Shown piece after piece: positions 1 to 64,000 of a DNA stretch of 64,000 bases. Each line of letters begins with the position of its first letter. The stretch's first letter is position 1. Both the position numbers and the translations under genes were made by a program. The notes under the pieces are model-generated. The model did not search any database. It saw only the letters and a list, made by a program, of their open reading frames with translations, and was not told where the DNA came from. The DNA comes from Bdellovibrionales bacterium (GTDB taxonomy: Bacteria > Bdellovibrionota > Bdellovibrionia > Bdellovibrionales > Bdellovibrionaceae), in assembly GCA_018266295.1 (NCBI GenBank), contig JAFEAQ010000004.1, positions 186,001-250,000 on the forward strand. Direction: 5' to 3'.

Positions 1-2162
1 CCGCGAATAATTTTTGCGATCCTTTCAACATTAGAATTAATCGCTAGAATATGCTGTTGTGCTTTTTCGATATTCAACGGCTGTTGACCTACGAGAAATT
101 CCAACTGCTGCGCTTTACCTGAAATAATTGCGAGGGGATTGTTAATTTCATGGGCCATCCCACTTGCCATCTGGCCAAGTGATGACATGCGCGACGAAGC
201 GACAAGCGCTATCTGACGTACGTGAAGCTCATTTTCACGCATCGAAAGTTCACGTGTTGTCTCTGCTGCAATCTTTTTTGCTCTCTCAGTAATGGTCTCA
301 AGGCTTGAAAGAATAATTGCAAGAAAGATCGAAATCAGCGAGCCACAAAACCCCGCCCACGAAGCAACGATACTTGATTGTGTCTTAAAAGCGGAGCCCC
401 GCTTCCATAACATTGTCACGGGCATTTCACCGAGGCTCGTAGTAGATTTGGTGATTTGCTTCTCGTTCAACGTCCAGCCTGTCGAGGAATACACTTCACG
501 CTTTGGATCCATGTCATGACCGAAGTATATCTTGAGATCTAGTTCGTGCTCGTAATCACCCAGGTTCGAGGTCACAAACTTCTGCATGATCACAGGGACA
601 TAGATAAGGCCCTGAAAGGCTTTTCGTCTTTGCTCCACCGTCTCTAAAGGCATTTTGCGATTATAAAACGGGGCGAATAAAACAAACCCTGCGCGTGATT
701 CCGTGTCTTGCATCAGAGTCACCTGACTAGTTATCACAGGCAGGCCGGTGTCGCGAGCTTTGAGTGCTCCCTCAAGGCGATTTTTTTCTGAAGAGGCCAG
801 TAAACCAATCGCTTTGCGATTTTTTTCAATCGGCTCGACAAATTTAACTACGAGGTCCAGCGGAGGATTTTCAACCTTCATTTCAGGCGGGGTTGAGCTC
901 ACTTCATGCAATTGGAAATCGGGAAAACCGTTTTCTTTTTCATACTTCACCAGTTTTGCAAGATCCGCTTTGGTATTCACCGGTACGATAACGCCGATGC
1001 CGTTCACACCCGGGTACTGGGATTCAAAACGCAGGCGCTCAGTAAAAGCCCTCCACTCTTCACGGGTTACTTTTTCTGATGCTGCGAAAAGCCCGCTGCC
1101 GTTTTCTAACAACCGGATATAATCTCCCAAGCTGTCGCGCAGTTCTTTTTCTGCTCTCTCTACTTGAAAATCGAAGTGCTCTTGATCGTTGCCGACACTT
1201 CCTTGATAAAAAGAATAGAACGTCATTCCCGTCAATATCCAGCCAAAAACCAAAGCCACACTGGGAATTTTCAATGATCGCTCTTGCTTGAGAGTCACTA
1301 ACACAATGGCTGTAAGACCCACTCCCGCCAAGAAAAGCTGTAGATGAAGTAGGTTTTCATTGATGTTTCCGCCATAGAAAGGTCCCAGTCTCATGCGCGT
1401 ACTAAAAATAGCAAAAGCGCAGATAAAGACTGACGTCATGTAAATCCACGTCGAGTTGAACCAAATCGTCGCCAGCAACAAGGACAAGAAAATCACAAAT
1501 AGATAAGGGGCCCCGAACGATGTCGCGAAAACCAAGCCGCAGAGACCTAAAGTACAGGCAAAAATGAAGCCCAAATAAGGAATTCTTTTAAATGGAATTT
1601 CAAAAGGTTTAAACTCTTGTTTGCTCACCTTGACAGCGAGCGGGAATAGAATCAACGCTCCTAAAGTATCCCCGACCCACCACGTAAGCCACGTAGCGCG
1701 GGCCATGTCGACCAGAATCACGTTACCAAGAATCAAACAAGTCGTCCCAACGCTTGCACTAATCGCCGTTGCGAAAGTAGACACGGCCACATACACGACC
1801 AAACGGACATGCGGCCCCAAACGTTCAGCCAATTTTGAAAAATTGTGATAGATCCACACGCCGGCCAAACACTCCAACGCATTCCCCACACCAATGCCAA
1901 GAACTACTGGAATTGGCGCCGCAGTGAGTGTGTTTGTAACGACAGCGCCGATAAATACACCGATCGCCATCTGAGGTCCCCAAAGAAGGACAAACATCAT
2001 CGCAATACCGGTCGCTGGCCAAACGGGCGAGGCCACATTATTAAGAGTCGCTAGATAAAGACTGAAGTGCGCGAAAATAAAATAGATCGCCGCAACGAAA
2101 AGAATCTTCGGCAAACTACGGAGAAGAGAAATCAGAACTGAAGTTTTTTGTTCAATTTTCAT
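1..2162 (-). CDS. MASE1-CHASE sensor histidine kinase (3' end cut by window edge)
   Basis: Membrane sensor kinase of a two-component system. The open frame starts at the ATG at 2162 and runs off the left edge, so the ATP-binding domain is not visible. The first roughly 290 residues are a run of hydrophobic helices with the MASE1-like pattern SPVWPATGIAMMF near the start. A periplasmic CHASE-type domain follows (about residues 330-555, ending near KREVYSSTGW), then a further membrane helix, and the HisKA dimerisation domain with H-box HEINNPLAI; the phospho-accepting histidine is residue 671. CHASE domains bind small extracellular ligands, but the ligand here is unknown. No good ribosome site precedes the ATG. 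It is the last gene of a minus-strand run that begins near 6.5 kb, and no response regulator is visible. The class is secure; the exact domain limits are estimates. Confidence 0.85.
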   Translation of the reverse strand, partial: MKIEQKTSVLISLLRSLPKILFVAAIYFIFAHFSLYLATLNNVASPVWPATGIAMMFVLLWGPQMAIGVFIGAVVTNTLTAAPIPVVLGIGVGNALECLAGVWIYHNFSKLAERLGPHVRLVVYVAVSTFATAISASVGTTCLILGNVILVDMARATWLTWWVGDTLGALILFPLAVKVSKQEFKPFEIPFKRIPYLGFIFACTLGLCGLVFATSFGAPYLFVIFLSLLLATIWFNSTWIYMTSVFICAFAIFSTRMRLGPFYGGNINENLLHLQLFLAGVGLTAIVLVTLKQERSLKIPSVALVFGWILTGMTFYSFYQGSVGNDQEHFDFQVERAEKELRDSLGDYIRLLENGSGLFAASEKVTREEWRAFTERLRFESQYPGVNGIGVIVPVNTKADLAKLVKYEKENGFPDFQLHEVSSTPPEMKVENPPLDLVVKFVEPIEKNRKAIGLLASSEKNRLEGALKARDTGLPVITSQVTLMQDTESRAGFVLFAPFYNRKMPLETVEQRRKAFQGLIYVPVIMQKFVTSNLGDYEHELDLKIYFGHDMDPKREVYSSTGWTLNEKQITKSTTSLGEMPVTMLWKRGSAFKTQSSIVASWAGFCGSLISIFLAIILSSLETITERAKKIAAETTRELSMRENELHVRQIALVASSRMSSLGQMASGMAHEINNPLAIISGKAQQLEFLVGQQPLNIEKAQQHILAINSNVERIAKIIR

Positions 2163-2231
2163 TGCGCTTACAAATAGTTTAGCAAGCGCGCAGAATATTA
2201 CCGCTTTAAAAAGGTCGGTATGGACTTAAGA

Positions 2232-3482
2232 TTAGCCACCGCAAGGAATCTTGTTGTAGTTCTTAAACTCCACATGCATTTCTTCCGCTTCTAAAGCGAT
2301 CGCAAGAAGACCGAGCTTCGCACTCCAACCGTACACATTTTCTTGAGGACAGCCTTCTGCACGGACACCTAGATCTGAAACACAGAGGCGTTTATAAACT
2401 GCTCCTGGACTATTCAAACTTTCCGTCGAATTCTTTTCAGAATGCGTACGCAAGAAGCCACCAGCAAGTTCACAACCAATCATGTAGATCACCGGCTCCG
2501 CTGAAGCATTATCGGATTGAACAATCGAAGGAATCCCTTCTTGAATAATCACTTCTTCAACGTCGCGACCGCCTTTAGCTGCTTTCATCTTCTTACGGGA
2601 TTTGTAGCTCCACTGACGAACTTCATCACCAGATCCCACACGAATCACCGCTAAGCCATAAGTGCCGGCGTTATTTTTAACGAATACGAACGGTTCTTGT
2701 GCAATACCGCGCTTTTGATATTCCTGCTTCAAACGAGCCAACATGGCATCAACTTTGTTTGCTAAGTCGTTGCGGCTTTCTTCGCTGTTAATATCAAAGT
2801 GCGCATACTCTTCGGTTTCTACACGCAACAAGAAGGGATCAATCTTTGCTACCTCAGCAAATTCATTCACGAGCTGATTATAGAATTTAAAGTAACGGCT
2901 TTTCTTACGCTGATACCAGCCGAGTTCGCGCGGTGGGTTCATCGCTGTTTCCACTGTCTTCGCCCACTCTTCGTATGCTTCAGAGAAGTCATTGTTGCTG
3001 ATAATCAGATCGGGCTTGAATTCTGTCATCAGGCTACTGCCTTTGAGTGCTGAGCCCACAATCAGCTCGCGGCCTGAGGCACTTTGAACTTTCAGTGGTT
3101 CAGCCATCTCACGAGGTATTGCAATACGAACCGTCTTACCGGCTTGTTCAATCAAAGATTTAATTGTGTAAACGTTATCCCAGTAGAACGGATTGCTGGT
3201 ATGCTCTTCTGTCACGAGCAAAATGTTTTTCACAGCGGCGCCGTAGTGCTTGTTGATATAACCCGCCATCAAAGCAACGGAAGATTCTTTATCCGCAGGA
3301 CAAATGTTGTTAAAGCCTGCTGGGAAAATATTCGCATCGACATTAGAAACTTTGTAACCGGCATCGCGGATGTCGTAGCTCGAGTAGATCGGGTACGCGA
3401 GTCCGCCTGTTTTATTTTGAAACCATTTACAGATTTCATTCATGTTTTCCAGTGTCTGCTTGTGTAATAGGTCTTTTACCAT
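2232..3482 (-). CDS. gshA: Glutamate-cysteine ligase (proteobacterial GshA type)
   Basis: ATP-dependent ligase joining glutamate and cysteine, the first step of glutathione synthesis, in the cytoplasm. The 416-residue product matches in length and overall sequence the GshA family known from Acidithiobacillus-like bacteria, distinct from the E. coli and plant-type enzymes. Recognisable stretches include YPIYSSYDIRDAGYK and NIFPAGFNN near the N-terminus and FVKNNAGTYGLAVIRV in the middle. The start at 3482 has a strong AGGGGAG ribosome site six bases upstream. It follows the TPR-like lipoprotein gene by 24 bp, so it may be co-transcribed with the ArsA pair. No glutathione synthetase gene (gshB) lies in the window. 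Assignment is by recalled family resemblance. Confidence 0.82.
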   Translation of the reverse strand: MVKDLLHKQTLENMNEICKWFQNKTGGLAYPIYSSYDIRDAGYKVSNVDANIFPAGFNNICPADKESSVALMAGYINKHYGAAVKNILLVTEEHTSNPFYWDNVYTIKSLIEQAGKTVRIAIPREMAEPLKVQSASGRELIVGSALKGSSLMTEFKPDLIISNNDFSEAYEEWAKTVETAMNPPRELGWYQRKKSRYFKFYNQLVNEFAEVAKIDPFLLRVETEEYAHFDINSEESRNDLANKVDAMLARLKQEYQKRGIAQEPFVFVKNNAGTYGLAVIRVGSGDEVRQWSYKSRKKMKAAKGGRDVEEVIIQEGIPSIVQSDNASAEPVIYMIGCELAGGFLRTHSEKNSTESLNSPGAVYKRLCVSDLGVRAEGCPQENVYGWSAKLGLLAIALEAEEMHVEFKNYNKIPCGG

Positions 3483-3506
3483 GAATGGCTCCCCTGAGTA
3501 TTGAGC

Positions 3507-4589
3507 TTATAAGTTCGGATCTTCCGAAGGGACTATCTTAACAGGAGTTTTGTGTTTTTGTGGAGCTTTGTCCCGACCCGGCATAAGCGGAGTTAAGACC
3601 GCGCTATCCAATACAGTGCGCACACGCGTCTGCAACTCTTCAATGAAGTTAAAAAAATCTGTTTGGTACTGATTGCTCTTCTGTTCCGGACCTGGACGAT
3701 ACAGTTCGGCATCGCGCATAAGATCCGCATACGGTCCTGCGAGTTGAATTTGTGAGTCTTTTCTCATCTTTTGGGCGACGAGTGGTTCATAGCCTGAAGG
3801 CTCCGGATAAGTTTCAATCGCTTTCCACAGATCTAGGTAAGTACTTTTGAGTTTCTTTAGTGCCTTCACGGACCAAATCGGATCGTTATATTGAAGCGCC
3901 CGGATCAGATATTTTTGCACAGCTGCCTGACCTTGGATGATCGTAAGGATATTGTCGTTAGACAGCTGCTCGGTTGAGATCGAGCCCATGTTGTAATAAA
4001 GCTCTGCCAAGTAGGCATTCGACAAAGGCTCCGTACTGTTTTCAAGAGTGCGCTTCAAACCTTTGTCGGCTTCACTTAGCCACTTGGTTGCTTCTTTGGC
4101 ATTATTTTCTTTTGCGTAAACCATCGCAAGGCGCGAAGGGATTTCGGCTTGAATCACTTCAATCGGAAGTTCTTTATGATACTTCGCCGCTTCAAACAGA
4201 GTCGTAATCACTCTTTGGTCATCGCCAAGAGCTTCATACACGAACGACAGTCGATAAATACTCATCGCCGCAATCTCAGGCTGATTTCTTTCAGAAATTG
4301 TAGAGATGGCTTTGTAAGTTTCTGCAGCCTCGCTCCAGCGGCCAAGTTCTTCAAGGGCACTCGCTTCATAGAAACGGACTTTTTGTAATTTGAGCGAGTA
4401 TGGGTATGCCGCTTTAAAATTCTTTGCAGTGCCTAACGCGGCTTCGTAGTTTTGTGATTTCATCTGCTGCTCGAGGCGCTGGAAATCCAGCGTGTCGGGA
4501 GCCTGTTGAGTGGCCTCTTGACTGCGCTTTGGAATCAAAGAACAAGCCGAAACCATTGCCGCAAAAACTAAAATACCAAGTCCTCTCAC
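3507..4589 (-). CDS. TPR-like lipoprotein linked to the ArsA pair
   Basis: Predicted outer-membrane or periplasmic lipoprotein of 360 residues. The N-terminus is a lipoprotein signal with lipobox VSAC, so the mature protein would start at Cys16. The rest is largely helical with TPR-like spacing (for example YEAALGTAKNFKAAYP and WSEAAETYKAIS), suggesting a scaffold for protein contacts. It starts at a GTG that overlaps the stop of the upstream ArsA-like gene (4-bp GTGA overlap), so translation is probably coupled. No enzymatic motif is visible. I do not recognise a named family. Its fixed position behind two Get3/ArsA-like ATPases suggests a joint role in moving or inserting an envelope protein, but that is inference. 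Confidence 0.72.
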   Translation of the reverse strand: MRGLGILVFAAMVSACSLIPKRSQEATQQAPDTLDFQRLEQQMKSQNYEAALGTAKNFKAAYPYSLKLQKVRFYEASALEELGRWSEAAETYKAISTISERNQPEIAAMSIYRLSFVYEALGDDQRVITTLFEAAKYHKELPIEVIQAEIPSRLAMVYAKENNAKEATKWLSEADKGLKRTLENSTEPLSNAYLAELYYNMGSISTEQLSNDNILTIIQGQAAVQKYLIRALQYNDPIWSVKALKKLKSTYLDLWKAIETYPEPSGYEPLVAQKMRKDSQIQLAGPYADLMRDAELYRPGPEQKSNQYQTDFFNFIEELQTRVRTVLDSAVLTPLMPGRDKAPQKHKTPVKIVPSEDPNL

Positions 4590-5650
4590 TTAGAGTCCCC
4601 TTTTTCTTTCAAAATATCCGCCATGCGAATCAATCCCTGCAAATCGGAAATCGGTTCAGTCACTTCAGGAATACGCAGCACACGAACGTCCTTCGCCAAC
4701 TTCTTGGCAAAAGCCTCGTGTTCTTGATCGCGCTGTTGGTAAAAAGCTTTTTCTTTTTTATACAATGAAAATAACTTTTCGGCTCCGGCCGGCTGCTCTT
4801 TCAGCGTTGCCTTCTCTCCCATGAACCACTCTGGATAGGAGCGATTTAAGAGGAGCATTTGCAAGTGATACCCACCTTTGCGGATCTCGCGCAAAAAATA
4901 TTCGGCTTCAAGCAATTTTGCCTGATCAAAGCTTGTGACCAAACAAAACTGCGTCTCGGGGCTGACCATCATGCGATGAACGTTGGTGATGCGCGCTTCA
5001 AGGCGCTCTTGCCATTGCTCAATGCTCATGAAGAAATCCGACAGTTCGCGTAACAACTCACTGCCCGTTACCGATTCCATGATACTGAGAACTTGCTTTG
5101 TACCGGTATTCAAAAGGTTCAGCAACAGACCGCCGGCCGATTTGGTTTTCGATTCACGGAACCAACGCGCAACCTTGTCGTTAAAAAGAACCGATAGCTT
5201 TTGGGGCGCATTTAAGAAGTCAATTGCATGCTTTGCCGGAGGAGTATCAAGAATAATCAGGTCGAACTCTCCGGACTCGTAACTGGAATAGAGCTTCTCA
5301 AGCGCTGTGAAGTCTTGGGAGCCACTCAGGCTGGTTGAAAGCTGCTGATAGAGTTTATTTTCAAAAAGTTTTTTTGCCGCTTCGGACTTCGCCGCCGCTC
5401 GTAGAACGAAATCATCGAAAGTTTTTTTATGATCGACAACCGACGCAAAAAGTTCGCCCTTAAAATTTTGATTTGGTACGCGCACAATGTCTTTTTCGCC
5501 TTCGATTCCCAAAGTCGTTGCCAGGCGTTTTGCCGGGTCAATCGTCAGAACAAGAACTTTCAGCCCGCGCTGAGCCGCTTGCACACCCATGGCTGCTGCC
5601 ATGGTGGTTTTTCCAACTCCGCCATTGCCAACACAAACAAGAATCTTCAT
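4586..5650 (-). CDS. ArsA/Get3-family ATPase, copy 1
   Basis: Soluble P-loop ATPase of the ArsA/Get3 (TRC40) class, 354 residues. The deviant Walker A loop GNGGVGKTT is at residues 8-16, followed by the family-typical LTIDPAKRLATTLG, and a switch II-like IILDTPPAKHAIDFL about 60 residues before mid-protein. I do not see the paired cysteine metal site of true arsenite pumps, and no ArsB gene is nearby, so arsenite export is unlikely. It sits between a second ATPase of the same family (4-bp overlap at 5647-5650) and a lipoprotein gene (4-bp overlap at 4586-4589), so the three are translationally coupled. Tandem ArsA-like pairs that may act as heterodimers are known in other bacteria; the substrate is unknown. 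Confidence 0.82.
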   Translation of the reverse strand: MKILVCVGNGGVGKTTMAAAMGVQAAQRGLKVLVLTIDPAKRLATTLGIEGEKDIVRVPNQNFKGELFASVVDHKKTFDDFVLRAAAKSEAAKKLFENKLYQQLSTSLSGSQDFTALEKLYSSYESGEFDLIILDTPPAKHAIDFLNAPQKLSVLFNDKVARWFRESKTKSAGGLLLNLLNTGTKQVLSIMESVTGSELLRELSDFFMSIEQWQERLEARITNVHRMMVSPETQFCLVTSFDQAKLLEAEYFLREIRKGGYHLQMLLLNRSYPEWFMGEKATLKEQPAGAEKLFSLYKKEKAFYQQRDQEHEAFAKKLAKDVRVLRIPEVTEPISDLQGLIRMADILKEKGDSK

Positions 5651-6519
5651 GGCAACCTCTGGCTCAGAGTCTTGAGAAGGTTTTGTACGTTATGATCCCA
5701 CACTGTCGGTAGCGACACGAGCGCAGGGTCTAATTTCTTCAACCGACTCTTCATCTCGTGATGCATGCTGCGATTTTTAAGATCATCTTTTGCAAATTCA
5801 GCAAACTCCGGCGAACCGGTTTTAGCCGCCGCTGTATATTCATTCGTGGAAATCTCTTCGTCCAAGAATTTATTCAACACCATGTGAGCCTTGACGCCGT
5901 AGTGCTTATGCAACTCTTCGTGCAGCTCTTCACTTTCACGTACCGGCAACTCTTCAGGCAAACAGACAATGTAGTACTTACAGATTTTCGGATCACGCAA
6001 CGTTTTGTCGATACTCCGACTTTGTTCGCCCATCGGACCAACTTTTACGGCTTTTGCCATTCCCTCGGCCGCCCCCATCAAGGCCATAAAATGGCCAGTG
6101 GCATAGCAATCGACGACGAGGCAATCAAACGGCAGAGGTGGTCCGTGATGACGAGGTCCACTGGTCGCCTTCCCCATAATCGCAAGCTCCGGAAGCGCCG
6201 GAGCCACATTCACGAAGGCCTTCATGACGGCATTTTCAAAGAAAAGCTTGTACAGAGCTTCGACTTTAATGAGGTGAATGATGTATTCCCGCAGGCAGTT
6301 CTGCCCAGTCCAGAGGGCGACTGAAAAATTTTCCTGTATTTTAACCGGTTCGAAGCCAACTTCAGGCAATTGGAAGTAGTCTTTGTAGAAGGACTGGTCG
6401 CCGATCTCCACCAAGAGCGTGCGCAGACCGGATTGGGCTTTTTTATGAGCCAAAGCAGCGGCAACCGTTGATTTTCCCACCCCGCCTTTTCCAGTCACAA
6501 AATGAATCTCTGAAGTCAT
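5647..6519 (-). CDS. ArsA/Get3-family ATPase, copy 2
   Basis: Second ArsA/Get3-like P-loop ATPase, 290 residues from the chosen start. That start, ATG at 6519, places the P-loop VTGKGGVGKST right at the N-terminus, as is normal; an upstream extension to 6570 is possible but has no ribosome site and adds nothing family-like. A switch II-like stretch LVVDCYATGHFMALM is present with Cys-Tyr in place of the usual Thr-Pro. The protein is shorter and more divergent than its downstream partner, so one of the pair may be regulatory. It is the first gene of a coupled operon running to the lipoprotein. A 12-bp palindrome overlaps its start codon. The family is clear, the function is not. Confidence 0.78.
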   Translation of the reverse strand: MTSEIHFVTGKGGVGKSTVAAALAHKKAQSGLRTLLVEIGDQSFYKDYFQLPEVGFEPVKIQENFSVALWTGQNCLREYIIHLIKVEALYKLFFENAVMKAFVNVAPALPELAIMGKATSGPRHHGPPLPFDCLVVDCYATGHFMALMGAAEGMAKAVKVGPMGEQSRSIDKTLRDPKICKYYIVCLPEELPVRESEELHEELHKHYGVKAHMVLNKFLDEEISTNEYTAAAKTGSPEFAEFAKDDLKNRSMHHEMKSRLKKLDPALVSLPTVWDHNVQNLLKTLSQRLP

Positions 6520-6527
6520 AGCTATGA
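6516..6527. repeat. 12-bp palindrome over the ArsA-like start codon
   Basis: TCATAGCTATGA is a perfect palindrome covering the start codon of the minus-strand ATPase gene, in the divergent gap between that gene and the trigger factor gene. It could be a repressor site or chance. Confidence 0.35.
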
Positions 6528-6644
6528 GTGTCTCTGAGCTTAGATTTGAAGGCATTATGCATAGCAGCAATTGCTTGCTTATTAGAGGGCAATTGTCTAG
6601 TATCCCGATTCATTTTGACGCTACTGCAAAAACCGAGGAGCCCC

Positions 6645-7958
6645 ATGAAAACAAATATCGAGAAAGTTTCTTCTCTCCATCACAAAATCAATGTCGAAGT
6701 TCCTGCGGCTGTTGTTCAAACAGCATTCAACAGAATCTTCAACGACATTCAAAAAGAAGTAACTGTAAAAGGTTTCCGCAAAGGCAAAGCTCCCATTGCT
6801 ACAATCAAGAGCATGTACGCTGACCGCGTAAAGCAAGACGTTGCTCAAGAATTGATCCAAATGCATTACATCAAAGCTTTGACTGAGCACAAACTTGAGC
6901 CCATCAGCAATCCTGAATTCGAATTCGACATTCCAACCGAAACAAAAGATTTCGCATTCTCTGCATCTTTTGACGTTCGCCCTGAAGTGAAGTTGAACAA
7001 GTACGAAGGCATGGAAGTTGAAAAAGAAAAACTCGTTTTCGACGACAAAAAAGTTGATGAAGTTTTGGAAAACATCCGTTCTTCACGCGCTACTTTTGCT
7101 GACGTTCTTGAAGACCGTGCAGCTCAATTGGGCGATGTCGCCGTTGTTGATTTCGAAGGTTTCGTTGATGGCAAACCTTTGGAAAATGGCACTGGCACAA
7201 ACCACAACCTCGAGTTGGGTGCTAAGCAATTCATCGAAGGCTTCGAAGAAGGCATCGTTGGCATGAAAGTCGGCGGCACTAAAACTTTGAACTTGAAGTT
7301 CCCTACTCCATACCACTCTGCTGAGCTTGCTGGTAAACCAGTTGAGTTCAAAGTGAAGTTGGCTGGCTTGAAAAAGAAAGTTTTGCCTGAATTGAACGAC
7401 GAGTTCTTGGCAACTCTCGGCGGCCCTACTTCATTGGAAGATTTGAAAAAGACAATCCGTGAAGACTTGGAAGGCTCTGAACAAAAACGTGTAGAAGACG
7501 CTTTCAAAAACCGTCTTTTGAAAAAGCTTGTTCAAGCAAATCCAGTCGAAGTTCCTCCTTCTTTGTTGAAGGATCAAAAGAACTCTTTGATCGCTGACTT
7601 CCAAAAAAGAATGAGCGAACAAGGCATGTCTCCTGCTGATTTCAAAGACTATGTTCAAAAATGGGATGCAGACTTCGAAAAGACTGCTGGCGAAATGATC
7701 CAATCCAGCTTCTTGATCGATGCTATCGCGAAGAAACACGATTTGTTCGCGAAAGACGAAGACCTCGATGCGAAATACAAAGAATACGCTGCGCAGACTC
7801 ACATCGAAGAGGCGCGCATCCGTGAATTCTACTCTCGTCCTGAACAAACAAGCCGTTTGAGCTACATGATCACTGAAGAGAAAGTGATCGGCTTCTTGAA
7901 CAAGACTGTAAAAGTTAAAGAAGTTAGCGCAGACCAGCTCAAAGATGAGCAAAACTAA
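6645..7958 (+). CDS. tig: Trigger factor, ribosome-associated chaperone
   Basis: Peptidyl-prolyl isomerase and chaperone that binds nascent chains at the ribosome exit. The 437-residue product has all three parts: an N-terminal ribosome-binding domain with the signature GFRKGKAP at about residues 44-51, an FKBP-type domain (DVAVVDFEGFVDGKP, about 150-240) and a long helical C-terminal arm. The ATG at 6645 is preceded by CGAGGAG and starts the protein with the usual MKTNIEKVSSLHHKI; the frame stays open upstream without family similarity. In many bacteria clpP and clpX follow; here a Nudix gene overlaps the 3' end by 14 bp instead. The codon use is strongly biased, as expected of a highly expressed gene. 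Confidence 0.97.
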   Translation: MKTNIEKVSSLHHKINVEVPAAVVQTAFNRIFNDIQKEVTVKGFRKGKAPIATIKSMYADRVKQDVAQELIQMHYIKALTEHKLEPISNPEFEFDIPTETKDFAFSASFDVRPEVKLNKYEGMEVEKEKLVFDDKKVDEVLENIRSSRATFADVLEDRAAQLGDVAVVDFEGFVDGKPLENGTGTNHNLELGAKQFIEGFEEGIVGMKVGGTKTLNLKFPTPYHSAELAGKPVEFKVKLAGLKKKVLPELNDEFLATLGGPTSLEDLKKTIREDLEGSEQKRVEDAFKNRLLKKLVQANPVEVPPSLLKDQKNSLIADFQKRMSEQGMSPADFKDYVQKWDADFEKTAGEMIQSSFLIDAIAKKHDLFAKDEDLDAKYKEYAAQTHIEEARIREFYSRPEQTSRLSYMITEEKVIGFLNKTVKVKEVSADQLKDEQN

Positions 7959-8532
7959 GAAAGAAATCTCAGACATTCTTTCTCAAGGGCCACGTATCGA
8001 TCTCTCGAAAGACTTTTCGAGAGCATCGGGAGTGGCCCTCTTACTTTGTGGCGAAAGCTCTGAGCTGGAGCTGTTATTCATTAAACGCGCCGTGAATCCC
8101 GCAGACCGCTGGTCCGGCCAGATCGCCTTCCCTGGTGGTAAGCGCGACGAAGCTGACGAATCCCTGATGGCAGCCTGCCTCCGCGAAGTGCGCGAGGAAA
8201 TCGGCTATACGCTGTCCACTGACTTACTGATTGGCTCCCTCGATGACATTCAAGCGCGCAAGCGCGGGATGCTGCTTGAGTTCTACATTGAGCCTTTTGT
8301 TTTCCACCTGCCTGAGAAGCCCACGCTGCAATTGTCTGCGAGCGAGGTCGATAAGACTTACTGGATTTCTTTGGACTACCTAACGGACACTGCGAATTCG
8401 ACGACCTATGAATTTGTACGCGAGGGTTTAAATATCAAGCTGCCCGCGATCCGTATGCCTGATGGCGAGATCCTTTGGGGACTGAGCTACATGATGTTGC
8501 AGAATTTCTTCGTAAAGCTTTCGCAGAAGTAA
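7945..8532 (+). CDS. Nudix hydrolase, CoA pyrophosphatase-like (NudL type)
   Basis: Hydrolase of 195 residues that probably cleaves CoA or a related nucleotide diphosphate. The key motif FPGGKRDEAD followed by LREVREEIG fits the UPF0035 form of the Nudix box, with one Cys where Ala is usual. Upstream, FIKRAVNPADRWSGQIAF matches the family lead-in to the box. The C-terminal half has the usual DEILWGLSYMM-like ending (here GEILWGLSYMML). The start lies inside tig (14-bp overlap), suggesting translational coupling with the chaperone gene. No membrane segment. The substrate is inferred from the family subtype only. Confidence 0.88.
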   Translation: MSKTKKEISDILSQGPRIDLSKDFSRASGVALLLCGESSELELLFIKRAVNPADRWSGQIAFPGGKRDEADESLMAACLREVREEIGYTLSTDLLIGSLDDIQARKRGMLLEFYIEPFVFHLPEKPTLQLSASEVDKTYWISLDYLTDTANSTTYEFVREGLNIKLPAIRMPDGEILWGLSYMMLQNFFVKLSQK

Positions 8533-8573
8533 CTAGAACATCTTCAGAGCTTTATACAGATCTCAGTACTTAA

Positions 8574-8675
8574 CTAGAGCAGTTCTTTAAGGATCTTCAG
8601 AATCAGCAGAATTAATCCTAAAACCTGCTTCAGATTTCTCAAGAAACGCCGATATGATAGTAGTAGGCTATTCAT
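8574..8675 (-). CDS. Candidate 33-residue membrane-active or membrane-bound peptide
   Basis: Short open frame encoding 33 residues: a short head with three Leu, a basic stretch SYRRFLRNLKQ, then a Leu/Ile-rich helix GLILLILKILKELL. It would form an amphipathic or single-span membrane helix. Support for translation comes from the ribosome site AAAGGAG just before the ATG; the whole start region AGGAGTCCTATGAAT is nearly the same as that of the exported protein gene at 15511 (AGGACTCCTATGAAT). It lies alone between the Nudix gene and a GC-rich hairpin island. Hydrophobic small peptides of this size include type I toxins and small membrane regulators, but I see no known family, and a chance open frame is possible. 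Confidence 0.42.
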   Translation of the reverse strand: MNSLLLSYRRFLRNLKQVLGLILLILKILKELL

Positions 8676-9089
8676 AGGACTCCTTTGGGCTAAGGCTTAT
8701 CGAGTCCATCCAAAAGCGATCTTGCGGAAGCAAAGGTCGCTTTTGCATTTTTAGAGCCTGGTTGTAATTCAATGAGATATTTCGGCGCGTTCGGTATCCG
8801 GGAGTTGATCCAAGTTACGGAATTTTCGGATGGAGAAGGCTCCTGGTAATTTTTAATCTTTCGCACGCTCGCCCAGTGAGAGACACAGCGAAGCGCATCC
8901 GTCCATGAGAACGGGGCCTCCTGAGCATCGTGCTCAGGAGGGAATGAACTCCCTAAGACAAGTACTGAAAAACTTAGAATGTCTTCGTTACGAGAGCCTG
9001 ACGGCCCGGATGGCCGGCAGGAAGCGGGGCTCTCGGGGCAGGCGCCCCGACTCACATGGATGGAGAAACGTCGGCGGAGCTAGTAAAGA
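8676..9089. other. Gene-poor GC-rich hairpin island
   Basis: This 414-bp gap has no gene I can support. From 8903 to 9059 it holds a string of hairpins: an 11-bp perfect stem with a 3-base loop (8917-8927 with 8931-8941), a 5-bp stem AGGGA/TCCCT just after, a long stem GAGAGCC/GGCTCTC (8992-8998 with 9028-9034) enclosing CGGCC/GGCCG, and a 7-bp stem TCGGGGC/GCCCCGA (9033-9039 with 9044-9050). The bases 9001-9060 are 45/60 G+C, far above the neighbours. The two ends carry related inverted sequences (CCATGAGAACGGGGC and the complement of GCCCCGACTCACATGG). It may encode a structured RNA or be a small REP-like or mobile-cassette remnant. The frame on the minus strand through it (8690-9055) has no recognisable protein character. 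Confidence 0.5.
8711..8752 (+). terminator. Possible terminator hairpin downstream of the Nudix gene
   Basis: Perfect 9-bp inverted repeat CAAAAGCGA / TCGCTTTTG (8711-8719 and 8737-8745) with a 17-base loop, followed by CATTTTT. It could end plus-strand transcription from tig and the Nudix gene, although it is about 180 bp past the stop. Confidence 0.4.
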
Positions 9090-9647
9090 CTACCGACAAT
9101 AATCGTACTGCTCAAAGTATCTTTGGCAGACTGTGTACGGAGACTGACAGTCGTTCGCGTCAGTTGAGTTGTAATGAGTCGCAGGACATGTACGTGCTTT
9201 ACCGTGAGCCACGTTCACAGAGAAAGTTCCCTGTTGGATGATCTTTCCCATGTTCGTCATCGTGTAATCAATTTTGTTCACACCCATTGCTAAGAGCGGG
9301 CGTTGAAACGGAGTATTGATCCAAAGATTGTAAGCATGAACACTGCGAGTGTTTTTTACGTCGTAGTCTTCGGTGCGATCGCGACGAGTGCCGTCTTGGC
9401 GAAGACATGAAAGAGTCACTTGTTCTGCGCGGATTCCATCGGGGCCGACGAAGTAATCGTAGCTCGCAGGATCGAGAACAGTGTCGTAGCAAGTGTAGGT
9501 CGCTGAATCACTGGTTCCGCAATAGACAGTCACCATTCCCTGTAATGGAATTGCCAAGAATTGATTGCCCTGTGCAAAACCAGGAGTGGCCGCACGTGCA
9601 GCCACCGCAGTGAACAGGAATAAGGAAAGAGAGATAACGTACTTCAT
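9090..9647 (-). CDS. Exported cysteine-rich protein of unknown function
   Basis: Predicted periplasmic or secreted protein of 185 residues. A clear signal peptide ends near ARAATP (residues 18-23). The mature part has eight or so cysteines, including CGTSDSATYTC and a Cys-rich tail TVCQRYFEQYDYC, suggesting disulfides. I do not recognise a family. The frame ends with a Cys-Arg terminus directly beside the GC-rich hairpin island. No strong ribosome site precedes the ATG. It stands downstream of ctpA on the same strand but is separated from it by a terminator-like hairpin, so it probably has its own promoter. Confidence 0.65.
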   Translation of the reverse strand: MKYVISLSLFLFTAVAARAATPGFAQGNQFLAIPLQGMVTVYCGTSDSATYTCYDTVLDPASYDYFVGPDGIRAEQVTLSCLRQDGTRRDRTEDYDVKNTRSVHAYNLWINTPFQRPLLAMGVNKIDYTMTNMGKIIQQGTFSVNVAHGKARTCPATHYNSTDANDCQSPYTVCQRYFEQYDYCR

Positions 9648-9678
9648 TCAGCGCCTCAGTTCTCGCGCAGACTAATGA

Positions 9679-9700
9679 AGATTGCCGTCATTGGCAATCT
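9679..9700 (-). terminator. Terminator-like hairpin after ctpA
   Basis: AGATTGCC / GGCAATCT is a perfect 8-bp stem with a 6-base loop, followed on the minus strand by TCATTAG. It lies 9-30 bp past the ctpA stop and marks the likely end of the ftsEX-envC-ctpA transcript, though the T-run is weak. Confidence 0.55.
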
Positions 9701-9708
9701 CACCTAGC

Positions 9709-11097
9709 TCAGCGCGCAAGGGCTTTCAGTGTTTTCCAAGCTTTCAAATACGAGAAACACTGATAAACCTGGTAGTCGTTCTTAAATAGTTTCTCTTTTG
9801 TAGTCAGATTCTCATCTTTCTTGTTACCCACATCTTTCCACCACGCTAATGCGTTGCTTGGATCTTTCGGCTTCAAGTCCAATGTCTTTTGAGCTTTATC
9901 GTTTTCTTTTTCGCGGTCACCTTTTAGATGTCCTGCGATGTCTTTTTCACGAGTAATCTTGGACTTTAACACAGATTTTGCAAATGCTTCTGGATCCACA
10001 TCATCAATTTCTATGTCAGGTTTAATACCTTCTGCCTGAATGCTCACACCACTTGGCGTGTAGTAACGAGCCACCGTCAGCTTCAAACCGCTGCCATCAC
10101 CCAATTTCACAACGGATTGAACAGAGCCTTTACCGAAAGTGCGTTGACCCGCGATCAACGCGCGCTTGTTATCTTGCAAAGCACCGGAAACAATCTCACT
10201 CGCAGAAGCTGTGTATTCGTTCACGAGAATGATAATTGGGAAATCCGTGAAACGACCTTTTTTAGACGCGCTAGAAACTTCCTTGTCTTTTTTATTTCTA
10301 CCGATAGTGCTCACGATCGTTCCATCTTTAAGGAACATATCACTGACTTTCACCGCTTGATCCAACAAACCACCTGGATTGCGGCGCATATCGATGATCA
10401 TACCTTCAACTTTTTTATTGTTCTTGATGTGCATATCGATAGCTTTTTCGAGATCTTTAGCCGTGTTCTCGATAAAGCTTGTGATTTTGATGTAAGCGTA
10501 ACCGTCATCCAAGTTCGTGTATTTCACAGACTTGATTTTTACACTGCCACGAACGATGCCGATGTCACGGGGCTCATCTTCACCATCGCGAACGATCTTC
10601 AAAACAACTTTCGAACCTTTTTTGCCCTTCATCAGTTGAGAGGCTTCAACGAGGCTCAAACCTTTTGTGCTGTGACCATCAACTGCGATCACTTTGTCGC
10701 CCGCCTTGATACCGGCTTCCCAAGCTGGGGTGTCTTCAATCGGAGAAATAATAGTCAGGATGCCGTTTGTTACAGAGATCTCGATACCGAGGCCGCCGAA
10801 CTCACCGCTTGTTTCAGTTTCGAAATCTTTAAAGATATCCGGTGGCATAAAGTTCGTGTGCGGATCGAGTTCGCGCAACATCCCTTTGATCGCACCATAG
10901 ATCAGTTTCTTTGTATCAACTTCTTCAACGTAATATTGCTCAACGAGGTTCAACACTTTGGTGAAATTCTGGAGATCCGCGTAGCGATCCTGAGCGAAGG
11001 CTTTGATCTGAAAACCTGTCTCAGCCATTACAAAGAGGGCCAAGAACAAGATCAGTGCCAGTAAGAGAGTTTTCCACTTTTGTACGAATGCCTTCAT
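9709..11097 (-). CDS. ctpA: C-terminal processing protease (S41, CtpA/Prc)
   Basis: Periplasmic serine protease that trims or degrades envelope proteins, including cell-wall hydrolases in other bacteria. The 462-residue product starts with an uncleaved or cleaved signal helix (TLLLALILFLALFVMAETG), followed by the dimer region, a PDZ domain (about 85-170: GEFGGLGIEI, AGDKVIAVDG) and the S41 fold. The catalytic Ser is in YTASASEIVSGAL and the Lys in FGKGSVQ. The ATG at 11097 is chosen because AAAGGAT lies at the right distance; a start 21 bp upstream is possible. It overlaps envC by 4 bp (ATGA). Being last in the ftsE-ftsX-envC operon, it probably acts on the same division-site hydrolase system. 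Confidence 0.93.
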   Translation of the reverse strand: MKAFVQKWKTLLLALILFLALFVMAETGFQIKAFAQDRYADLQNFTKVLNLVEQYYVEEVDTKKLIYGAIKGMLRELDPHTNFMPPDIFKDFETETSGEFGGLGIEISVTNGILTIISPIEDTPAWEAGIKAGDKVIAVDGHSTKGLSLVEASQLMKGKKGSKVVLKIVRDGEDEPRDIGIVRGSVKIKSVKYTNLDDGYAYIKITSFIENTAKDLEKAIDMHIKNNKKVEGMIIDMRRNPGGLLDQAVKVSDMFLKDGTIVSTIGRNKKDKEVSSASKKGRFTDFPIIILVNEYTASASEIVSGALQDNKRALIAGQRTFGKGSVQSVVKLGDGSGLKLTVARYYTPSGVSIQAEGIKPDIEIDDVDPEAFAKSVLKSKITREKDIAGHLKGDREKENDKAQKTLDLKPKDPSNALAWWKDVGNKKDENLTTKEKLFKNDYQVYQCFSYLKAWKTLKALAR

Positions 11098-12215
11098 CGG
11101 CTGAATCCTTTCACCCATTCCATTGGATTGTAGGGCTCTGAAAAATGTCGGACCTCAAAATATAATCCATTTTGTTGATCAAAGCTACTACGTCCGCTGT
11201 TCGCAATAACTTGAGCTTGTGCAACCTCTTGCCCCAATTGGACGCGTAAGTTCGCATTATTCCCATAGACAGTATAATAATGATCTCCGTGATCGAGTAT
11301 TAAAACTTGTCCGAGGCCAGGTAAACTTCCTGCAAATGAGACCACTCCGCTAAACACTGCTTTCACGGGTGCACCCGGATTTGCGGAGATAAAAAGACCT
11401 TTATTACTCAAAACATAGGATTGGTCTGGAACTTTGATGAGACCGAAGTTCTTCACCACTAGACCTTCGACGGGTCTAGGCAACGTGCCCTTCTGATTTT
11501 CAAAAGAAGGTTTCAAAAGCAAATCCATCAAACCTGAGTCCGCAATATCATAACTCAGTGATTTGTCTTTTAAATGTTTGATCTGCTCTTGCGTGAACAT
11601 CTTCGTGCGGCGAATGCCGGCCAAGATACTGTTCTTCTGTGAAATCTCTTTTTGCAGTTTCTGTTCATGCACTTTGAGATTTTTTTCGACTTCTTGCAAA
11701 GAAGCTAATTTCTGTTCCAGACGTTCCCGGCGATAGTGCAAATCTTTGATCGACTCACGATAGGACTTTATCAGATCCACGTCGCGCTTTGCCACGATTC
11801 CAAGAATTTTGAGGTTTCTTTCTAAGTCGGAGGAACTGTTCGCAGCAAAAAGGAAGCGCGCCAAAGTGGGGCCTTTGAGTTTATAGATTGCTCGCAAGCG
11901 TTCTGTCAGTTGAGCTCGCTGTGCTGAGGTCTGCTGATTGTTCTCTTCGATTTTCTGATTGAGACCTTGGATCTGAAGTTCGGTCAGATTGCGCTGCTGC
12001 TCGAGGTCGGCTTTCTCGGTGACGAGTTTTTTCATGTTCTTGTTGATAGAGTAAAGTGCCGTCAGAACTTTTTTTTGCTTCATCTCTTGGATTTCAAGAT
12101 TCTCTTTGGCGATTTGCAGGTCTTTTGCGATCTTTTCCAAATTTGGATCTACAGGCGGCGTTTCCGCCCCTGCAATTGATCCAAACATGAAAACCATCGC
12201 TAAAATTTTCTTCAT
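11094..12215 (-). CDS. envC: EnvC-like activator of cell-wall amidases (coiled coil plus LytM)
   Basis: Periplasmic protein of 373 residues that links FtsEX to peptidoglycan amidases at the septum. It has a signal peptide ending near IAGAETP, a long coiled coil (about residues 25-215) and a C-terminal LytM/M23 domain (about 250-370). The LytM domain lacks the zinc ligands: in place of HxxxD there is GLFISANPGAPVKAV, and where HxH is expected it has GLYFEVRHF. This degenerate form is what is known for EnvC, which activates amidases rather than cutting. It overlaps ftsX by 4 bp and ctpA by 4 bp. Family and position agree; an active peptidase is unlikely. Confidence 0.9.
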   Translation of the reverse strand: MKKILAMVFMFGSIAGAETPPVDPNLEKIAKDLQIAKENLEIQEMKQKKVLTALYSINKNMKKLVTEKADLEQQRNLTELQIQGLNQKIEENNQQTSAQRAQLTERLRAIYKLKGPTLARFLFAANSSSDLERNLKILGIVAKRDVDLIKSYRESIKDLHYRRERLEQKLASLQEVEKNLKVHEQKLQKEISQKNSILAGIRRTKMFTQEQIKHLKDKSLSYDIADSGLMDLLLKPSFENQKGTLPRPVEGLVVKNFGLIKVPDQSYVLSNKGLFISANPGAPVKAVFSGVVSFAGSLPGLGQVLILDHGDHYYTVYGNNANLRVQLGQEVAQAQVIANSGRSSFDQQNGLYFEVRHFSEPYNPMEWVKGFSR

Positions 12216-13132
12216 AGGCTGCTTGCCGCCCAGCCATCATTGATCTGACGAACGCACAGGTAAGAACCTAGAGCACCTAAGAGAGTTCCCGCCAAGCAGA
12301 ATCCAAGCAGCAAACCAATTCCCAAAAATTGCAAATGCTGGGAAAGTTGTAAGAACTTAAGTTCATTCTCAAAGAAACGCAGAACATTCGCATAAGAGAA
12401 ATAGCAAATCCCAACGGCCATCACAGAAGAAACGAAGCCGATCAGAGCGCCTTCGACCATAAAAGGACGACGGATCATTGCCGGCGTCGCACCGATCAGT
12501 TCCAGCACTTCGATTTCTTGACGGCGGGACTGCACAGATGCACGGATCACATTTGAAAGAACAAACAGGGCGGCGCAGAAGATGATAATCCCCAATGCTT
12601 GGCAGGCTTTTTCAAAATAATAAAGAAACTGACCGTATTTTTGAACCCATTCTTGACCGTAGCTCACTTCAGCAACGGATTTTTCTGTCTTCAGTTTTCC
12701 CGCCAGACCATCAAGTACTTTCAAGTGGTCAACGGCTTTTAGCGACTCGCTGAGGGATACTTGAAAACTCGCTGGAATGAGGCTGAGCAAATCTTTTTCA
12801 TTCATAATGTCCGGGGCATAACTTGCCATCTGTGCGCGGAAGTCATCAAGTGCGCGATCCTTGCTGACAAACTTTACTTTGCCAACGCCGGGATTTGATT
12901 CGATTTTCTTTTGAAGCGCCTCCACATCCGAAGACTCTGTATTTTCCGACAGGTAAACAGTCATCTGAAGTTCTTCACCCCAGACCGTTAGAATCTTTTG
13001 CAGGTTTTGCGAAAGCAAAAAAGACCCACAAACGACGATGTAACAAGCGGTCACCACAATGAGTGTTGAAAACTGCAAAGTCCAATTGCGTTTGAGGCTA
13101 CCGATGCGTTGTTGAAAGAGGGTGCGAACCAT
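12212..13132 (-). CDS. ftsX: Cell division protein FtsX
   Basis: Inner-membrane partner of FtsE, 306 residues. It transmits ATP-driven changes across the membrane to EnvC. Four membrane helices are visible: one near residues 22-42 (FSTLIVVTACYIVVCGSFLL), and three after residue 175. Between the first and second is the periplasmic domain (about 45-170) with the family features QMTVYLSEN and VKFVSKDRALDDF. The cytoplasmic loop RRQEIEVLELIGATPAMIRRPF is the conserved signature (seen from residue 202). The start follows the ftsE stop by one base, and the 3' end overlaps envC. Confidence 0.94.
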   Translation of the reverse strand: MVRTLFQQRIGSLKRNWTLQFSTLIVVTACYIVVCGSFLLSQNLQKILTVWGEELQMTVYLSENTESSDVEALQKKIESNPGVGKVKFVSKDRALDDFRAQMASYAPDIMNEKDLLSLIPASFQVSLSESLKAVDHLKVLDGLAGKLKTEKSVAEVSYGQEWVQKYGQFLYYFEKACQALGIIIFCAALFVLSNVIRASVQSRRQEIEVLELIGATPAMIRRPFMVEGALIGFVSSVMAVGICYFSYANVLRFFENELKFLQLSQHLQFLGIGLLLGFCLAGTLLGALGSYLCVRQINDGWAASSL

Positions 13133-13133
13133 T

Positions 13134-13793
13134 TTACTGATCCCCCACGATAAGGCCGTCTTTCAACTGAATCACACGCTTGCTTCTGCGCTTCACCATC
13201 TCGTGATCGTGAGTCGCCACAAACACGGTGGTACCTTGAGAACAAACTCGCTCTAAAAGATCCATGATTTCTTCGCTGAGTTCGGGATCTAAGTTTCCTG
13301 TCGGCTCATCCGCAATCAGAACGCCGGGTTGATGAACAATCGCGCGGGCAATCGCAGTTCTTTGTTGTTCACCACCTGAAATGAATTCTGGGAATTGATC
13401 GTATTTATGAGTCAAACCCACTTGCTCAAGCACTTCTTGCACACGCTTTTGAATTGAAGCCGGCCGATCGCCACGAATTTGTAATGGTAAAGCCACGTTT
13501 TCAAAGATCGTGCGATCCTTAAGTAGTCGGAAATCCTGGAAAACAACGCCGATGCGACGGCGGTATTCAGCCACTTTGGTTTCGCTGAGCTGACTGATGT
13601 TATATCCTGACACTGTCACTAAACCCGAGGTCGCCGTATCAAAGGCGGAGATCATTTTAAAGAGCGAGGTTTTGCCAGCTCCACTGGGCCCCGTTAGGAA
13701 GACAAACTCCCCTTTGCCAATTTGCAGATCTATGTTTTTAAGCGCATGGATCGGACCCGGATATGTTTTGTAAACGTGAGAGAATTCTATCAT
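13134..13793 (-). CDS. ftsE: Cell division ATP-binding protein FtsE
   Basis: ABC ATPase of the FtsEX complex, 219 residues. Walker A is GPSGAGKTS (residues 35-43), the signature is SGGEQQRTAIARA and Walker B LIADEPTGNLDP. The N-terminus MIEFSHVYKTYPG is typical of FtsE. The ribosome site is odd: AAAAGG abuts the ATG with no spacer, so initiation may be weak or use the AGGAA further up. It is the first gene of a tight operon with ftsX, envC and ctpA. The upstream gap carries a near-perfect 11-bp inverted repeat. Confidence 0.95.
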   Translation of the reverse strand: MIEFSHVYKTYPGPIHALKNIDLQIGKGEFVFLTGPSGAGKTSLFKMISAFDTATSGLVTVSGYNISQLSETKVAEYRRRIGVVFQDFRLLKDRTIFENVALPLQIRGDRPASIQKRVQEVLEQVGLTHKYDQFPEFISGGEQQRTAIARAIVHQPGVLIADEPTGNLDPELSEEIMDLLERVCSQGTTVFVATHDHEMVKRRSKRVIQLKDGLIVGDQ

Positions 13794-13799
13794 CCTTTT

Positions 13800-13832
13800 A
13801 TTCTAGGGAATGAAGGAGCTGTTTCCTAGAAT
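13800..13832. repeat. Inverted repeat in the ftsE / Mut7-C divergent gap
   Basis: ATTCTAGGGAA (13800-13810) and TTTCCTAGAAT (13822-13832) are complementary at 10 of 11 positions with an 11-base spacer. A second small stem GTCTC/GAGAC follows. Located between divergent genes, it could be an operator for ftsE or a leader structure for the Mut7-C gene. Confidence 0.5.
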
Positions 13833-13877
13833 ACTCAGGTCCAGTCTCGACGAGAGACCAGCCAGGCGAGGATTCCG

Positions 13878-14642
13878 GTGAAAGTTTTTCTGCGCTTCTA
13901 TGAAGAACTCAATCAATTCTTGCCCTCCGCGCAACAAAAAACTCTGATTGAGTTGGATCTCAAACAGCGCTCGACAGTGAAAGATGTGATCGAATCTATG
14001 GGAGTTCCGCACACAGAAGTCGATTTGATCTTGATCAATGGCGAGAGTGTGGAGTTTGATCAGCTTCTTGAAGACCAAGATAGAGTCAGTGTCTTTCCGA
14101 TGTTTGAGTCCTTTGATATTAGCTCTGTCACAAAACTGCGTGAAGCACCCCTCCGGCAAAGAACGGATCATGGCCTTCGATTTGTCGTCGATGTGAACCT
14201 AGGAAAGCTCGCGCATTTCTTACGGATGCTGGGATTTGATGTCGTCTATCATCCGGATTTGTACGAGGATGCCGTTCTCGCCGCGATTTCCGAACAAGAG
14301 CATCGAATTTTGCTGACCCGAGATCTCGGGTTGCTCAAAAGAAAGAATGTTCATCATGGGTATTACTTAAGAAATCGTCACCCGACACAGCAAATTCTCG
14401 AGGTTTTAAGACGCTTTGATTTGCTTCATTCGACCGACCTCTGCGCCAGGTGCCTTGAGTGCAATACTCCTGTGGTAGAGATTGCCAAAGACCGCGTGAT
14501 TGATCGAATTCCTGCCCGTGTGGCCGAGTCCTATGATGAGTTTTTTATTTGCCCCGATTGCCAGAAAATTTATTGGCAAGGGACGCACTTTCAAGACATG
14601 AAAAAGAAATTAGAGCAGTGGCAAAAAGAGCTCAGCCCCTAG
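13878..14642 (+). CDS. Ubiquitin-like plus Mut7-C RNase domain protein
   Basis: 254-residue protein with two parts. The first 80 or so residues form a ubiquitin/ThiS-like beta-grasp domain (MKVFLRFYEELNQFL to DQDRVSVFPMF). After residue 98 comes the Mut7-C domain, a PIN-like nuclease related to the Mut7 exonuclease C-terminus: RFVVDVNLGKLAHFLRMLGF holds an acidic catalytic residue, LTRDLGLLKR another. A zinc ribbon follows with CxxC pairs (CARCLEC and CPDC). The start is a GTG at 13878 with GAGGA five bases upstream. The architecture is known in bacteria; the RNA target is unknown. It converges on the 84-residue gene, overlapping 4 bp at the 3' ends. Confidence 0.85.
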   Translation: MKVFLRFYEELNQFLPSAQQKTLIELDLKQRSTVKDVIESMGVPHTEVDLILINGESVEFDQLLEDQDRVSVFPMFESFDISSVTKLREAPLRQRTDHGLRFVVDVNLGKLAHFLRMLGFDVVYHPDLYEDAVLAAISEQEHRILLTRDLGLLKRKNVHHGYYLRNRHPTQQILEVLRRFDLLHSTDLCARCLECNTPVVEIAKDRVIDRIPARVAESYDEFFICPDCQKIYWQGTHFQDMKKKLEQWQKELSP

Positions 14643-14893
14643 GGCATTTTGCCAGCAAGCAAAACATCCAAGATGTCTGAATGCTGACGGCGAAGAGCTG
14701 TTTTGATTGCATCTTCTTCGCGAATCGATTCCGCTTTCAAAGCCGTTTCATAGGGAGTCTTTACGGTTTTAATGACAGCACCATTACAGAAAATTCTACT
14801 GACCAAAAATGGATTGCGAGCGCCCCAGTCTTCAGTTTGCACATGAAACTTTTGGCCGCGGACTGTTATGTCTGAATTAAAACCTTTTTGCAT
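14639..14893 (-). CDS. Conserved small protein of unknown function
   Basis: 84-residue cytoplasmic protein. The N-terminal half is beta-rich with a pattern I recall from small proteins of Myxococcus- and Geobacter-like bacteria: GFNSDITVRGQKFHVQTEDW and NPFLVSRIFCNGAVIKTVK. The C-terminal half is helical (SIREEDAIKTALRRQHSDIL). No signal peptide, no catalytic motif. No clear ribosome site is seen; the ATG sits inside a GCATATGC palindrome. Its 3' end overlaps the Mut7-C gene by 4 bp, in convergent orientation. The function is unknown. Confidence 0.68.
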   Translation of the reverse strand: MQKGFNSDITVRGQKFHVQTEDWGARNPFLVSRIFCNGAVIKTVKTPYETALKAESIREEDAIKTALRRQHSDILDVLLAGKMP

Positions 14894-14945
14894 ATGCCGA
14901 AGTCTAGCATAAGATTCCTACTGAAATCAAAAGGGAGGTTTAAAA

Positions 14946-15371
14946 ATGTGGAGTGAATTTAAGGCTTTCATTAGTAAAGGAAACGTTCTTGATTTGGCAG
15001 TCGGTATTATCATCGGTGCGGCCTTCGGTAAGATAGTCTCTTCATTTGTCGCCGATGTTTTGATGCCGGTCATTAGCCTTGGTATGGGCAAGGTCGATTT
15101 CAGTAACTTGTTTGTTTCATTGAACGGCGAACATTACGAAACTTTGGCTGAGGCAAAAAAGGCCGCAGCGCCGACTTTGAACTACGGTGTCTTTTTGAAT
15201 AGCGTGATCGACTTTATTATTTTGGGCTTCGCCGTTTTCTTGATCGTTAAAATGGCCGCAAAGGTTCAAAAACCAGCCGCAGCTCCTGCAACAAAAGAGT
15301 GCAAATACTGCCTTTCGACGATCCCTCTTAAAGCGACGAAATGTTCCCACTGCGGTAGCACTGTGGAATAA
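14946..15371 (+). CDS. mscL: Large-conductance mechanosensitive channel with zinc-ribbon tail
   Basis: Pentameric inner-membrane channel opened by membrane tension that releases solutes on osmotic downshock. The first 105 residues are classic MscL: MWSEFKAFISKGNVLDLAVG, the pore helix VGIIIGAAFGKIVSSFV, and a second helix FLNSVIDFIILGFAVFLIV. The tail is different from E. coli MscL: instead of the usual charged helix it ends with a zinc ribbon, CKYCLSTIPLKATKCSHCGS, with two CxxC pairs. The ATG has a strong GGGAGG site. The channel part is secure; the ribbon may sense metal or redox state, or anchor a partner. Confidence 0.94.
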   Translation: MWSEFKAFISKGNVLDLAVGIIIGAAFGKIVSSFVADVLMPVISLGMGKVDFSNLFVSLNGEHYETLAEAKKAAAPTLNYGVFLNSVIDFIILGFAVFLIVKMAAKVQKPAAAPATKECKYCLSTIPLKATKCSHCGSTVE

Positions 15372-15375
15372 ACCA

Positions 15376-15426
15376 GAGCAAATCTAGCCCGACAAAGGTC
15401 GTATCATACTGATACGGCCCTTTGCT
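15376..15426 (+). terminator. Long hairpin after mscL
   Basis: Outer arms GAGCAAA / TTTGCTC (15376-15382 and 15420-15426) enclose a 10-bp inner stem GGTCGTATCA / TGATACGGCC with a 3-base loop. It lies just past the mscL stop, as a terminator would, but no T-run follows directly (CTCGGAAAAT), so a leader or RNA stability role for the next gene is also possible. Confidence 0.45.
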
Positions 15427-15510
15427 CTCGGAAAATCTACCTCCATAATAAGAGAATCATTTTTTTTGCATCGTTTTTGCATATTGATACTCTTATCCGG
15501 GAGGACTCCT

Positions 15511-16992
15511 ATGAATTGGAATAGAGCGTTTAGACTCCGTTCATTTGCCCAATTATTCTCCATTCTTACATTCCTATTTATTGCAACTAGCACGCAATCT
15601 GCGAAAGCAGCGAACCCTACAAAAGAGCAATGTAATAACTCAGCTGCGGTCAATCTTATGGACGATAGCCAGAAGGACGTATGTAGACGCCTATTACTTG
15701 GTTCCGGCACAAGCGGTTCTGGAGGAACAGACTGCGATTACTCCAGACGTCGTGCCGATGATAAAAAAGAAGCCTTCTTTAGCGCCTGCAAATCTTCTGG
15801 CATGGGCATTGAATCTTGTAAAAAACAACAAGCAGCCTGCGAAAGTGCCGGTGGCGATGATGAGTACGGAAATAGCGCTGAGTTGCTGACAGCGTTTAGT
15901 TCAGCCTTGGGTGTTCCACAAAATTCTGGGGCGACTTCTCAGTGTTCTCAATATGATGGCCAAGGTTTCTACGAAGAAAAAGACCGTATTAATGACAAGC
16001 TCAAAGATATTCAAAAACAATTAAAAGATAATAAAAAAGAGATCGCAGATATTAACGAAGATTTTTCTAAGAAAATCAAAGATATCCAAAAAGATATCGC
16101 TGATGCGCAAAAAGAGCTTCAGGATAAGCAAGCTGATATTAAAAAAGAGCAACGTGAGCGTGCAGCCGAACAAGCTAAGCAAGCCGCTGATATGGCAGCA
16201 CAAATTAAAAAGAATGAAACCGCAATCTTGCAAAAGCAGCAAGAAAAAGACGATATCTATGCTGATAAAGCTCAATCTTTAGCGCAAATGACTGAAGATG
16301 TTGCGAATAGCACGTGTATGGATACGGTTCGCCAAGCTTATCTTGATCGCAAAAAGAATCTGCAATTAGCCAATCAAAAATCCAGCTTGAAATCACTGGC
16401 TAGTGCCGGAGGTTCCAACAGTAACTGGCTCAATACCCAGTTTAAGCAGTGTATGTCGAAGTTTTATGCCGCTCGTTTGAACCTGATCCGCAAATCCGAT
16501 GCTAAAATTGAAATGGCTGATAAAGAGATTCGTAACGCTCAATCTGAAAGCGATAACCTTCAGACACAGTTGAGCCAACAAGCGACGTTGGAGCAACAAG
16601 CCCAAGCCGATGAGCAAACTCAGATGTCCCAGCAACAACAGGCTTTGCAGACAAAGATTTCAAACGCGACTTCCGAGATGCAAAGTTTGCAACAATCTAC
16701 CCAACAAAAAGCTCAGGCGGTGAACGACGATTCCACGGCATTACAAAAGCAATACACCGAGCTTTCAAACCAGTTAATTACCTTAGGCGCAGCTCCAAAA
16801 GGTGGCAGAAAAAGTACGACCAGCGGAGCTGAAGTTGCTGTCGCAGCGAGTGAGTACACCGACGCTCGTGATAATGCCAATAAGGGCGAATGCAAATACG
16901 ACGACCTCGTTTTTGGTACCTCCGGTGGCAAGAAGTCTGTGGGCCCAAGCCGCACAGGTGGCTCTTCCAGCAAGACGGGCGCTGCGAAGTAA
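15511..16992 (+). CDS. Exported coiled-coil protein of unknown function
   Basis: 493-residue protein with a signal peptide ending near QSAKAANP. Mature cysteines (CNNSAAVNLMD, CRRLL, CDYSRR, CKSSGMG, CKKQQAAC) suggest a disulfide-bonded N-terminal domain. Two long coiled coils follow: about residues 160-260 (KDIQKQLKDNKKEIADINED) and 320-420, rich in Gln and Ala (QMSQQQQALQTKI). The end is Gly/Ser/Lys-rich. The ATG at 15511 is chosen because GGGAGG precedes it and the signal peptide then starts correctly. It resembles in style the exported helical protein at 37882 and the Tad-linked proteins near 30 kb. No family recognised. A strong terminator follows. Confidence 0.7.
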   Translation: MNWNRAFRLRSFAQLFSILTFLFIATSTQSAKAANPTKEQCNNSAAVNLMDDSQKDVCRRLLLGSGTSGSGGTDCDYSRRRADDKKEAFFSACKSSGMGIESCKKQQAACESAGGDDEYGNSAELLTAFSSALGVPQNSGATSQCSQYDGQGFYEEKDRINDKLKDIQKQLKDNKKEIADINEDFSKKIKDIQKDIADAQKELQDKQADIKKEQRERAAEQAKQAADMAAQIKKNETAILQKQQEKDDIYADKAQSLAQMTEDVANSTCMDTVRQAYLDRKKNLQLANQKSSLKSLASAGGSNSNWLNTQFKQCMSKFYAARLNLIRKSDAKIEMADKEIRNAQSESDNLQTQLSQQATLEQQAQADEQTQMSQQQQALQTKISNATSEMQSLQQSTQQKAQAVNDDSTALQKQYTELSNQLITLGAAPKGGRKSTTSGAEVAVAASEYTDARDNANKGECKYDDLVFGTSGGKKSVGPSRTGGSSSKTGAAK

Positions 16993-17037
16993 GTTTATTT
17001 AGCCCGATTTTCCACTATTCATTCTCTATTTTCTAAT

Positions 17038-17087
17038 AAGCCTCCCTGGTCCAGAGCCTAGCTCGACTTCGTGGGGGGCTTTTTTTA
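17038..17087 (+). terminator. Rho-independent terminator after the coiled-coil protein gene
   Basis: AAGCCTCCC (17038) pairs with GGGGGGCTT (ending 17081) and is followed by a run of T. Clear terminator form. Confidence 0.8.
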
Positions 17088-17160
17088 TCATTGCTAGACC
17101 CTCCTCTCTTGCACTGCTAAAATGATGGCTGATTTTAATCTGTTAGAAGGAGCCATCTCC

Positions 17161-19842
17161 GTGTTGAAAAAGTTAATTATTGCCGGTGTCGTTCTAGTCA
17201 TTGTCGGTATCGCAGGCGTCTTCGCTTTGATCCATCATGTAAAGGCGGGCCTTCCGCAACTCATCACCGTCAAAGATTACCAGCCACTTTTGGTCTCCGA
17301 AGTATACGACCGCAAAAATAAAAAAATCGGTGAGCTCTCTCGTGAAGAACGTCGTATTGTTGTTCCTTACGAAAAGATGCCGAAGCATTTGGTTCAAGCT
17401 TTCCTCGCAGCGGAAGATGATCAGTTCTTCCAGCACGGCGGGATCAACTACCAAGCGATCTTGCGCGCCACTCTTGCCAACCTTCGTGCCGGCCGCACGG
17501 TGCAAGGAGGATCGACGATCACTCAGCAGGTTGCAAAGACTTTGCTTCTTCGTGACCGCGAAAAAACATTCTTGAGAAAAATCCGCGAAGCCATGCTCGC
17601 TCAACAGATGGAAGAAAATCTCAAGAAAGAAGATATTCTTTATCTCTACCTGAATCAGATCTATTTCGGTCAAGGTGCGTACGGTGTTGAAGTGGCCGCG
17701 CAAACTTATTACCACAAATCTGTAGATCAACTGACACTTGCTGAAATGGCGATCCTTGCCGGCCTTCCTCAGGCTCCGGCCCGTTATTCTCCGGTAACAA
17801 ATCCTCTTCGCGCGAAGGAACGTCAAACTTACGTACTTCACCGCATGGCAGAAGTAGGATTTGTTCCTAAAGAAGAAGCTGAAGCAGCCGTGAAGCAACC
17901 AGTGAAAGTCTATGTCCGTGAAAACTACGTACAGTTCGCTCCTTCCGTGGTGGAAACTGTTCGTCAGTTGCTTGTGGCTCAGTTAGGCGAAGAGCAAGTT
18001 TTGGATAAAGGTCTTCGCATCTACACAAGTATTGAACTTGATAAGCAATTAGCTGCTCAAGAGGCTGTCGTTAATGGCCTTAAAGAACTGGATAAGCGCC
18101 AAGGCTATCGCGGAGCTCTTAGACAATTGGACTCTAAAGAAGAGATCGAAAAGTTCCTAGTAGAAGGACGCAAGAAGCTCATCGCTGAATCGACTCCCGT
18201 GCGTATCATTATGCCGGACGGAAAATTTGATGAAATCACGCCGGAAAGCGATGGTAAAAAATCTTCTCCGAACTTGCCGTCGTATTTGAAAGTCGGCCAG
18301 GCTGTGGAAGGCCTTGTGGAAAAAGTCGATGATGCCAATGGCCTTGTCTATGTTCGCGTCGGTGATGCTCGCGGCTTGATTGATTTCGAAGATATGATCT
18401 GGGCACGTAAGCCTAATACGGATAAACGCTGGGACATTGATACGATTAAGAAACCGTCAGAAGCTGTTAAAGCCGGTGACGTAATTCTTGTGAAAATCAA
18501 GGGCGAAGTGTTCGCTTCTTCTCGCCTGAGCAATCCAAGCAAGAACAGTAAAAAGCCGATCGTACCTGGCAGCCTTCCAGAGTTTGGTAAGTTTCTCGCG
18601 ATGGATTTGGATCAAGAGCCCATCGTAGAGGGCTCTTTGATCTCTTTCGACGAGCAAACTCAAGACGTTCTCGCCATGGTGGGTGGTTATAGCTACGCAC
18701 GTAACGAATTTAACCGTGCACTTCAAGCGGCACGCCAAACAGGTTCTTCTTTTAAAACCATCGTTTATGCTTCGGCCCTCGATAAAGGCTACACTCCGGC
18801 GACTCCGATCATGGATTCTCCGATTGTATTTGAAGAATCTGATCCAAATAAAGACGATAGCGAAGGACAAGAGGATCCAAAGGTTTGGAAACCATCAAAT
18901 CACTCGAAGAGCTTTGGCGGCGATATTATTTTCCGTAATGCGCTCGTGAAGTCTTTGAATATTCCTTCGGTTAAAATTGTTGAAGATATTGGTGTTCCTT
19001 GGGCCTCAGACTATGCAAAACGCTTGGGGATCTTTAGCCCGCTCAATCCTGACTTTACGTTGGTGCTCGGTACGAGTAGCGTGACTTTGTATGAAATGAC
19101 AAAAGCCTTCGGCCAGTTTGCCCGCTTGGGTAAACGCCTCCGCCCAGTCATTGTCCGACAGGTTCTGAATCAAGAAGGTCAGAAAATTCTTGATGAAGTC
19201 ACTCTCGACACCCGTTTCAATAAAGAGATAACCGATTTAGATAAACAGTTTGAAGATCGTCGCACAGCTTTGGCAGAAAAAGTGAAGAACATGACGCCGG
19301 AAGCTTTGGCTGAAGATAAGAAAAAACGCGCCGATTATAACTTCTTTTTTGAAGATAAAGATCAGTTGATCAAACCTCAAACGGCATACGTCATGACCAC
19401 TCTTTTGAAAGGCGTTGTTGAAGACAAAAACGGGACCGGTGGCCGCGCTCGTTCTATCGGCCGCGAAGTTGCCGGTAAAACTGGAACAACGAATGGATAT
19501 TACGATGCTTGGTTTATCGGTTACACTCCTCAAATCGTCACTGGAGTGTGGGTTGGTTTTGATAAAGAGCGTAGTATCGGTAAAGGTGAGGTCGGCGGAC
19601 GGGCTGCTTTGCCAATCTGGGTGGATTATATGAAAGCCGCCCACGAAGGTTTGCCACAAACAACCTTCCCAGTGCCAGACGGAATCGTGTTTGCGAATAT
19701 CGATAGTGATTCAGGAAAACTCGCAACAGCCACGACGAAGAATGTTTTAAGACAGGCCTTCGTTGAAGGCACTGAGCCGACAGCGGCGGGCAATAAGTCC
19801 GAAGAAGCCACGGACTTCCTGAAAGACGACTTAGCAAACTAA
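17161..19842 (+). CDS. mrcA: Penicillin-binding protein 1A (bifunctional class A PBP)
   Basis: Inner-membrane enzyme that polymerises and cross-links peptidoglycan, 893 residues. After one N-terminal helix (LIIAGVVLVIVGIAGVFAL) comes the GT51 glycosyltransferase with EDDQFFQHGG (near residue 86), QGGSTITQQVAK and RKIREAMLAQQME. An OB-like insert lies around 350-490. The transpeptidase has SxxK as GSSFK (about 529), SxN as SLN (about 598) and KTG as KTGTTNGYYDAW (about 771). I choose the GTG at 17161 because AGAAGGAG lies eight bases upstream; an ATG at 17122 has no such site. A terminator follows at 19848. In Bdellovibrio such enzymes also serve filament growth inside prey. Confidence 0.95.
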   Translation: MLKKLIIAGVVLVIVGIAGVFALIHHVKAGLPQLITVKDYQPLLVSEVYDRKNKKIGELSREERRIVVPYEKMPKHLVQAFLAAEDDQFFQHGGINYQAILRATLANLRAGRTVQGGSTITQQVAKTLLLRDREKTFLRKIREAMLAQQMEENLKKEDILYLYLNQIYFGQGAYGVEVAAQTYYHKSVDQLTLAEMAILAGLPQAPARYSPVTNPLRAKERQTYVLHRMAEVGFVPKEEAEAAVKQPVKVYVRENYVQFAPSVVETVRQLLVAQLGEEQVLDKGLRIYTSIELDKQLAAQEAVVNGLKELDKRQGYRGALRQLDSKEEIEKFLVEGRKKLIAESTPVRIIMPDGKFDEITPESDGKKSSPNLPSYLKVGQAVEGLVEKVDDANGLVYVRVGDARGLIDFEDMIWARKPNTDKRWDIDTIKKPSEAVKAGDVILVKIKGEVFASSRLSNPSKNSKKPIVPGSLPEFGKFLAMDLDQEPIVEGSLISFDEQTQDVLAMVGGYSYARNEFNRALQAARQTGSSFKTIVYASALDKGYTPATPIMDSPIVFEESDPNKDDSEGQEDPKVWKPSNHSKSFGGDIIFRNALVKSLNIPSVKIVEDIGVPWASDYAKRLGIFSPLNPDFTLVLGTSSVTLYEMTKAFGQFARLGKRLRPVIVRQVLNQEGQKILDEVTLDTRFNKEITDLDKQFEDRRTALAEKVKNMTPEALAEDKKKRADYNFFFEDKDQLIKPQTAYVMTTLLKGVVEDKNGTGGRARSIGREVAGKTGTTNGYYDAWFIGYTPQIVTGVWVGFDKERSIGKGEVGGRAALPIWVDYMKAAHEGLPQTTFPVPDGIVFANIDSDSGKLATATTKNVLRQAFVEGTEPTAAGNKSEEATDFLKDDLAN

Positions 19843-19847
19843 GCCTC

Positions 19848-19874
19848 AAAGCCGCCTCCAGGGCGGCTTTTTTA
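19848..19874 (+). terminator. Rho-independent terminator after the PBP1A gene
   Basis: AAAGCCGCC / GGCGGCTTT, 9-bp stem with a short loop and then TTTATTT, six bases past the stop. Confidence 0.9.
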
Positions 19875-20102
19875 TTTCCCGAAGCCGCATTTGCTGTTCA
19901 CCTGACATATTACGCGAACCCGACAATCACCCTCTAAGTTAATGAATATACTTGGTAATTTGTAGACTTGTCGTACTTTTCACAGTTCGACGATCTAAGA
20001 CGACCCCCATCAAAACTGCTCCCTGCTTAGATGACTTTTGCCCGGGGCAAGAGTACTCTCGATAAGTTGATTCAACCTCTAAAAATCACGGGAACCAGTC
20101 GT

Positions 20103-23069
20103 ATGAAGGAAATCCATCTTTGGGGGGTTAAACAAAATAACCTGAAGAACATTGAGGTCAAAATTCCGGTGGGGCAACTCACGGTGGTTTGCGGTCCTTC
20201 GGGTTCAGGGAAAAGCTCCCTGGCGTTTGAAACTCTCTTTGCCGAAGGGCAACGCCGCTTTATCGAAAGTATGTCTAACTACGCGCGCCAGTTCTTGAAC
20301 AAAGCGCCAAAGCCGGACATTGAAGGCATCAATAATATTCCTCCGGCCATTTCGATTGAGCAAAAAAATACTGTGAAAAGCAGCCGCTCCACTGTGGGTA
20401 CTACCACAGAGGTGATCGACTACTTGCGCTTGTTCTATGAAAAAGTCGGCACACCTTACTGCCCCACTCACAAAGTTCCTTGTGAAAAGGAAAGCGTTAC
20501 TGAAGCGACTGACAAAGTAATTAAGTTCTTTAATAGCAAACGCGGTTACATCTTGGTAGAAATCACCACCGATGGGCGCGTTGCCGAAGGCAAGAAGCTG
20601 CACTCTTTGCTTTTGCAAGACGGTTACTTGCGCATCTATGTTCCTAAAGGTGGCGACAAAGTTGAAGCCAAGCCTGCAAAAGGCAAAGCCAAAAAAGCAG
20701 CCGTTACAAAAGCCGCACCTAAGAAAAAAGCTCCTGAAGCGACTCTTGCAGAACCTGCTTCGACGATCCTGAAAGAGGAAATGGGTGACATCATTGAGAT
20801 CAGCGAGCCGGCAGCCATTAAAAAAGGCCTGCCGAAGGATCGCTTCTTCCTCGTGATTGACCGTATGTCTTTCAAAGAGGATGAAAAAGGCCGTATCGCC
20901 GATTCTTTGACGAACGCTTACGAAGCTAGCATCAAGTACAATACAAACGTGATTTCCCGCCGCGCGACGATCTTAACGACCGACGGAGAAAAAATGCAGG
21001 TCAGCGAAGAGGCTTCCTGCCCGATTTGTAATTACACTCCTCCGCCGACAACTTCGGCCTTGTTCAGCTTCAATAGCCCGATCGGCGCATGTCCTACTTG
21101 CAAAGGCTTCGGAAATATCTTGGATGTTGATGAAAAGAAAGTGGTTCCAAATCCAAACTTGAGTTTGGCGGCGGGCGCTCTTCATCCTTTCACAATGCCG
21201 AGTGCAGCTCACGAACGTCGTCAGTTGATGGCTTATACGAAGAAAGCTAAAATTGATCCGCACACTCCGTGGAAAGATCTGCCGAAAGCTCAGAAGGAAA
21301 AAATCTGGGATGGCGATGGTGACTTCTTCGGCGTGAAAGGTCTTTTCGAATACCTTGATCAAATTAAATACAAAATGCACGTGCGTGTATTCATCGCTCG
21401 TTACCGTAGCCCGTTCTTGTGTCCTGAGTGTCACGGAGCCCGTCTGCGTAAAGAGGCTTTGAATGTGTTCATCGATGGAACCAATATCGAAGATCTTTCT
21501 AGCAAAACAATTGAAGATCTTTGTGCGTTCTTTAAAAAGCTCGAGTTGTCTCAGACGCAAATCGAAGTTTCAGGCGAAGTCTTGAAGCAAATCCGTGCGC
21601 GATTGGACTTCCTCGTGCGTGTGGGCGTGCATTACCTTACAATGAATCGTGAGACGCGGACTTTATCGGGTGGTGAGTATCAACGTTTGATCCTCGCGAA
21701 TCAGCTCGGTATGGGTTTGTCACAGACTCTTTACGTCCTAGATGAACCAACGGTTGGTTTGCATCCACGCGACAATGACCGCTTGATTGAGATCCTGAAA
21801 GACCTCAAAGAACTCGGCAATACTCTGGTGATTGTTGAGCATGATCACGATGTGATTAAAAACAGCGAAAACATTATCGAGATGGGTCCTGGATCTGGAT
21901 ATCTCGGTGGAGAAGTCGTTTACTCCGGTCCGACGAAGAAATTCTACGACAGCACCAAGTCCGTGACTGTTCCTTACTTGATGCCTTCAAAAGATTTCCA
22001 GGCGCTGCGTACAGCTCGTCCTGTGGATCTTTCTAACTATAAATTTAAAATCGAGTTAAAGGGTGCTAAAGGCCATAACTTGAAAGACCTTGATGTTGTT
22101 TTCCCGTTGAATCGTCTTGTGGTTATTACCGGCGTCAGCGGTTCTGGCAAATCAACTCTGGTCACGAAGACTTTGTACCCGGCGCTCGCAAGAGCTTTGG
22201 ATATCGAATATCTTCCAGTTCAAGAATACAAAAAAGTCGAAGGTGTTGAGAACATTAAGAACGTTCTTTTGATCGACCAGTCTGCGATCGGTAAATCCGC
22301 ACGTAGCTCGCCGATTACTTACCTGAAAGCTTTTGATCTTATCCGCAATATCATGGCATCGACTGAAGAAGCGAAAGTTCGTGGCTACACACCCGGCACG
22401 TTCAGCTTGAACGTCGATGGCGGCCGCTGTCCTGCTTGTAAAGGAACCGGTTACGAAGAAATCGACATGCAGTTCATGGATAACGTGATTATCCCTTGCG
22501 ATGTCTGCGACGGAAAGAAATACCGCCCTGAAATTCTTGAAGTGCAGTACAAGGGCAAAAACGTTCACGAGATTCTGTCGATGACCGTGCAAGAAGCGAT
22601 GGGCTTCTTCGTGGCTCATCCGAATATTCGTAAACCATTGAGCGTTCTTAAAGAAGTCGGCCTCGACTACTTGCAGATCGGTCAGCCAGCAAACAGCTTG
22701 AGCGGTGGTGAATCGCAGCGTTTGAAAATCGCCAAAGAGCTTTCAAACGTAAATCAAAAGGCAACTTTGTACATCCTTGATGAACCGACAACAGGTCTTC
22801 ACTTCCGTGAAGTGGACATGCTGATGAAGGTTTTAAATAAACTCATTGAAGCTGGCGGCAGCGTGATCGTGGTTGAACACAACCAGGACGTGATCCGCGG
22901 AGCTGATTACATCATCGATATGGGCCCAGAGGCCGGCAAAAAAGGCGGCAATGTTGTCGCTCACGGAACTCCACAAGACGTGATGGCTGAAAAGAAAAGC
23001 CTCACAGGCCAATATCTGAAGCGTTACATCGCTGAACACAGCGGCAAAGAAGAAAGCCGAAAGAAGTAG
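20103..23069 (+). CDS. uvrA: Excinuclease ABC subunit A with Lys/Ala-rich insert
   Basis: DNA damage-recognition ATPase of nucleotide excision repair. The 988-residue product has two ABC modules: Walker A CGPSGSGKSSLAFET near the N-terminus and TGVSGSGKSTLVTKT in the second half, with signatures TLSGGEYQRLILA and SLSGGESQRLKIA. Zinc fingers are visible (CPICNYTPPP with CPTC, CPECHGARL, and CPACKGTGYEE with CDVC). Oddly, residues 183-226 contain a low-complexity Lys/Ala/Pro insert (AKPAKGKAKKAAVTKAAPKK). The ATG at 20103 starts with the family-like MKEIHLWGVKQNNLKNIEV; an ATG at 20031 adds 24 unlike residues. Neither has a strong ribosome site. The msbA-like gene follows by one base. Confidence 0.93.
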   Translation: MKEIHLWGVKQNNLKNIEVKIPVGQLTVVCGPSGSGKSSLAFETLFAEGQRRFIESMSNYARQFLNKAPKPDIEGINNIPPAISIEQKNTVKSSRSTVGTTTEVIDYLRLFYEKVGTPYCPTHKVPCEKESVTEATDKVIKFFNSKRGYILVEITTDGRVAEGKKLHSLLLQDGYLRIYVPKGGDKVEAKPAKGKAKKAAVTKAAPKKKAPEATLAEPASTILKEEMGDIIEISEPAAIKKGLPKDRFFLVIDRMSFKEDEKGRIADSLTNAYEASIKYNTNVISRRATILTTDGEKMQVSEEASCPICNYTPPPTTSALFSFNSPIGACPTCKGFGNILDVDEKKVVPNPNLSLAAGALHPFTMPSAAHERRQLMAYTKKAKIDPHTPWKDLPKAQKEKIWDGDGDFFGVKGLFEYLDQIKYKMHVRVFIARYRSPFLCPECHGARLRKEALNVFIDGTNIEDLSSKTIEDLCAFFKKLELSQTQIEVSGEVLKQIRARLDFLVRVGVHYLTMNRETRTLSGGEYQRLILANQLGMGLSQTLYVLDEPTVGLHPRDNDRLIEILKDLKELGNTLVIVEHDHDVIKNSENIIEMGPGSGYLGGEVVYSGPTKKFYDSTKSVTVPYLMPSKDFQALRTARPVDLSNYKFKIELKGAKGHNLKDLDVVFPLNRLVVITGVSGSGKSTLVTKTLYPALARALDIEYLPVQEYKKVEGVENIKNVLLIDQSAIGKSARSSPITYLKAFDLIRNIMASTEEAKVRGYTPGTFSLNVDGGRCPACKGTGYEEIDMQFMDNVIIPCDVCDGKKYRPEILEVQYKGKNVHEILSMTVQEAMGFFVAHPNIRKPLSVLKEVGLDYLQIGQPANSLSGGESQRLKIAKELSNVNQKATLYILDEPTTGLHFREVDMLMKVLNKLIEAGGSVIVVEHNQDVIRGADYIIDMGPEAGKKGGNVVAHGTPQDVMAEKKSLTGQYLKRYIAEHSGKEESRKK

Positions 23070-23070
23070 A

Positions 23071-24792
23071 ATGAAGTCTGAAATCTCGCGCATCTTAGAA
23101 GAAGCAAAGCCGTATAAGAAAACCCTGATCATTGTCGCCCTGACTGGTATCGCTTATGCGATCTGCTCAGGGACCACCCTTGCACAGCTGCAATATCTCG
23201 TTGATGCCCTCACCGCGAAAAATATCGATGGAGCAGTGAACATCGGCTTCAAGATCTTAGGATTAGCCGTCATCGTCGCCGTCAGTCGATATTTTCATAT
23301 CTTCCTGATGAACTACGTCGCTGAGTGCATTACCCAAAATATCCGTCAGCGCTTGCAACAGAAATTTATGCATTTGAGTTTGTCTTTTCACAATACTTAT
23401 TCTTCTGGTTCAGGCGGGTTGATTTCGCGCATTCTAAATGACGTTAAAGTGATTCAAGACGGCCTACGCATGATTGCAGATATCTTTAGCTCTCCGCTAC
23501 TGATGCTGGTTCTATTCTTCAATTTATTCCGTACCAACTGGCAGCTGACTCTTTGCTTGCTGGTTGTTGTCCCTATTATCGGTATTTTTCAGAAAAATAT
23601 TTCCCGCAGCCTACGTAAGTATTTACCTCTTGGCCAGGAAACGCTTGAGAAGATGACTTCGACAATTAAAGAGTCTCTGGACGGAGTTCGAGTCATCCAA
23701 TCTTTCAATCTTGAAAAAACCATGGCAACCAAGCTTGTAAATGAATCTCAAGATTACTTGTCGATTCGTAAGAAAATTCATGCTCGGGTAGAGGCTATGG
23801 GCCCGGTCTCAGAATTGATCGCGACATTACTAATTCTCGGTGTTCTCTTATATATTAGTACTGAAATCGGCAGTGGCCGAGCGACGATGGGTTCTTTCAT
23901 TACTTATGTGGCTTCTTTGATCGGACTCAATATGCCACTTAAGAAATTCCAAGAAAGCTATGTTCGTATTCAAGAAGTGATTGTTTCCGCTCAGCGTGTC
24001 TATGCAATTGTCGACAATCCAAATATTGTAAGAGAAAGCGAAAAAAATCTGCCCTTCCCTAAGGACTGGAAACAGATTGTTTATAAAGACGTCTCTTTTG
24101 CCTATGGGAAGGATTTGATCCTTAAAAACGTGAACCTGACCATCAACCGCGGCGAACAAGTGGCTCTGGTCGGTGAAAGTGGTAGTGGTAAATCGACGAT
24201 CGTGAACTTACTTGAGCGCTTCTTTGATGCGACCTCGGGCGAAATCCTGGTCGATGGCACCAATATTCTCGATTTCAACCTACAAGCTTTGCGCAAGAAC
24301 GTGGCCCTCGTTAATCAAGACGTCTTCTTGTTTAGCGATTCTATCGAAAGAAACATTCAGGCTGGAGATTTTGAGCGCAGTTTAAACGACGTTCCTGCTA
24401 TGGCTAAAATGGCCAACGCGAATGACTTTATTATGCGTATGCCTCACGGCTATCAAAGCTTGGTCGGTGATCGCGGGAACTTATTGTCCGGTGGTGAGAA
24501 ACAAAGAATCAGTATTGCCCGTGCATTATTTAAAGATGCGCCCATTTTGATCCTCGATGAGGCAACAAGTGCCCTCGATACCGCCAGCGAGATTGAAGTT
24601 CAGAAAGGTCTAGATCATTTAATGGAGGGCCGCACGGCACTCATCATCGCTCACCGTCTATCGACCATTCAAAATGCGGACAAAATCGTTGTTCTCAAAT
24701 CTGGACAGATTGCTGAAATCGGAAGCCATCAGCAACTTCTTGATTCCAAAGGAGAATACTTCCGCTTCTACAGTCTCCAGCACCGCATTTAG
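23071..24792 (+). CDS. msbA: MsbA-like ABC exporter (lipid A flippase family)
   Basis: Fused membrane-ATPase half transporter, 573 residues, working as a homodimer. Six membrane helices occupy the first 310 residues or so. The ATPase domain has Walker A GESGSGKSTIVNLLERF, signature LLSGGEKQRISIARAL, Walker B ILILDEATSALD and an H-loop IAHRLSTI. The closest named type is MsbA, which flips lipid A-core across the inner membrane, though other lipid or peptide exporters of this subfamily look alike. The start directly follows the uvrA stop (one base between), so the two are probably co-transcribed, an unusual pairing of repair and envelope functions. Confidence 0.85.
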   Translation: MKSEISRILEEAKPYKKTLIIVALTGIAYAICSGTTLAQLQYLVDALTAKNIDGAVNIGFKILGLAVIVAVSRYFHIFLMNYVAECITQNIRQRLQQKFMHLSLSFHNTYSSGSGGLISRILNDVKVIQDGLRMIADIFSSPLLMLVLFFNLFRTNWQLTLCLLVVVPIIGIFQKNISRSLRKYLPLGQETLEKMTSTIKESLDGVRVIQSFNLEKTMATKLVNESQDYLSIRKKIHARVEAMGPVSELIATLLILGVLLYISTEIGSGRATMGSFITYVASLIGLNMPLKKFQESYVRIQEVIVSAQRVYAIVDNPNIVRESEKNLPFPKDWKQIVYKDVSFAYGKDLILKNVNLTINRGEQVALVGESGSGKSTIVNLLERFFDATSGEILVDGTNILDFNLQALRKNVALVNQDVFLFSDSIERNIQAGDFERSLNDVPAMAKMANANDFIMRMPHGYQSLVGDRGNLLSGGEKQRISIARALFKDAPILILDEATSALDTASEIEVQKGLDHLMEGRTALIIAHRLSTIQNADKIVVLKSGQIAEIGSHQQLLDSKGEYFRFYSLQHRI

Positions 24793-24833
24793 TTTGCGTA
24801 TTCTGCTGGAGATTTCCCCGGACGAAGGTCTAG

Positions 24834-24907
24834 TTAGACAAGGTTTTAGACAGTAGCTCTCAAGTTTGTCCAATCTTTTGACGATATGAAAGTTGAAAGA
24901 TTAGACA
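24834..24907 (+). repeat. Three TTAGACA direct repeats upstream of the sigma-54 activator gene
   Basis: TTAGACA occurs at 24834-24840, 24846-24852 and 24901-24907. The first two are 12 bp apart, roughly one helical turn. The third overlaps a possible -10 region behind TTGACG at 24877. Such spacing fits an operator, possibly for self-regulation. Confidence 0.35.
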
Positions 24908-24928
24908 GTTTACGAAGGAGCATTCGTT

Positions 24929-26485
24929 ATGATCAATTGGGATGAGTTTGAACATATACATGTAATCAGAAAGTTGAAACAGATTCTTGGCGCTTGGTGG
25001 AATATCGACGTTATCTTTACTGATGAACGTGGCCAAATCAAAGGCTTTGATCACGAGAAAACTCAATTCAACAACCCAGCTGTTGCGCAATTGATGCAAA
25101 AAGAAACTGCTAAAAGCAGCATCGGCGAAATGGTTGTTAAAACGATCGACGATTTGAGAACTTCTCAAAACCGCTATGCACTTAAGAAGTGGGACATGGT
25201 CGGTTTCGATGTCGGAGTCTTCCCTATCTTGATTGAAAATGATTTCGTAGGGACAGTAGTCGCAACTGGCTTCTTCCGTGAGCAAACTGCAGCGCCTCGT
25301 CTAGAAGAAATTCGCGAGCGTTTGGCAGCTTTCGGCATGAGTGCAGACACTATCGAGAAATCTCTCGGCAAATTGAAGTACCTTGACGATCACGACCGTA
25401 CACATTTCTGCGAAGTTTGCGAACTCGTTGCTCAAGAGATCGTAACTCTTCACTTGGAAATCACGTCTCGTGAAAACAGAATCAAAGAACTCAATAAAGA
25501 ACTTGGTAACAGATTTAAATACGACAACATGATCGGTAAATCTAAGCCAATGCAATCTTTGTACGCTCTTCTTGATAAAATTAAAGGTGCTGATTCTACA
25601 GTGCTTGTTCAAGGGGAAAACGGTACTGGTAAAGAGTTGATTGCGAAATCAATCCACTACAACTCCAACCGTAAAGATAAACCGTTCGTTATCCAGAACT
25701 GTTCTGCGTTCAATGACAATCTCTTGGAATCAGAACTCTTCGGTCACGTCCGCGGTTCTTTCACTGGCGCTTTGAAAGATAAAAAAGGTCTTTTCGAAAT
25801 GGCAGATAAAGGCACATTCTTCCTGGATGAAATCGGTGATACTTCACCAACTATGCAAGTAAAACTTCTTCGCGTATTGCAAGAAGGCACTTTCACTCCA
25901 GTAGGTGCGACTGAGCAACGTAAAGTGGACGTACGTATCGTTGCCGCTACAAACAGAAACCTCAAAGAGATGGTTGAGCAAGGGACGTTCCGTGAAGACT
26001 TGTACTATCGCTTGAACGTTATCAACATCCGCGTTCCACCTCTCCGTGAAAGAAAAGAAGATATCCCATACTTGGTGGATTTCTTCTTGGGTAAAATCTC
26101 CGAAACTTCTGGTGGCGCTAAACGTCTGCTAACTAAGCGTGCTCTTGAAAAACTCTATGACTACGCTTGGCCAGGTAACGTTCGTGAATTGCAAAATGAA
26201 ATTGAAAGATTGGTTGTATTGTCTGGCGAAGAAACAAAGTTGATGGCTGAATTGTTGTCACCAAAGGTTCTTGAGTCGGGCGATAAGAACAAAGTTCAAG
26301 GGGCTCGCCTCCAAGGTAAGTTGAAAGACGCTTTGGAAGACCTCGAACGCGAAATGATTCGCGAGGGCTTGCGCCGCACTGGCTGGAACAAGTCTAAATT
26401 GGCAAAAGAGCTGGGTATCAGCCGTGCCGGTTTGATCATGAAAGTTGAAAAATACGGTCTCGATAAGCGTAAAATTGCGCGCTAA
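24929..26485 (+). CDS. Sigma-54-dependent activator with PocR-like sensor domain
   Basis: Enhancer-binding regulator of RNA polymerase-sigma54, 518 residues. Residues 1-160 look like a PocR ligand-sensing domain (MVGFDVGVFPILIENDFVGT and an H-F-C motif HFCEVCELVA). A helical linker leads to the AAA+ domain: Walker A GENGTGKE (229-236), the sigma-54-contact loop GSFTGA (about 276-281; GAFTGA is usual), Walker B GTFFLDEIGD (about 295-304) and the arginine-finger region PLRERKEDIPYL. The C-terminus is a Fis-type helix-turn-helix (NKSKLAKELGISRAGLIMKV). GAAGGAG precedes the ATG. A strong terminator follows. Sigma-54-like promoters are seen at 26627 and 38852, either of which could be a target. 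The ligand is unknown. Confidence 0.92.
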   Translation: MINWDEFEHIHVIRKLKQILGAWWNIDVIFTDERGQIKGFDHEKTQFNNPAVAQLMQKETAKSSIGEMVVKTIDDLRTSQNRYALKKWDMVGFDVGVFPILIENDFVGTVVATGFFREQTAAPRLEEIRERLAAFGMSADTIEKSLGKLKYLDDHDRTHFCEVCELVAQEIVTLHLEITSRENRIKELNKELGNRFKYDNMIGKSKPMQSLYALLDKIKGADSTVLVQGENGTGKELIAKSIHYNSNRKDKPFVIQNCSAFNDNLLESELFGHVRGSFTGALKDKKGLFEMADKGTFFLDEIGDTSPTMQVKLLRVLQEGTFTPVGATEQRKVDVRIVAATNRNLKEMVEQGTFREDLYYRLNVINIRVPPLRERKEDIPYLVDFFLGKISETSGGAKRLLTKRALEKLYDYAWPGNVRELQNEIERLVVLSGEETKLMAELLSPKVLESGDKNKVQGARLQGKLKDALEDLEREMIREGLRRTGWNKSKLAKELGISRAGLIMKVEKYGLDKRKIAR

Positions 26486-26534
26486 CGGGACCTTGTAAAT
26501 CTCTGAAAGATTTACTGTAGTGACCAAAACATAG

Positions 26535-26573
26535 GGGCTCTTTTCGATCGCGAAAAGAGCCCTTTTCTTTTTA
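26535..26573 (+). terminator. Strong rho-independent terminator after the activator gene
   Basis: GGGCTCTTTTCG / CGAAAAGAGCCC forms a perfect 12-bp stem with a 4-base loop, followed by TTTTCTTTTT. Confidence 0.93.
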
Positions 26574-26625
26574 CAAAGTATTGATTTCTTTCAATATTTC
26601 CCGCCCCGCCAAAAGCGACAAAATA

Positions 26626-26641
26626 CGGCACGAGACTTGTA
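26626..26641 (+). promoter_or_regulatory. Possible sigma-54 promoter (-12 GT variant)
   Basis: CGGCACGAGACTTGTA resembles the consensus TGGCACG-N4-TTGCA: GG and the -12 dinucleotide are ten bases apart, but the latter is GT instead of GC. It lies about 50 bp before the degenerate AAA+-like gene and just after the activator gene. Confidence 0.4.
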
Positions 26642-26690
26642 ATATGGAATCCTTCGAACGGTCGATAAATGGGGACCAGAGGGATTATAG

Positions 26691-27521
26691 ATGGATACAG
26701 CATTGATGAAACTGAAGCAGTTGTTAAGCAGTCGCTATGGGAAGGGTTTGGAGCTCCGTCGTATGATGGATCTTTCGAAGCTCAGAGATGATTCTGAGCC
26801 GGTTGTTCAGGGGAATGACCTTTATATTCCCATTGTTGTGCAAGAACAGTTTTTAGGTACAGCAGTGATTCCTCATGGATGGGAACTTTCTTCTGATAAG
26901 AAGAAAAGTGTCGCTCAGTTGGTTCGCATGGTCTTGGAACCAAAGCTTTATAATGAGTACCTCGAGCGTCGTGAAACCAACTTGGCAACTATTGAATCTT
27001 TGAATTTCTCTGCAACGAACGTCACTCTTTTTGGTGATGACGATTCAGATTTGCATGCAGAAGTGACTACTCAACCTACTCACATGATCACTTCATTATT
27101 GCACCTTCAGGGTCGCGATAGTTCGCTGATCAAGAAGGTTGCTCTGCAAATCCACGATTTCTCTGCTCGTTGGGCATTCATTCCTTTCGAGGACGTTGCT
27201 AAAGAACTTAAATCAGATCTCGATATCTGCAACTTGGGTGGAATGACTTTGTTCGTAGAGAATGTGGAAAACCTCTCTGCCGAACATCAAGCATTGCTTG
27301 CGGACTATTTAAAATCTCCGCGTTCGCTGTCAGAACCTTTGATTCTGACGAGCTCTACTTTGTCGATGACCGAGTTGAGCACTCGCCTAGTCAACTCTAC
27401 GTTTAATCAGGATATCCAAACTTCCCATCTAGAAGTCGAGCGTGCTCCACTCAATTCTCAGATGTTGCGTGAATTGTTGGACCTGTTCTTTCATAAAGAC
27501 GAGAACCAAGACCTCCACTAA
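26691..27521 (+). CDS. Degenerate AAA+-like protein beside the activator gene
   Basis: 276-residue cytoplasmic protein of uncertain role. The N-terminal part (about 20-95) resembles a GAF- or PocR-like sensor (DLYIPIVVQEQFLGTAVIPHG). The C-terminal part recalls the middle of a sigma-54 activator AAA+ domain: NLGGMTLFVENVENLSAEHQ aligns with the Walker B-following helix (typically LFLDEIENLSLEHQ-like), and a sensor-like LILTSSTLSMTELSTRLVN follows. However there is no Walker A loop, no acidic Walker B pair, no GAFTGA and no helix-turn-helix, so it cannot be an ordinary activator. It may bind and modulate the neighbouring regulator. AGAGGG precedes the ATG. The relationship is my inference from pattern only. 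Confidence 0.62.
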   Translation: MDTALMKLKQLLSSRYGKGLELRRMMDLSKLRDDSEPVVQGNDLYIPIVVQEQFLGTAVIPHGWELSSDKKKSVAQLVRMVLEPKLYNEYLERRETNLATIESLNFSATNVTLFGDDDSDLHAEVTTQPTHMITSLLHLQGRDSSLIKKVALQIHDFSARWAFIPFEDVAKELKSDLDICNLGGMTLFVENVENLSAEHQALLADYLKSPRSLSEPLILTSSTLSMTELSTRLVNSTFNQDIQTSHLEVERAPLNSQMLRELLDLFFHKDENQDLH

Positions 27522-27553
27522 GGCGGTCTTGCCTTTTAAAGTCTAGTCTGTAA

Positions 27554-27580
27554 GGATGAATTCTATGGAAGAATTCATCC
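27554..27580 (+). promoter_or_regulatory. Hairpin over the amgK-like translation start
   Basis: GGATGAATTC (27554-27563) and GAATTCATCC (27571-27580) are perfect complements, 10 bp, with a 7-base loop TATGGAA. The left arm takes in the GG of the AAGG ribosome site, and the ATG at 27565 lies in the loop. This could limit initiation. Confidence 0.55.
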
Positions 27581-28575
27581 AAAACTTTTTAAAACAATCT
27601 CTTAAAAGTGATGACTTCAAAGTTTACTCGTTAGCTGGTGATGCTTCAAATCGCCGTTATTATCGTGTGGTTTTGAATCACCAATCTTGGGTTCTCATGC
27701 GTTGGGAACCATTCGATCCAGACAACTATCCATTTCTGAGTGTTCTAAAACATTTTGCAAAATCTGGCGTTCACGTTCCTGAAGTTGTTGCGATGACTCC
27801 AGCGGACGGCCTTGTCTTGCTCGAAGATCTAGGTGACTTGACGCTCGAAAGAAAATTCTGGGAAAGCCAAACTCAAGAAGCTTCGTTAGATTTCTACAAA
27901 ATGGCCGTCGATGAGATCGTAAAGATCCACCACAAAGCCACGGCGACTCCAGGACCCTGCACGGCTTTCAATATTAAATTCGATACTGAGAAGTTCCTTT
28001 GGGAAATGAACTACGGAAAAGACAATTTGATTTCCGGCATTCTTAAATTCCAATGGTCTGATAAGACAGCAAATGAAATCCAAAGAATTTTCACGGACAT
28101 CTGCAGCAAGCTGGATCGCGAGCCTAAAAAGATCGCCCACCGCGATTATCACTCGCGCAACTTGATGATCAAACTTGATGAGATGAAAGTGATCGATTTC
28201 CAAGATGCACGTCTGGGGCCGATTCAGTATGACCTCGTCAGCTTGTTCAAAGACTCTTATGTGAACATGAACGACGAGATGACAAAAACTCTAATGGAAT
28301 ATTACTTAGAAAGCTCCCGCGAGTTTTTGCCAAAAGATTTCTCACGCGATCATTTTAATGAAATCTATGAACTGCAAAGTATTCAGCGCTGTTTTAAAGC
28401 CTGCGGAAGCTTCGCGAGCTTCTATCATCTTCGTGAAGACAAGCGCTACTTAAAATATCTATCGGGTACTCTGAGAAGAGTTCTCAAAAGTTTAACTGAG
28501 TTTCCTGACTACAAACCATTTGCTGACGTACTTATCGATTCGGGAGCCTTGGAGAGAAAGTACGAGCTTTTATGA
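27565..28575 (+). CDS. amgK: AmgK-like amino-sugar anomeric kinase (APH fold)
   Basis: Aminoglycoside-phosphotransferase-fold kinase of 336 residues, probably phosphorylating MurNAc and/or GlcNAc at C1 in peptidoglycan recycling. Motifs: Brenner-type catalytic loop HRDYHSRNLM (about residues 192-201) and the metal-binding IDFQDARLGP (about 210-219). The N-lobe has SLAGDASNRRYYRV. The next gene, overlapping by 4 bp, is a MurU-like nucleotidyltransferase, exactly the pairing known for AmgK-MurU in Pseudomonas and Caulobacter. I take ATG 27565 as start since AAGG is nine bases away; ATG 27556 has no spacer. An inverted repeat spans the start. Together with NagZ at 35.4 kb this supports cell-wall sugar salvage. 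Confidence 0.85.
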   Translation: MEEFIQNFLKQSLKSDDFKVYSLAGDASNRRYYRVVLNHQSWVLMRWEPFDPDNYPFLSVLKHFAKSGVHVPEVVAMTPADGLVLLEDLGDLTLERKFWESQTQEASLDFYKMAVDEIVKIHHKATATPGPCTAFNIKFDTEKFLWEMNYGKDNLISGILKFQWSDKTANEIQRIFTDICSKLDREPKKIAHRDYHSRNLMIKLDEMKVIDFQDARLGPIQYDLVSLFKDSYVNMNDEMTKTLMEYYLESSREFLPKDFSRDHFNEIYELQSIQRCFKACGSFASFYHLREDKRYLKYLSGTLRRVLKSLTEFPDYKPFADVLIDSGALERKYELL

Positions 28576-29579
28576 ATGTCATGCTCCTCGCAGCGGGTGA
28601 AGGCACCCGTCTGCGGCCATATACATTGATCCGGCCAAAACCGGCGATTCCTTTTCTGAATATTCCTCTTGCCTCTTATCCTCTGGCTTTTCTTGAAGAC
28701 CTCAAAATCGACCGCCTCATCGTCAATACTTTCCACTTGCCCACAAAGGTCGTAGATCTTTTTATCCACATGAATCATGGCGCGAGAAAACTGCACTTCT
28801 CCCATGAAATTACTCAAATCCTAGATACTGGTGGCGGACTTGGGGCTGCTCGTGATTACTTTAAACCAGCTGAAGATCTGATCTTGATGAACTCTGATGA
28901 AGTGATTTTGCCGACCGAAAAAGGTGTTGTTGCAAAAGCTATTGAGCTTCATCAGAAAAATAAAGCTCTTTGCACTTTACTGACAATGGAACACGAAGGC
29001 GTCGGAACGAAGTTCGGCGGCGTGTGGCTTGATAGTAAAGACCGCGTTCGTGGTTTTGGTAAGACCGCGCCCGGTGCTGAGTGTGTGAAGGCCGAGCATT
29101 TTATCGGTATTCAAATTCTGTCAGGTAAGATCTTTGATTACCTGCCAAATGGAACTCCGGCCAACATCCTGTACGATGCGGTTACTAAGGGGATTCAAGA
29201 AGGACACCTTGTTCAACGCTACAAAGTTCCTTGTCACTGGTATGAAACCGGTAACGCCCAGGATTTTTTGAAGGCGACCGCCAGCTGCTTAGATATTTTG
29301 AAAAGCAAAACTGAAACCTACGAGCAAAGCCATCTTCGCCGTGCTTTAGAACGCTTTAGCCAAGAAGCCCCCGTGCTTGAAACCGTTGGCAGTGCCACAG
29401 TTTTAAGAACTGCCAGCACCAAGATTGAATCCGGAGTAACCTTGAAAGGCTTTGGCGTGTTTGGATCGCAAGCGCAAGTTCTTGCGGGTTCGAATCTTGA
29501 AAACGTCGTCGTAGCTGACAAAATAAAAGTGGCCGCCAATACGGCAGCCACTGATTTGATCTTCTTAGAAAATAATTAA
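28572..29579 (+). CDS. murU: MurU-like sugar-1-phosphate nucleotidyltransferase
   Basis: Nucleotidyltransferase of 335 residues, expected to turn MurNAc-1-phosphate and UTP into UDP-MurNAc, bypassing the fosfomycin-sensitive MurA route. The N-terminal catalytic domain starts with the signature LAAGEGTRLRPYTLIRPKPA and has the metal-site Asp-like ILMNSDEVI. The last 60 residues or so (VLRTASTKIESGVTLKGFGV) have left-handed beta-helix hexapeptide character, longer than the compact Pseudomonas MurU, so it may also fit GlmU- or mannose-1-P-type enzymes. The ATGA overlap with amgK argues for MurU. It converges on the 322-residue gene, only two bases away. Confidence 0.8.
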   Translation: MNVMLLAAGEGTRLRPYTLIRPKPAIPFLNIPLASYPLAFLEDLKIDRLIVNTFHLPTKVVDLFIHMNHGARKLHFSHEITQILDTGGGLGAARDYFKPAEDLILMNSDEVILPTEKGVVAKAIELHQKNKALCTLLTMEHEGVGTKFGGVWLDSKDRVRGFGKTAPGAECVKAEHFIGIQILSGKIFDYLPNGTPANILYDAVTKGIQEGHLVQRYKVPCHWYETGNAQDFLKATASCLDILKSKTETYEQSHLRRALERFSQEAPVLETVGSATVLRTASTKIESGVTLKGFGVFGSQAQVLAGSNLENVVVADKIKVAANTAATDLIFLENN

Positions 29580-29581
29580 AA

Positions 29582-30550
29582 CTACTTCGGCATCATAATA
29601 TCAGCGTCATCTAAGAAGGTGCTCTGATTTTCTTTTACCTTATAACGACGAGTCATCATTCTAAAGATGCTGTCGCCGGATACGCCGATAGGTTCGCCGT
29701 TGTAGTTCTTCTGCATACCTGCCACTTGTGCAGGATCACGGTCAATGCCAAGGCCAGCACCTCTGCCACCAGCCATGGCACCGTAAGGATTGCCATCACC
29801 GTGGCCAGAGCCTGAACCAGCTCCGCCGGCACCGCCCATACCACCGCCGCTCTCTTCACCAGAAGCGACATTGGTATTTATTCCGAGCTTATCGACTTTT
29901 TTCTGCGCTTTTGCCAGAACGTCGTTTTCCATGCTCTTCATCATATCGATGGCCGATTGAGGAACACCCGAAGCAGCCAGTGCCGCCGAGTTGCCTAAGT
30001 CACTGCCTTTGATGGTGTTGCCCTTTGCCGTCGTCACACTGTTAGTTTTTGGATCATAAGTAAAGCCGGCTTTTCCCGCAGCTACAGAAGCCGCGAAGTC
30101 ATTACCCGCTTTAATTTCTGGGTCGCCCGCAAGTGGGTTCGCTGCATTTGGATCATAACCTGCGTAGTCCAAGCCAACGTCTGTTGAATAGACGGCTCCT
30201 GCTGCTTGTCCGCCGGATTTACCTTGAGCCCCTGACTGCATCATGTTTTGCATGCCCATCAAAAAGAACAAAGGAGCCATCGCGCAACAACCGCCGCCGG
30301 CGCCTGAGCATTGACTTGCACAGTATGCGCCAGTCGCTAAGTTCACTCCTCCAACCGCCATATTCAAAATCTGTCCCATCTTATTATCTTTGGCAGCTCC
30401 TTTAGAGGAGTCCGTAATCGAAGGGGCAGATGTCTTTGGTGTCGGAGTTGGAGTCGTCTTCGAAGTTCCAGACTCCGTCGCCGCACCTAATACCGTTGAA
30501 GTATAAGTGAACATAACTGCAAGTAAGGAGACCTTAAGTTGCTTTGTCAT
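29582..30550 (-). CDS. Exported Gly-rich protein of the Tad-like cluster (small)
   Basis: 322-residue exported protein. A signal peptide ends near TVLGAATE, followed by a Thr/Pro linker (KTTPTPTPKTSAP). Residues 58-105 contain a Cys-rich hydrophobic hairpin (GAYCASQCSGAGGGCCAMAPL), possibly membrane-inserting. A second half has GINTNVASGEESGGG (223-237), a Gly-rich run, then GIDRDPAQ (268-275) and a basic C-terminus RMMTRRYKVKEN. This order matches the C-terminus of the upstream 499-residue protein (GLNTNILGGEGGGG, YDKDPA, KERYRD), suggesting that the two are related in their tails. It starts two bases after the stop of that gene. Function unknown; likely an envelope or pilus-like component. 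Confidence 0.72.
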   Translation of the reverse strand: MTKQLKVSLLAVMFTYTSTVLGAATESGTSKTTPTPTPKTSAPSITDSSKGAAKDNKMGQILNMAVGGVNLATGAYCASQCSGAGGGCCAMAPLFFLMGMQNMMQSGAQGKSGGQAAGAVYSTDVGLDYAGYDPNAANPLAGDPEIKAGNDFAASVAAGKAGFTYDPKTNSVTTAKGNTIKGSDLGNSAALAASGVPQSAIDMMKSMENDVLAKAQKKVDKLGINTNVASGEESGGGMGGAGGAGSGSGHGDGNPYGAMAGGRGAGLGIDRDPAQVAGMQKNYNGEPIGVSGDSIFRMMTRRYKVKENQSTFLDDADIMMPK

Positions 30551-30552
30551 AA

Positions 30553-32052
30553 TTAGTACCCCAACAAGCTTGGTTTGTTGTCACGATAGCGTTCTTTGAC
30601 TTTTTCCCAGTTGGATTTACCACCCTGAGAAGTCACTTGCTTGCTCACCGCCGCACCAGCCATTGCTGCTGGATCTTTCGCGCCACCTGGCAAATACTGG
30701 CGCAACGCTGGGTCTTTATCATAGCCATAGCCACCCCAGCTGCCACCACCGCCGCCACCACCTTCACCGCCGAGGATGTTGGTGTTGAGACCGTTTGCTT
30801 TCTTTGCTTCAGCTCCGCCGGCACCGCCGCCGAAACCGCCACTGCCGCCACCAAGGCCACCGCCACCACCTGAAGGGGCGCCTGGCAACGAAGATCCACC
30901 ACCACCGTCAGGCGATTTGCTAGACAGATCCGTCCCGTCACCGGTACTACCGTCGATGCCAGTATTAGAACCCGTCGTGCCCGGCGTGTAGCTGCCCGAG
31001 CTCGCGGCTCTGAGAGCATCACCGTTTTTAGCAACAGTCGCAGAATCCAAACCATTATTACAACCAGGAGTGCGAGGCGCATCCTGACAGATACACGTCA
31101 TATTGTTTTGCTTATTAGCTGCAATTGTACAATCCACCGGAGTTGGCGTGGCAGCTGCTGTCGTGCTCTTAGTATCGTCTTCACACTTGTTAGCTGTCGC
31201 CAAAGACTTCAGCATTGAAAGACCACCAAGGGCCGCGGTCGCGAGTTCTTTTCCGTAGCTTTTGCAGGTTTCAAATTTTTGTGCAACGGCCTTGTAGTCA
31301 CCGCTGACTTTTAATTCTGCATTGATAGCTTCATCGTTGTTTTGAACTGTCTCTGGATAACTTTTCGCTAATGCCATACAGGGTATGGCATCAGTACTTG
31401 TTGCGCCTTTTTGCCCTTCTGCAGTCGCCACTTTAACTACAGTATCTACGAGATCTTTCTTTTTTGCTTGAATTGCTTTAACGCCGTTCACAGCATCACC
31501 ACAAGCAGCGTTGCAATACCCGCGCCATGAACTACAAAGTGCTTGATAAGCCGTCAGTGCTTTATTCCCAACGTCCATCACTTTACCAAATTTACTACAC
31601 GCATCCATCATCCCCGAAAGACCCGCAGTTAAAACTTGGGCTATCGAAATAAAATTTTTGATGTCTGGGTTGCGACTTTCCATACAGAAAGTGTTGGCCT
31701 TATCTTCGCGGGTTTTACAGGCGTCCTGACTCTCTTGATACTTTTTCGCATTTCGGTCTATATCAGCCAATATTGATTCCGCACTTTTCTGTGCAGCAGG
31801 ACAAGTAGAAAGAGCTGATCTCCATGTTTTAATTGGCTCGACGATTTTTTTTGGGTCGTTAGCTACACCACCCACACCCTCCGGAGTTTTTCCCTCTTCT
31901 TGTGACTTATCAATCACAGGAGGAGCAATGCCCGGTGGCATAACGACTTGGGTATCTTTCTGGCCGCTACTCGCATCGCCGTCGGCGGAGAATGCTGGAA
32001 GAGAACTTAACAAAATAAGTCCGATGACCGTATAGCTAGATAGGTTTTTCAT
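30553..32052 (-). CDS. Exported Gly-rich protein of the Tad-like cluster (large)
   Basis: 499-residue exported protein with a signal peptide ending near LPAFSADG. Residues 70-290 are helical with many paired cysteines (CPAAQK, CKTREDKANTFC, CSSWRGYCNAACG, CKSYGK), suggesting disulfides. A Cys pair near 315-330 (MTCICQDAPRTPGC) is followed by a Ser/Thr/Gly-rich spacer and a long glycine tract (about 395-445). GLNTNILGGEGGGG at 421-434 and GYDKDPALRQ resemble the tail of the next protein. The nucleotide tract at 30.73-30.90 kb is repetitive only because it encodes glycine. GGGGATGAATC precedes the ATG. It follows the Tad-like gene after a terminator-like hairpin, so read-through may set relative levels. 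No family recognised. Confidence 0.72.
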   Translation of the reverse strand: MKNLSSYTVIGLILLSSLPAFSADGDASSGQKDTQVVMPPGIAPPVIDKSQEEGKTPEGVGGVANDPKKIVEPIKTWRSALSTCPAAQKSAESILADIDRNAKKYQESQDACKTREDKANTFCMESRNPDIKNFISIAQVLTAGLSGMMDACSKFGKVMDVGNKALTAYQALCSSWRGYCNAACGDAVNGVKAIQAKKKDLVDTVVKVATAEGQKGATSTDAIPCMALAKSYPETVQNNDEAINAELKVSGDYKAVAQKFETCKSYGKELATAALGGLSMLKSLATANKCEDDTKSTTAAATPTPVDCTIAANKQNNMTCICQDAPRTPGCNNGLDSATVAKNGDALRAASSGSYTPGTTGSNTGIDGSTGDGTDLSSKSPDGGGGSSLPGAPSGGGGGLGGGSGGFGGGAGGAEAKKANGLNTNILGGEGGGGGGGSWGGYGYDKDPALRQYLPGGAKDPAAMAGAAVSKQVTSQGGKSNWEKVKERYRDNKPSLLGY

Positions 32053-32112
32053 GATTCATCCCCAGTATTTATCTTATCGGACAATGGTCGGGCTGTCTTG
32101 AGGCAAAGTTAT

Positions 32113-32140
32113 TAAAAAACTGTGTGTCTCAGAGTGAGAC
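32113..32140 (-). terminator. Terminator-like hairpin after the Tad-like gene
   Basis: On the minus strand GTCTCACTCTGAGAC forms a 6-bp stem with a 3-base loop and is followed by ACACAGTTTTTTAA. It lies eight bases past the stop of the Tad-like gene. Confidence 0.65.
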
Positions 32141-32148
32141 ATTCCCCT

Positions 32149-34329
32149 CTAGAAATCCTTGTCTGGCGGATTCAAAATTCCGCCCGTCGCACCACCATCG
32201 CCACCGAGATCGAGATCTTGCGAGCGAAGATAGTCTGTCGAAACCATTTTCACTGAGTAGCCCGTGCGTCCACCATTTATACAGTCACCGCTCGTAGGTC
32301 CGCCTTTGTCGAGGTCCTCAGGTTTAGAGAGGCATTTGCCGAATCTCTCGGCGTCGAGAGAGTAATCCATCAAGTCTTTACCAATCCACGATGTCAAAGT
32401 GTTGTACACCGACATCGCTACGTAAATGAGTTTCTGATCGAACTCCACTTTCGGTTCGTTGATTTGCGGATCAGTGGTTTTGACCCGATCGAGAACCTTG
32501 TACTGGTCACGAATGCTGAACTCTGAAAGTTTTTTATCATTGCTATTCATCCGAACACCGAGATCTGGGCGAACCGTATATTTGAAATTACCAGGGGCTT
32601 TCTTAATATACTCATTAGCAATTTTTAGATAATAGTTGTGATAGAAATCAGGGTCGATTGAGTAATAAGTAATATCAAATAAATCCGGCAAAATAGCTAA
32701 GATCTCTAAGTCACGCATGCGTGGATAAGTATCCGTCACGCTATCCCACGCAAGAATATCCCCGCTTTTTTCTGCTTTGAACGTTTGGCCCAAGTGATTC
32801 CAGTGATAAAAATTTGGCTCTGCAGAACGACTCAGGTTGTAGGGCAACGTATCGTCAGTCACCGTATTTACGGGTCGCTTGCTCCAATCAGTGCTGAGGT
32901 TATAGATCGCACGTCCAAACTGACCTTGCACGGCTCGAGATTTCATCCCAACCTTGTCGCCAGGAAAACGGCTATAGTTAGCTGCACGTGTAGGATCTTT
33001 TGGATCTGCTTGATTTGTCTTATCACCTTCACGCCATGGCAGAAGTGGATCAATGCGCTTACCGCCTGAAGACTGATTTGAACCACGCGGCCATTGCGAA
33101 TAATACCATGGGCCGATTTTACCACCGAACGGTTTAGCAAAACCGCGCGCTTTTAAAGTCACGCCACCCAAAGGAGCAAAAGGGATGCTTGGTTTAGTCT
33201 CGGCACTCACACCAACATAAGCCATACACCATGGGTTTTTCTCAACGCCGACCGAAGCATTGTAGGGAGCTTCGAGAGGATCTGCAAACTGAGATAAGTA
33301 CGTGATATCATCTCTTAGTTCATTAATATTTTCTGGCAAATTCGCCTTATTGAACTCGCGGGCTCTCATCTGAACACGAGGACTTGCGCTATCGTTACCT
33401 TCACAATGGAAATCCATGTATGCAAAGGCTGGTTTCACTTTAACTTCAGACAACCATTTCGCAGGATCAGTATTGGGAACTCCTACAGCGTTACAGTCAT
33501 TTTGTCCCAAGCCATTGATGATTTTAATCTGATCATCTTTGATAGAGTTCTTATTTGCCTCTGTTAAGTTATTTCTAAAAGTCTTAATTAGGCCTTCGCT
33601 AACGAGGTCGCCACTAATATCTCTGAAATCATCAGGCTTTTCACTTAAACCGCGCGATAACATATTGATCAGCTGCTTACGTTCCCCTTGATCGATGTTA
33701 TAGGCAGCAATAAAGCGCGCCAGGACCATGTAATTAAACTGTCCCACGTATCTACAACGATTCGTCGCTTCTTCAAGGGCTCTCGTCGTTGCATCATGGA
33801 TCGCAGTATTAATATTTAAGAAGCCTGCAATGACTGGTGGCGGTTTAAACAGATTGATGGTTCGTAACTCACTCTGATATTTACAGGTACTTTCCGTCGT
33901 TGAGGGCATAGGATTAAATGGAGCATACGCAATACAGAATGCAGGGATGTCGTAATAGTCCTGTTGCGTGGTACTCAGCCCCGTGGGTACACCCTCATAA
34001 TCATCGATAATTTTCTTTTCTTGTTTTTTATATGGATGGATCTGGTAATCGCCGGCTGTTCCAGGCTGGCGATATCTCCACGCGAGCAGTTTCCAGCTTT
34101 GACGAATTTGATAGTTCACGTGTGCAACTGCATTCATCATCTCGGCTTGTTTCATAGCACCATAGTAAGCTGCAAGATCCACAGAGTTTTGCAGATTAAT
34201 TTTATGATGCACAAGCAAGCCCACGTTGATGATCATCGCAAAAAATAAGAACAGCACTTGAAATATCAGTGCGATAAAAATGGCCACCTGGCCTTTACGA
34301 TTACGAATGCGTGGTAAAATAGATTTCAT
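32149..34329 (-). CDS. Tad-like (TadE/TadG N-terminal) membrane protein
   Basis: 726-residue protein with the TadE/TadG-type N-terminus: basic RIRNRKGQVAIFIALIF, one membrane helix (FQVLFLFFAMIINVGLLV), then HHKINLQNSVDLAAYYGAM, the usual start of Flp-pilus pseudopilin-like TadG proteins. The remaining large domain is exported and not recognised; it has scattered Cys and aromatic-rich segments (KPFGGKIGPWYYSQWPRG). TadG proteins assemble with Flp/Tad pili or secretion systems, but no tadA, tadB or tadC is nearby. The ATG at 34329 (of two in tandem) has AAGGA seven bases upstream; the open frame extends to 34473 without protein character. Two Gly-rich exported proteins follow on the same strand. 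Confidence 0.72.
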   Translation of the reverse strand: MKSILPRIRNRKGQVAIFIALIFQVLFLFFAMIINVGLLVHHKINLQNSVDLAAYYGAMKQAEMMNAVAHVNYQIRQSWKLLAWRYRQPGTAGDYQIHPYKKQEKKIIDDYEGVPTGLSTTQQDYYDIPAFCIAYAPFNPMPSTTESTCKYQSELRTINLFKPPPVIAGFLNINTAIHDATTRALEEATNRCRYVGQFNYMVLARFIAAYNIDQGERKQLINMLSRGLSEKPDDFRDISGDLVSEGLIKTFRNNLTEANKNSIKDDQIKIINGLGQNDCNAVGVPNTDPAKWLSEVKVKPAFAYMDFHCEGNDSASPRVQMRAREFNKANLPENINELRDDITYLSQFADPLEAPYNASVGVEKNPWCMAYVGVSAETKPSIPFAPLGGVTLKARGFAKPFGGKIGPWYYSQWPRGSNQSSGGKRIDPLLPWREGDKTNQADPKDPTRAANYSRFPGDKVGMKSRAVQGQFGRAIYNLSTDWSKRPVNTVTDDTLPYNLSRSAEPNFYHWNHLGQTFKAEKSGDILAWDSVTDTYPRMRDLEILAILPDLFDITYYSIDPDFYHNYYLKIANEYIKKAPGNFKYTVRPDLGVRMNSNDKKLSEFSIRDQYKVLDRVKTTDPQINEPKVEFDQKLIYVAMSVYNTLTSWIGKDLMDYSLDAERFGKCLSKPEDLDKGGPTSGDCINGGRTGYSVKMVSTDYLRSQDLDLGGDGGATGGILNPPDKDF

Positions 34330-34462
34330 CATCGTGTCCTTATTATTGTTGCTGATTCTTTGCCCATGAGCAACTTCCGTCGAGGACTCGACCTTGAACT
34401 CTTTGACTTCATTCTGCGGCCAAGTGAGACTTTTAGCCGTACCCCCAAGGAGGTCCCAGACC

Positions 34463-35338
34463 ATGGTCCGCATACTCTCACCACTTAAGTTTATTGCAAT
34501 TTTCTGCGCATTCTCTTTCTCATTCGCTCATGCAGAGGTTTTATTCGAGGGTTACTATAAAATTATGTCTGCGGGTAATCCCATTGGTTACACAATTTCG
34601 AAATATGAGTTCGATGCAAAAAGCAAAAAATTTATTTCTACTTACTTCTTAAAGACAACGGGCCAAGGCGCGGAAATTACGGAGAGCCTCAAAGCTTTTG
34701 CCGGCGCTGATTTAGGTCCTATCTCTTATTCTTATACGAGCATCGTTGGTAAAGAGACTAAAACGATCGATGCAAAATTCAACGGTTTAAAAATGACCGC
34801 TGAAGTAAAAGAAGCTGGTAAAACAAAAACAATCCGCAAGGATCTCGCAAAGAACACTTTTCTTAGCACGTTTCTCGTTTACGTCATGCTCAAAAGTAAA
34901 GAGGGCTTAAAGACAGACTCTACATATGATTACACTGCGATCGCTGAAGAAGATGCAGAGTCATACAAAGGTCTTGCTTCCGTCGGCAAAGAGGAAGCAT
35001 TTTTGGGTTTGAAAGCTTTCAAAGTTCAAAACAAATTTAAAGATGTTCCCTTCTTAAGTTACGTGAACGAACGCGGTGAAGTTCTCGGCACAACATCTGT
35101 TGCACAAGGTGTTTCAACGGAGCTTGTGGCTGATCCGGCCGCGGCAACCAAAAACTTCCCTGTCAGCCAAGGCATTTTGAAAAGTCTTTTTGGCGATGTT
35201 CCTGCTGGCAAAACAAATATGGTTTCAAAAAGTTCGACTATGCAACCCGCAAATCCTGGAAAACAAGAGGGCATTCCTCAAGGACAAGGGATTCAAATCA
35301 AAGCAGAACCACCTGCTGCAAAGCCAGCTGGTAAATAA
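34463..35338 (+). CDS. Periplasmic protein of unknown function upstream of nagZ
   Basis: 291-residue protein with a signal peptide ending at SFAHAEVL. The mature part is beta-rich with a repeated strand pattern (YYKIMSAGNPIGYTISKYEF, TYFLKTTGQGAEITES, SYVNERGEVLG), which recalls periplasmic domains found with transglutaminase-like or DUF3108-type proteins. The C-terminal 50 residues are a flexible Pro/Lys-rich tail. AAGGAGG lies nine bases before the ATG at 34463, so the longer frame from 34394 is rejected. It precedes nagZ by 23 bp on the same strand and diverges from the Tad-like gene, so a joint envelope role with NagZ is possible. No catalytic motif is visible. Confidence 0.68.
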   Translation: MVRILSPLKFIAIFCAFSFSFAHAEVLFEGYYKIMSAGNPIGYTISKYEFDAKSKKFISTYFLKTTGQGAEITESLKAFAGADLGPISYSYTSIVGKETKTIDAKFNGLKMTAEVKEAGKTKTIRKDLAKNTFLSTFLVYVMLKSKEGLKTDSTYDYTAIAEEDAESYKGLASVGKEEAFLGLKAFKVQNKFKDVPFLSYVNERGEVLGTTSVAQGVSTELVADPAAATKNFPVSQGILKSLFGDVPAGKTNMVSKSSTMQPANPGKQEGIPQGQGIQIKAEPPAAKPAGK

Positions 35339-35361
35339 GGACGATAAAAGGGGATCTACTT

Positions 35362-36468
35362 ATGAATAAACTGATCGGCCAACACATGATTATCGGGATT
35401 GCCGGGCAATCCCTGACCGCGGACGAAAAGAAATTCATCGTTAACAATAATATCGGCGGCATTATTCTGATGGGCCGCAATGTTTCTGAACCAAAACAGG
35501 TTCATGAGCTTTGCAAAGAAATCCAGTCTTTGCGCCACCAAATGCAAGACAAAGCTCCGCTTTTTATCGGCATCGATATGGAAGGCGGCCGTGTTGCAAG
35601 ATTGAAAGCGCCATTTACTCAGTGGCCACCACTCAAGAAGCTCGGTGATCTTGACAACGCCACAGTGACTTTCCACTTCTCTAATAAAATGGGATTGGAA
35701 CTGAATGCGGTCGGTATCAACTTGGATTTCGCTCCGTGCGTGGATGTTTTTACGAATGCAAAGAACACAGTCATTGGCGACCGCTCCATCAGCAGCGATC
35801 CTGAAATGGTGGCAAAACACGCTTCCGCTTTAGTTCGTGGTTACATCAAATCAAATATCATCTCTTGCGCGAAGCACTTCCCTGGTCATGGCAATACGAT
35901 TGTCGACAGCCACGAAGATCTTCCGGTGGAAGAACTTGATTTGAAGCGTTTGGACAGTTTGGAACTCATTCCATTTAAGCGCTCTTTCAAAGCGCGCGTA
36001 GATATGGTGATGACGTCGCACATTCTTTTTAAAAATATCGATCCAGAATGGCCTGTGACTTTGTCAGAGACTTTCTTAAAGAAAATCCTTCGTGAACAAT
36101 GCCGTTATCGTGGTTTGATCGTGACAGATGATCTTGATATGAAAGCCATGGCGAAGCACTACGATCCAAAGCAGATCCCAGTTCGCGCCCTGCAAGCTGG
36201 AGCTCAGATCTTGCTCTATTGTAATGAGCCGCTGTCACCACCACGTGCCATCGAAGGCATTACAGAAGCGACTGCTCAAGGCACGCTAAAAAAAGCGGAC
36301 CTCGAAGCAAGCTATAAGCAAATCATGGAAGTTAAGAAAGATAAGATCCCTCACCCAGATCCAATGCCACTAGACGAAGCATTGAAGATCGTTGGCAGCG
36401 AAGATCACCAGCGAGTGGCCCAAGCTCTTGCCAAAGGTGAAGTTCCTCCGGGACTTATTGAAGCTTAA
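35362..36468 (+). CDS. nagZ: Beta-N-acetylhexosaminidase NagZ (GH3)
   Basis: Glycosidase that removes GlcNAc from anhydro-muropeptides during peptidoglycan recycling, 368 residues. GH3 signatures are clear: IGIDMEGGRVARLK, the His/Asp loop CAKHFPGHGNTIVDSHEDLP (about residues 169-188; the His is the general acid in NagZ) and the nucleophile Asp in LIVTDDLDMKAM (about 253-264). There is no signal peptide, so it is cytoplasmic. The ATG follows AAGGGGAT. It complements the AmgK-MurU pair at 27.6-29.6 kb. The 3' end overlaps the convergent beta-propeller gene by 14 bp. Confidence 0.93.
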   Translation: MNKLIGQHMIIGIAGQSLTADEKKFIVNNNIGGIILMGRNVSEPKQVHELCKEIQSLRHQMQDKAPLFIGIDMEGGRVARLKAPFTQWPPLKKLGDLDNATVTFHFSNKMGLELNAVGINLDFAPCVDVFTNAKNTVIGDRSISSDPEMVAKHASALVRGYIKSNIISCAKHFPGHGNTIVDSHEDLPVEELDLKRLDSLELIPFKRSFKARVDMVMTSHILFKNIDPEWPVTLSETFLKKILREQCRYRGLIVTDDLDMKAMAKHYDPKQIPVRALQAGAQILLYCNEPLSPPRAIEGITEATAQGTLKKADLEASYKQIMEVKKDKIPHPDPMPLDEALKIVGSEDHQRVAQALAKGEVPPGLIEA

Positions 36469-37768
36469 TCGTCGAAAGAACAGGCTCGTCGTTAGCACGC
36501 ACTCGAATGATGTTAACGGCGTTGCCTCCGCCTTCTCCGGCACGGCCCTGACTTGTTACGATCACAGCCGACATATCTGGCGCCACCGCCAAGCCCACTG
36601 AAAATGGATCCACATTAATACGCGAAAGCACCTGCAACGTTTGTGCATCCAAAGTGACAAGCTCCGCTGAATTGTTCACCGCCACAAACAGGAATCGGCC
36701 CTTCGGAGAAATATCCAGCGTCCGCGCCCCTTGACCGACAGAAACCGATTTCCATTTTGGCCCGTTGATTCTTTTGCCCTTTGCAGAGATCAAAGCTTTT
36801 ACAACTTCTGTCAAAGGAGCTTTAGAAACAACCCCTGCGTAGTTCGAGCTCACGTAAATCGTTTGAGCGTCCGGACTCAGCACCATATGTCTTGGTGTCG
36901 AGGCAATATTCATGATCGAGCCCAAATAAGTGCGCGTTGGAATATGAAATCCAGCAATACCTCCTTTACCCATGCGTGACACCAGTAAATACTGGCTGTC
37001 CGGAGTAAAGAGACTGCCGCGAAGACAGAAGCCACAGGTTGAATCGCGGTCTGTGCCTTCGAGTCCGTCTTGGCTTAACTGTTTTTCCACCACCATGTGA
37101 GCCACATAGCGGTACTGACGAGGATCTCTGCTTGAAGTATCAATTAAACCAATCGTGTTATCGCCCCAGTTCATCACAGCCACATAGTTGCCATCCGGCG
37201 ATGCAACAACAAACTTCGGCACAGGCCCCGTTTGCATGACCCGCACGATTTCATCTGTGCGGGTATCAATAATCGAAATCGCACTTGGTGATTGGCCAGA
37301 GCGATCCCAATCGCGGCGATAGTAAGGAACCCAAAGATAGCGACCATCCGCAGACAATTCGCTTTCCACAGGTTTCCCCATGAATTGATTCACATCCCCT
37401 GTTGGTGGCTTAGAATAAAACTTATAATCAAACGCACTGACTTCACCCTCAAAGAGGCCTGCATCTTTTTCCGTGAACTTGTGAACGATTGTTTTTAGTT
37501 TTTGCAACTCGGGCCAAGAATACACAACCGTCTTCCCGCCCTCGAGAGAGTTAATATAAATCTTTCTGGCATCAGCCGAGAATCGCACCGACTTCGGCGA
37601 GTTAATATCTTTATCGCGAATATCCACTGGAAGTTTGTTTTTAAAACTTCCATTGCCAATACGCGCATAAGCACTCAGGGAAATGAGCTCGGTCTCTTGC
37701 GCAAAAGCAGACGAAAATGGAATGGTCAGAACCGTCAATGCCGCTAAAAGAATATTTTTTGTTTTCAT
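36455..37768 (-). CDS. Exported YncE-like beta-propeller protein
   Basis: 437-residue periplasmic protein with a signal peptide ending near SSAFAQET. The mature part is made of YVTN/YncE-like beta-propeller blades: KSVRFSADARKIYINSLEGG, SELSADGRYLWVPYYRRDW, FVVASPDGNYVAVMNWGDN, MVLSPDAQTIYVSSNYAG and TLDISPKGRFLFVAVNN. A CGFC motif near residue 235 could hold a disulfide or bind a metal. Propellers of this kind serve as binding scaffolds. ATG 37768 is preferred to an upstream one since it gives a proper signal peptide. It converges on nagZ with a 14-bp 3' overlap. The role is not known. Confidence 0.8.
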   Translation of the reverse strand: MKTKNILLAALTVLTIPFSSAFAQETELISLSAYARIGNGSFKNKLPVDIRDKDINSPKSVRFSADARKIYINSLEGGKTVVYSWPELQKLKTIVHKFTEKDAGLFEGEVSAFDYKFYSKPPTGDVNQFMGKPVESELSADGRYLWVPYYRRDWDRSGQSPSAISIIDTRTDEIVRVMQTGPVPKFVVASPDGNYVAVMNWGDNTIGLIDTSSRDPRQYRYVAHMVVEKQLSQDGLEGTDRDSTCGFCLRGSLFTPDSQYLLVSRMGKGGIAGFHIPTRTYLGSIMNIASTPRHMVLSPDAQTIYVSSNYAGVVSKAPLTEVVKALISAKGKRINGPKWKSVSVGQGARTLDISPKGRFLFVAVNNSAELVTLDAQTLQVLSRINVDPFSVGLAVAPDMSAVIVTSQGRAGEGGGNAVNIIRVRANDEPVLSTIKLQ

Positions 37769-37810
37769 AGAGAGAAAACAAAGCAACTCCCTTGCCAGAA
37801 TTTTCGGCCT

Positions 37811-37841
37811 CAAAGAAAAACCCCGCGGTTTTCGCGGGGTT
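37811..37841 (-). terminator. Rho-independent terminator of the exported helical protein gene
   Basis: On the minus strand AACCCCGCG / CGCGGGGTT with a short loop is followed by TTTCTTTGAG. It lies about 40 bp past the stop at 37882. Confidence 0.85.
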
Positions 37842-37881
37842 CACTCAGATATAATATTCAAACTGACTAGAAGTTTAACAA

Positions 37882-38646
37882 CTACTTAGCAGTACCGTTT
37901 TCACTGCTACTACCGTGAGATTTATCGTACAGATTGCCTTTGCGAGTAGAGTTCTCAGTCCCCGGGAAAAGTGTCTTTTGGATGGTCTCAGCTGAAACTT
38001 CTTTGCGCTCGGGAACACGGCAGCGAGCGACACCTTCGCACATTGTTTGCGAATTCAAAAGAAGACCAAACTTGTCTTTCAAATAAGCACCGATGAGAGA
38101 CTTATCATAAGCGTTAGATACTTTTTCAAGCGCCATATCTGTATCTCCCACTTTGCCATGCAAGGTCGCAAACTCTGTCAGCAAACCTTGAGTCGTAATC
38201 GCCGTCGTGATGGCTTTATTTTGTGACTTCAAATCATAGATCTCTTTGCCGGACTCTTGAAGCAGCTTCACTTTATCGCGATTTAAACTTTCTGCCTTAT
38301 CATCGAGCTCACCCGCCGTTTTTTTCGCAGCGTCGAGTTTTTCCTTTGCATCGTCCATTTTCTTTTTCAACTCTCTGTCACCGGCACCGCGGCCAATTCC
38401 AAAAATCCCGCCCGCCGTGTCTTTCCACTGGTTAGATGCAACATCGAAATCTTTTTGCAAAGCTTGAACTTTCTTCGCCGCTTCTGTTTGCTGTTTTGCG
38501 AGCGTCGCCAAGTCTTGAGCGAACTGGTTGTTCTTTGCATTAACCGCACCAGTTGCAGCCTCGAGATCTTTTAAAGATTTCTCTGCTGAAAAACCAACGC
38601 TCACAGCGAAGATCAAAGATACTAAAACACATGCGTTTTTAATCAT
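37882..38646 (-). CDS. Exported coiled-coil protein of unknown function
   Basis: 254-residue protein with a signal peptide ending near SVGFSAEK. Residues 25-150 are a long coiled coil (LAKQQTEAAKKVQALQKDF, KKKMDDAKEKLDAAKKTAGE), interrupted by a Gly-rich turn GGIFGIGRGAGD. A Cys pair (CEGVARC) near 203 probably forms a small disulfide loop, and the tail is polar. The ATG is inside AATCATGATT, with AAAAGG upstream. It is a single-gene unit with its own terminator, diverging from the sigma-54-driven TonB-like operon. No family recognised. Confidence 0.68.
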   Translation of the reverse strand: MIKNACVLVSLIFAVSVGFSAEKSLKDLEAATGAVNAKNNQFAQDLATLAKQQTEAAKKVQALQKDFDVASNQWKDTAGGIFGIGRGAGDRELKKKMDDAKEKLDAAKKTAGELDDKAESLNRDKVKLLQESGKEIYDLKSQNKAITTAITTQGLLTEFATLHGKVGDTDMALEKVSNAYDKSLIGAYLKDKFGLLLNSQTMCEGVARCRVPERKEVSAETIQKTLFPGTENSTRKGNLYDKSHGSSSENGTAK

Positions 38647-38851
38647 GATTCATTCCTTTTCTCGGTGGTTTTAGTTTACAGAAAACCCCGCTCATTGCCC
38701 TCTGTTTTCCACAATTCCGAGCCTTGGTCTGGTGGCAAACGGGCTCCTAGGGCTGTTTGTAAAAGCTTCATGAAAGCCGGAACACTGACAAAAACCGGAA
38801 CACCCCCGTTCCCTGAGCTGAAAAAGAACGCCCTCTCAAGGCGCAAAATCC

Positions 38852-38867
38852 TGGCAAGGACTTTGCT
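38852..38867 (+). promoter_or_regulatory. Sigma-54 promoter upstream of the TonB-like operon
   Basis: TGGCAAGGACTTTGCT matches the sigma-54 consensus TGGCACG-N4-TTGCW at all but one defined base: GG (38853-38854) and GC (38865-38866) are exactly ten bases apart. Start of transcription would be near 38878, about 30 bp before the ATG at 38909. Confidence 0.72.
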
Positions 38868-38908
38868 CCTTTCCCAATGGATTAAATCTCTTAGGATAGG
38901 AGCCCCCA

Positions 38909-39202
38909 ATGAAAAAGACTCTCTTCGCAGTTCTTGCCGCTGTCATGATGACTGACGCCGCTATGGCCGCCTCTTCAACGCCATCAAAAACTTTCCAGGC
39001 CGTGACTCAGCTTCGTAAGGAATCTGAAAACAACCGCCGTGTGTTCGAACTTGCTGAACGTGATGCTGCCGAATTTACTTTCTCTGACGGCGCTGTTCGT
39101 GGCGAAGACTTAAAGCGTGCTCTGGCTCTGATCCGTCGTGAAAGACCTCGTTTGCAATCTTCTGATATGGACCTTTCGATCGCCATTCTTCAGGCTGAGT
39201 AG
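38909..39202 (+). CDS. Small exported helical protein, first gene of the TonB-like operon
   Basis: 97-residue exported protein. The signal peptide ends near DAAMAASS. The 75-residue mature part is helical and charged (TQLRKESENNRRVFELAERD, GEDLKRALALIRRERPRL). The ATG has AGGAG seven bases upstream. It lies behind a good sigma-54 promoter and 25 bp before the TonB-like gene, so both are probably induced together. No family recognised; a periplasmic partner of the TonB-like protein is a guess. Confidence 0.75.
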   Translation: MKKTLFAVLAAVMMTDAAMAASSTPSKTFQAVTQLRKESENNRRVFELAERDAAEFTFSDGAVRGEDLKRALALIRRERPRLQSSDMDLSIAILQAE

Positions 39203-39227
39203 TTACTGAATAATCTAGGAGTCCGTC

Positions 39228-40502
39228 ATGGAATTTAAAGGCTTGCAACAAACCGAGAACGAATTGCCACCGATGCCCGTTGATTTGACGGAGAATAAGT
39301 CGGGCCGTTTTATCTCATTGTCAGTGATGCTTCACGCAGCTCTGGTCGCCACCGTGGCGCTCATGAGCGTACCGCCGATTGAATTCCCGAAAAAAGAAGT
39401 GATCGAGTTTGAAGTCGAAAGCGAAACAACGGCTGCGAAGCCGATTGCTGACGGCACCAACGTTCCTGAAACTAAAGGCGAAGCAGCGCCGGCCCCAGCT
39501 CCTGTCGAGCCACCAGCAGCTCCCGCACCTGTCGCAAAAGCCGCTCCTGTAGCACCTCCGACAGAACCGGCTGAGTCTGTGGCGCCCAAGATAGCACCCG
39601 TTGTGGCGGCTCCCAAGGCCGTGGCCGCAGCTCCGAAAGCAGTAGCAGCAGCACCAGCGACTTTAGATGATATCTCCACTCCTGATCTTGAAACCTTAGA
39701 CACCGGTGAAGTCGCTGTCGCTCAGATGGATGAAAAGGATCTTCAAGACGACTTCGAAAAAGTCGACCGCGAAAATCGTAAAGCCGTGATCGCCGCTAAA
39801 AAATCCATCGAAAGCGACGCCGATAAAGCTGCCCAAGATGGCGACGACGCCTTGAGAGAAGTTGAACAAGAAAACCAAGCTCTGGCGAAATCTGCCGCCC
39901 AAGCCGAAGAAGCTCGTCGCAAAGCCGATGTCGCTGCCATTGCCGCGGCCGAAGCCAAAGAAAAAGCGGCCGCTGATAAAGCAGCCCGTCTTGCAGCCAA
40001 ACAAGCAGCAGATCGCGAAGCTTCTGAAGCCCGTGCGGCCGCAGCTCGTGAAGCACAAATCGCCCGTGAAGGTGAAGAAGCGAATGCCCGCCTTGCCGCT
40101 TTGAAAGAAGCTCATGGCAAAGGCACTGCAGATGAGGGTGAAGGGACCGGCAATTCCGGCTCTCCAGCGCCCACGAAGGAAGTTGCAGGCATTCCAGGTG
40201 GCGTGCGTTCGCTCGAACAACTCCGTCAAATGCCGGGCAATAAGTTTCCTCAATATTCGCAAGAAGAGCGTTTAGCCCGTCAAGAGGGTCAGACAATGTT
40301 CTATGCTTACGTGAACAAAGACGGCAGTCTTTCGCAGTTTAAGCTCGGCCAATCCACGGGATATCGCAATTTGGACTCAAAAACCCTGGCGGCTCTGAAA
40401 AAATGGAAGTTCTATCCGGGACAAGAAGGCTGGGTGGAAATGCCGTTTAAATGGACCCTGAATGGGGAGGCTCTGGAAGCCGGCGGCCAGCTTAGAAAAT
40501 AG
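39228..40502 (+). CDS. TonB-like energy-transducing protein with long Ala/Lys/Glu spacer
   Basis: 424-residue protein anchored by one N-terminal membrane helix (about 28-47, FISLSVMLHAALVATVALMS). Then come a Pro/Ala-rich stretch (APAPVEPPAAPAPV, 90-140) and a long charged Ala/Glu/Lys helix (150-290) that could span the periplasm. The last 90 residues form a TonB C-terminal domain: MFYAYVNKDGSLSQFKLGQS, LDSKTLAALKKWKFYPGQEG. TonB links the proton motive force, via ExbB/ExbD, to outer-membrane receptors; no exbBD lies here. The spacer resembles TolA as much as TonB, so a TolA-like role is possible. AGGAG precedes the ATG. The gene ends at a bidirectional terminator. Confidence 0.78.
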   Translation: MEFKGLQQTENELPPMPVDLTENKSGRFISLSVMLHAALVATVALMSVPPIEFPKKEVIEFEVESETTAAKPIADGTNVPETKGEAAPAPAPVEPPAAPAPVAKAAPVAPPTEPAESVAPKIAPVVAAPKAVAAAPKAVAAAPATLDDISTPDLETLDTGEVAVAQMDEKDLQDDFEKVDRENRKAVIAAKKSIESDADKAAQDGDDALREVEQENQALAKSAAQAEEARRKADVAAIAAAEAKEKAAADKAARLAAKQAADREASEARAAAAREAQIAREGEEANARLAALKEAHGKGTADEGEGTGNSGSPAPTKEVAGIPGGVRSLEQLRQMPGNKFPQYSQEERLARQEGQTMFYAYVNKDGSLSQFKLGQSTGYRNLDSKTLAALKKWKFYPGQEGWVEMPFKWTLNGEALEAGGQLRK

Positions 40503-40535
40503 AGTTGGATAATGGACAATAGAGTTTAGACAAAC

Positions 40536-40565
40536 GAAAAAAGCCGGATATACCGGCTTTTTTCT
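40536..40565. terminator. Bidirectional terminator
   Basis: AAAAAAGCCGG / CCGGCTTTTTT with a 5-base loop, T-rich on both strands. It serves the TonB-like gene (plus) and the 42-residue gene (minus), which converge here. Confidence 0.9.
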
Positions 40566-40590
40566 TTAAAAGATCAATCAAATCAATGAT

Positions 40591-40719
40591 TTAGTCTTTA
40601 AAAAGGGCTTTTGCAGATTTAGTAGTGCCTTTGTTGCGAAGAGCAGCTTTACGTTTAGTACCGCTAGTAGTTCTTTTCTTTTCGCGAATGTATTCAGTCT
40701 TTTTAGTTTTAGAAGCCAT
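40591..40719 (-). CDS. Small basic protein, 42 residues
   Basis: Very basic 42-residue protein beginning MASKTKKTEYIREKKRTTSG and ending TTKSAKALFKD, with 13 Lys/Arg in the first 30 residues. GGAG lies seven bases before the ATG, the codons are those of highly expressed genes, and a terminator follows 25 bp past the stop. The make-up is like a small ribosomal or nucleoid protein. I recall similar short proteins in related delta-type bacteria but cannot name a family. It is flanked by envelope genes and stands alone. Confidence 0.75.
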   Translation of the reverse strand: MASKTKKTEYIREKKRTTSGTKRKAALRNKGTTKSAKALFKD

Positions 40720-40754
40720 GTTTCATCTCCAAGTTTAACGGATGGTGTTAGGTA

Positions 40755-41600
40755 TCAAAAGGAAAAGGACAAGTCAATGGAGTGGCGATCAAAATTAGCA
40801 CCTTTTACCGACCCCTGGTGGGCATAATCCACCGAGAAGACCGGCCCATGAAAGCCAATCCCCTGGGTAAAGAGCTCCTGGCTGGCTAAAATGTCGTTCT
40901 TGTACCCAATACGGAAGATCAGCCACTCGTTTAATAGGGTCTCAAGCCCCATAATATAAGCCGGCTTGCCGAAGTTGTTATTCTTGGCAGAAAGCACATC
41001 AAAACGGTAACGAACGAAGTTTTTATAAATAAAATTCAGCCCCACGGCCATCTGCGATTCTTCGCGGACCTCTTCAGGGACCGTGTCCTTCCCACCAAAC
41101 ATATTATAAAAAACATACGCTAAACCGAAGTGATCGGTTGGAGTATAAAACAATCCCAAGTGCCCGTTGGTCTGATTGTATGTACTGGTTTTGTAATCCA
41201 CAGTACTCATCGTCCCGGTAATCCCCATCGAGAGTTTGTCGACGACAAAATCAGCGAGCGACAAACGCGTGTCTTTCCACTTCACATCTTGATCGGTGCT
41301 GTCTTTTGCCTTTCGCTGTAAATAAGAAAGACTCGCGGGAACCACGACCTCGCGGCTTGATTCGCTTAGACTTAAGGACAGATCGTCTTTGCTTCCGGTC
41401 GCATAAATATATCGTCCCTTCAAGTGGACTAATCCCGCTGGATTCAAGTAGTTGACGTCCCCGGCCTCGACCGCAGCCCGGCCCGCACCGGCCACACCAT
41501 CAGTAGCAGCACTAGAAAAACTTTGGGCGTGAGCCAAACTAGATATAAAATAAAGGCTCAGTAAAACAGGATGTTTTAACACGCTTAAAGGATTGAGCAT
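40755..41600 (-). CDS. Outer-membrane beta-barrel protein (FadL/PorV-like)
   Basis: 281-residue protein with a signal peptide ending at LAHAQSFS and the N-terminal pattern ATDGVAGAGRAAVEAGDVNYLNPAGL, typical of FadL/PorV-type barrels in which a GxAxAG-NPAGL stretch precedes the first strands. The rest is alternating amphipathic strands (DTRLSLADFVVDKLSMGITG, YIMGLETLLNEWLIFRIGY) ending in Phe (LSFSF), as outer-membrane proteins do. At 281 residues it is shorter than FadL. The start codon overlaps by one base the TTG start of the divergent M23 peptidase gene, so the leaders of the two genes lie inside each other. Confidence 0.78.
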   Translation of the reverse strand: MLNPLSVLKHPVLLSLYFISSLAHAQSFSSAATDGVAGAGRAAVEAGDVNYLNPAGLVHLKGRYIYATGSKDDLSLSLSESSREVVVPASLSYLQRKAKDSTDQDVKWKDTRLSLADFVVDKLSMGITGTMSTVDYKTSTYNQTNGHLGLFYTPTDHFGLAYVFYNMFGGKDTVPEEVREESQMAVGLNFIYKNFVRYRFDVLSAKNNNFGKPAYIMGLETLLNEWLIFRIGYKNDILASQELFTQGIGFHGPVFSVDYAHQGSVKGANFDRHSIDLSFSF

Positions 41601-42712
41601 TGAAGTACCTCTACCGTTTCGTATTCACGAGTTGGATGATTTTTTCGCTGTTATCCTATCAAAGAGCTTTCGCCGGAGCCAATGGCTTTATCGCAAAAAA
41701 GGTACGGACCGGTGACAATGTTGTTTCTTTATTAAAACTCCATGGCTTTAGCGAAACTGAGCGCGGCCGCGCTTTGACGTTAGCACCGGACCTGCGTCAT
41801 TTATATTTACAACTCGACGTGGGTTATTTGGTTCGCAGTGAAGGGGGCGCAACCGAAGTGCGCCTGTATGATCCGCAAGAGCCGGTCGTGTTTGTTATTA
41901 AGAAGTCTGCTCAGGGTGTTGAGGCCAGAAAAGCCCGCGCCATTTTCAAAACCACTGTGGCTCGTTACGACGGACAAGTTCGCGGTTCACTGATGGCAAA
42001 TATTCTCGACAAAGTGAATAGCAACTGGGTGGCATCGCGTTTTATGGACGCCTACATTATGGACTATAATCTCAATCGTGGTCTTGAGCGCGGCGCAAAG
42101 TTCTGGCTCACGGTCGAGAAAAAATACGACGGCCCATTCTTCATTCGCTATGGCGAGGTTCTGCAGACTTCTCTCGCAATTCGCGGCAATAACATTCAAA
42201 AACGATTCGTAAAGATCGAAAAGGGCGGAGGCGTCTTCATTGCTGAAAGTGATCTACTGAAGAATCGTCCGTTCTATGCGCCGGTAACCTACCTGCGCGT
42301 GGCAAGCTTGTTCCAACCTCACCGTCGTCATCCGATCACACGCAAAGTGCAGCCACACCTAGGCGTCGACTTTGAACTGCCAGAAGGAACTCCGATCTAC
42401 GCCGCTCGTAACGGCACCGTTGTTCGCTTCGGCAAGAACAAAGCTGCCGGGAATTACGTTGTGCTCATGCATGGAAATGGAGTCGAAACATCGTACAATC
42501 ATATGCGTAAACTGGATTCGCGCATTCGCTTTGGCTTAAAACTCAACGCCGGCGACCGTGTTGGCGAAGTCGGTTGTACCGGCTACTGCACGAAAGCGCA
42601 TTTGCACTTTGCCGTAAGACAAAAAGGACGCATGGTGGATCCACTCAAGTTCTTACGCCCTTATCCTGTTTTTGCAGAAAACTTATTGCATGCGAAAGTC
42701 GCGCAGTTCTAA
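41600..42712 (+). CDS. Exported M23 peptidase (LytM-type endopeptidase)
   Basis: 370-residue peptidoglycan endopeptidase. Signal peptide ends near QRAFAGAN; residues 30-220 form an OapA/LysM-like N-terminal region (VRTGDNVVSLLKLHGFSETE). The catalytic domain has intact zinc ligands: HLGVDFELPEGTPI (HxxxD) and HLHFAVRQ (HxH), with YNHM between, so this one should be active, unlike EnvC at 11.1 kb. The start is TTG at 41600, with AAAGGA seven bases away. It is divergent from the beta-barrel gene with zero intergenic space. Related M23 enzymes cleave or remodel peptidoglycan in growth and, in Bdellovibrio, possibly in predation. Confidence 0.87.
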   Translation: MKYLYRFVFTSWMIFSLLSYQRAFAGANGFIAKKVRTGDNVVSLLKLHGFSETERGRALTLAPDLRHLYLQLDVGYLVRSEGGATEVRLYDPQEPVVFVIKKSAQGVEARKARAIFKTTVARYDGQVRGSLMANILDKVNSNWVASRFMDAYIMDYNLNRGLERGAKFWLTVEKKYDGPFFIRYGEVLQTSLAIRGNNIQKRFVKIEKGGGVFIAESDLLKNRPFYAPVTYLRVASLFQPHRRHPITRKVQPHLGVDFELPEGTPIYAARNGTVVRFGKNKAAGNYVVLMHGNGVETSYNHMRKLDSRIRFGLKLNAGDRVGEVGCTGYCTKAHLHFAVRQKGRMVDPLKFLRPYPVFAENLLHAKVAQF

Positions 42713-42727
42713 CAGCGAGAACGCATC

Positions 42728-43993
42728 TTAGTTACGAAGACAGATTGAAATATACTGAGCGCAGCGTTTTGCAATCGCTGGGTTCGCAAGACCTTGCAAG
42801 CCTTGATAGCATTCGTTTCTTTGATCGTACTCAACCGCTTCTTCAGCAGTACCAGCCGCATTATTGTAGCATGTGCCCGACTTCGGAACGACACAACGGC
42901 GATCTATGCTGACATCCCACTGAGAAGCCGGCAAATGGCGGCGGACGATTTCAAGTTCGCGGCGATAGTTCGCATCACCCATACGGTCAATCGAATCTGC
43001 TGGGCAATAAGTTGCCGAGTCCGCAGCTTTTACGATCGCATAACGGCGCCCCTGAGCACAGCTCCAAGTCGCACCGCTATTTGCCGCTGGATTTGCAAGA
43101 TCTGTCTCTTGAATGCCGACAAGGATATTGTTCGGATTGCGTGAGTTCGGAGCCACCGTTGTGCTTTGAGCGATCGCCTGAGTCAAAGGAGCGATATCCG
43201 CTGCAAACAACATCGTGTAGCCACGGCCGTAAGCGATTGACGTATCTGTCGTCGAAGAAGGCATTCTTGCCGCAAACGCTGAAGTTCCCGTAGGACCTGT
43301 GTAAGTCAGGGCAAGCATGCCGTTGTTAGATAAGTCATTACGCAGGCTGTACGCCACACCTTCATCGTTGTTGTAAGTGATTTTAGCTTCCATCACACGC
43401 TGAGCCGCTGTCGCCGCCAGTGGAAAGTAGTTCACTACTCCGCCCAAAGATCTGAACACAGGCTCCATGATGCGGTCATCAGTCAAATCGGTCATCAAGT
43501 TCACATAGTCCACGTTCAAAGCAGGATTTGAACCGGTTGGATTGCGCACTTGTTGTGGCGCGCCGCGAGTGCGCAGTGCCATTTGCAATGTTGCCGAGTT
43601 GTTTTCAACAGTTTCACCAACATAGGACTTCATCTGTTCGACAGTGACAGTGGTCGAAGGATATTGTGGTTTGAGTTTCGAGTTCACATAGGTGATGAAG
43701 TTTGACGTTAAATTCACACCGCCGCCATCATAGGAACCAGCTTTGACTGTGAAATATGCGGCATTTGTGCTGAGGCCTGCGCCAAAGCAAGAGTTGTAAG
43801 TAATTTGATCAAATGTTGCATTGAATGCGAAAGGAGCTGCTGTGTCTGAACCAACAGAGGCTAGATTCTCGGTTGTATCAATGGCCGAATCGAAACCCGC
43901 TTTTCCGCAGTTTTGGAAGGCGAAAACAAGGAGTCCGCACGCGAAAACGGCAGACAAGGACTTTAACAGATTACTACGCACGTCGGTCCTCAT
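42728..43993 (-). CDS. Lipoprotein with FQNC lipobox
   Basis: 421-residue lipoprotein. The signal LLKSLSAVFACGLLVFAFQNCGKAGF gives lipobox AFQNC (shown here from Leu10); FQNC lipoproteins are common in Bdellovibrio-type genomes. The mature protein has cysteines late in the sequence (CVVPKSGTC, CYQGLQGLANP, CAQYISIC) and mixed alpha/beta patterns, with no motif I recognise. ATG 43993 has GGGGGA five bases upstream; a TTG 12 bases earlier is less likely. It converges on the M23 gene (15 bp apart, no terminator seen). Confidence 0.72.
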   Translation of the reverse strand: MRTDVRSNLLKSLSAVFACGLLVFAFQNCGKAGFDSAIDTTENLASVGSDTAAPFAFNATFDQITYNSCFGAGLSTNAAYFTVKAGSYDGGGVNLTSNFITYVNSKLKPQYPSTTVTVEQMKSYVGETVENNSATLQMALRTRGAPQQVRNPTGSNPALNVDYVNLMTDLTDDRIMEPVFRSLGGVVNYFPLAATAAQRVMEAKITYNNDEGVAYSLRNDLSNNGMLALTYTGPTGTSAFAARMPSSTTDTSIAYGRGYTMLFAADIAPLTQAIAQSTTVAPNSRNPNNILVGIQETDLANPAANSGATWSCAQGRRYAIVKAADSATYCPADSIDRMGDANYRRELEIVRRHLPASQWDVSIDRRCVVPKSGTCYNNAAGTAEEAVEYDQRNECYQGLQGLANPAIAKRCAQYISICLRN

Positions 43994-44119
43994 AGAATCC
44001 CCCAAATTCAGAGTAACACATTCGTTCTGAGCACTGCTCCAAAAAGCAGCTGCTATTACAATTTGAGACAGGCAGGTTTAGGACTTGTCTTAAAATGAAA
44101 CGTCTGAGATTTATTAAAC

Positions 44120-45019
44120 ATGTCTAAAGTAAAAAAAGCAATTATCCCAGCCGCAGGTTTAGGAACTCGCTTCCTCCCAGCCACTAAAACAGTCCCGAAA
44201 GAGATGCTCACGATTGTAGACGCTCCGATCATTTTCTACGTCGTCGAAGAAGCCGTCAAAGCCGGCATCGAAGACATCGTGTTGATTGCTGGACGTGGCA
44301 AACATGCCATCGAAGATTTCTTTGATACCTCTTATGAACTTGAAGACCGCTTGGCAAAAGATGGGAAAAGTCATTTGCTGGAGCGTCTGACTAAAATCCG
44401 CAATATGGCGAACATCATCAGCATCCGCCAAAAGCAAGCTCTCGGCTTGGGTCACGCTGTTTTGATGGGTCAGCCGATTGTCGGCAAAGATCCTTTCGCA
44501 GTTTTGCTGGGTGATGAAATTACCATGGGTTTCCACGGCGAGCCCAACGTTACAGCGCAGCTTGTGAATTCTTTCAATGAAACCGACACCTCAACCATCG
44601 CGATCATGGAAGTCCCTGAAAAGGACGTTTCCAAATACGGTATCGCTGAAGTGGAAGAGCAAAAATCAGGCTTCTTCAAAGTGAAGTCTTTGGTTGAAAA
44701 ACCAAAGCCAACAGAGACGAAAAGCCGCTGGGCTCTGCCTGGTCGCTACGTTTTTGATGGCGAACTCATGGAAATTCTAAAACACGCTAAACCCTCTCTG
44801 GGCGGTGAAATTCAGCTCACGGACAGCATGAAGGTGCTTTGTGATCAAAAAGGCCTCAACGCAATGACGTTTAAAGCCAGCCGTTTTGATGCGGGTGATA
44901 AATTAGGCTATCTTCAGGCCAATATTGAGCTGGGCCTGCGAAATCCAGAATTGCAAGCCGGGCTTAAGGATTATATTCTGCAAGTGTCAGAAAAACTTAA
45001 GAACGGAACTTTCGCATGA
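44120..45019 (+). CDS. galU: UTP-glucose-1-phosphate uridylyltransferase
   Basis: Cytoplasmic enzyme making UDP-glucose for lipopolysaccharide and other glycans, 299 residues. The signature IIPAAGLGTRFLPATKTVPKEML is at the N-terminus (from residue 8), followed by VEEAVKAGIEDIVLIAGRGK, LGDEI and VEKP-type elements, all typical of GalU. Length is normal. The 3' end overlaps the next gene by 4 bp (ATGA), and that one in turn overlaps priA by 4 bp, so galU, the exported protein and priA are co-translated. Confidence 0.94.
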   Translation: MSKVKKAIIPAAGLGTRFLPATKTVPKEMLTIVDAPIIFYVVEEAVKAGIEDIVLIAGRGKHAIEDFFDTSYELEDRLAKDGKSHLLERLTKIRNMANIISIRQKQALGLGHAVLMGQPIVGKDPFAVLLGDEITMGFHGEPNVTAQLVNSFNETDTSTIAIMEVPEKDVSKYGIAEVEEQKSGFFKVKSLVEKPKPTETKSRWALPGRYVFDGELMEILKHAKPSLGGEIQLTDSMKVLCDQKGLNAMTFKASRFDAGDKLGYLQANIELGLRNPELQAGLKDYILQVSEKLKNGTFA

Positions 45020-45870
45020 TGAAGAAAATCTTAATTCTGTTGGTTTCACCGGTTGTTTTTATTCCGGCGGCTTTTGCGTACATCCCACCAGCTCGCATGA
45101 TTTTGCAAAGAACAGCTGAAAATGCTGGCGGCGGTGTTTATTCTATCGAGCAAGAAGTTCAGTTCAACAACGCTCAGGATTCTTTGTTTTTGAAAGAAAC
45201 ATGGTTGATTGAAAACGATCGCACCATGAAAGTGACTGTGACCGGAACGAAAGATCTGAAAGATCAGATCAAAATGCAGTTCGTCTATGCCGGCGGTCAG
45301 CGCTGGTCTTACAACGGCAGCAAACAGAACTCTCGCATTTCAGAAGACTTCCTCGAAAAGTATTTTAACTTCCGCTCGACGGATCAGCTGGCAAGCACTT
45401 TGATGAATCTCAAAATTTTGCCGACAAATGCCTTTGCGAAAAAGCCAATGCCAAAAAATCTCGAGACGCTCAAGTACGAGCCAGATGATTTCGTTCGCTT
45501 ATCTCGCGCGGGCGGCACTGTGAACTACGCCTTTGGCGTCCCATCTCCGGTGGATGGCAACGGCAACCCGGGCTTCTGGATTGAACAAGATCAGTTCCTA
45601 GTTCGTAAGTTCCGTTTGCCAAGCCAAGTAGAAGTGACGGCTGATAATTACAATCAATACGCTCGTGGCCTCAATTATCCGAAAGTGCGTACGATCCGCT
45701 GGGGTCAAAACACGGTGACGATTCGTTTGATCGGCGTGACTTCTCACCGCGGATCTTTACCAGCAAACACTTTCCAAGCATCCGCACTTGATACAAACAT
45801 GAAGCTTGATGGCTTAAACAGTCAGCCGGCGAAAGATGTCGTTCTCGACTTCTACTCGAGGTTTCGATGA
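45016..45870 (+). CDS. Exported protein of unknown function between galU and priA
   Basis: 284-residue periplasmic protein, signal peptide ending near PAAFAYIP. The mature part (ARMILQRTAENAGGGVYSIE, FLKETWLIENDRTMKVTV, WSYNGSKQNSRISEDFLEKY) is made of strands that resemble the open barrel of LolA/LolB- or MucB-like proteins binding lipids, but this is a fold-level guess. No lipobox. A second Met directly after the first offers an alternative start. It overlaps galU and priA by 4 bp each. Confidence 0.72.
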   Translation: MMKKILILLVSPVVFIPAAFAYIPPARMILQRTAENAGGGVYSIEQEVQFNNAQDSLFLKETWLIENDRTMKVTVTGTKDLKDQIKMQFVYAGGQRWSYNGSKQNSRISEDFLEKYFNFRSTDQLASTLMNLKILPTNAFAKKPMPKNLETLKYEPDDFVRLSRAGGTVNYAFGVPSPVDGNGNPGFWIEQDQFLVRKFRLPSQVEVTADNYNQYARGLNYPKVRTIRWGQNTVTIRLIGVTSHRGSLPANTFQASALDTNMKLDGLNSQPAKDVVLDFYSRFR

Positions 45871-47921
45871 CCGAAACATCTCTCTGGAAGATCGCTGTTG
45901 ATGCTCCACTTCCAGAGGCCCTGACCTACTTGCATGCGCCGGAACTTCCGCCGTTGCAAAGAGGTCAGTTGGTGAACGTTCCCCTCGGAAAACGTGTCAC
46001 CAAGGGACTTGTTCTTGGTCCTTCAACAGCCGCTCTCGATCCAGAAATTAAGTTAAAAGCCGTTGCGAGTTTGGATGAAGAATATCCAGCTTTGCCGGAG
46101 CATTTTATCAAATGGCTGGAGTGGCTGGCGAATTACTATATTTACCCGATCGGCCAAGTCGTTCAATTGACTTACCCGCCGCTTGAAAGAAAAGAAAAAC
46201 TTCGCAAATCTAAGCGTCCGCCGGTGATTCCGGATATGAAGGCGGACACCCCACCGGAGTTAACACCGGAGCAAAGACAAACCGTCGACAGCATTGCAAG
46301 CTTCGATAAGTTTTCTTCGCACTTGGTTTTTGGTGTCACGGGTTCGGGTAAGACCGAAGTTTATTTGCATCTTCTTGAGCAAACTCTGGCGCAAGGTAAA
46401 ACCGGGATCGTTCTTGTTCCCGAAATTTCTCTGACGCCGCAGCTGATCCAGCGTTTCGTTCGTCGCTTCGGCGATAAAATCGCGGCCCTTCACTCACAAT
46501 TGACCGATCGTGAACGCACGACTCAATGGTGGGATATTATCGAGGGACGCAAATCCATTTTGATTGGCGCACGTTCCGCTCTATTTTGTCCGATTCAAAA
46601 CCTGGGCCTCATCATTGTCGATGAGGAGCATGAGCCCTCGTATAAGCAAGACGAGAAGCTAAAATACCATGGCCGCGACGCCGCGGTGATGCTGGCAAAG
46701 CAAGCCAACTGCCCGATTGTTTTGGGTTCGGCCACTCCGAGTCTTGAAACTTGGAAGAACGCAACCGAAGGAAAATATCATCTTCACACTCTCAGAAACC
46801 GTGTCGCAAATCGTTCCCTTCCAGAAATGCTGGTGGTGGATTTGCGTGGGGAAAAAGCGTCTGAAGAGGCCCAAAAAGAAAAACAAGAAAAGTATTCTGA
46901 AATACCTTTCTGGATGAGCCCCCTGCTGTTTGAAAAAATGAAAGCGACTCTTGAAAACGGTGACCAGGCCGCTCTCTTTTTGAATCGCCGTGGTGTTGCG
47001 CAAATGGTGATCTGCCCAGCGTGCGGTCACACGCGTGAATGCCCGAATTGCGATATTAATCTGACTTTGCATCATCATTCACACCTCGTTTGTCACTACT
47101 GTGATTATCACGAGAGCTTCAAAGAAAAATGCCCGGATTGTTCTGAAGGGCACCTCGAAGCGATGGGTCTAGGGACAGAGCTTTTAGAAAAAGATCTGAC
47201 CGCACTTTTCCCCGGAAAAAAAGTTGCTCGCGCCGATCGTGATGAAATTCAAAACCGTGCGGATCTCGAAAATCTGATTACTGAGATGGAGGATGGCACG
47301 ATTGATATTCTGGTGGGGACACAGATGATCGCCAAGGGACTCGATTTCCCGAAGTTAAAACTCGTGGGATTAGTACTTGCCGATGTCGGATTTAATTTAC
47401 CGGATTTCCGTGCGACAGAGAGAAGTTTTCAGCTCATTACTCAAATGAGCGGACGCTCCGGCCGTCACGTTAAAGAAGGTGAAAGCCCAGGATGCGTGAT
47501 CATTCAGACTTTCAATCCTGAGCATGAAAGCCTTATCTACGCGCAAAAACATGACTTCGAAGGATTTGCACAACAAGAACTAACAAACCGTTCCCAGTTG
47601 AATTATCCACCAGCGGGAAAAATTATTGGTTTCCGCATTCAAGGAAATCACTTGAGAGCGGTTCAAGATGCAGCTCGACTTTTGGCTAAACGTGCTCAGG
47701 CTTTGAAAGCTCAATTTCCTCAATACGAACTCGTTGAAATTCTCGGGCCGGCAGAAGCGCCTCTGGCAAAACTCAGAGGGCAATTCCGCTTTCACTTGCT
47801 CCTAAAAGGACCGCAAGCAAATGTGATCAATGCGTTTGCTCGACAAACGATGGGTAACGAAGAGTGGCTACCAACAGGTATTAAAATCCTTCTTGATGTA
47901 GACCCTATGAATTTACTCTAG
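45867..47921 (+). CDS. priA: Primosomal replication-restart helicase
   Basis: 3'-5' DNA helicase that reloads the replisome at stalled forks, 684 residues. It has the N-terminal DNA-binding domain (VNVPLGKRVTKGLVLG), helicase Walker A GVTGSGKTEVYL (about 155-166), motif II DEEH (about 252), GSATPSLET, and the zinc-binding region with paired CxxC: CPACGHTRECPNCD and CHYCDYHESFKEKCPDC. Motif V/VI are GTQMIAKGLDFP and QMSGRSGR. Length is slightly short of E. coli PriA (732). Translation is coupled to the gene before it. Confidence 0.95.
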   Translation: MTETSLWKIAVDAPLPEALTYLHAPELPPLQRGQLVNVPLGKRVTKGLVLGPSTAALDPEIKLKAVASLDEEYPALPEHFIKWLEWLANYYIYPIGQVVQLTYPPLERKEKLRKSKRPPVIPDMKADTPPELTPEQRQTVDSIASFDKFSSHLVFGVTGSGKTEVYLHLLEQTLAQGKTGIVLVPEISLTPQLIQRFVRRFGDKIAALHSQLTDRERTTQWWDIIEGRKSILIGARSALFCPIQNLGLIIVDEEHEPSYKQDEKLKYHGRDAAVMLAKQANCPIVLGSATPSLETWKNATEGKYHLHTLRNRVANRSLPEMLVVDLRGEKASEEAQKEKQEKYSEIPFWMSPLLFEKMKATLENGDQAALFLNRRGVAQMVICPACGHTRECPNCDINLTLHHHSHLVCHYCDYHESFKEKCPDCSEGHLEAMGLGTELLEKDLTALFPGKKVARADRDEIQNRADLENLITEMEDGTIDILVGTQMIAKGLDFPKLKLVGLVLADVGFNLPDFRATERSFQLITQMSGRSGRHVKEGESPGCVIIQTFNPEHESLIYAQKHDFEGFAQQELTNRSQLNYPPAGKIIGFRIQGNHLRAVQDAARLLAKRAQALKAQFPQYELVEILGPAEAPLAKLRGQFRFHLLLKGPQANVINAFARQTMGNEEWLPTGIKILLDVDPMNLL

Positions 47922-47933
47922 TAGCATTAAAGA

Positions 47934-48764
47934 ATGATCCAATGCCCCCGTTGTGGAATCCAAGTAACAGAATTGCATCCAGTCCCTGGTGATATTGCAA
48001 TGAAACTGCAGGCGTCCGGTGAATCCGTACCCGGGCAGGTTTGCGTGGGTTGCATTACCGAGATGCAAAGAAGTGTTGCTGCCTCGAGTGGTGGCGTCCT
48101 CATGGCGCAAGAGCGAGCGAAAGAACAACATCGATTGAATCTTTGGAAAAATCGCGTGCAATTGATTAAGCAAGCTCGCACTTGCATGGGTCAGAAAATG
48201 TATTCTGAAGCGGCGGCCGCTTACGAAAAATATATCAAGATTATGGAGATCGTCTTTGATTGCAAAAAAGGCGAACTCAAACCCGAGCTTTTCAAAGAAA
48301 GCGCCCGTCATACGGAACTCACTGTGGTAGCCTCTGTTTACTGGGATCTCTTGAGAATTTACGACACCAGCGAGCGCTATGCCGAGCGCCAGTCAGCCGC
48401 TGCAAAACAGCTGTCGATTTTTATTCGTTTCACACCCATTTACCCGGATATCATTCGCAAAGCAGAGATCTTCCAAAGATCTGCTAAAAATCCTGCTGTA
48501 ATTAAGCAGTTCCTCAAGATGTCCTCTGAAAGCCGCCCACGGTGCTTTGTTGCGACGTCTGCGTTTGAAAGTGTTTACGCTCTAGAAGTGCAACAACTGC
48601 GCTTTTTCCGTGATCATCATTTGAAAAAACATATCTGGGGACGTGCTTTCACCAAATGGTATTATCGTGTTTCTCCTCAGATCGCTTGCTTACTCGACAA
48701 GCACTCTTGGGCCAAACCCGCGGTCCGCGGCCTTCTGCGCCTTTTGATTAAATGCGTTAGTTAG
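47934..48764 (+). CDS. Zinc-ribbon and CFI-box protein
   Basis: 276-residue cytoplasmic protein of unknown role. The N-terminus is a zinc ribbon (CPRCGIQV ... CVGC). The middle is helical with TPR-like spacing (MYSEAAAAYEKYIKIME). The C-terminal 75 residues match the CFI-box domain: RCFVATSAFESVYALEVQQL, LRFFRDHHL, GRAFTKWYYRVSPQIACLL. That domain typically has CFIATAAYG, followed by EV..LR.FRD and WYY..SP, and occurs at the end of many otherwise unrelated proteins. No ribosome site is visible; it begins 12 bp after the priA stop and may be co-transcribed. Confidence 0.75.
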   Translation: MIQCPRCGIQVTELHPVPGDIAMKLQASGESVPGQVCVGCITEMQRSVAASSGGVLMAQERAKEQHRLNLWKNRVQLIKQARTCMGQKMYSEAAAAYEKYIKIMEIVFDCKKGELKPELFKESARHTELTVVASVYWDLLRIYDTSERYAERQSAAAKQLSIFIRFTPIYPDIIRKAEIFQRSAKNPAVIKQFLKMSSESRPRCFVATSAFESVYALEVQQLRFFRDHHLKKHIWGRAFTKWYYRVSPQIACLLDKHSWAKPAVRGLLRLLIKCVS

Positions 48765-48817
48765 TTTCTGTCATCTTTGCGCTTGCAAAGCCTCCCGTCG
48801 GCGGTGATGTTAGAAAT

Positions 48818-49990
48818 ATGGCTCAGAAAAAATCTCAAAATCACGTTTATGATTATGCAATTATCGGAAGTGGACTCAGTGGCTTGAGTATCGCAGCGGC
48901 ATTGAGCCGCTTCACCGACAACATCGCTTTGCTTGAAAGTGGCGATGTTTCTGGTGGTATGAACCGCGCAATTAAATTCCCGACGGGTGTTACTAATAAC
49001 GGTCTTCGTTATGTCCCTGACACTGAAAGCGCACGCAATGCGATCGACTTCCTTGAAAACGTTCTTGGACTTAAAATCGCCGGTGAAAGCCAAGAGCTTC
49101 CGCCGATCACGTATGCTTCCGGCACCTTCAAACCGTTTGTCGGCTTCGGTGAAAACCCTCCGCCATTCTACGAAGAACTCAACTATTTCACGGCCAATAA
49201 AACTCTTGGCTTGAAGCTTGAGCCTTATGCTTGGACGCAATTGTTGTTTGAAAAATTCAAAGGCGAGTTCATGCCGCGCTCTTATGTCACAAAGTTCAAC
49301 GCCGTTGGCGAAACTGTGACTCAGGTGACTATTAACGGCGCGAAAACTTTGAGCGCACATAATTTCATCTTCTGTGGCTCCGTGAAAGACCTTGCTATCT
49401 TGTTGCCTGAAGATGCTATTTCTATCCGTGCTCGCCAAAGACTGAGCAAAAATACTTACTGGACAGCTTTGTGTCTTGATATCTGCCACACTCGTGCAGT
49501 GACTGATGTTGCTTCTATGCACATTCTTAACGGAACTACGGAAGACGAAATCGGACCTTGCGTAGGCCGCTTCTCTCCAGCTGTGACGGAGGGCGAACAG
49601 ACTTTGCAGGCTTCTCAGTGGATGACCTTCATTGAAGACGAAGTGACTGAAGACAGCGAAGTTGTTGGTGCGGCTCTTAAAAAAATCAAACGTCAAATCA
49701 AGCGTGCATACCCTGAAGCTCTTGAGTCTGTTAAGCTTGAGCGCATCGTGGTAGCCCCCCAAATCGCGGGTGACGGCGAATTGAAACTCAATGGGAATCA
49801 ATCCCTTCCAGGCTTGAATAACCTTTGGGTCGCTTCTGGTCCGGTGAACGCTCAGAAGAACCTCATCGGCGCTCTTGCACAAGCAAATCTGGTAATGGCA
49901 GCTCTTGGTTTCGATGTGACTGCTCCAGTAGTTTCTACTGAAGCTGAAACACAAGCAGAAACTGATTCAGAGACTCCTGCTGAAATGTAA
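48818..49990 (+). CDS. FAD-dependent amine-oxidase/protoporphyrinogen-oxidase-like oxidoreductase
   Basis: 390-residue flavoprotein with an N-terminal FAD-binding Rossmann motif, YAIIGSGLSGLSIAAALSRF (GxGxxG), followed by LLESGDVSGGMNRAI. Near the end is a second FAD contact region, NNLWVASGPVNAQKNLIGALAQA. It resembles the phytoene desaturase/protoporphyrinogen oxidase superfamily (NAD(P)-binding 8), but the substrate cannot be told. The last 25 residues are a Thr/Glu-rich tail. Two consecutive inverted repeats follow, before the S9 peptidase gene. Confidence 0.8.
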   Translation: MAQKKSQNHVYDYAIIGSGLSGLSIAAALSRFTDNIALLESGDVSGGMNRAIKFPTGVTNNGLRYVPDTESARNAIDFLENVLGLKIAGESQELPPITYASGTFKPFVGFGENPPPFYEELNYFTANKTLGLKLEPYAWTQLLFEKFKGEFMPRSYVTKFNAVGETVTQVTINGAKTLSAHNFIFCGSVKDLAILLPEDAISIRARQRLSKNTYWTALCLDICHTRAVTDVASMHILNGTTEDEIGPCVGRFSPAVTEGEQTLQASQWMTFIEDEVTEDSEVVGAALKKIKRQIKRAYPEALESVKLERIVVAPQIAGDGELKLNGNQSLPGLNNLWVASGPVNAQKNLIGALAQANLVMAALGFDVTAPVVSTEAETQAETDSETPAEM

Positions 49991-50000
49991 TTCCTAGACC

Positions 50001-50025
50001 CTAAGACGGTACCCTGCCGTCTTAG
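50001..50025 (+). terminator. Hairpin between the FAD oxidoreductase and S9 peptidase genes
   Basis: CTAAGACGG / CCGTCTTAG is a perfect 9-bp stem with a 7-base loop, then CATTTGATATTCTT. It could be a terminator with a poor T-run or an upstream stem in the leader of the peptidase gene. Confidence 0.55.
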
Positions 50026-50030
50026 CATTT

Positions 50031-50074
50031 GATATTCTTCATAGGATTTAGCGGAGGCTACTATGAAGAATATC
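50031..50074 (+). promoter_or_regulatory. 14-bp start-codon hairpin of the S9 peptidase gene
   Basis: GATATTCTTCATAG (50031-50044) and CTATGAAGAATATC (50061-50074) are perfect complements. The 16-base loop carries the ribosome site GCGGAGGC, and the ATG at 50063 is in the right arm. In RNA this stem would hold the start codon base-paired, so translation should depend on opening it. Confidence 0.75.
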
Positions 50075-52006
50075 TTGATCCTTTCATTATTCCTTTTGGC
50101 GTGCAGCCACTCTTCGACGAAAACAGATTCCAGCAGCAGCGGTGGCACTTATACCGGCCTCGGCAAAGATTCTATTTCCGAAGCAGATCTTCAAAAATAC
50201 GCGCCACCTCCTCTCAGCGCTGCCACCGAAAGAAACATCCGCGAAATGCTCGATATTTCTTTCCCGGGAGCCGGCCTTTTAACTCCGGATCAAAAGCAGT
50301 TCTTCTTCACTTGGAAAATCACGGGCGTTTACCAAATCTGGTCCCTGGAATCGAATCGTGAATTTCCAGTTCAACTCACGGCCGGCAAAGACTCTACCCG
50401 CCTCGACAATGTGACTCCGGACGGAAAATGGCTTGTGGTTTCCCAAGACAAAGATGGCGCAGAGAATCCCGGGATTTACTTGCTAAGCCTTGATGGTTTG
50501 CAAAGAAAGACGATCTTCGAGAGCCCTAAGGTGCGTGCGGGTGTTGCATTTATTTCTGATGATTCTAAATATCTCGTCTACTCTGCCAATGACGAAAAAC
50601 CGGATAGCTACACGTTTTATAAGTATGATATCAGCTCGGGTCAGCGCGAAAAAATCTTTCGCGAAGACGGCCAGTGGTTCTTGGCCGACTATTCTCGCGA
50701 CGGCAACCGTTGGCTCATGGCCAAGGCGACGACAAATATTTATCGCGAATATTCTGAATACAATCTGAAAACAAAAGCCCTCACGCCGGTTCTCGGCCAA
50801 GAGGAAAAAGAAGACTACAGCGCGATCTACGCTAAAAATGAACGCGATCTTTTAGTTGTGACGCCAAAATTCGGCGACTTCAAAAAACTGTATCTTTATA
50901 GAAATAAAAAATGGACGGAGCTCTTCGCGCCAAAAACCGGCGACGTGGAAGACCTTCGCATGGATCACAAGAAACAGCGTATCTTCGTGACTACCAATGA
51001 AGACGGCTACGCAAAATCTTACGTTTTTGACTCGACTTCCTACGGTCCTATGAAGCTTCCGGCATTACCAAATGGCGAGAATGTATACGTTGGCATGAGC
51101 AGCTGGGACGGCGACGTCACAATGTTCTCTGTTTCATCCTACAATACACCTCGCAAAAGTTTTGCTTATAACTGGAAGACTAAACAGTTAAAACAATGGG
51201 TCTTCCCAAGCGCTCCGGGAGTTGATTTCAAAAAATTCGTTCCAGCAAAGCTCGAGTATTACACAGCTCGTGATGCGACAAAAATCCCGATGTTTGTTCG
51301 CCGTCCGGCAAAATGCGCTTCTGAAGCCTGCCCTGTGATCGTTCACTTCCATGGCGGCCCCGAAGGCCAAAGCGTTCCAGGCTTCAACTCCGTGGCGCAA
51401 CTCTATGTCGATGCAGGATTTATTTTCGTTGAACCAAACGTTCGCGGCAGCGAAGGCTACGGCAAAGCATGGCTGCATGCTGACGACCAAGCCAAGCGCC
51501 TCAATGTCATCACAGATATTGAAGATGCCGCAAAATTCATCCGCGAAAACTGGAAGGTCACAAAGATCGGTGTCATGGGTGGAAGTTACGGTGGCTACTC
51601 GACATTGATGGCCATGACAAAATTCGCGGGCGCTTATGATGCCGGCGTAGCAAGCGTGGGCATGAGTAACCTTGTGACCTTCTTGCAAAACACCGCCCCT
51701 TACCGCCGCGCCCTTCGCACGCCAGAATATGGCGATCTCGACAAAGACCACGACGCCCTCGTAAAGCTTTCGCCAATTACTTACATCAATCAGGTGAAGT
51801 CGCCATTGATGATCACTCAAGGCGCGAATGATCCGCGCGTTCCGGCAGGTGAAGCGCTGCAAATCCAAAAGCTTCTCGAGAAAAAAGGCATTCCATCGAA
51901 TTTGATCTTGTTTGCCGATGAAGGCCACGGATCAGAAAAGAAATCCAACCAGATCCTCGAGATCGGTCACACGATGGACTTCTTCAAAAAACACCTTATG
52001 AATTAA
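50063..52006 (+). CDS. S9-family prolyl oligopeptidase-like lipoprotein
   Basis: 647-residue peptidase anchored as a lipoprotein (signal MKNILILSLFLLACSHS, lipobox LLAC, Cys14). A seven-bladed propeller-type N-terminal region (WDGDVTMFSVSSYNTPRKSF and similar, about 60-390) gates an alpha/beta-hydrolase domain (about 400-647). The catalytic Ser508 lies in GGSYGGYS; the Asp is in GANDPRVP (about 590) and the His in DEGHGSEK (about 620). HFHGGPEGQ forms the oxyanion region. S9 enzymes cut short peptides after Pro or other residues. It precedes an OPT peptide transporter, consistent with making and taking up peptides. A 14-bp inverted repeat covers its start codon. Confidence 0.9.
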   Translation: MKNILILSLFLLACSHSSTKTDSSSSGGTYTGLGKDSISEADLQKYAPPPLSAATERNIREMLDISFPGAGLLTPDQKQFFFTWKITGVYQIWSLESNREFPVQLTAGKDSTRLDNVTPDGKWLVVSQDKDGAENPGIYLLSLDGLQRKTIFESPKVRAGVAFISDDSKYLVYSANDEKPDSYTFYKYDISSGQREKIFREDGQWFLADYSRDGNRWLMAKATTNIYREYSEYNLKTKALTPVLGQEEKEDYSAIYAKNERDLLVVTPKFGDFKKLYLYRNKKWTELFAPKTGDVEDLRMDHKKQRIFVTTNEDGYAKSYVFDSTSYGPMKLPALPNGENVYVGMSSWDGDVTMFSVSSYNTPRKSFAYNWKTKQLKQWVFPSAPGVDFKKFVPAKLEYYTARDATKIPMFVRRPAKCASEACPVIVHFHGGPEGQSVPGFNSVAQLYVDAGFIFVEPNVRGSEGYGKAWLHADDQAKRLNVITDIEDAAKFIRENWKVTKIGVMGGSYGGYSTLMAMTKFAGAYDAGVASVGMSNLVTFLQNTAPYRRALRTPEYGDLDKDHDALVKLSPITYINQVKSPLMITQGANDPRVPAGEALQIQKLLEKKGIPSNLILFADEGHGSEKKSNQILEIGHTMDFFKKHLMN

Positions 52007-52027
52007 TTTGCCGCTCCCCCAATCGCG

Positions 52028-52056
52028 TTGACACTCCTCCACACCGGTATCATAAG
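52028..52056 (+). promoter_or_regulatory. Possible sigma-70-type promoter of the OPT transporter gene
   Basis: TTGACA (52028-52033), 17 bp spacer, CATAAG (52051-52056; 4/6 match to TATAAT). A transcript from here would begin near 52062, past the left arm of the hairpin that hides the ribosome site. Confidence 0.42.
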
Positions 52057-52088
52057 AAGAGAATATTCTTTGAAGATACCTGTGGAGG
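52036..52088 (+). promoter_or_regulatory. Shine-Dalgarno-burying hairpin of the OPT transporter gene
   Basis: CCTCCACACCGGTATC (52036-52051) pairs with GATACCTGTGGAGG (52075-52088): 14 base pairs with a 2-base bulge (CC at 52044-52045) and a 23-base loop. The right arm ends with the ribosome site GTGGAGG, four bases before the ATG at 52093, and the left arm starts with CCTCC, a copy of the 16S anti-Shine-Dalgarno. The site would be fully paired in a read-through transcript. Confidence 0.72.
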
Positions 52089-52092
52089 TTTC

Positions 52093-53970
52093 ATGTCCAT
52101 TCAAGAGCTCAATGAAGATCAGATTCACACAATGTCCCTCGAAGAGAAGGACGAGTGGTGGTTAAAAAACGTCTACAAAGGCGACATGCCACAACTGACC
52201 CTTCGTTCAGCCTTAACCGGCGTGATTCTGGGCGGGATCTTAAGTCTGACAAATCTGTACATCGGCATTAAAACCGGCTGGACGCTGGGTGTGGGCATCT
52301 CTTCGGTGATTTTGTCTTTCGCGTTCTTCAAAGCGATGGACAAGATGAAAATCGGCAGCCACATGACGATTCTTGAAAACAATGCCATGCAATCCATCGC
52401 AACCAGCGCTGGTTACATGACAGCTCCAATGATGGCGTCCATCCCGGCGTACATGATGGTCACCGGCCAAGTAATTCCGATGTATCAAACAATCTGGTGG
52501 ATTATTGCCCTGGCGGTCCTTGGAGTTCTGTTTGCTTTCCCTCTGAAAAAACGTTTTATCAACGATGAACAAATGCCCTTTCCAGAAGGATATGCTTCCG
52601 GCGTGGTTCTCGACAGTCTTCATTCGGATGACGGCGCTTCGGGTGTTTTCAAAGCAAAACTTCTCGTTGGCGGCGCAGGCCTTTCTGCGCTCATCGAGTT
52701 TTTACGTGCGGAACCCATCCTCACGGCCCTGAAACTAAAATTCTTGGCCTTGCCTCAGTACTGGGATGAATTCATTTACAAATTCGTCACTCCGAGAATA
52801 TTCAATACTCCGCTCAAAGACCTCACGGTTCAGTGGGACACTTCGATCGTGATGCTCGGAACCGGCGGTTTGATGAGCATGAAAACCTCCATGTCGATCT
52901 TGATCGGCGGCCTTATTAACTATTTCTTGTGCGCGCCGCTTTTGATTCAAGCCGGTGTGATTCCAGAGGCGAAATTCAAAGCGATTGCCATGTGGGCGCT
53001 TTGGGGTGGAGCTTCGATCATGACGACGTCGTCTCTGTTTTCATTCTTCTCTAAACCGCAAATGATCGTTGAAGCTTTCTCAAAAAGCTTTAAAAAAGGC
53101 CAGAAGCACAAACACCACGACGTGCTTGCTAAAATCGAGTTACCAATGTGGATTTTCGCTATCGGCATTCCGGTTGTGGGCGCGATTGTCGTATACCTTG
53201 GCCACATTTGGTTTGGTGTGCACTATTGGCTCGGCCTGCTTGCGATTCCGCTCGTGTTTGTCTTTACTCTGATTGCCGTGACTGCAACCGGCCTGACGGC
53301 AATCACTCCAGGCAGCGCCCTGGGTAAACTCACGCAAATCACCTACGGCATTCTAGCTCCAGGCAATGTGACGACAAACTTGATGACGGCAGGAATTACC
53401 TCTGAAGTTTCTCTGAACGCCAGCAACTTGTTGATGGATATTAAGCCCGCCTACATGCTGGGCGGAAAGCCACGTCACCAAGCTGTCGGCCACGTGCTAG
53501 GAATTTTTGCCGGCGCGTTTGTCGCAGTTCCGGTGTTCTACTCACTTTTCCACGGCGATATTTCCCTCCTGACCTCAGATGCTTTGCCACTTCCGGGCGC
53601 GGCGATCTGGAAAGGTGTGGCAGAGGCGTTGACAAAAGGTTTGGGCAATCTGCATCCGTCGGCTCAAGCTGCCGCGGTGATCGGCGCGCTCCTTGGAATC
53701 TTGATTGAGTTCCTCAACAAGAAGACACGCGGCCGTTTCCCGCTGTCGGGTGTAGGTCTCGGTTTGGGCTTCGTTCTCCGTTTTACCGATTCTTGGTCAA
53801 TGGCTTTGGGCACGTTGCTCTTCTGGCTCGCTCGCAAGAAATTCAAAGATCAAAAGAGCTTCGGCTACCGCGCCTTCGTCGAGAATCAAGAAACGATGGC
53901 TGCCGGCGTGATTGCGGGCGGTTCTATCATCGGAATTGTCCTAATTTTGCTAGAAAATGCATTAACCTAA
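52093..53970 (+). CDS. OPT-family oligopeptide transporter
   Basis: 625-residue inner-membrane transporter of the OPT family, which imports oligopeptides or metal chelates with protons. About 14-16 hydrophobic segments fill the protein. Family features are present in LRSALTGVILGGILSLTNLY near the N-terminus, TAPMMASIPAYMMVTGQVIP, FPEGYASGVVLDSLH and ITPGSALGKLTQITYG. Bacterial OPT members next to peptidases are believed to take up peptides. The 86-bp gap from the S9 peptidase gene holds a 14-pair hairpin over the ribosome site and a possible own promoter, so its expression could be uncoupled from the upstream gene. Confidence 0.9.
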   Translation: MSIQELNEDQIHTMSLEEKDEWWLKNVYKGDMPQLTLRSALTGVILGGILSLTNLYIGIKTGWTLGVGISSVILSFAFFKAMDKMKIGSHMTILENNAMQSIATSAGYMTAPMMASIPAYMMVTGQVIPMYQTIWWIIALAVLGVLFAFPLKKRFINDEQMPFPEGYASGVVLDSLHSDDGASGVFKAKLLVGGAGLSALIEFLRAEPILTALKLKFLALPQYWDEFIYKFVTPRIFNTPLKDLTVQWDTSIVMLGTGGLMSMKTSMSILIGGLINYFLCAPLLIQAGVIPEAKFKAIAMWALWGGASIMTTSSLFSFFSKPQMIVEAFSKSFKKGQKHKHHDVLAKIELPMWIFAIGIPVVGAIVVYLGHIWFGVHYWLGLLAIPLVFVFTLIAVTATGLTAITPGSALGKLTQITYGILAPGNVTTNLMTAGITSEVSLNASNLLMDIKPAYMLGGKPRHQAVGHVLGIFAGAFVAVPVFYSLFHGDISLLTSDALPLPGAAIWKGVAEALTKGLGNLHPSAQAAAVIGALLGILIEFLNKKTRGRFPLSGVGLGLGFVLRFTDSWSMALGTLLFWLARKKFKDQKSFGYRAFVENQETMAAGVIAGGSIIGIVLILLENALT

Positions 53971-54235
53971 CTATTTGATATTATTTAAATATCCATACAC
54001 TTGTGCGCCTATATAGGTCCTCCAATATTGGCGCCCAAATATTGTGCAAAACCCTCAGAATTGCTCACGAATATTGCTTGCCCCGGATGGGGCAGCGTGA
54101 TATCCCCTATGGCCAACTATAACTCACTTTTCGATAAGTACTGGTCCCGCATAATAAAAAGGGAAATACCTGTAGCTCCTCTCACGAGATGCAGGCTCTG
54201 TCGAAAGGGTGGCTAACCAGATAAAAGGAGAGACC
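53971..54235 (+). promoter_or_regulatory. rpsB leader region
   Basis: 265-bp gap before rpsB without a gene. It holds AATATTG-type sequences at 54023, 54038 and 54070; the first two form a near palindrome CAATATTGGCGCCCAAATATTG including GGCGCC. TTTGATATT and TATATAG-like stretches suggest a promoter. In other bacteria S2 represses its own operon through the leader, so a regulatory RNA here would be expected, but I cannot show one. Confidence 0.4.
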
Positions 54236-55186
54236 ATGGCTCAAGTAACCATGAAAGAGATGCTCGACGCAGGCGTTCACTTCGGACACCAAACACAGCG
54301 TTGGAACCCAAAAATGAAAAACTACGTATACACAGCTCGTGGAGGCATTCATATCATTGACCTTCAAAAGACTGTTGTACGCGCTCAAAAAGCTGCGGAA
54401 TTCGTAAAAGATATCGCTGCTAACGGCGGTCGCTTGATCTTCGTAGGAACTAAGAAGCAAGCTATCGAACCTATCCAAGAAGCGGCTCAAAAATGCGGTC
54501 AATACTACGTTACTAAGCGTTGGTTGGGCGGCATGATGACGAACTTCGAGACTATCAAGTCTTCTGTAGCTCGCCTTCGCAAAATCGACCAAATGAAAGA
54601 AAAAGGCGAAGACAAATACCTCACTAAAAAAGAACGCGCTGGTTTGGATAAAGAATACCAACGCTTGTCTGAGTTCTTGAACGGTATCCGTGAAATGAAG
54701 GAAATGCCTGCAGCTATGTTCGTTGTGGATCTTCCTAAAGAACACATCGCAGTTGCTGAAGCGACTCGTTTGGGCATCCCAGTAGTTGGTATCGCTGATA
54801 CAAACTCTGACCCAGAATTGATCCAATACCCAATCCCAGGCAATGACGATGCTATTCGTTCCATCAAGTTGTTCGCTAACATGGTAGCTGATGCTTACCT
54901 CGAAGGCGCTAAAACTTGGGAACAAAAACTTCGCACTATGACTGACAAGCAATCTGACTTGGCTAAAGAAGAAAAAGGCGAAGTTGCTGAAGCAGCTCCT
55001 AAAAAACGCGCTCCACGCGCTGGTGGCGCTCCTGCTGGTAAAACTGCAGCTGCTAAACCTGCTGCGGGTCCTGCAGTTGTTAAAGCAACTAAAGCTCGTA
55101 AGCTTGTTGCTGCTGGTACTGCTGAAGACGTTGAAATCCAAGCTGAGCTTGAGAACAACGAAACTTCTTCTGAAGACGCTGAGTAA
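54236..55186 (+). CDS. rpsB: 30S ribosomal protein S2 with Ala/Lys-rich tail
   Basis: Small-subunit ribosomal protein, 316 residues. The core ([20 protein letters not shown] to about residue 235) is a standard S2 with the two-domain signature and [20 protein letters not shown], and [20 protein letters not shown]. The last 70 residues or so are a low-complexity tail ([20 protein letters not shown]) ending acidic ([10 protein letters not shown]). S2 of E. coli is 241 residues, so this extension is notable. AAAAGGAGAG precedes the ATG at 54236; the frame upstream to 54209 is not coding. It heads the rpsB-tsf-pyrH-frr cluster and shows strong codon bias. Confidence 0.97.
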
Positions 55187-55205
55187 TCAGCTCTTCCCCA
55201 AAAAT

Positions 55206-55247
55206 GAGGCAGCTGCGTTCTCTTTCAGAGGCCAGCTGCTTTGTTCT
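55206..55247 (+). terminator. Attenuator or terminator between rpsB and tsf
   Basis: GCAGCTG (55209-55215) pairs with CAGCTGC (55233-55239), extended by weaker pairs on both sides, followed by TTTGTTCT. Probably a partial terminator that sets the tsf level relative to rpsB. Confidence 0.6.
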
Positions 55248-55284
55248 GTGTCCTAGATTTTTATATCGTTTAATTCTTAGATTA

Positions 55285-55298
55285 AAGGAGATCTCCTT
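55285..55298 (+). promoter_or_regulatory. 14-bp palindrome containing the tsf ribosome site
   Basis: AAGGAGATCTCCTT is a perfect palindrome directly before the ATG at 55299. Its left half is the ribosome site and its right half a complementary TCTCCTT, so the site can pair as AAGGA-GATC-TCCTT. It may damp translation or bind a dimeric protein. Confidence 0.55.
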
Positions 55299-56943
<1,645 letters not shown>

Positions 56944-56957
56944 AAGAGGAGATAGAC

Positions 56958-57515
56958 ATGCTTGCAGATGTAAAAAAGTCCGCTCAAGACAAAATGGATA
57001 AATCATCAAAAGCTCTCGTTGAAGAGCTTAACAAGATCCGTACAGGCAAAGCCCAAGTGTCTATGCTTGACGGTGTTAAAGTAAATTACTACGGAAGCCT
57101 TTCACCTTTGTCTCAGGTGGCTTCTGTTTCTTGCCCAGACGCTAAATCTTTCTTGATCGCTCCTTGGGAGACTTCCATCTTGAAAGAAATCGAAAGTGCG
57201 ATCATTAAAAGCAACCTCGGTATGGCACCAATGAATGACGGTAAAGTGATTCGTTTGAAGGTTCCTGACCTCACTGAAGAACGCCGTAAAGACCTTGCGA
57301 AGCAAGTAAAGAAGGTTGCTGAAGATTCTCGCGTCGCAATTCGTATGATTCGCCGTGATGCTAACGAAGCAGTCAAAAAGGCTTTGAAAGATAAAGCGAT
57401 CAGCGAAGATGAATCTAAAAAATCTGAAACTGAAATCCAAAAGATGACTGACGATTTCATCAAAAAAATCGATCAGATCGCGGACGAAAAAGAAAAAAGC
57501 ATCATGACCATCTAA
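56958..57515 (+). CDS. frr: Ribosome-recycling factor
   Basis: Releases ribosomes from mRNA after termination together with EF-G; 185 residues, normal length. Signatures include LNKIRTGKAQVSMLDGVKV, WETSILKEIESAI and LTEERRKDLAKQVKKVAEDS, and the long three-helix bundle ends. AGAGGAG lies before the ATG. A terminator overlaps its stop codon. Confidence 0.97.
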   Translation: MLADVKKSAQDKMDKSSKALVEELNKIRTGKAQVSMLDGVKVNYYGSLSPLSQVASVSCPDAKSFLIAPWETSILKEIESAIIKSNLGMAPMNDGKVIRLKVPDLTEERRKDLAKQVKKVAEDSRVAIRMIRRDANEAVKKALKDKAISEDESKKSETEIQKMTDDFIKKIDQIADEKEKSIMTI

Positions 57516-57536
57516 GCTCGGTAGCTGAGCTTTTTT
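57514..57536 (+). terminator. Terminator overlapping the frr stop codon
   Basis: AAGCTC / GAGCTT, 6-bp stem with 7-base loop, then TTTTTT. It begins inside the TAA of frr and lies 16 bp before uppS, so it would cut read-through to the envelope genes. Confidence 0.72.
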
Positions 57537-57551
57537 CCGGAGTCCGAATAC

Positions 57552-58277
57552 ATGGCTTTACCTAAACACATTGCAATCATTATGGACGGAAATGGGCGTT
57601 GGGCCCAACTCCGCCGTAAGCCACGTGTGTTTGGTCACGTCAAAGGGACTCGCGTCGCCAAAGACATCATCACAGCCTGCTCTCGTAAAGGGATCAAACA
57701 TTTGACCTTGTATGCTTTCAGCACCGAGAACTGGCTGCGTCCTGAAACCGAAGTGTCGTTCTTGATGAACATCCTTCGTCGTTACCTCAAAAAAGAAACT
57801 GAAAACCTGGTGAAAGAAAACATCCGTTTCTCAATCATCGGTGATATCTCTAAAATTCCTGCTGACGTTCGCGATGCCATCACTAAATCTATGCAAGCTA
57901 CTGCTAAATGCACGGGTCTGCAGTTGGTGTTTGCGCTCAGTTACGGTTCTCGTCAGGAAATCACGGAAGCGGTTCGCACCATCGTTGCGAAAGTGGCTAC
58001 TGGTGAAATCAAAGCCGGTGAAATTGATGAATCTACGATCAATGCGGCTCTCAGCACCTATCCTACTCCGGATCCGGATTTGATTATTCGCACAAGTGGC
58101 GAGCTTCGTCTTTCGAACTTCCTCATGTGGCAAGCGGCTTATAGCGAATTTTACTTTACTTCTACGCTGTGGCCGGATTTTACTGAGGCCAGCCTAGATA
58201 AAGCCCTGCAGGATTATCAAAGCCGTCAAAGAAGATTCGGAGCTGTTGCACAAAATGACGAAAACCTTTCTCACTAG
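57552..58277 (+). CDS. uppS: Undecaprenyl-diphosphate synthase
   Basis: Cis-prenyltransferase making the C55 lipid carrier for peptidoglycan and other glycans, 241 residues. The catalytic Asp12 is in IIMDGNGRWA; other signatures are GHVKGTRVAKDIITACSRKG, LTLYAFSTENWLRP and PDLIIRTSGELRLSNFL (with the family E-x-R-L-S-N-F). GGAGTCCG precedes the ATG. It overlaps cdsA by 23 bp. Confidence 0.96.
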   Translation: MALPKHIAIIMDGNGRWAQLRRKPRVFGHVKGTRVAKDIITACSRKGIKHLTLYAFSTENWLRPETEVSFLMNILRRYLKKETENLVKENIRFSIIGDISKIPADVRDAITKSMQATAKCTGLQLVFALSYGSRQEITEAVRTIVAKVATGEIKAGEIDESTINAALSTYPTPDPDLIIRTSGELRLSNFLMWQAAYSEFYFTSTLWPDFTEASLDKALQDYQSRQRRFGAVAQNDENLSH

Positions 58278-59076
58278 ATTCATCTCTGCTGTTGTCGCTC
58301 TTGGTGTTCTCTTTGCTATCTACTATTTCTTGGAACTCACTGGTCTTCGTCTCATTTGTTATGCCGCGGTTTTGATCGGCGGTTACGAACTCATTCAAAT
58401 CTTGCTTCCTAAGGGCACCGGTAAATTTCATAAAGGCCTCTTTTACGTCATTTTACTGATGATCTTCCACGTGGCCGCCAACTACCCGTCTTTTGCTGTG
58501 GTGGCGTTTTCAGTGCTCACTGTGATCTTCTGGGTGTTGAGTGTTCTAACTCACCAAGGGTTCCCTGAACTTGACGGACTCGTTCGCTATCAAGCCAAGG
58601 CTGTAATGGGCTTCGTTTATTTGGGTCTTCTGCCTTCTTACGCTTACCGTCTCTTAGATTTAACTCACGGACTCGTATGGTTTGCGACTCTGCTGGCCGT
58701 TGTTTTTGCTGGCGATACGGGCGCTTACCTTGTTGGAATCCTCGCTGGAAAGCACAAAATAAACCCGCGTTTGTCCCCGAAGAAGACCTGGGAAGGTTCC
58801 ATCGGCGGCCTTATCGGCTCATTGGTTGCTGGCTATGTTTGTTCACGTTTTCTTCCCGATATTCAACTAAATGCGATCCTCGTCACATCTGTTTGTGCAG
58901 GCTTCGTCGCTCAATTCGGTGACTTCTTTGAGTCACTGATTAAGCGTGTTGCAGACGTCAAAGACTCTGGCAGTTTGATGCCGGGCCATGGCGGGATCTT
59001 AGACAGAATCGACGGCGTGTTGTTTGCCAGTCCTGTTTTAATGCTTGTGGCTTCTCTTTTTGAGTCACAGTATTAA
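58255..59076 (+). CDS. cdsA: Phosphatidate cytidylyltransferase
   Basis: Inner-membrane enzyme forming CDP-diacylglycerol, the precursor of phospholipids; 273 residues with seven or eight membrane helices. The CDS signature is present as SLIKRVADVKDSGSLMPGHG followed by GILDRIDGV, near the C-terminus. I take ATG 58255 within the end of uppS (23-bp overlap); no separate ribosome site is seen, so coupling is likely. Confidence 0.93.
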   Translation: MTKTFLTRFISAVVALGVLFAIYYFLELTGLRLICYAAVLIGGYELIQILLPKGTGKFHKGLFYVILLMIFHVAANYPSFAVVAFSVLTVIFWVLSVLTHQGFPELDGLVRYQAKAVMGFVYLGLLPSYAYRLLDLTHGLVWFATLLAVVFAGDTGAYLVGILAGKHKINPRLSPKKTWEGSIGGLIGSLVAGYVCSRFLPDIQLNAILVTSVCAGFVAQFGDFFESLIKRVADVKDSGSLMPGHGGILDRIDGVLFASPVLMLVASLFESQY

Positions 59077-59150
59077 AAAAGCATCAGGTAGAACGTCTAG
59101 GTACCCGTAATTCACCACACCAATCTGCAAATTTCCTAGCTGATACAGTG

Positions 59151-59171
59151 CCTCTATTAGTAAAATAGAGG
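59151..59171 (+). promoter_or_regulatory. Hairpin over the rseP ribosome site
   Basis: CCTCTATT (59151-59158) and AATAGAGG (59164-59171) are perfect complements around a 5-base loop. The right arm contains most of the AGAGGG ribosome site for the ATG at 59175. Confidence 0.45.
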
Positions 59172-59174
59172 GAT

Positions 59175-60842
59175 ATGGAAATTATCATCGGCTTACTTAA
59201 AGGCGTCCTTAATTCAGCAGTTCCCTTCGTAATCCTCCTCGGAATTTTGATCTTCATTCACGAATTTGGTCACTTCATCGTGGCTCGTTTGTGCGGTGTG
59301 CGCGTCGAAGTTTTCAGCTTGGGATTTGGAAAGAAAATCTTCCAATACAAGCGTGGAGATACTACATATTGCATCTCAATCATCCCATTGGGTGGTTATG
59401 TGAAGATGTTTGGCGACCAACCAGGTGCTGAAATCGCTGAAGCGGACAAGCCATATTCATTCACACATAAAAACGTGTGGCAGAGAATCGCTGTAGTTCT
59501 CGCCGGCCCGTTGATGAACTTCTTCTTTGCGATTTTCATTTTCTTCGTCGTGGCGTTTATCGGTGAAGATTATCGCGCACCAAGAGTGGGCGATTTGGAA
59601 ACGACTTCGAAAGCTTACACAGCTGGTTTCAGATCCGGAGATAAAATCCTTTCTGTCAACGGCGCCAATGTAAATACTTGGGAAGAGTTCGAAAGCAAGC
59701 TTTCAGACATCCACGACACTCAAGCCATGGTGGATATCCAACGCGGCACTGAGAAAACCTCTTTGAAAGTGGATATTACTGGCAAACCAAATCCAAACGT
59801 TCTTAGCACGGATCCTACTGTCGGAGAAATCGAAGGCCTTTCACCAATGTCGAAGGCGGCTTTGATCGGCGTACAAAAGGATTCTCCTTTGGCAGCGTTG
59901 GGGCTTAAAACCGGTGACCGCGTAACGGCGATCAACGGCCAGGCGGTTCCTTACTGGCGTGATCTTGAAGCGACTTTGGCAAAACAAGATCCAAAGCAAG
60001 CTTTGCAAATCGATGTCGAACGTGGCCCAAGTGCTGAAAATAAAAATACAGAAACGATGAGCGTGACGCTAGCTCCGATGGCTCTTCCGAAGTACGACTT
60101 CCAAACTTTGAAACTTGAAAGCTCGGATTTGTATCTTGGTACGATCCTTGAGGGCACTCCTGCAAAAACGGCGGGCCTTTTGCCCGGCGACCGCATCATG
60201 CAGATCAACGATACGAAGATCGAAAAATGGGATGACGTTATTTCTTCTGTGAAGTCTTACGACGGCAACAAAGAAGGCGTGAAACTTCAAGTCATGCGCG
60301 GTCCAGAGCTTTTGAAAATGACGATCGTTCCACAGATGATTTCACAAATGACTCCAGGTGGCGTTGAAGATAAGCGCTACACGATCGGTGTCGCTCCTTA
60401 CATCAACTTTGCGATGCCTGAACTTGTAAAAATCAGCACAAGCAACCCCGTTGAAGCGATCAAAATCGGCGTTCAGCGTACTTGGGATGTTTCAGTGATG
60501 ACAGTGATGAGCTTCGTTCGCTTGTTTGAAGGTAAAGTTTCACCTAAAAATATTGGCGGCGTGATCTCAATCGGACAGGCAGCAAGCGAGACTTTCAAAA
60601 TCGGTATCAGCCCGTTCTTGAGAATGATGGGTTTGATTTCTGTGAATCTCTTTATTTTGAATTTGTTGCCAATCCCAGTTCTTGATGGCGGACATCTTTT
60701 GTTCTATACCATCGAAGGACTGAAGGGCGCACCGATCAGCATGAAGAAAATGGAGATCGCACAACAAGTGGGTCTAGTTCTGTTGATGAGTTTGATGGTC
60801 TTTGCGCTATTTAACGACTTCACTCGTCTATTTGGAAACTAA
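59175..60842 (+). CDS. rseP: RseP-family site-2 metalloprotease with three PDZ-like domains
   Basis: Intramembrane M50 zinc protease, which in other bacteria cuts anti-sigma factors or signal peptides; 555 residues. HEFGH is at residues 29-33, and the third ligand region NLLPIPVLDGG at 496-506. Between are three PDZ-like units: about 136-205 (GFRSGDKILSVNG), 220-300 (GLKTGDRVTAINGQAVP) and 317-388 (GLLPGDRIMQINDTKIE). E. coli RseP has 450 residues and two PDZ domains, so this one carries an extra unit. Four membrane helices fit the family topology. A small hairpin covers its ribosome site. Confidence 0.93.
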   Translation: MEIIIGLLKGVLNSAVPFVILLGILIFIHEFGHFIVARLCGVRVEVFSLGFGKKIFQYKRGDTTYCISIIPLGGYVKMFGDQPGAEIAEADKPYSFTHKNVWQRIAVVLAGPLMNFFFAIFIFFVVAFIGEDYRAPRVGDLETTSKAYTAGFRSGDKILSVNGANVNTWEEFESKLSDIHDTQAMVDIQRGTEKTSLKVDITGKPNPNVLSTDPTVGEIEGLSPMSKAALIGVQKDSPLAALGLKTGDRVTAINGQAVPYWRDLEATLAKQDPKQALQIDVERGPSAENKNTETMSVTLAPMALPKYDFQTLKLESSDLYLGTILEGTPAKTAGLLPGDRIMQINDTKIEKWDDVISSVKSYDGNKEGVKLQVMRGPELLKMTIVPQMISQMTPGGVEDKRYTIGVAPYINFAMPELVKISTSNPVEAIKIGVQRTWDVSVMTVMSFVRLFEGKVSPKNIGGVISIGQAASETFKIGISPFLRMMGLISVNLFILNLLPIPVLDGGHLLFYTIEGLKGAPISMKKMEIAQQVGLVLLMSLMVFALFNDFTRLFGN

Positions 60843-60845
60843 TTC

Positions 60846-61550
60846 ATGATCGTTCTCGCTATGGAAACCAGCACCCAGCTCGGCGGGGTTGCGGTAATAA
60901 AAGACGGACAGGTTCTAGCAATGGAATCTTCCCTCCGTCAAAAATCCCATAGCGAGGTCCTCAATCGGTTCATCCATAACTGCCTCGATAAATCTAATAT
61001 CAAGCTCGAAGAGGTCGACGTCTTTGCCGTCGGCCAGGGTCCCGGCAGTTTCACCGGCATTCGCGTTGCTGCCAATGCGGGTAAGAGTTTTTCCTATATC
61101 TACAATAAGCCCCTGGTCACAATCGACTCGTTGGTTTTGCTCGCAGCCGCCGTAAAAACCCAACTACCAGTTTTATCAATCATCAATGCTTACAAGAACA
61201 TGGTGTACCTGGGCCTCTTCGACCTGAACAAAGGTCCAGAGCCCACTTACATCATCGGCCCTGATGCTGTTCCCGTGCAAAAACTGGGAAGCCTCATCAC
61301 GCAAGATGTTCTCGTTGTCGGCGATGGTTATGAAACTTATCAAGAGTACTTGCCAGAAGATCTGAAAAGAAAATTTCACAGGGATGCACAGTTCAGCGAT
61401 CAGCCGCTTGCTGAAACCTTGGGTTTGCTCGCAGAGAAGCGTGCAAAACTTAACAAGACTATTGAATGGAATTCATTTGTGCCCCTTTATATCCGAGCCT
61501 CCGAAGCCGAAGAGCAAAGAAAGGGGATAGTGATTTCCCCGCTCAAGTAA
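60846..61550 (+). CDS. tsaB: tRNA threonylcarbamoyladenosine synthesis protein TsaB
   Basis: Helper subunit of the enzyme that makes t6A37 on ANN-reading tRNAs; 234 residues. It has the ASKHA fold signature LAMETSTQLGGVAVIKDG and VGQGPGSFTGIRVAANAGKS, as in TsaB/YeaZ. It begins three bases after the rseP stop. Length is normal. Confidence 0.92.
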   Translation: MIVLAMETSTQLGGVAVIKDGQVLAMESSLRQKSHSEVLNRFIHNCLDKSNIKLEEVDVFAVGQGPGSFTGIRVAANAGKSFSYIYNKPLVTIDSLVLLAAAVKTQLPVLSIINAYKNMVYLGLFDLNKGPEPTYIIGPDAVPVQKLGSLITQDVLVVGDGYETYQEYLPEDLKRKFHRDAQFSDQPLAETLGLLAEKRAKLNKTIEWNSFVPLYIRASEAEEQRKGIVISPLK

Positions 61551-61566
61551 ATTCGGAGTAGGTCCC

Positions 61567-62538
61567 ATGGAACGTGACTTGGATAATGAATCGCAAGATG
61601 TGATTAAGCTGAAACCTTCAAATTCAGACAAGGCCCCCGCAAAAATTTGGACAGTGGCTTCAGGTAAAGGTGGCGTAGGTAAAACCTTCGTAACTTCCAG
61701 CTTGGCCATTTGCCTCAGCAAAATGGGCCACACGGTTGTCATCGTAGATCTTGATTTGAGTGGTGCCAACGTTCATACAACATTCGGTCTTTCACCTTCC
61801 TCAGACAGCATCCGTCACTTCTTCGAAGGTTCTAAAACTTTGCAAGACCTTGTGATTCCTACTTCTATTCCTCGCGTTTCTTATATTCAAGGCTTCTGGG
61901 ACGCCTGGGCTCCGACAGATATCTCTGTCGAACAAATCCAACACTTGGCTCCAGAGATCAGAAAGCTTAACGCAGATATCGTGCTTGTTGATTTAGGTGC
62001 CGGTGCTCTTGCAAGCCACCTTGAAATGTTGAAGCTTACCGATGAAAAGATTCTGGTGTCCTCACCTGAACCTACGAGCATTGAAAAAACATATCGCTTT
62101 ATCGAATCCTTTGTTTGCTATTCACTGCAAGAGCACAGCATTCCTGAAGCATACGATCATATGATCAAAACTCTGCGCGAGAACCGTCATGGTCTAGGTG
62201 AAAAGCACTTCTCTTTTAGAACTTATCTAAAACAAAACTCCGGCATTCAACCTGACTATTTCGAAAGCCTCATGTCGAAGCCTTTGAGACTCATCGTGAA
62301 TTCATGCCGTAGCCAAGCTAACTCAGAACTTGGCTACTCAATGAAGAGTGTTTGCTACAAATACTACGATTTTAAAGTCGATTTCCTCGGCGCCATTGAT
62401 TATGACAATGCGGTGTGGCAGTCGATTCGCAATCGCGAACCTGTTTTGATCGCTCAGCCATTTACTCCGCTTGCGGGTCAATTTTTGGCAACATGCAAAC
62501 ATCTTATTGATCCTAAGGAACTTCGCGCCGTAATATAA
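61567..62538 (+). CDS. MinD/ParA-like P-loop ATPase
   Basis: 323-residue ATPase with a deviant Walker A ASGKGGVGKTFVTSSLA (about residues 32-48), IVDLDLSGANVHTTFGL (a Walker A' region as in FlhG/MinD) and VLVDLGAGALASH. It lacks a visible C-terminal amphipathic membrane helix of MinD. Orphan ATPases of this subfamily in delta-type bacteria often neighbour a helix-turn-helix gene, as here: the next gene is 7 bp away and encodes a J-like/RodZ-like protein. Possible roles are positioning or gene regulation. GGAG sits about ten bases before the ATG. Confidence 0.85.
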   Translation: MERDLDNESQDVIKLKPSNSDKAPAKIWTVASGKGGVGKTFVTSSLAICLSKMGHTVVIVDLDLSGANVHTTFGLSPSSDSIRHFFEGSKTLQDLVIPTSIPRVSYIQGFWDAWAPTDISVEQIQHLAPEIRKLNADIVLVDLGAGALASHLEMLKLTDEKILVSSPEPTSIEKTYRFIESFVCYSLQEHSIPEAYDHMIKTLRENRHGLGEKHFSFRTYLKQNSGIQPDYFESLMSKPLRLIVNSCRSQANSELGYSMKSVCYKYYDFKVDFLGAIDYDNAVWQSIRNREPVLIAQPFTPLAGQFLATCKHLIDPKELRAVI

Positions 62539-62545
62539 TATACGG

Positions 62546-63178
62546 ATGATGAATGTAGGATCGAGAAACAATTATTACGATATCCTGGAGCTGAATGCGA
62601 ATTCAGCCCAACACGAAGTGACTAAGGCTTACGAAAGAGCCAAAGCCACTTATTCTGGTGATAATCCAGCGATCTATACTATTTTCTCTGAACAAGAGGC
62701 CCGCGAACTCTTGGTTCTCATCGAAGAAGCTTACTCTGTTCTTGGTAATAAAAATCTTCGCAGTGTTTATGATCAGCGTTTGCTCAGTGGGCGCTTCCAA
62801 ATGGAAGACTTGTCTTACGACGCCATCGTTGTTGCCAGCAAACAAATGTTTCCTGAGCCAAAACAGGAAGAAAGAAAAGCTGAGTACAAAAAAGACGAAG
62901 CTTTTGAAAAAGAAATCGCAGCCCGTGATGAGTGGAATGGCGACTTCCTCACACGTGTCCGCGAATACAAAAAGATCACCGTTCAGAAAATGAGCGAAAA
63001 GACTAAGATCAATTCCTATTACATCACTGCTATTGAAAAAATGGATCCGCAAAACCTGCCGGCACCTGTTTTCATCCGTGGTTATGTAGTTCAGATGTCA
63101 AAAATGCTCGGCCTTGACGAGAAAAAGGTCGCCGACTCTTATATGAAAGTGTTGAAAGCAAACACTTCGATAAAATGA
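62546..63178 (+). CDS. J-like plus RodZ-type helix-turn-helix protein
   Basis: 210-residue cytoplasmic protein. Residues 8-80 resemble a J-domain (NYYDILELNANSAQHEVTKA, and AYSVLGNKNLRSVYDQRL), but the HPD tripeptide needed to stimulate DnaK is missing; the site reads ATYSGDNPA. After a charged linker, residues 132-205 form a HTH_25 domain as in RodZ: FLTRVREYKKITVQKMSEKT and PAPVFIRGYVVQMSKMLGLD. There is no membrane helix. It follows the MinD-like ATPase gene and overlaps rluD by 4 bp. Two tandem ATGs offer alternative starts. Probably a scaffold or regulator of the ATPase. Confidence 0.8.
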   Translation: MMNVGSRNNYYDILELNANSAQHEVTKAYERAKATYSGDNPAIYTIFSEQEARELLVLIEEAYSVLGNKNLRSVYDQRLLSGRFQMEDLSYDAIVVASKQMFPEPKQEERKAEYKKDEAFEKEIAARDEWNGDFLTRVREYKKITVQKMSEKTKINSYYITAIEKMDPQNLPAPVFIRGYVVQMSKMLGLDEKKVADSYMKVLKANTSIK

Positions 63179-64000
63179 TTCTTTCATTTACCTGTACTGA
63201 AGAAATGCTAGGACTCAGGCTCGATAAAGCCTTGGCCTTGCGACCCGAGATAGAAACGCGTTCGCGCGCTTCACATCTGATTGATGATGGCCGCGTCACC
63301 GTGAACGGCCGTCCGGCCAAGTCATCTCTTGCTTTGAAAGCCGGCGATGAAATCTCGATTCAACTGCCAGAACCCGAGCCAACGGAGCTTGTCGCTTACG
63401 ACTTCCCTCTCGATATTCTTTTTGAAGATGAGCATATTATCGTAATCAATAAGCCTTCGGGTCTTGTGGTCCACCCGGCGGCGGGCCATGCACAAGATAC
63501 TTTGGTGAACGCACTCATTCATCATACAAAAGATCTCTCGATGAAATTCGGCGAGCAACGTCCCGGAATTGTTCACCGTCTCGATAAAGAAACCAGCGGT
63601 GTCCTCGTTGTTGCTAAAAATGATAAAGCTCACGAACTGCTAACGAAGCAGTTTAAAGACCGAAGCATTCATCGTATCTACTATGCGGTTTGCATTGGCG
63701 TACCAAAGCCCCCTAAAGGCACCAGTCATTCTTACCTGGCTCGCCACCCCGGAGACCGCAAACGCTACGCCTCCGTTCTTGGCGAAGACCGCAAAATTCA
63801 AACGACGAAGTCACCGGAACCTTCTATCGGAAAGTGGGCCGTTACCCACTATGAGATGCTGAATAACCACGGCGGTCTCAGTTACTGCAAAATGAAGCTC
63901 GAGACGGGTCGTACGCATCAAATCCGCGTACATCTTTCGGAAAAAGGCACACCGATTGCCGGCGATGACCTCTATGGTGCGGATAAGAAAATTAAAAACA
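63175..64000 (+). CDS. rluD: Ribosomal large-subunit pseudouridine synthase (RluD type), 3' end missing
   Basis: RNA-modifying enzyme converting uridines in 23S rRNA helix 69. The visible 275 codons hold an N-terminal S4 RNA-binding domain (LDKALALRPEIETRSRASHL, DGRVTVNGRPAK) and the catalytic domain with HRLDKETSGVLVVAKN; the Asp near residue 136 is the catalytic one. GRTHQIRVHLSEKG is the family C-terminal motif. The frame is open at the window end. It begins within the stop of the preceding gene (ATGA overlap). Confidence 0.93.
   Translation, partial: MILSFTCTEEMLGLRLDKALALRPEIETRSRASHLIDDGRVTVNGRPAKSSLALKAGDEISIQLPEPEPTELVAYDFPLDILFEDEHIIVINKPSGLVVHPAAGHAQDTLVNALIHHTKDLSMKFGEQRPGIVHRLDKETSGVLVVAKNDKAHELLTKQFKDRSIHRIYYAVCIGVPKPPKGTSHSYLARHPGDRKRYASVLGEDRKIQTTKSPEPSIGKWAVTHYEMLNNHGGLSYCKMKLETGRTHQIRVHLSEKGTPIAGDDLYGADKKIKN

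Follow-up and report, generated by a model that had tools for sequence, protein, structure and literature searches.

A start codon enclosed by a perfect 14-bp inverted repeat: a candidate cis-acting read-through lock on an S9-family peptidase gene of a Bdellovibrionales bacterium

Silencing of a gene by a hairpin over its translation start is established for I-TevI of phage T4, where transcripts initiated upstream form the hairpin but those initiated at the nearby late promoter do not (PMC2988022). The T4 genes e, soc, and segB also carry start-sequestering hairpins, with a late promoter downstream (PMC2988022), and in B. subtilis a hairpin of 20+ bp at sigG has been proposed to form on read-through from spoIIGA-sigE (PMC5942855). 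In the transposase leader of ISPpu9, structure at the 5′ end of the mRNA restrains translation, and an antisense RNA, Asr9, acts as the opener (PMC8450116). A literature search for further precedents returned none beyond T4 I-TevI, sigG, and ISPpu9 (PMC2988022, PMC5942855, PMC8450116).

Here we analyze a perfect inverted repeat that encloses the start codon of an S9-family peptidase gene in a Bdellovibrionales genome. The window is the whole stretch of DNA analyzed, 64 000 nt in length, and positions are counted from its first letter. The features of the locus are listed below in order of position.

48818..49990, + strand: FAD/NAD(P)-binding oxidoreductase-like gene (NAD_binding_8; ORF list and Pfam), upstream of the peptidase gene
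50001..50025, + strand: 11-bp hairpin, CTAAGACGGTA-CCC-TGCCGTCTTAG, with the tail CATTTGATAT (inverted-repeat check, terminator scan, and folding)
50030..50038, + strand: TG-A-TATTCT, a weak and speculative extended −10-like match partly inside and partly beside the left arm (sequence)
50031..50044, + strand: left arm of the start-codon repeat, GATATTCTTCATAG (inverted-repeat check)
50045..50060, + strand: loop, gatt-TAGC-GGAG-GCTA, made up of a bulge, an inner 4-bp stem, and an apical tetraloop (folding)
50061..50074, + strand: right arm, CTATGAAGAATATC, holding the ATG (50063–50065) and codons 2–4 (inverted-repeat check)
50063..52006, + strand: S9-family serine peptidase gene, 647 aa, nucleophile motif GGSYGG (ORF list and Pfam)
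52093..53970, + strand: OPT-family oligopeptide transporter gene, downstream context (ORF list and Pfam)

The two arms, separated by 16 nt, are exact reverse complements (14/14 positions), in agreement with the first-pass annotation of this DNA, which had also placed the ATG inside the stem and the ribosome site in the loop; sequence and folding bear out both placements. Folding further revealed an inner stem that the annotation lacked, in which TAGC (50049–50052) pairs with GCTA (50057–50060), leaving GATT (50045–50048) as a bulge and an apical tetraloop that consists of the Shine-Dalgarno core GGAG. As RNA, the start hairpin is predicted to have 14 + 4 = 18 bp with one bulge and an energy of −20.7 kcal/mol. 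The region 49960–50120 has a minimum free energy of −48.3 kcal/mol (z = −3.8 relative to dinucleotide-shuffled sequences), and the folding energy from −35 to +20 around the start, −21.9 kcal/mol, falls in the lowest 0.6% of 1836 gene starts, with 10 genes at or below it. On these models, hardly any translation would be possible from a messenger with both arms, its start codon being buried.

The assignment of the gene to the S9 prolyl oligopeptidase family, made earlier from the letters, is upheld by Pfam (Peptidase_S9, E = 3.7e-43), and the nearest solved sequence is 5l8s, an amino acyl peptidase. Read from the sequence, the N-terminus MKNILILSLFLLACS resembles a lipoprotein signal with the lipobox LLAC. 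The oxidoreductase-like gene ends 72 nt before the peptidase ATG on the same strand and may be a source of read-through transcripts. On the other side, the OPT transporter gene follows on the same strand after a gap of 86 nt, and peptidase and transporter are a possible peptide-use pair.

Between the oxidoreductase-like gene and the start-codon repeat lies the hairpin at 50001–50025, which the first-pass annotation had joined with the repeat into a two-hairpin leader. Its 9-bp stem exists (50001–50009 with 50017–50025, 9/9 pairs) and extends to 11 bp as RNA around a CCC loop (−14.3 kcal/mol, five G-C pairs, loop of 3), but a role in a leader is doubtful, and a terminator of the upstream gene fits better, since the hairpin starts 10 nt past the oxidoreductase-like stop codon and its tail, with 5 T in 8, is mid-range when set against the 170 strong hairpins that follow stop codons in 1.26 Mb of the genome. 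The hairpin is one of those picked up by the terminator scan and displays, weakly, the GC-rich stem, short loop, U tract, and nearness to a stop codon of an intrinsic terminator; it probably serves the upstream gene as a weak terminator of this type. The 14-bp repeat was itself considered as an intrinsic terminator and rejected: 4 of its 14 pairs are G-C, the loop is 16 nt long, and the tail TTGATCC lacks a U tract. It is not among the hairpins listed by the terminator scan.

We tentatively favor, at somewhat less than even confidence, a reading of the start hairpin as a cis-acting read-through lock of the T4 I-TevI and B. subtilis sigG kind. RNA polymerase would leak past the weak terminator-like hairpin at 50001–50025 and make RNA with both arms; this read-through RNA would fold into the 18-bp hairpin, which holds the AUG in its stem and constrains GGAG within the tetraloop, and the peptidase would stay untranslated. 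Productive messages would begin at ∼50036–50050, within or after the left arm, and without the 5′ arm their start would be open. An internal start of its own would separate control of the peptidase from that of the upstream gene. Control tied to prey contact or growth phase, as raised in the first-pass annotation, is speculative.

Structure prediction shows how much depends on the point of initiation. In the full-length model, the unpaired probability of the start codon is 0.00 at 10–55°C, so that ribosome site and start are sequestered in silico in upstream-initiated transcripts, whereas in a model transcript starting at 50045 it is 0.65–0.82 over the same temperatures. Because the first model is closed and the second open, the position of the transcription start is decisive for interpretation.

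The 150 nt upstream contain no sigma-70-like promoter above background (best two-block score 7, background mode 7–8), and a sigma-70 consensus could not be learned from 318 intergenic regions, in which real and shuffled scores were the same. The TG-A-TATTCT pattern has no genome-wide enrichment. Some tRNA promoters of the genome carry TTGAC-type −35 boxes; the peptidase leader has none at usable spacing. The Bdellovibrio attack-phase (FliA) promoter, TTAAG-N16-CCGATA (PMC3627812), was also considered and was not seen in the leader. Among hexamers of the 318 intergenic upstream regions, CGATAA, which resembles the Bdellovibrio FliA −10 (PMC3627812), is enriched (24 vs 10 expected), as are GTCTCA and TGTCTC (27 and 22 seen, respectively, vs ∼8 expected); the enrichment of GTCTCA is unexplained.

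Compared with its closest precedents, the locus is like T4 I-TevI in having a stable stem that hides the ribosome site and that would form only on transcripts begun 5′ of the left arm. It differs in that the peptidase gene is cellular, the AUG lies mid-stem, the Shine-Dalgarno core occupies the apical loop, and the stem is not conserved in relatives; moreover, I-TevI has a late promoter downstream, whereas the peptidase locus offers only the weak TG-A-TATTCT candidate. With sigG it has in common a long stem close to where a cellular gene begins, an upstream operon or gene on the same strand, and a proposed block to read-through, but sigG has its own mapped promoter and +1, whereas an own promoter of the peptidase gene is putative. 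The type of mechanism is already known, established in I-TevI and proposed for sigG, and the peptidase hairpin is a candidate case of it.

We assessed rarity in a survey of gene starts covering 2.06 Mb of the 4.22-Mb genome (23 contigs), sampled by stretches, in which 1836 starts were called by a simple ORF and Shine-Dalgarno rule. At 14 bp, the perfect stem of the peptidase gene is the longest to cover a start codon and has no equal, followed by stems of 13 (without a Shine-Dalgarno sequence, and with a doubtful start), 12, 12, and 11 bp. When the −60 to −21 region was swapped among 596 genes with a Shine-Dalgarno sequence, stems of at least 11 bp had a probability of 2.2e-4 per gene, and the tail of the length distribution dropped ∼0.3-fold per bp; by extrapolation, stems of at least 14 bp have a probability of ∼6e-6 per gene, or ∼0.02 per genome of ∼4000 genes. 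The earlier judgment that such a stem around a start codon is very unlikely by chance thus stands, and chance matching of sequence does not account for the 14-bp repeat.

Its position is a separate matter. Inverted repeats with loops of 10–40 nt number 22 for arms of at least 12 bp, vs 6 in a Markov model (one simulation), and 5 vs 0 for arms of at least 14 bp, the remaining four of which are all intergenic. Because long-loop repeats exceed the Markov model and the others are intergenic, one that falls on a gene start is not, on that ground alone, extraordinary. Arms of at least 10 bp overlap 8 starts, vs ∼6 expected from the density of 82 intergenic repeats in 288 kb, an expectation that is our own estimate, by location alone. 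That the repeat sits on a start codon speaks only modestly for a function. Two other intergenic palindromes of the genome (L141:7582–7643 and L079:4985–5028, with arms of 20 and 15 bp, respectively) have CCCTCTGAATA / TATTCAGAGGG in common and probably represent a dispersed repeat similar to REP or MITE elements.

Neither dyad of the peptidase leader recurs. The paired-arm pattern has a single occurrence in the 4.2-Mb genome with up to three mismatches allowed, the left arm is found at only one other site, with one mismatch, and the 50001 dyad has one three-mismatch match, which equals the level of the reversed control. A repeated element was rejected on this basis, and the lack of recurrence speaks against both a DNA operator and a mobile repeat. 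A contig scan yielded only a distant match, in Chitinophagales.

The family comparison comprised 66 genomes, with one genome only for the source genus, and a peptidase match at E ≤ 1e-150 was present in 27/66, the source genome included. Across these 27 genomes, no readable orthologue leader has a comparable start stem; two leaders, L014 (masked) and L023 (truncated), were left out of the comparison. The nearest orthologue (G078, 65% identity) differs in its upstream gene, by sequence an SDR-like reductase, and in its strong hairpin, which ends 19 nt before the ATG; it lacks a start-codon stem. In the leader of this orthologue, a long bulged hairpin lies just 5′ of the ribosome site (L034:1418–1462), and the folding energy of the leader is in the lowest 3% of the local background.

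Other relatives show hairpins of different make. In genus g6, three genomes (G035, G029, and G005) have a weaker hairpin whose 3′ arm contains the Shine-Dalgarno sequence, and G023 has a terminator-like hairpin immediately 5′ of the ATG; the leader hairpins of these four genomes rank in the lowest 2–19% of their local backgrounds, a weak trend, and they are not homologous to the 50031–50074 stem. Among the g6 peptidase orthologues, L019, L020, L022, and L015 carry in the last 35 nt a terminator-like hairpin and T run that abut the ATG (for example AAGGTCC...GGAGGACCTTTTTTTATG), and in L019, L020, and L022 the 3′ arm of the hairpin contains the Shine-Dalgarno sequence. Since the genus is represented by a single genome and the orthologue leaders (≤65% identity) cannot be aligned, covariation gives no evidence either way.

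Three further loci of the source genome have possible sibling hairpins.

L155:11693–11730: start hairpin of 12 bp, perfect; loop of 14 nt with AAAGGA
L133:6356–6393: start hairpin of 11 bp, perfect; loop of 16 nt with TATAAT
L053:6629–6660: start hairpin of 12 bp with one G-U pair; loop of 8 nt; gene for a fatty acid cis/trans isomerase (Pfam CTI)

In all three, the start codon lies in the 3′ arm, and a ribosome site or a −10-like TATAAT lies in the loop or arm. A gene on the same strand ends 49–73 nt upstream of the L155 and L133 starts and 39 nt upstream of the L053 start. The stem of the CTI gene is absent from readable family orthologues, which suggests, as far as sequence comparison can tell, a recent and lineage-specific origin, whether through selection or through mutation. 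It is distinctly unlikely, in our estimate, that perfect start-codon hairpins between tandem genes are lineage-specific, repeatedly evolved translational insulators of ordinary chromosomal genes (the peptidase, CTI, and two others). Elsewhere in the genome, a GDSL lipase gene (L161, ∼8201) has at its start a 12-bp hairpin, AGAGTCTCATGG-aac-CCATGAGACTCT, followed by TTTTATTTTT; the likely real ATG is in the right arm, so that a terminator-like structure overlaps the gene start.

The read-through lock draws support from the buried start, the open 50045 model, the same-strand upstream gene and the terminator-like hairpin of middling tail behind it, the three similar loci, and the precedents; against it stand a promoter search that found nothing above background, the absence of the stem from orthologues, a trait that the CTI sibling repeats, and the excess of intergenic repeats. 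Its strongest rival, which we nevertheless consider unlikely, is an inverted repeat with no selected role, arisen by chance or by a template-switch (quasi-palindrome) mutation that copied the gene start in reverse. Such a repeat would persist because messages begin beyond the left arm or the cell tolerates low expression. Confinement of the stem to the source genome is consistent with this, as are the genome-wide excess of long-loop inverted repeats over the Markov model, which includes repeats of 12–13 bp in coding regions, and the lack of strong enrichment at starts relative to intergenic DNA. It accounts less well for 14 bp with zero mismatches together with an inner stem that sets the Shine-Dalgarno sequence in the apical loop; in addition, a message bearing so strong a stem should go untranslated, so that the stem would be expected to decay if the peptidase is needed and both arms are transcribed. 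Were all messages locked, a stem of −20.7 kcal/mol would need an opener acting in trans. A small RNA could do this by pairing to one arm, as could a ligand, a helicase, or an RNA-binding protein, and ISPpu9 is a known case of an RNA opener with positive action (PMC8450116). The ISPpu9 leader is similar in that an mRNA 5′ structure conceals the ribosome site and restrains translation, but it belongs to a mobile element with its own opener sRNA, to which the peptidase locus has no known counterpart. Such a trans-opened switch seems quite improbable given that the arm is found elsewhere only once, with one mismatch, that 49700–50400 has no Rfam match at E ≤ 1, and that covariation evidence is unobtainable from one genome in the genus; the Rfam result also speaks against the ligand control envisaged in the first-pass annotation, as far as riboswitches or RNA families of known kind are concerned.

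Stems under ligand or heat control are typically far less stable than one of 18 bp, and opening by heat, likewise envisaged there, fared no better. An RNA thermometer, whose stem melts at raised temperature and frees the ribosome site, would suit a stem that spans the start codon and flanks the ribosome site, and ROSE and fourU elements do have a stem over the translation start; their stems, however, are imperfect and melt in the physiological range, whereas here the start codon is unpaired with a probability of ≤0.01 up to 65°C and 0.07–0.09 at 80°C in silico. With the stem closed to ∼80°C in silico, we rejected the thermometer and give it almost no weight. Binding of a dimeric regulator to the palindrome as a DNA operator, at a promoter near the gene start, would make sense of two perfect dyads before the gene (50001–50025 and 50031–50074, arm centers 30 bp apart), but neither dyad recurs in the 4.2-Mb genome, and the 4-nt bulge that offsets the inner stem is easier to reconcile with RNA than with a symmetric protein site, which leaves this reading a very slim chance. 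We also think it very unlikely that passing ribosomes or polymerase briefly open the stem, by translational coupling or as a fixed low translation that keeps peptidase output low relative to the upstream gene: the neighbors are on the same strand and 72 nt apart, as coupling would have it, but 40 nt and a hairpin separate the upstream stop from the left arm, so that a terminating ribosome, judging from its footprint size, would not reach the stem.

Interest in the peptidase hairpin is modest unless the siblings form a class, and the hairpin may be neutral; the read-through lock, if true, overturns nothing known. If the lock works, silencing of read-through transcripts as described in phage and sporulation genes would extend to an ordinary envelope enzyme, and the hairpin would be a compact insulator module.
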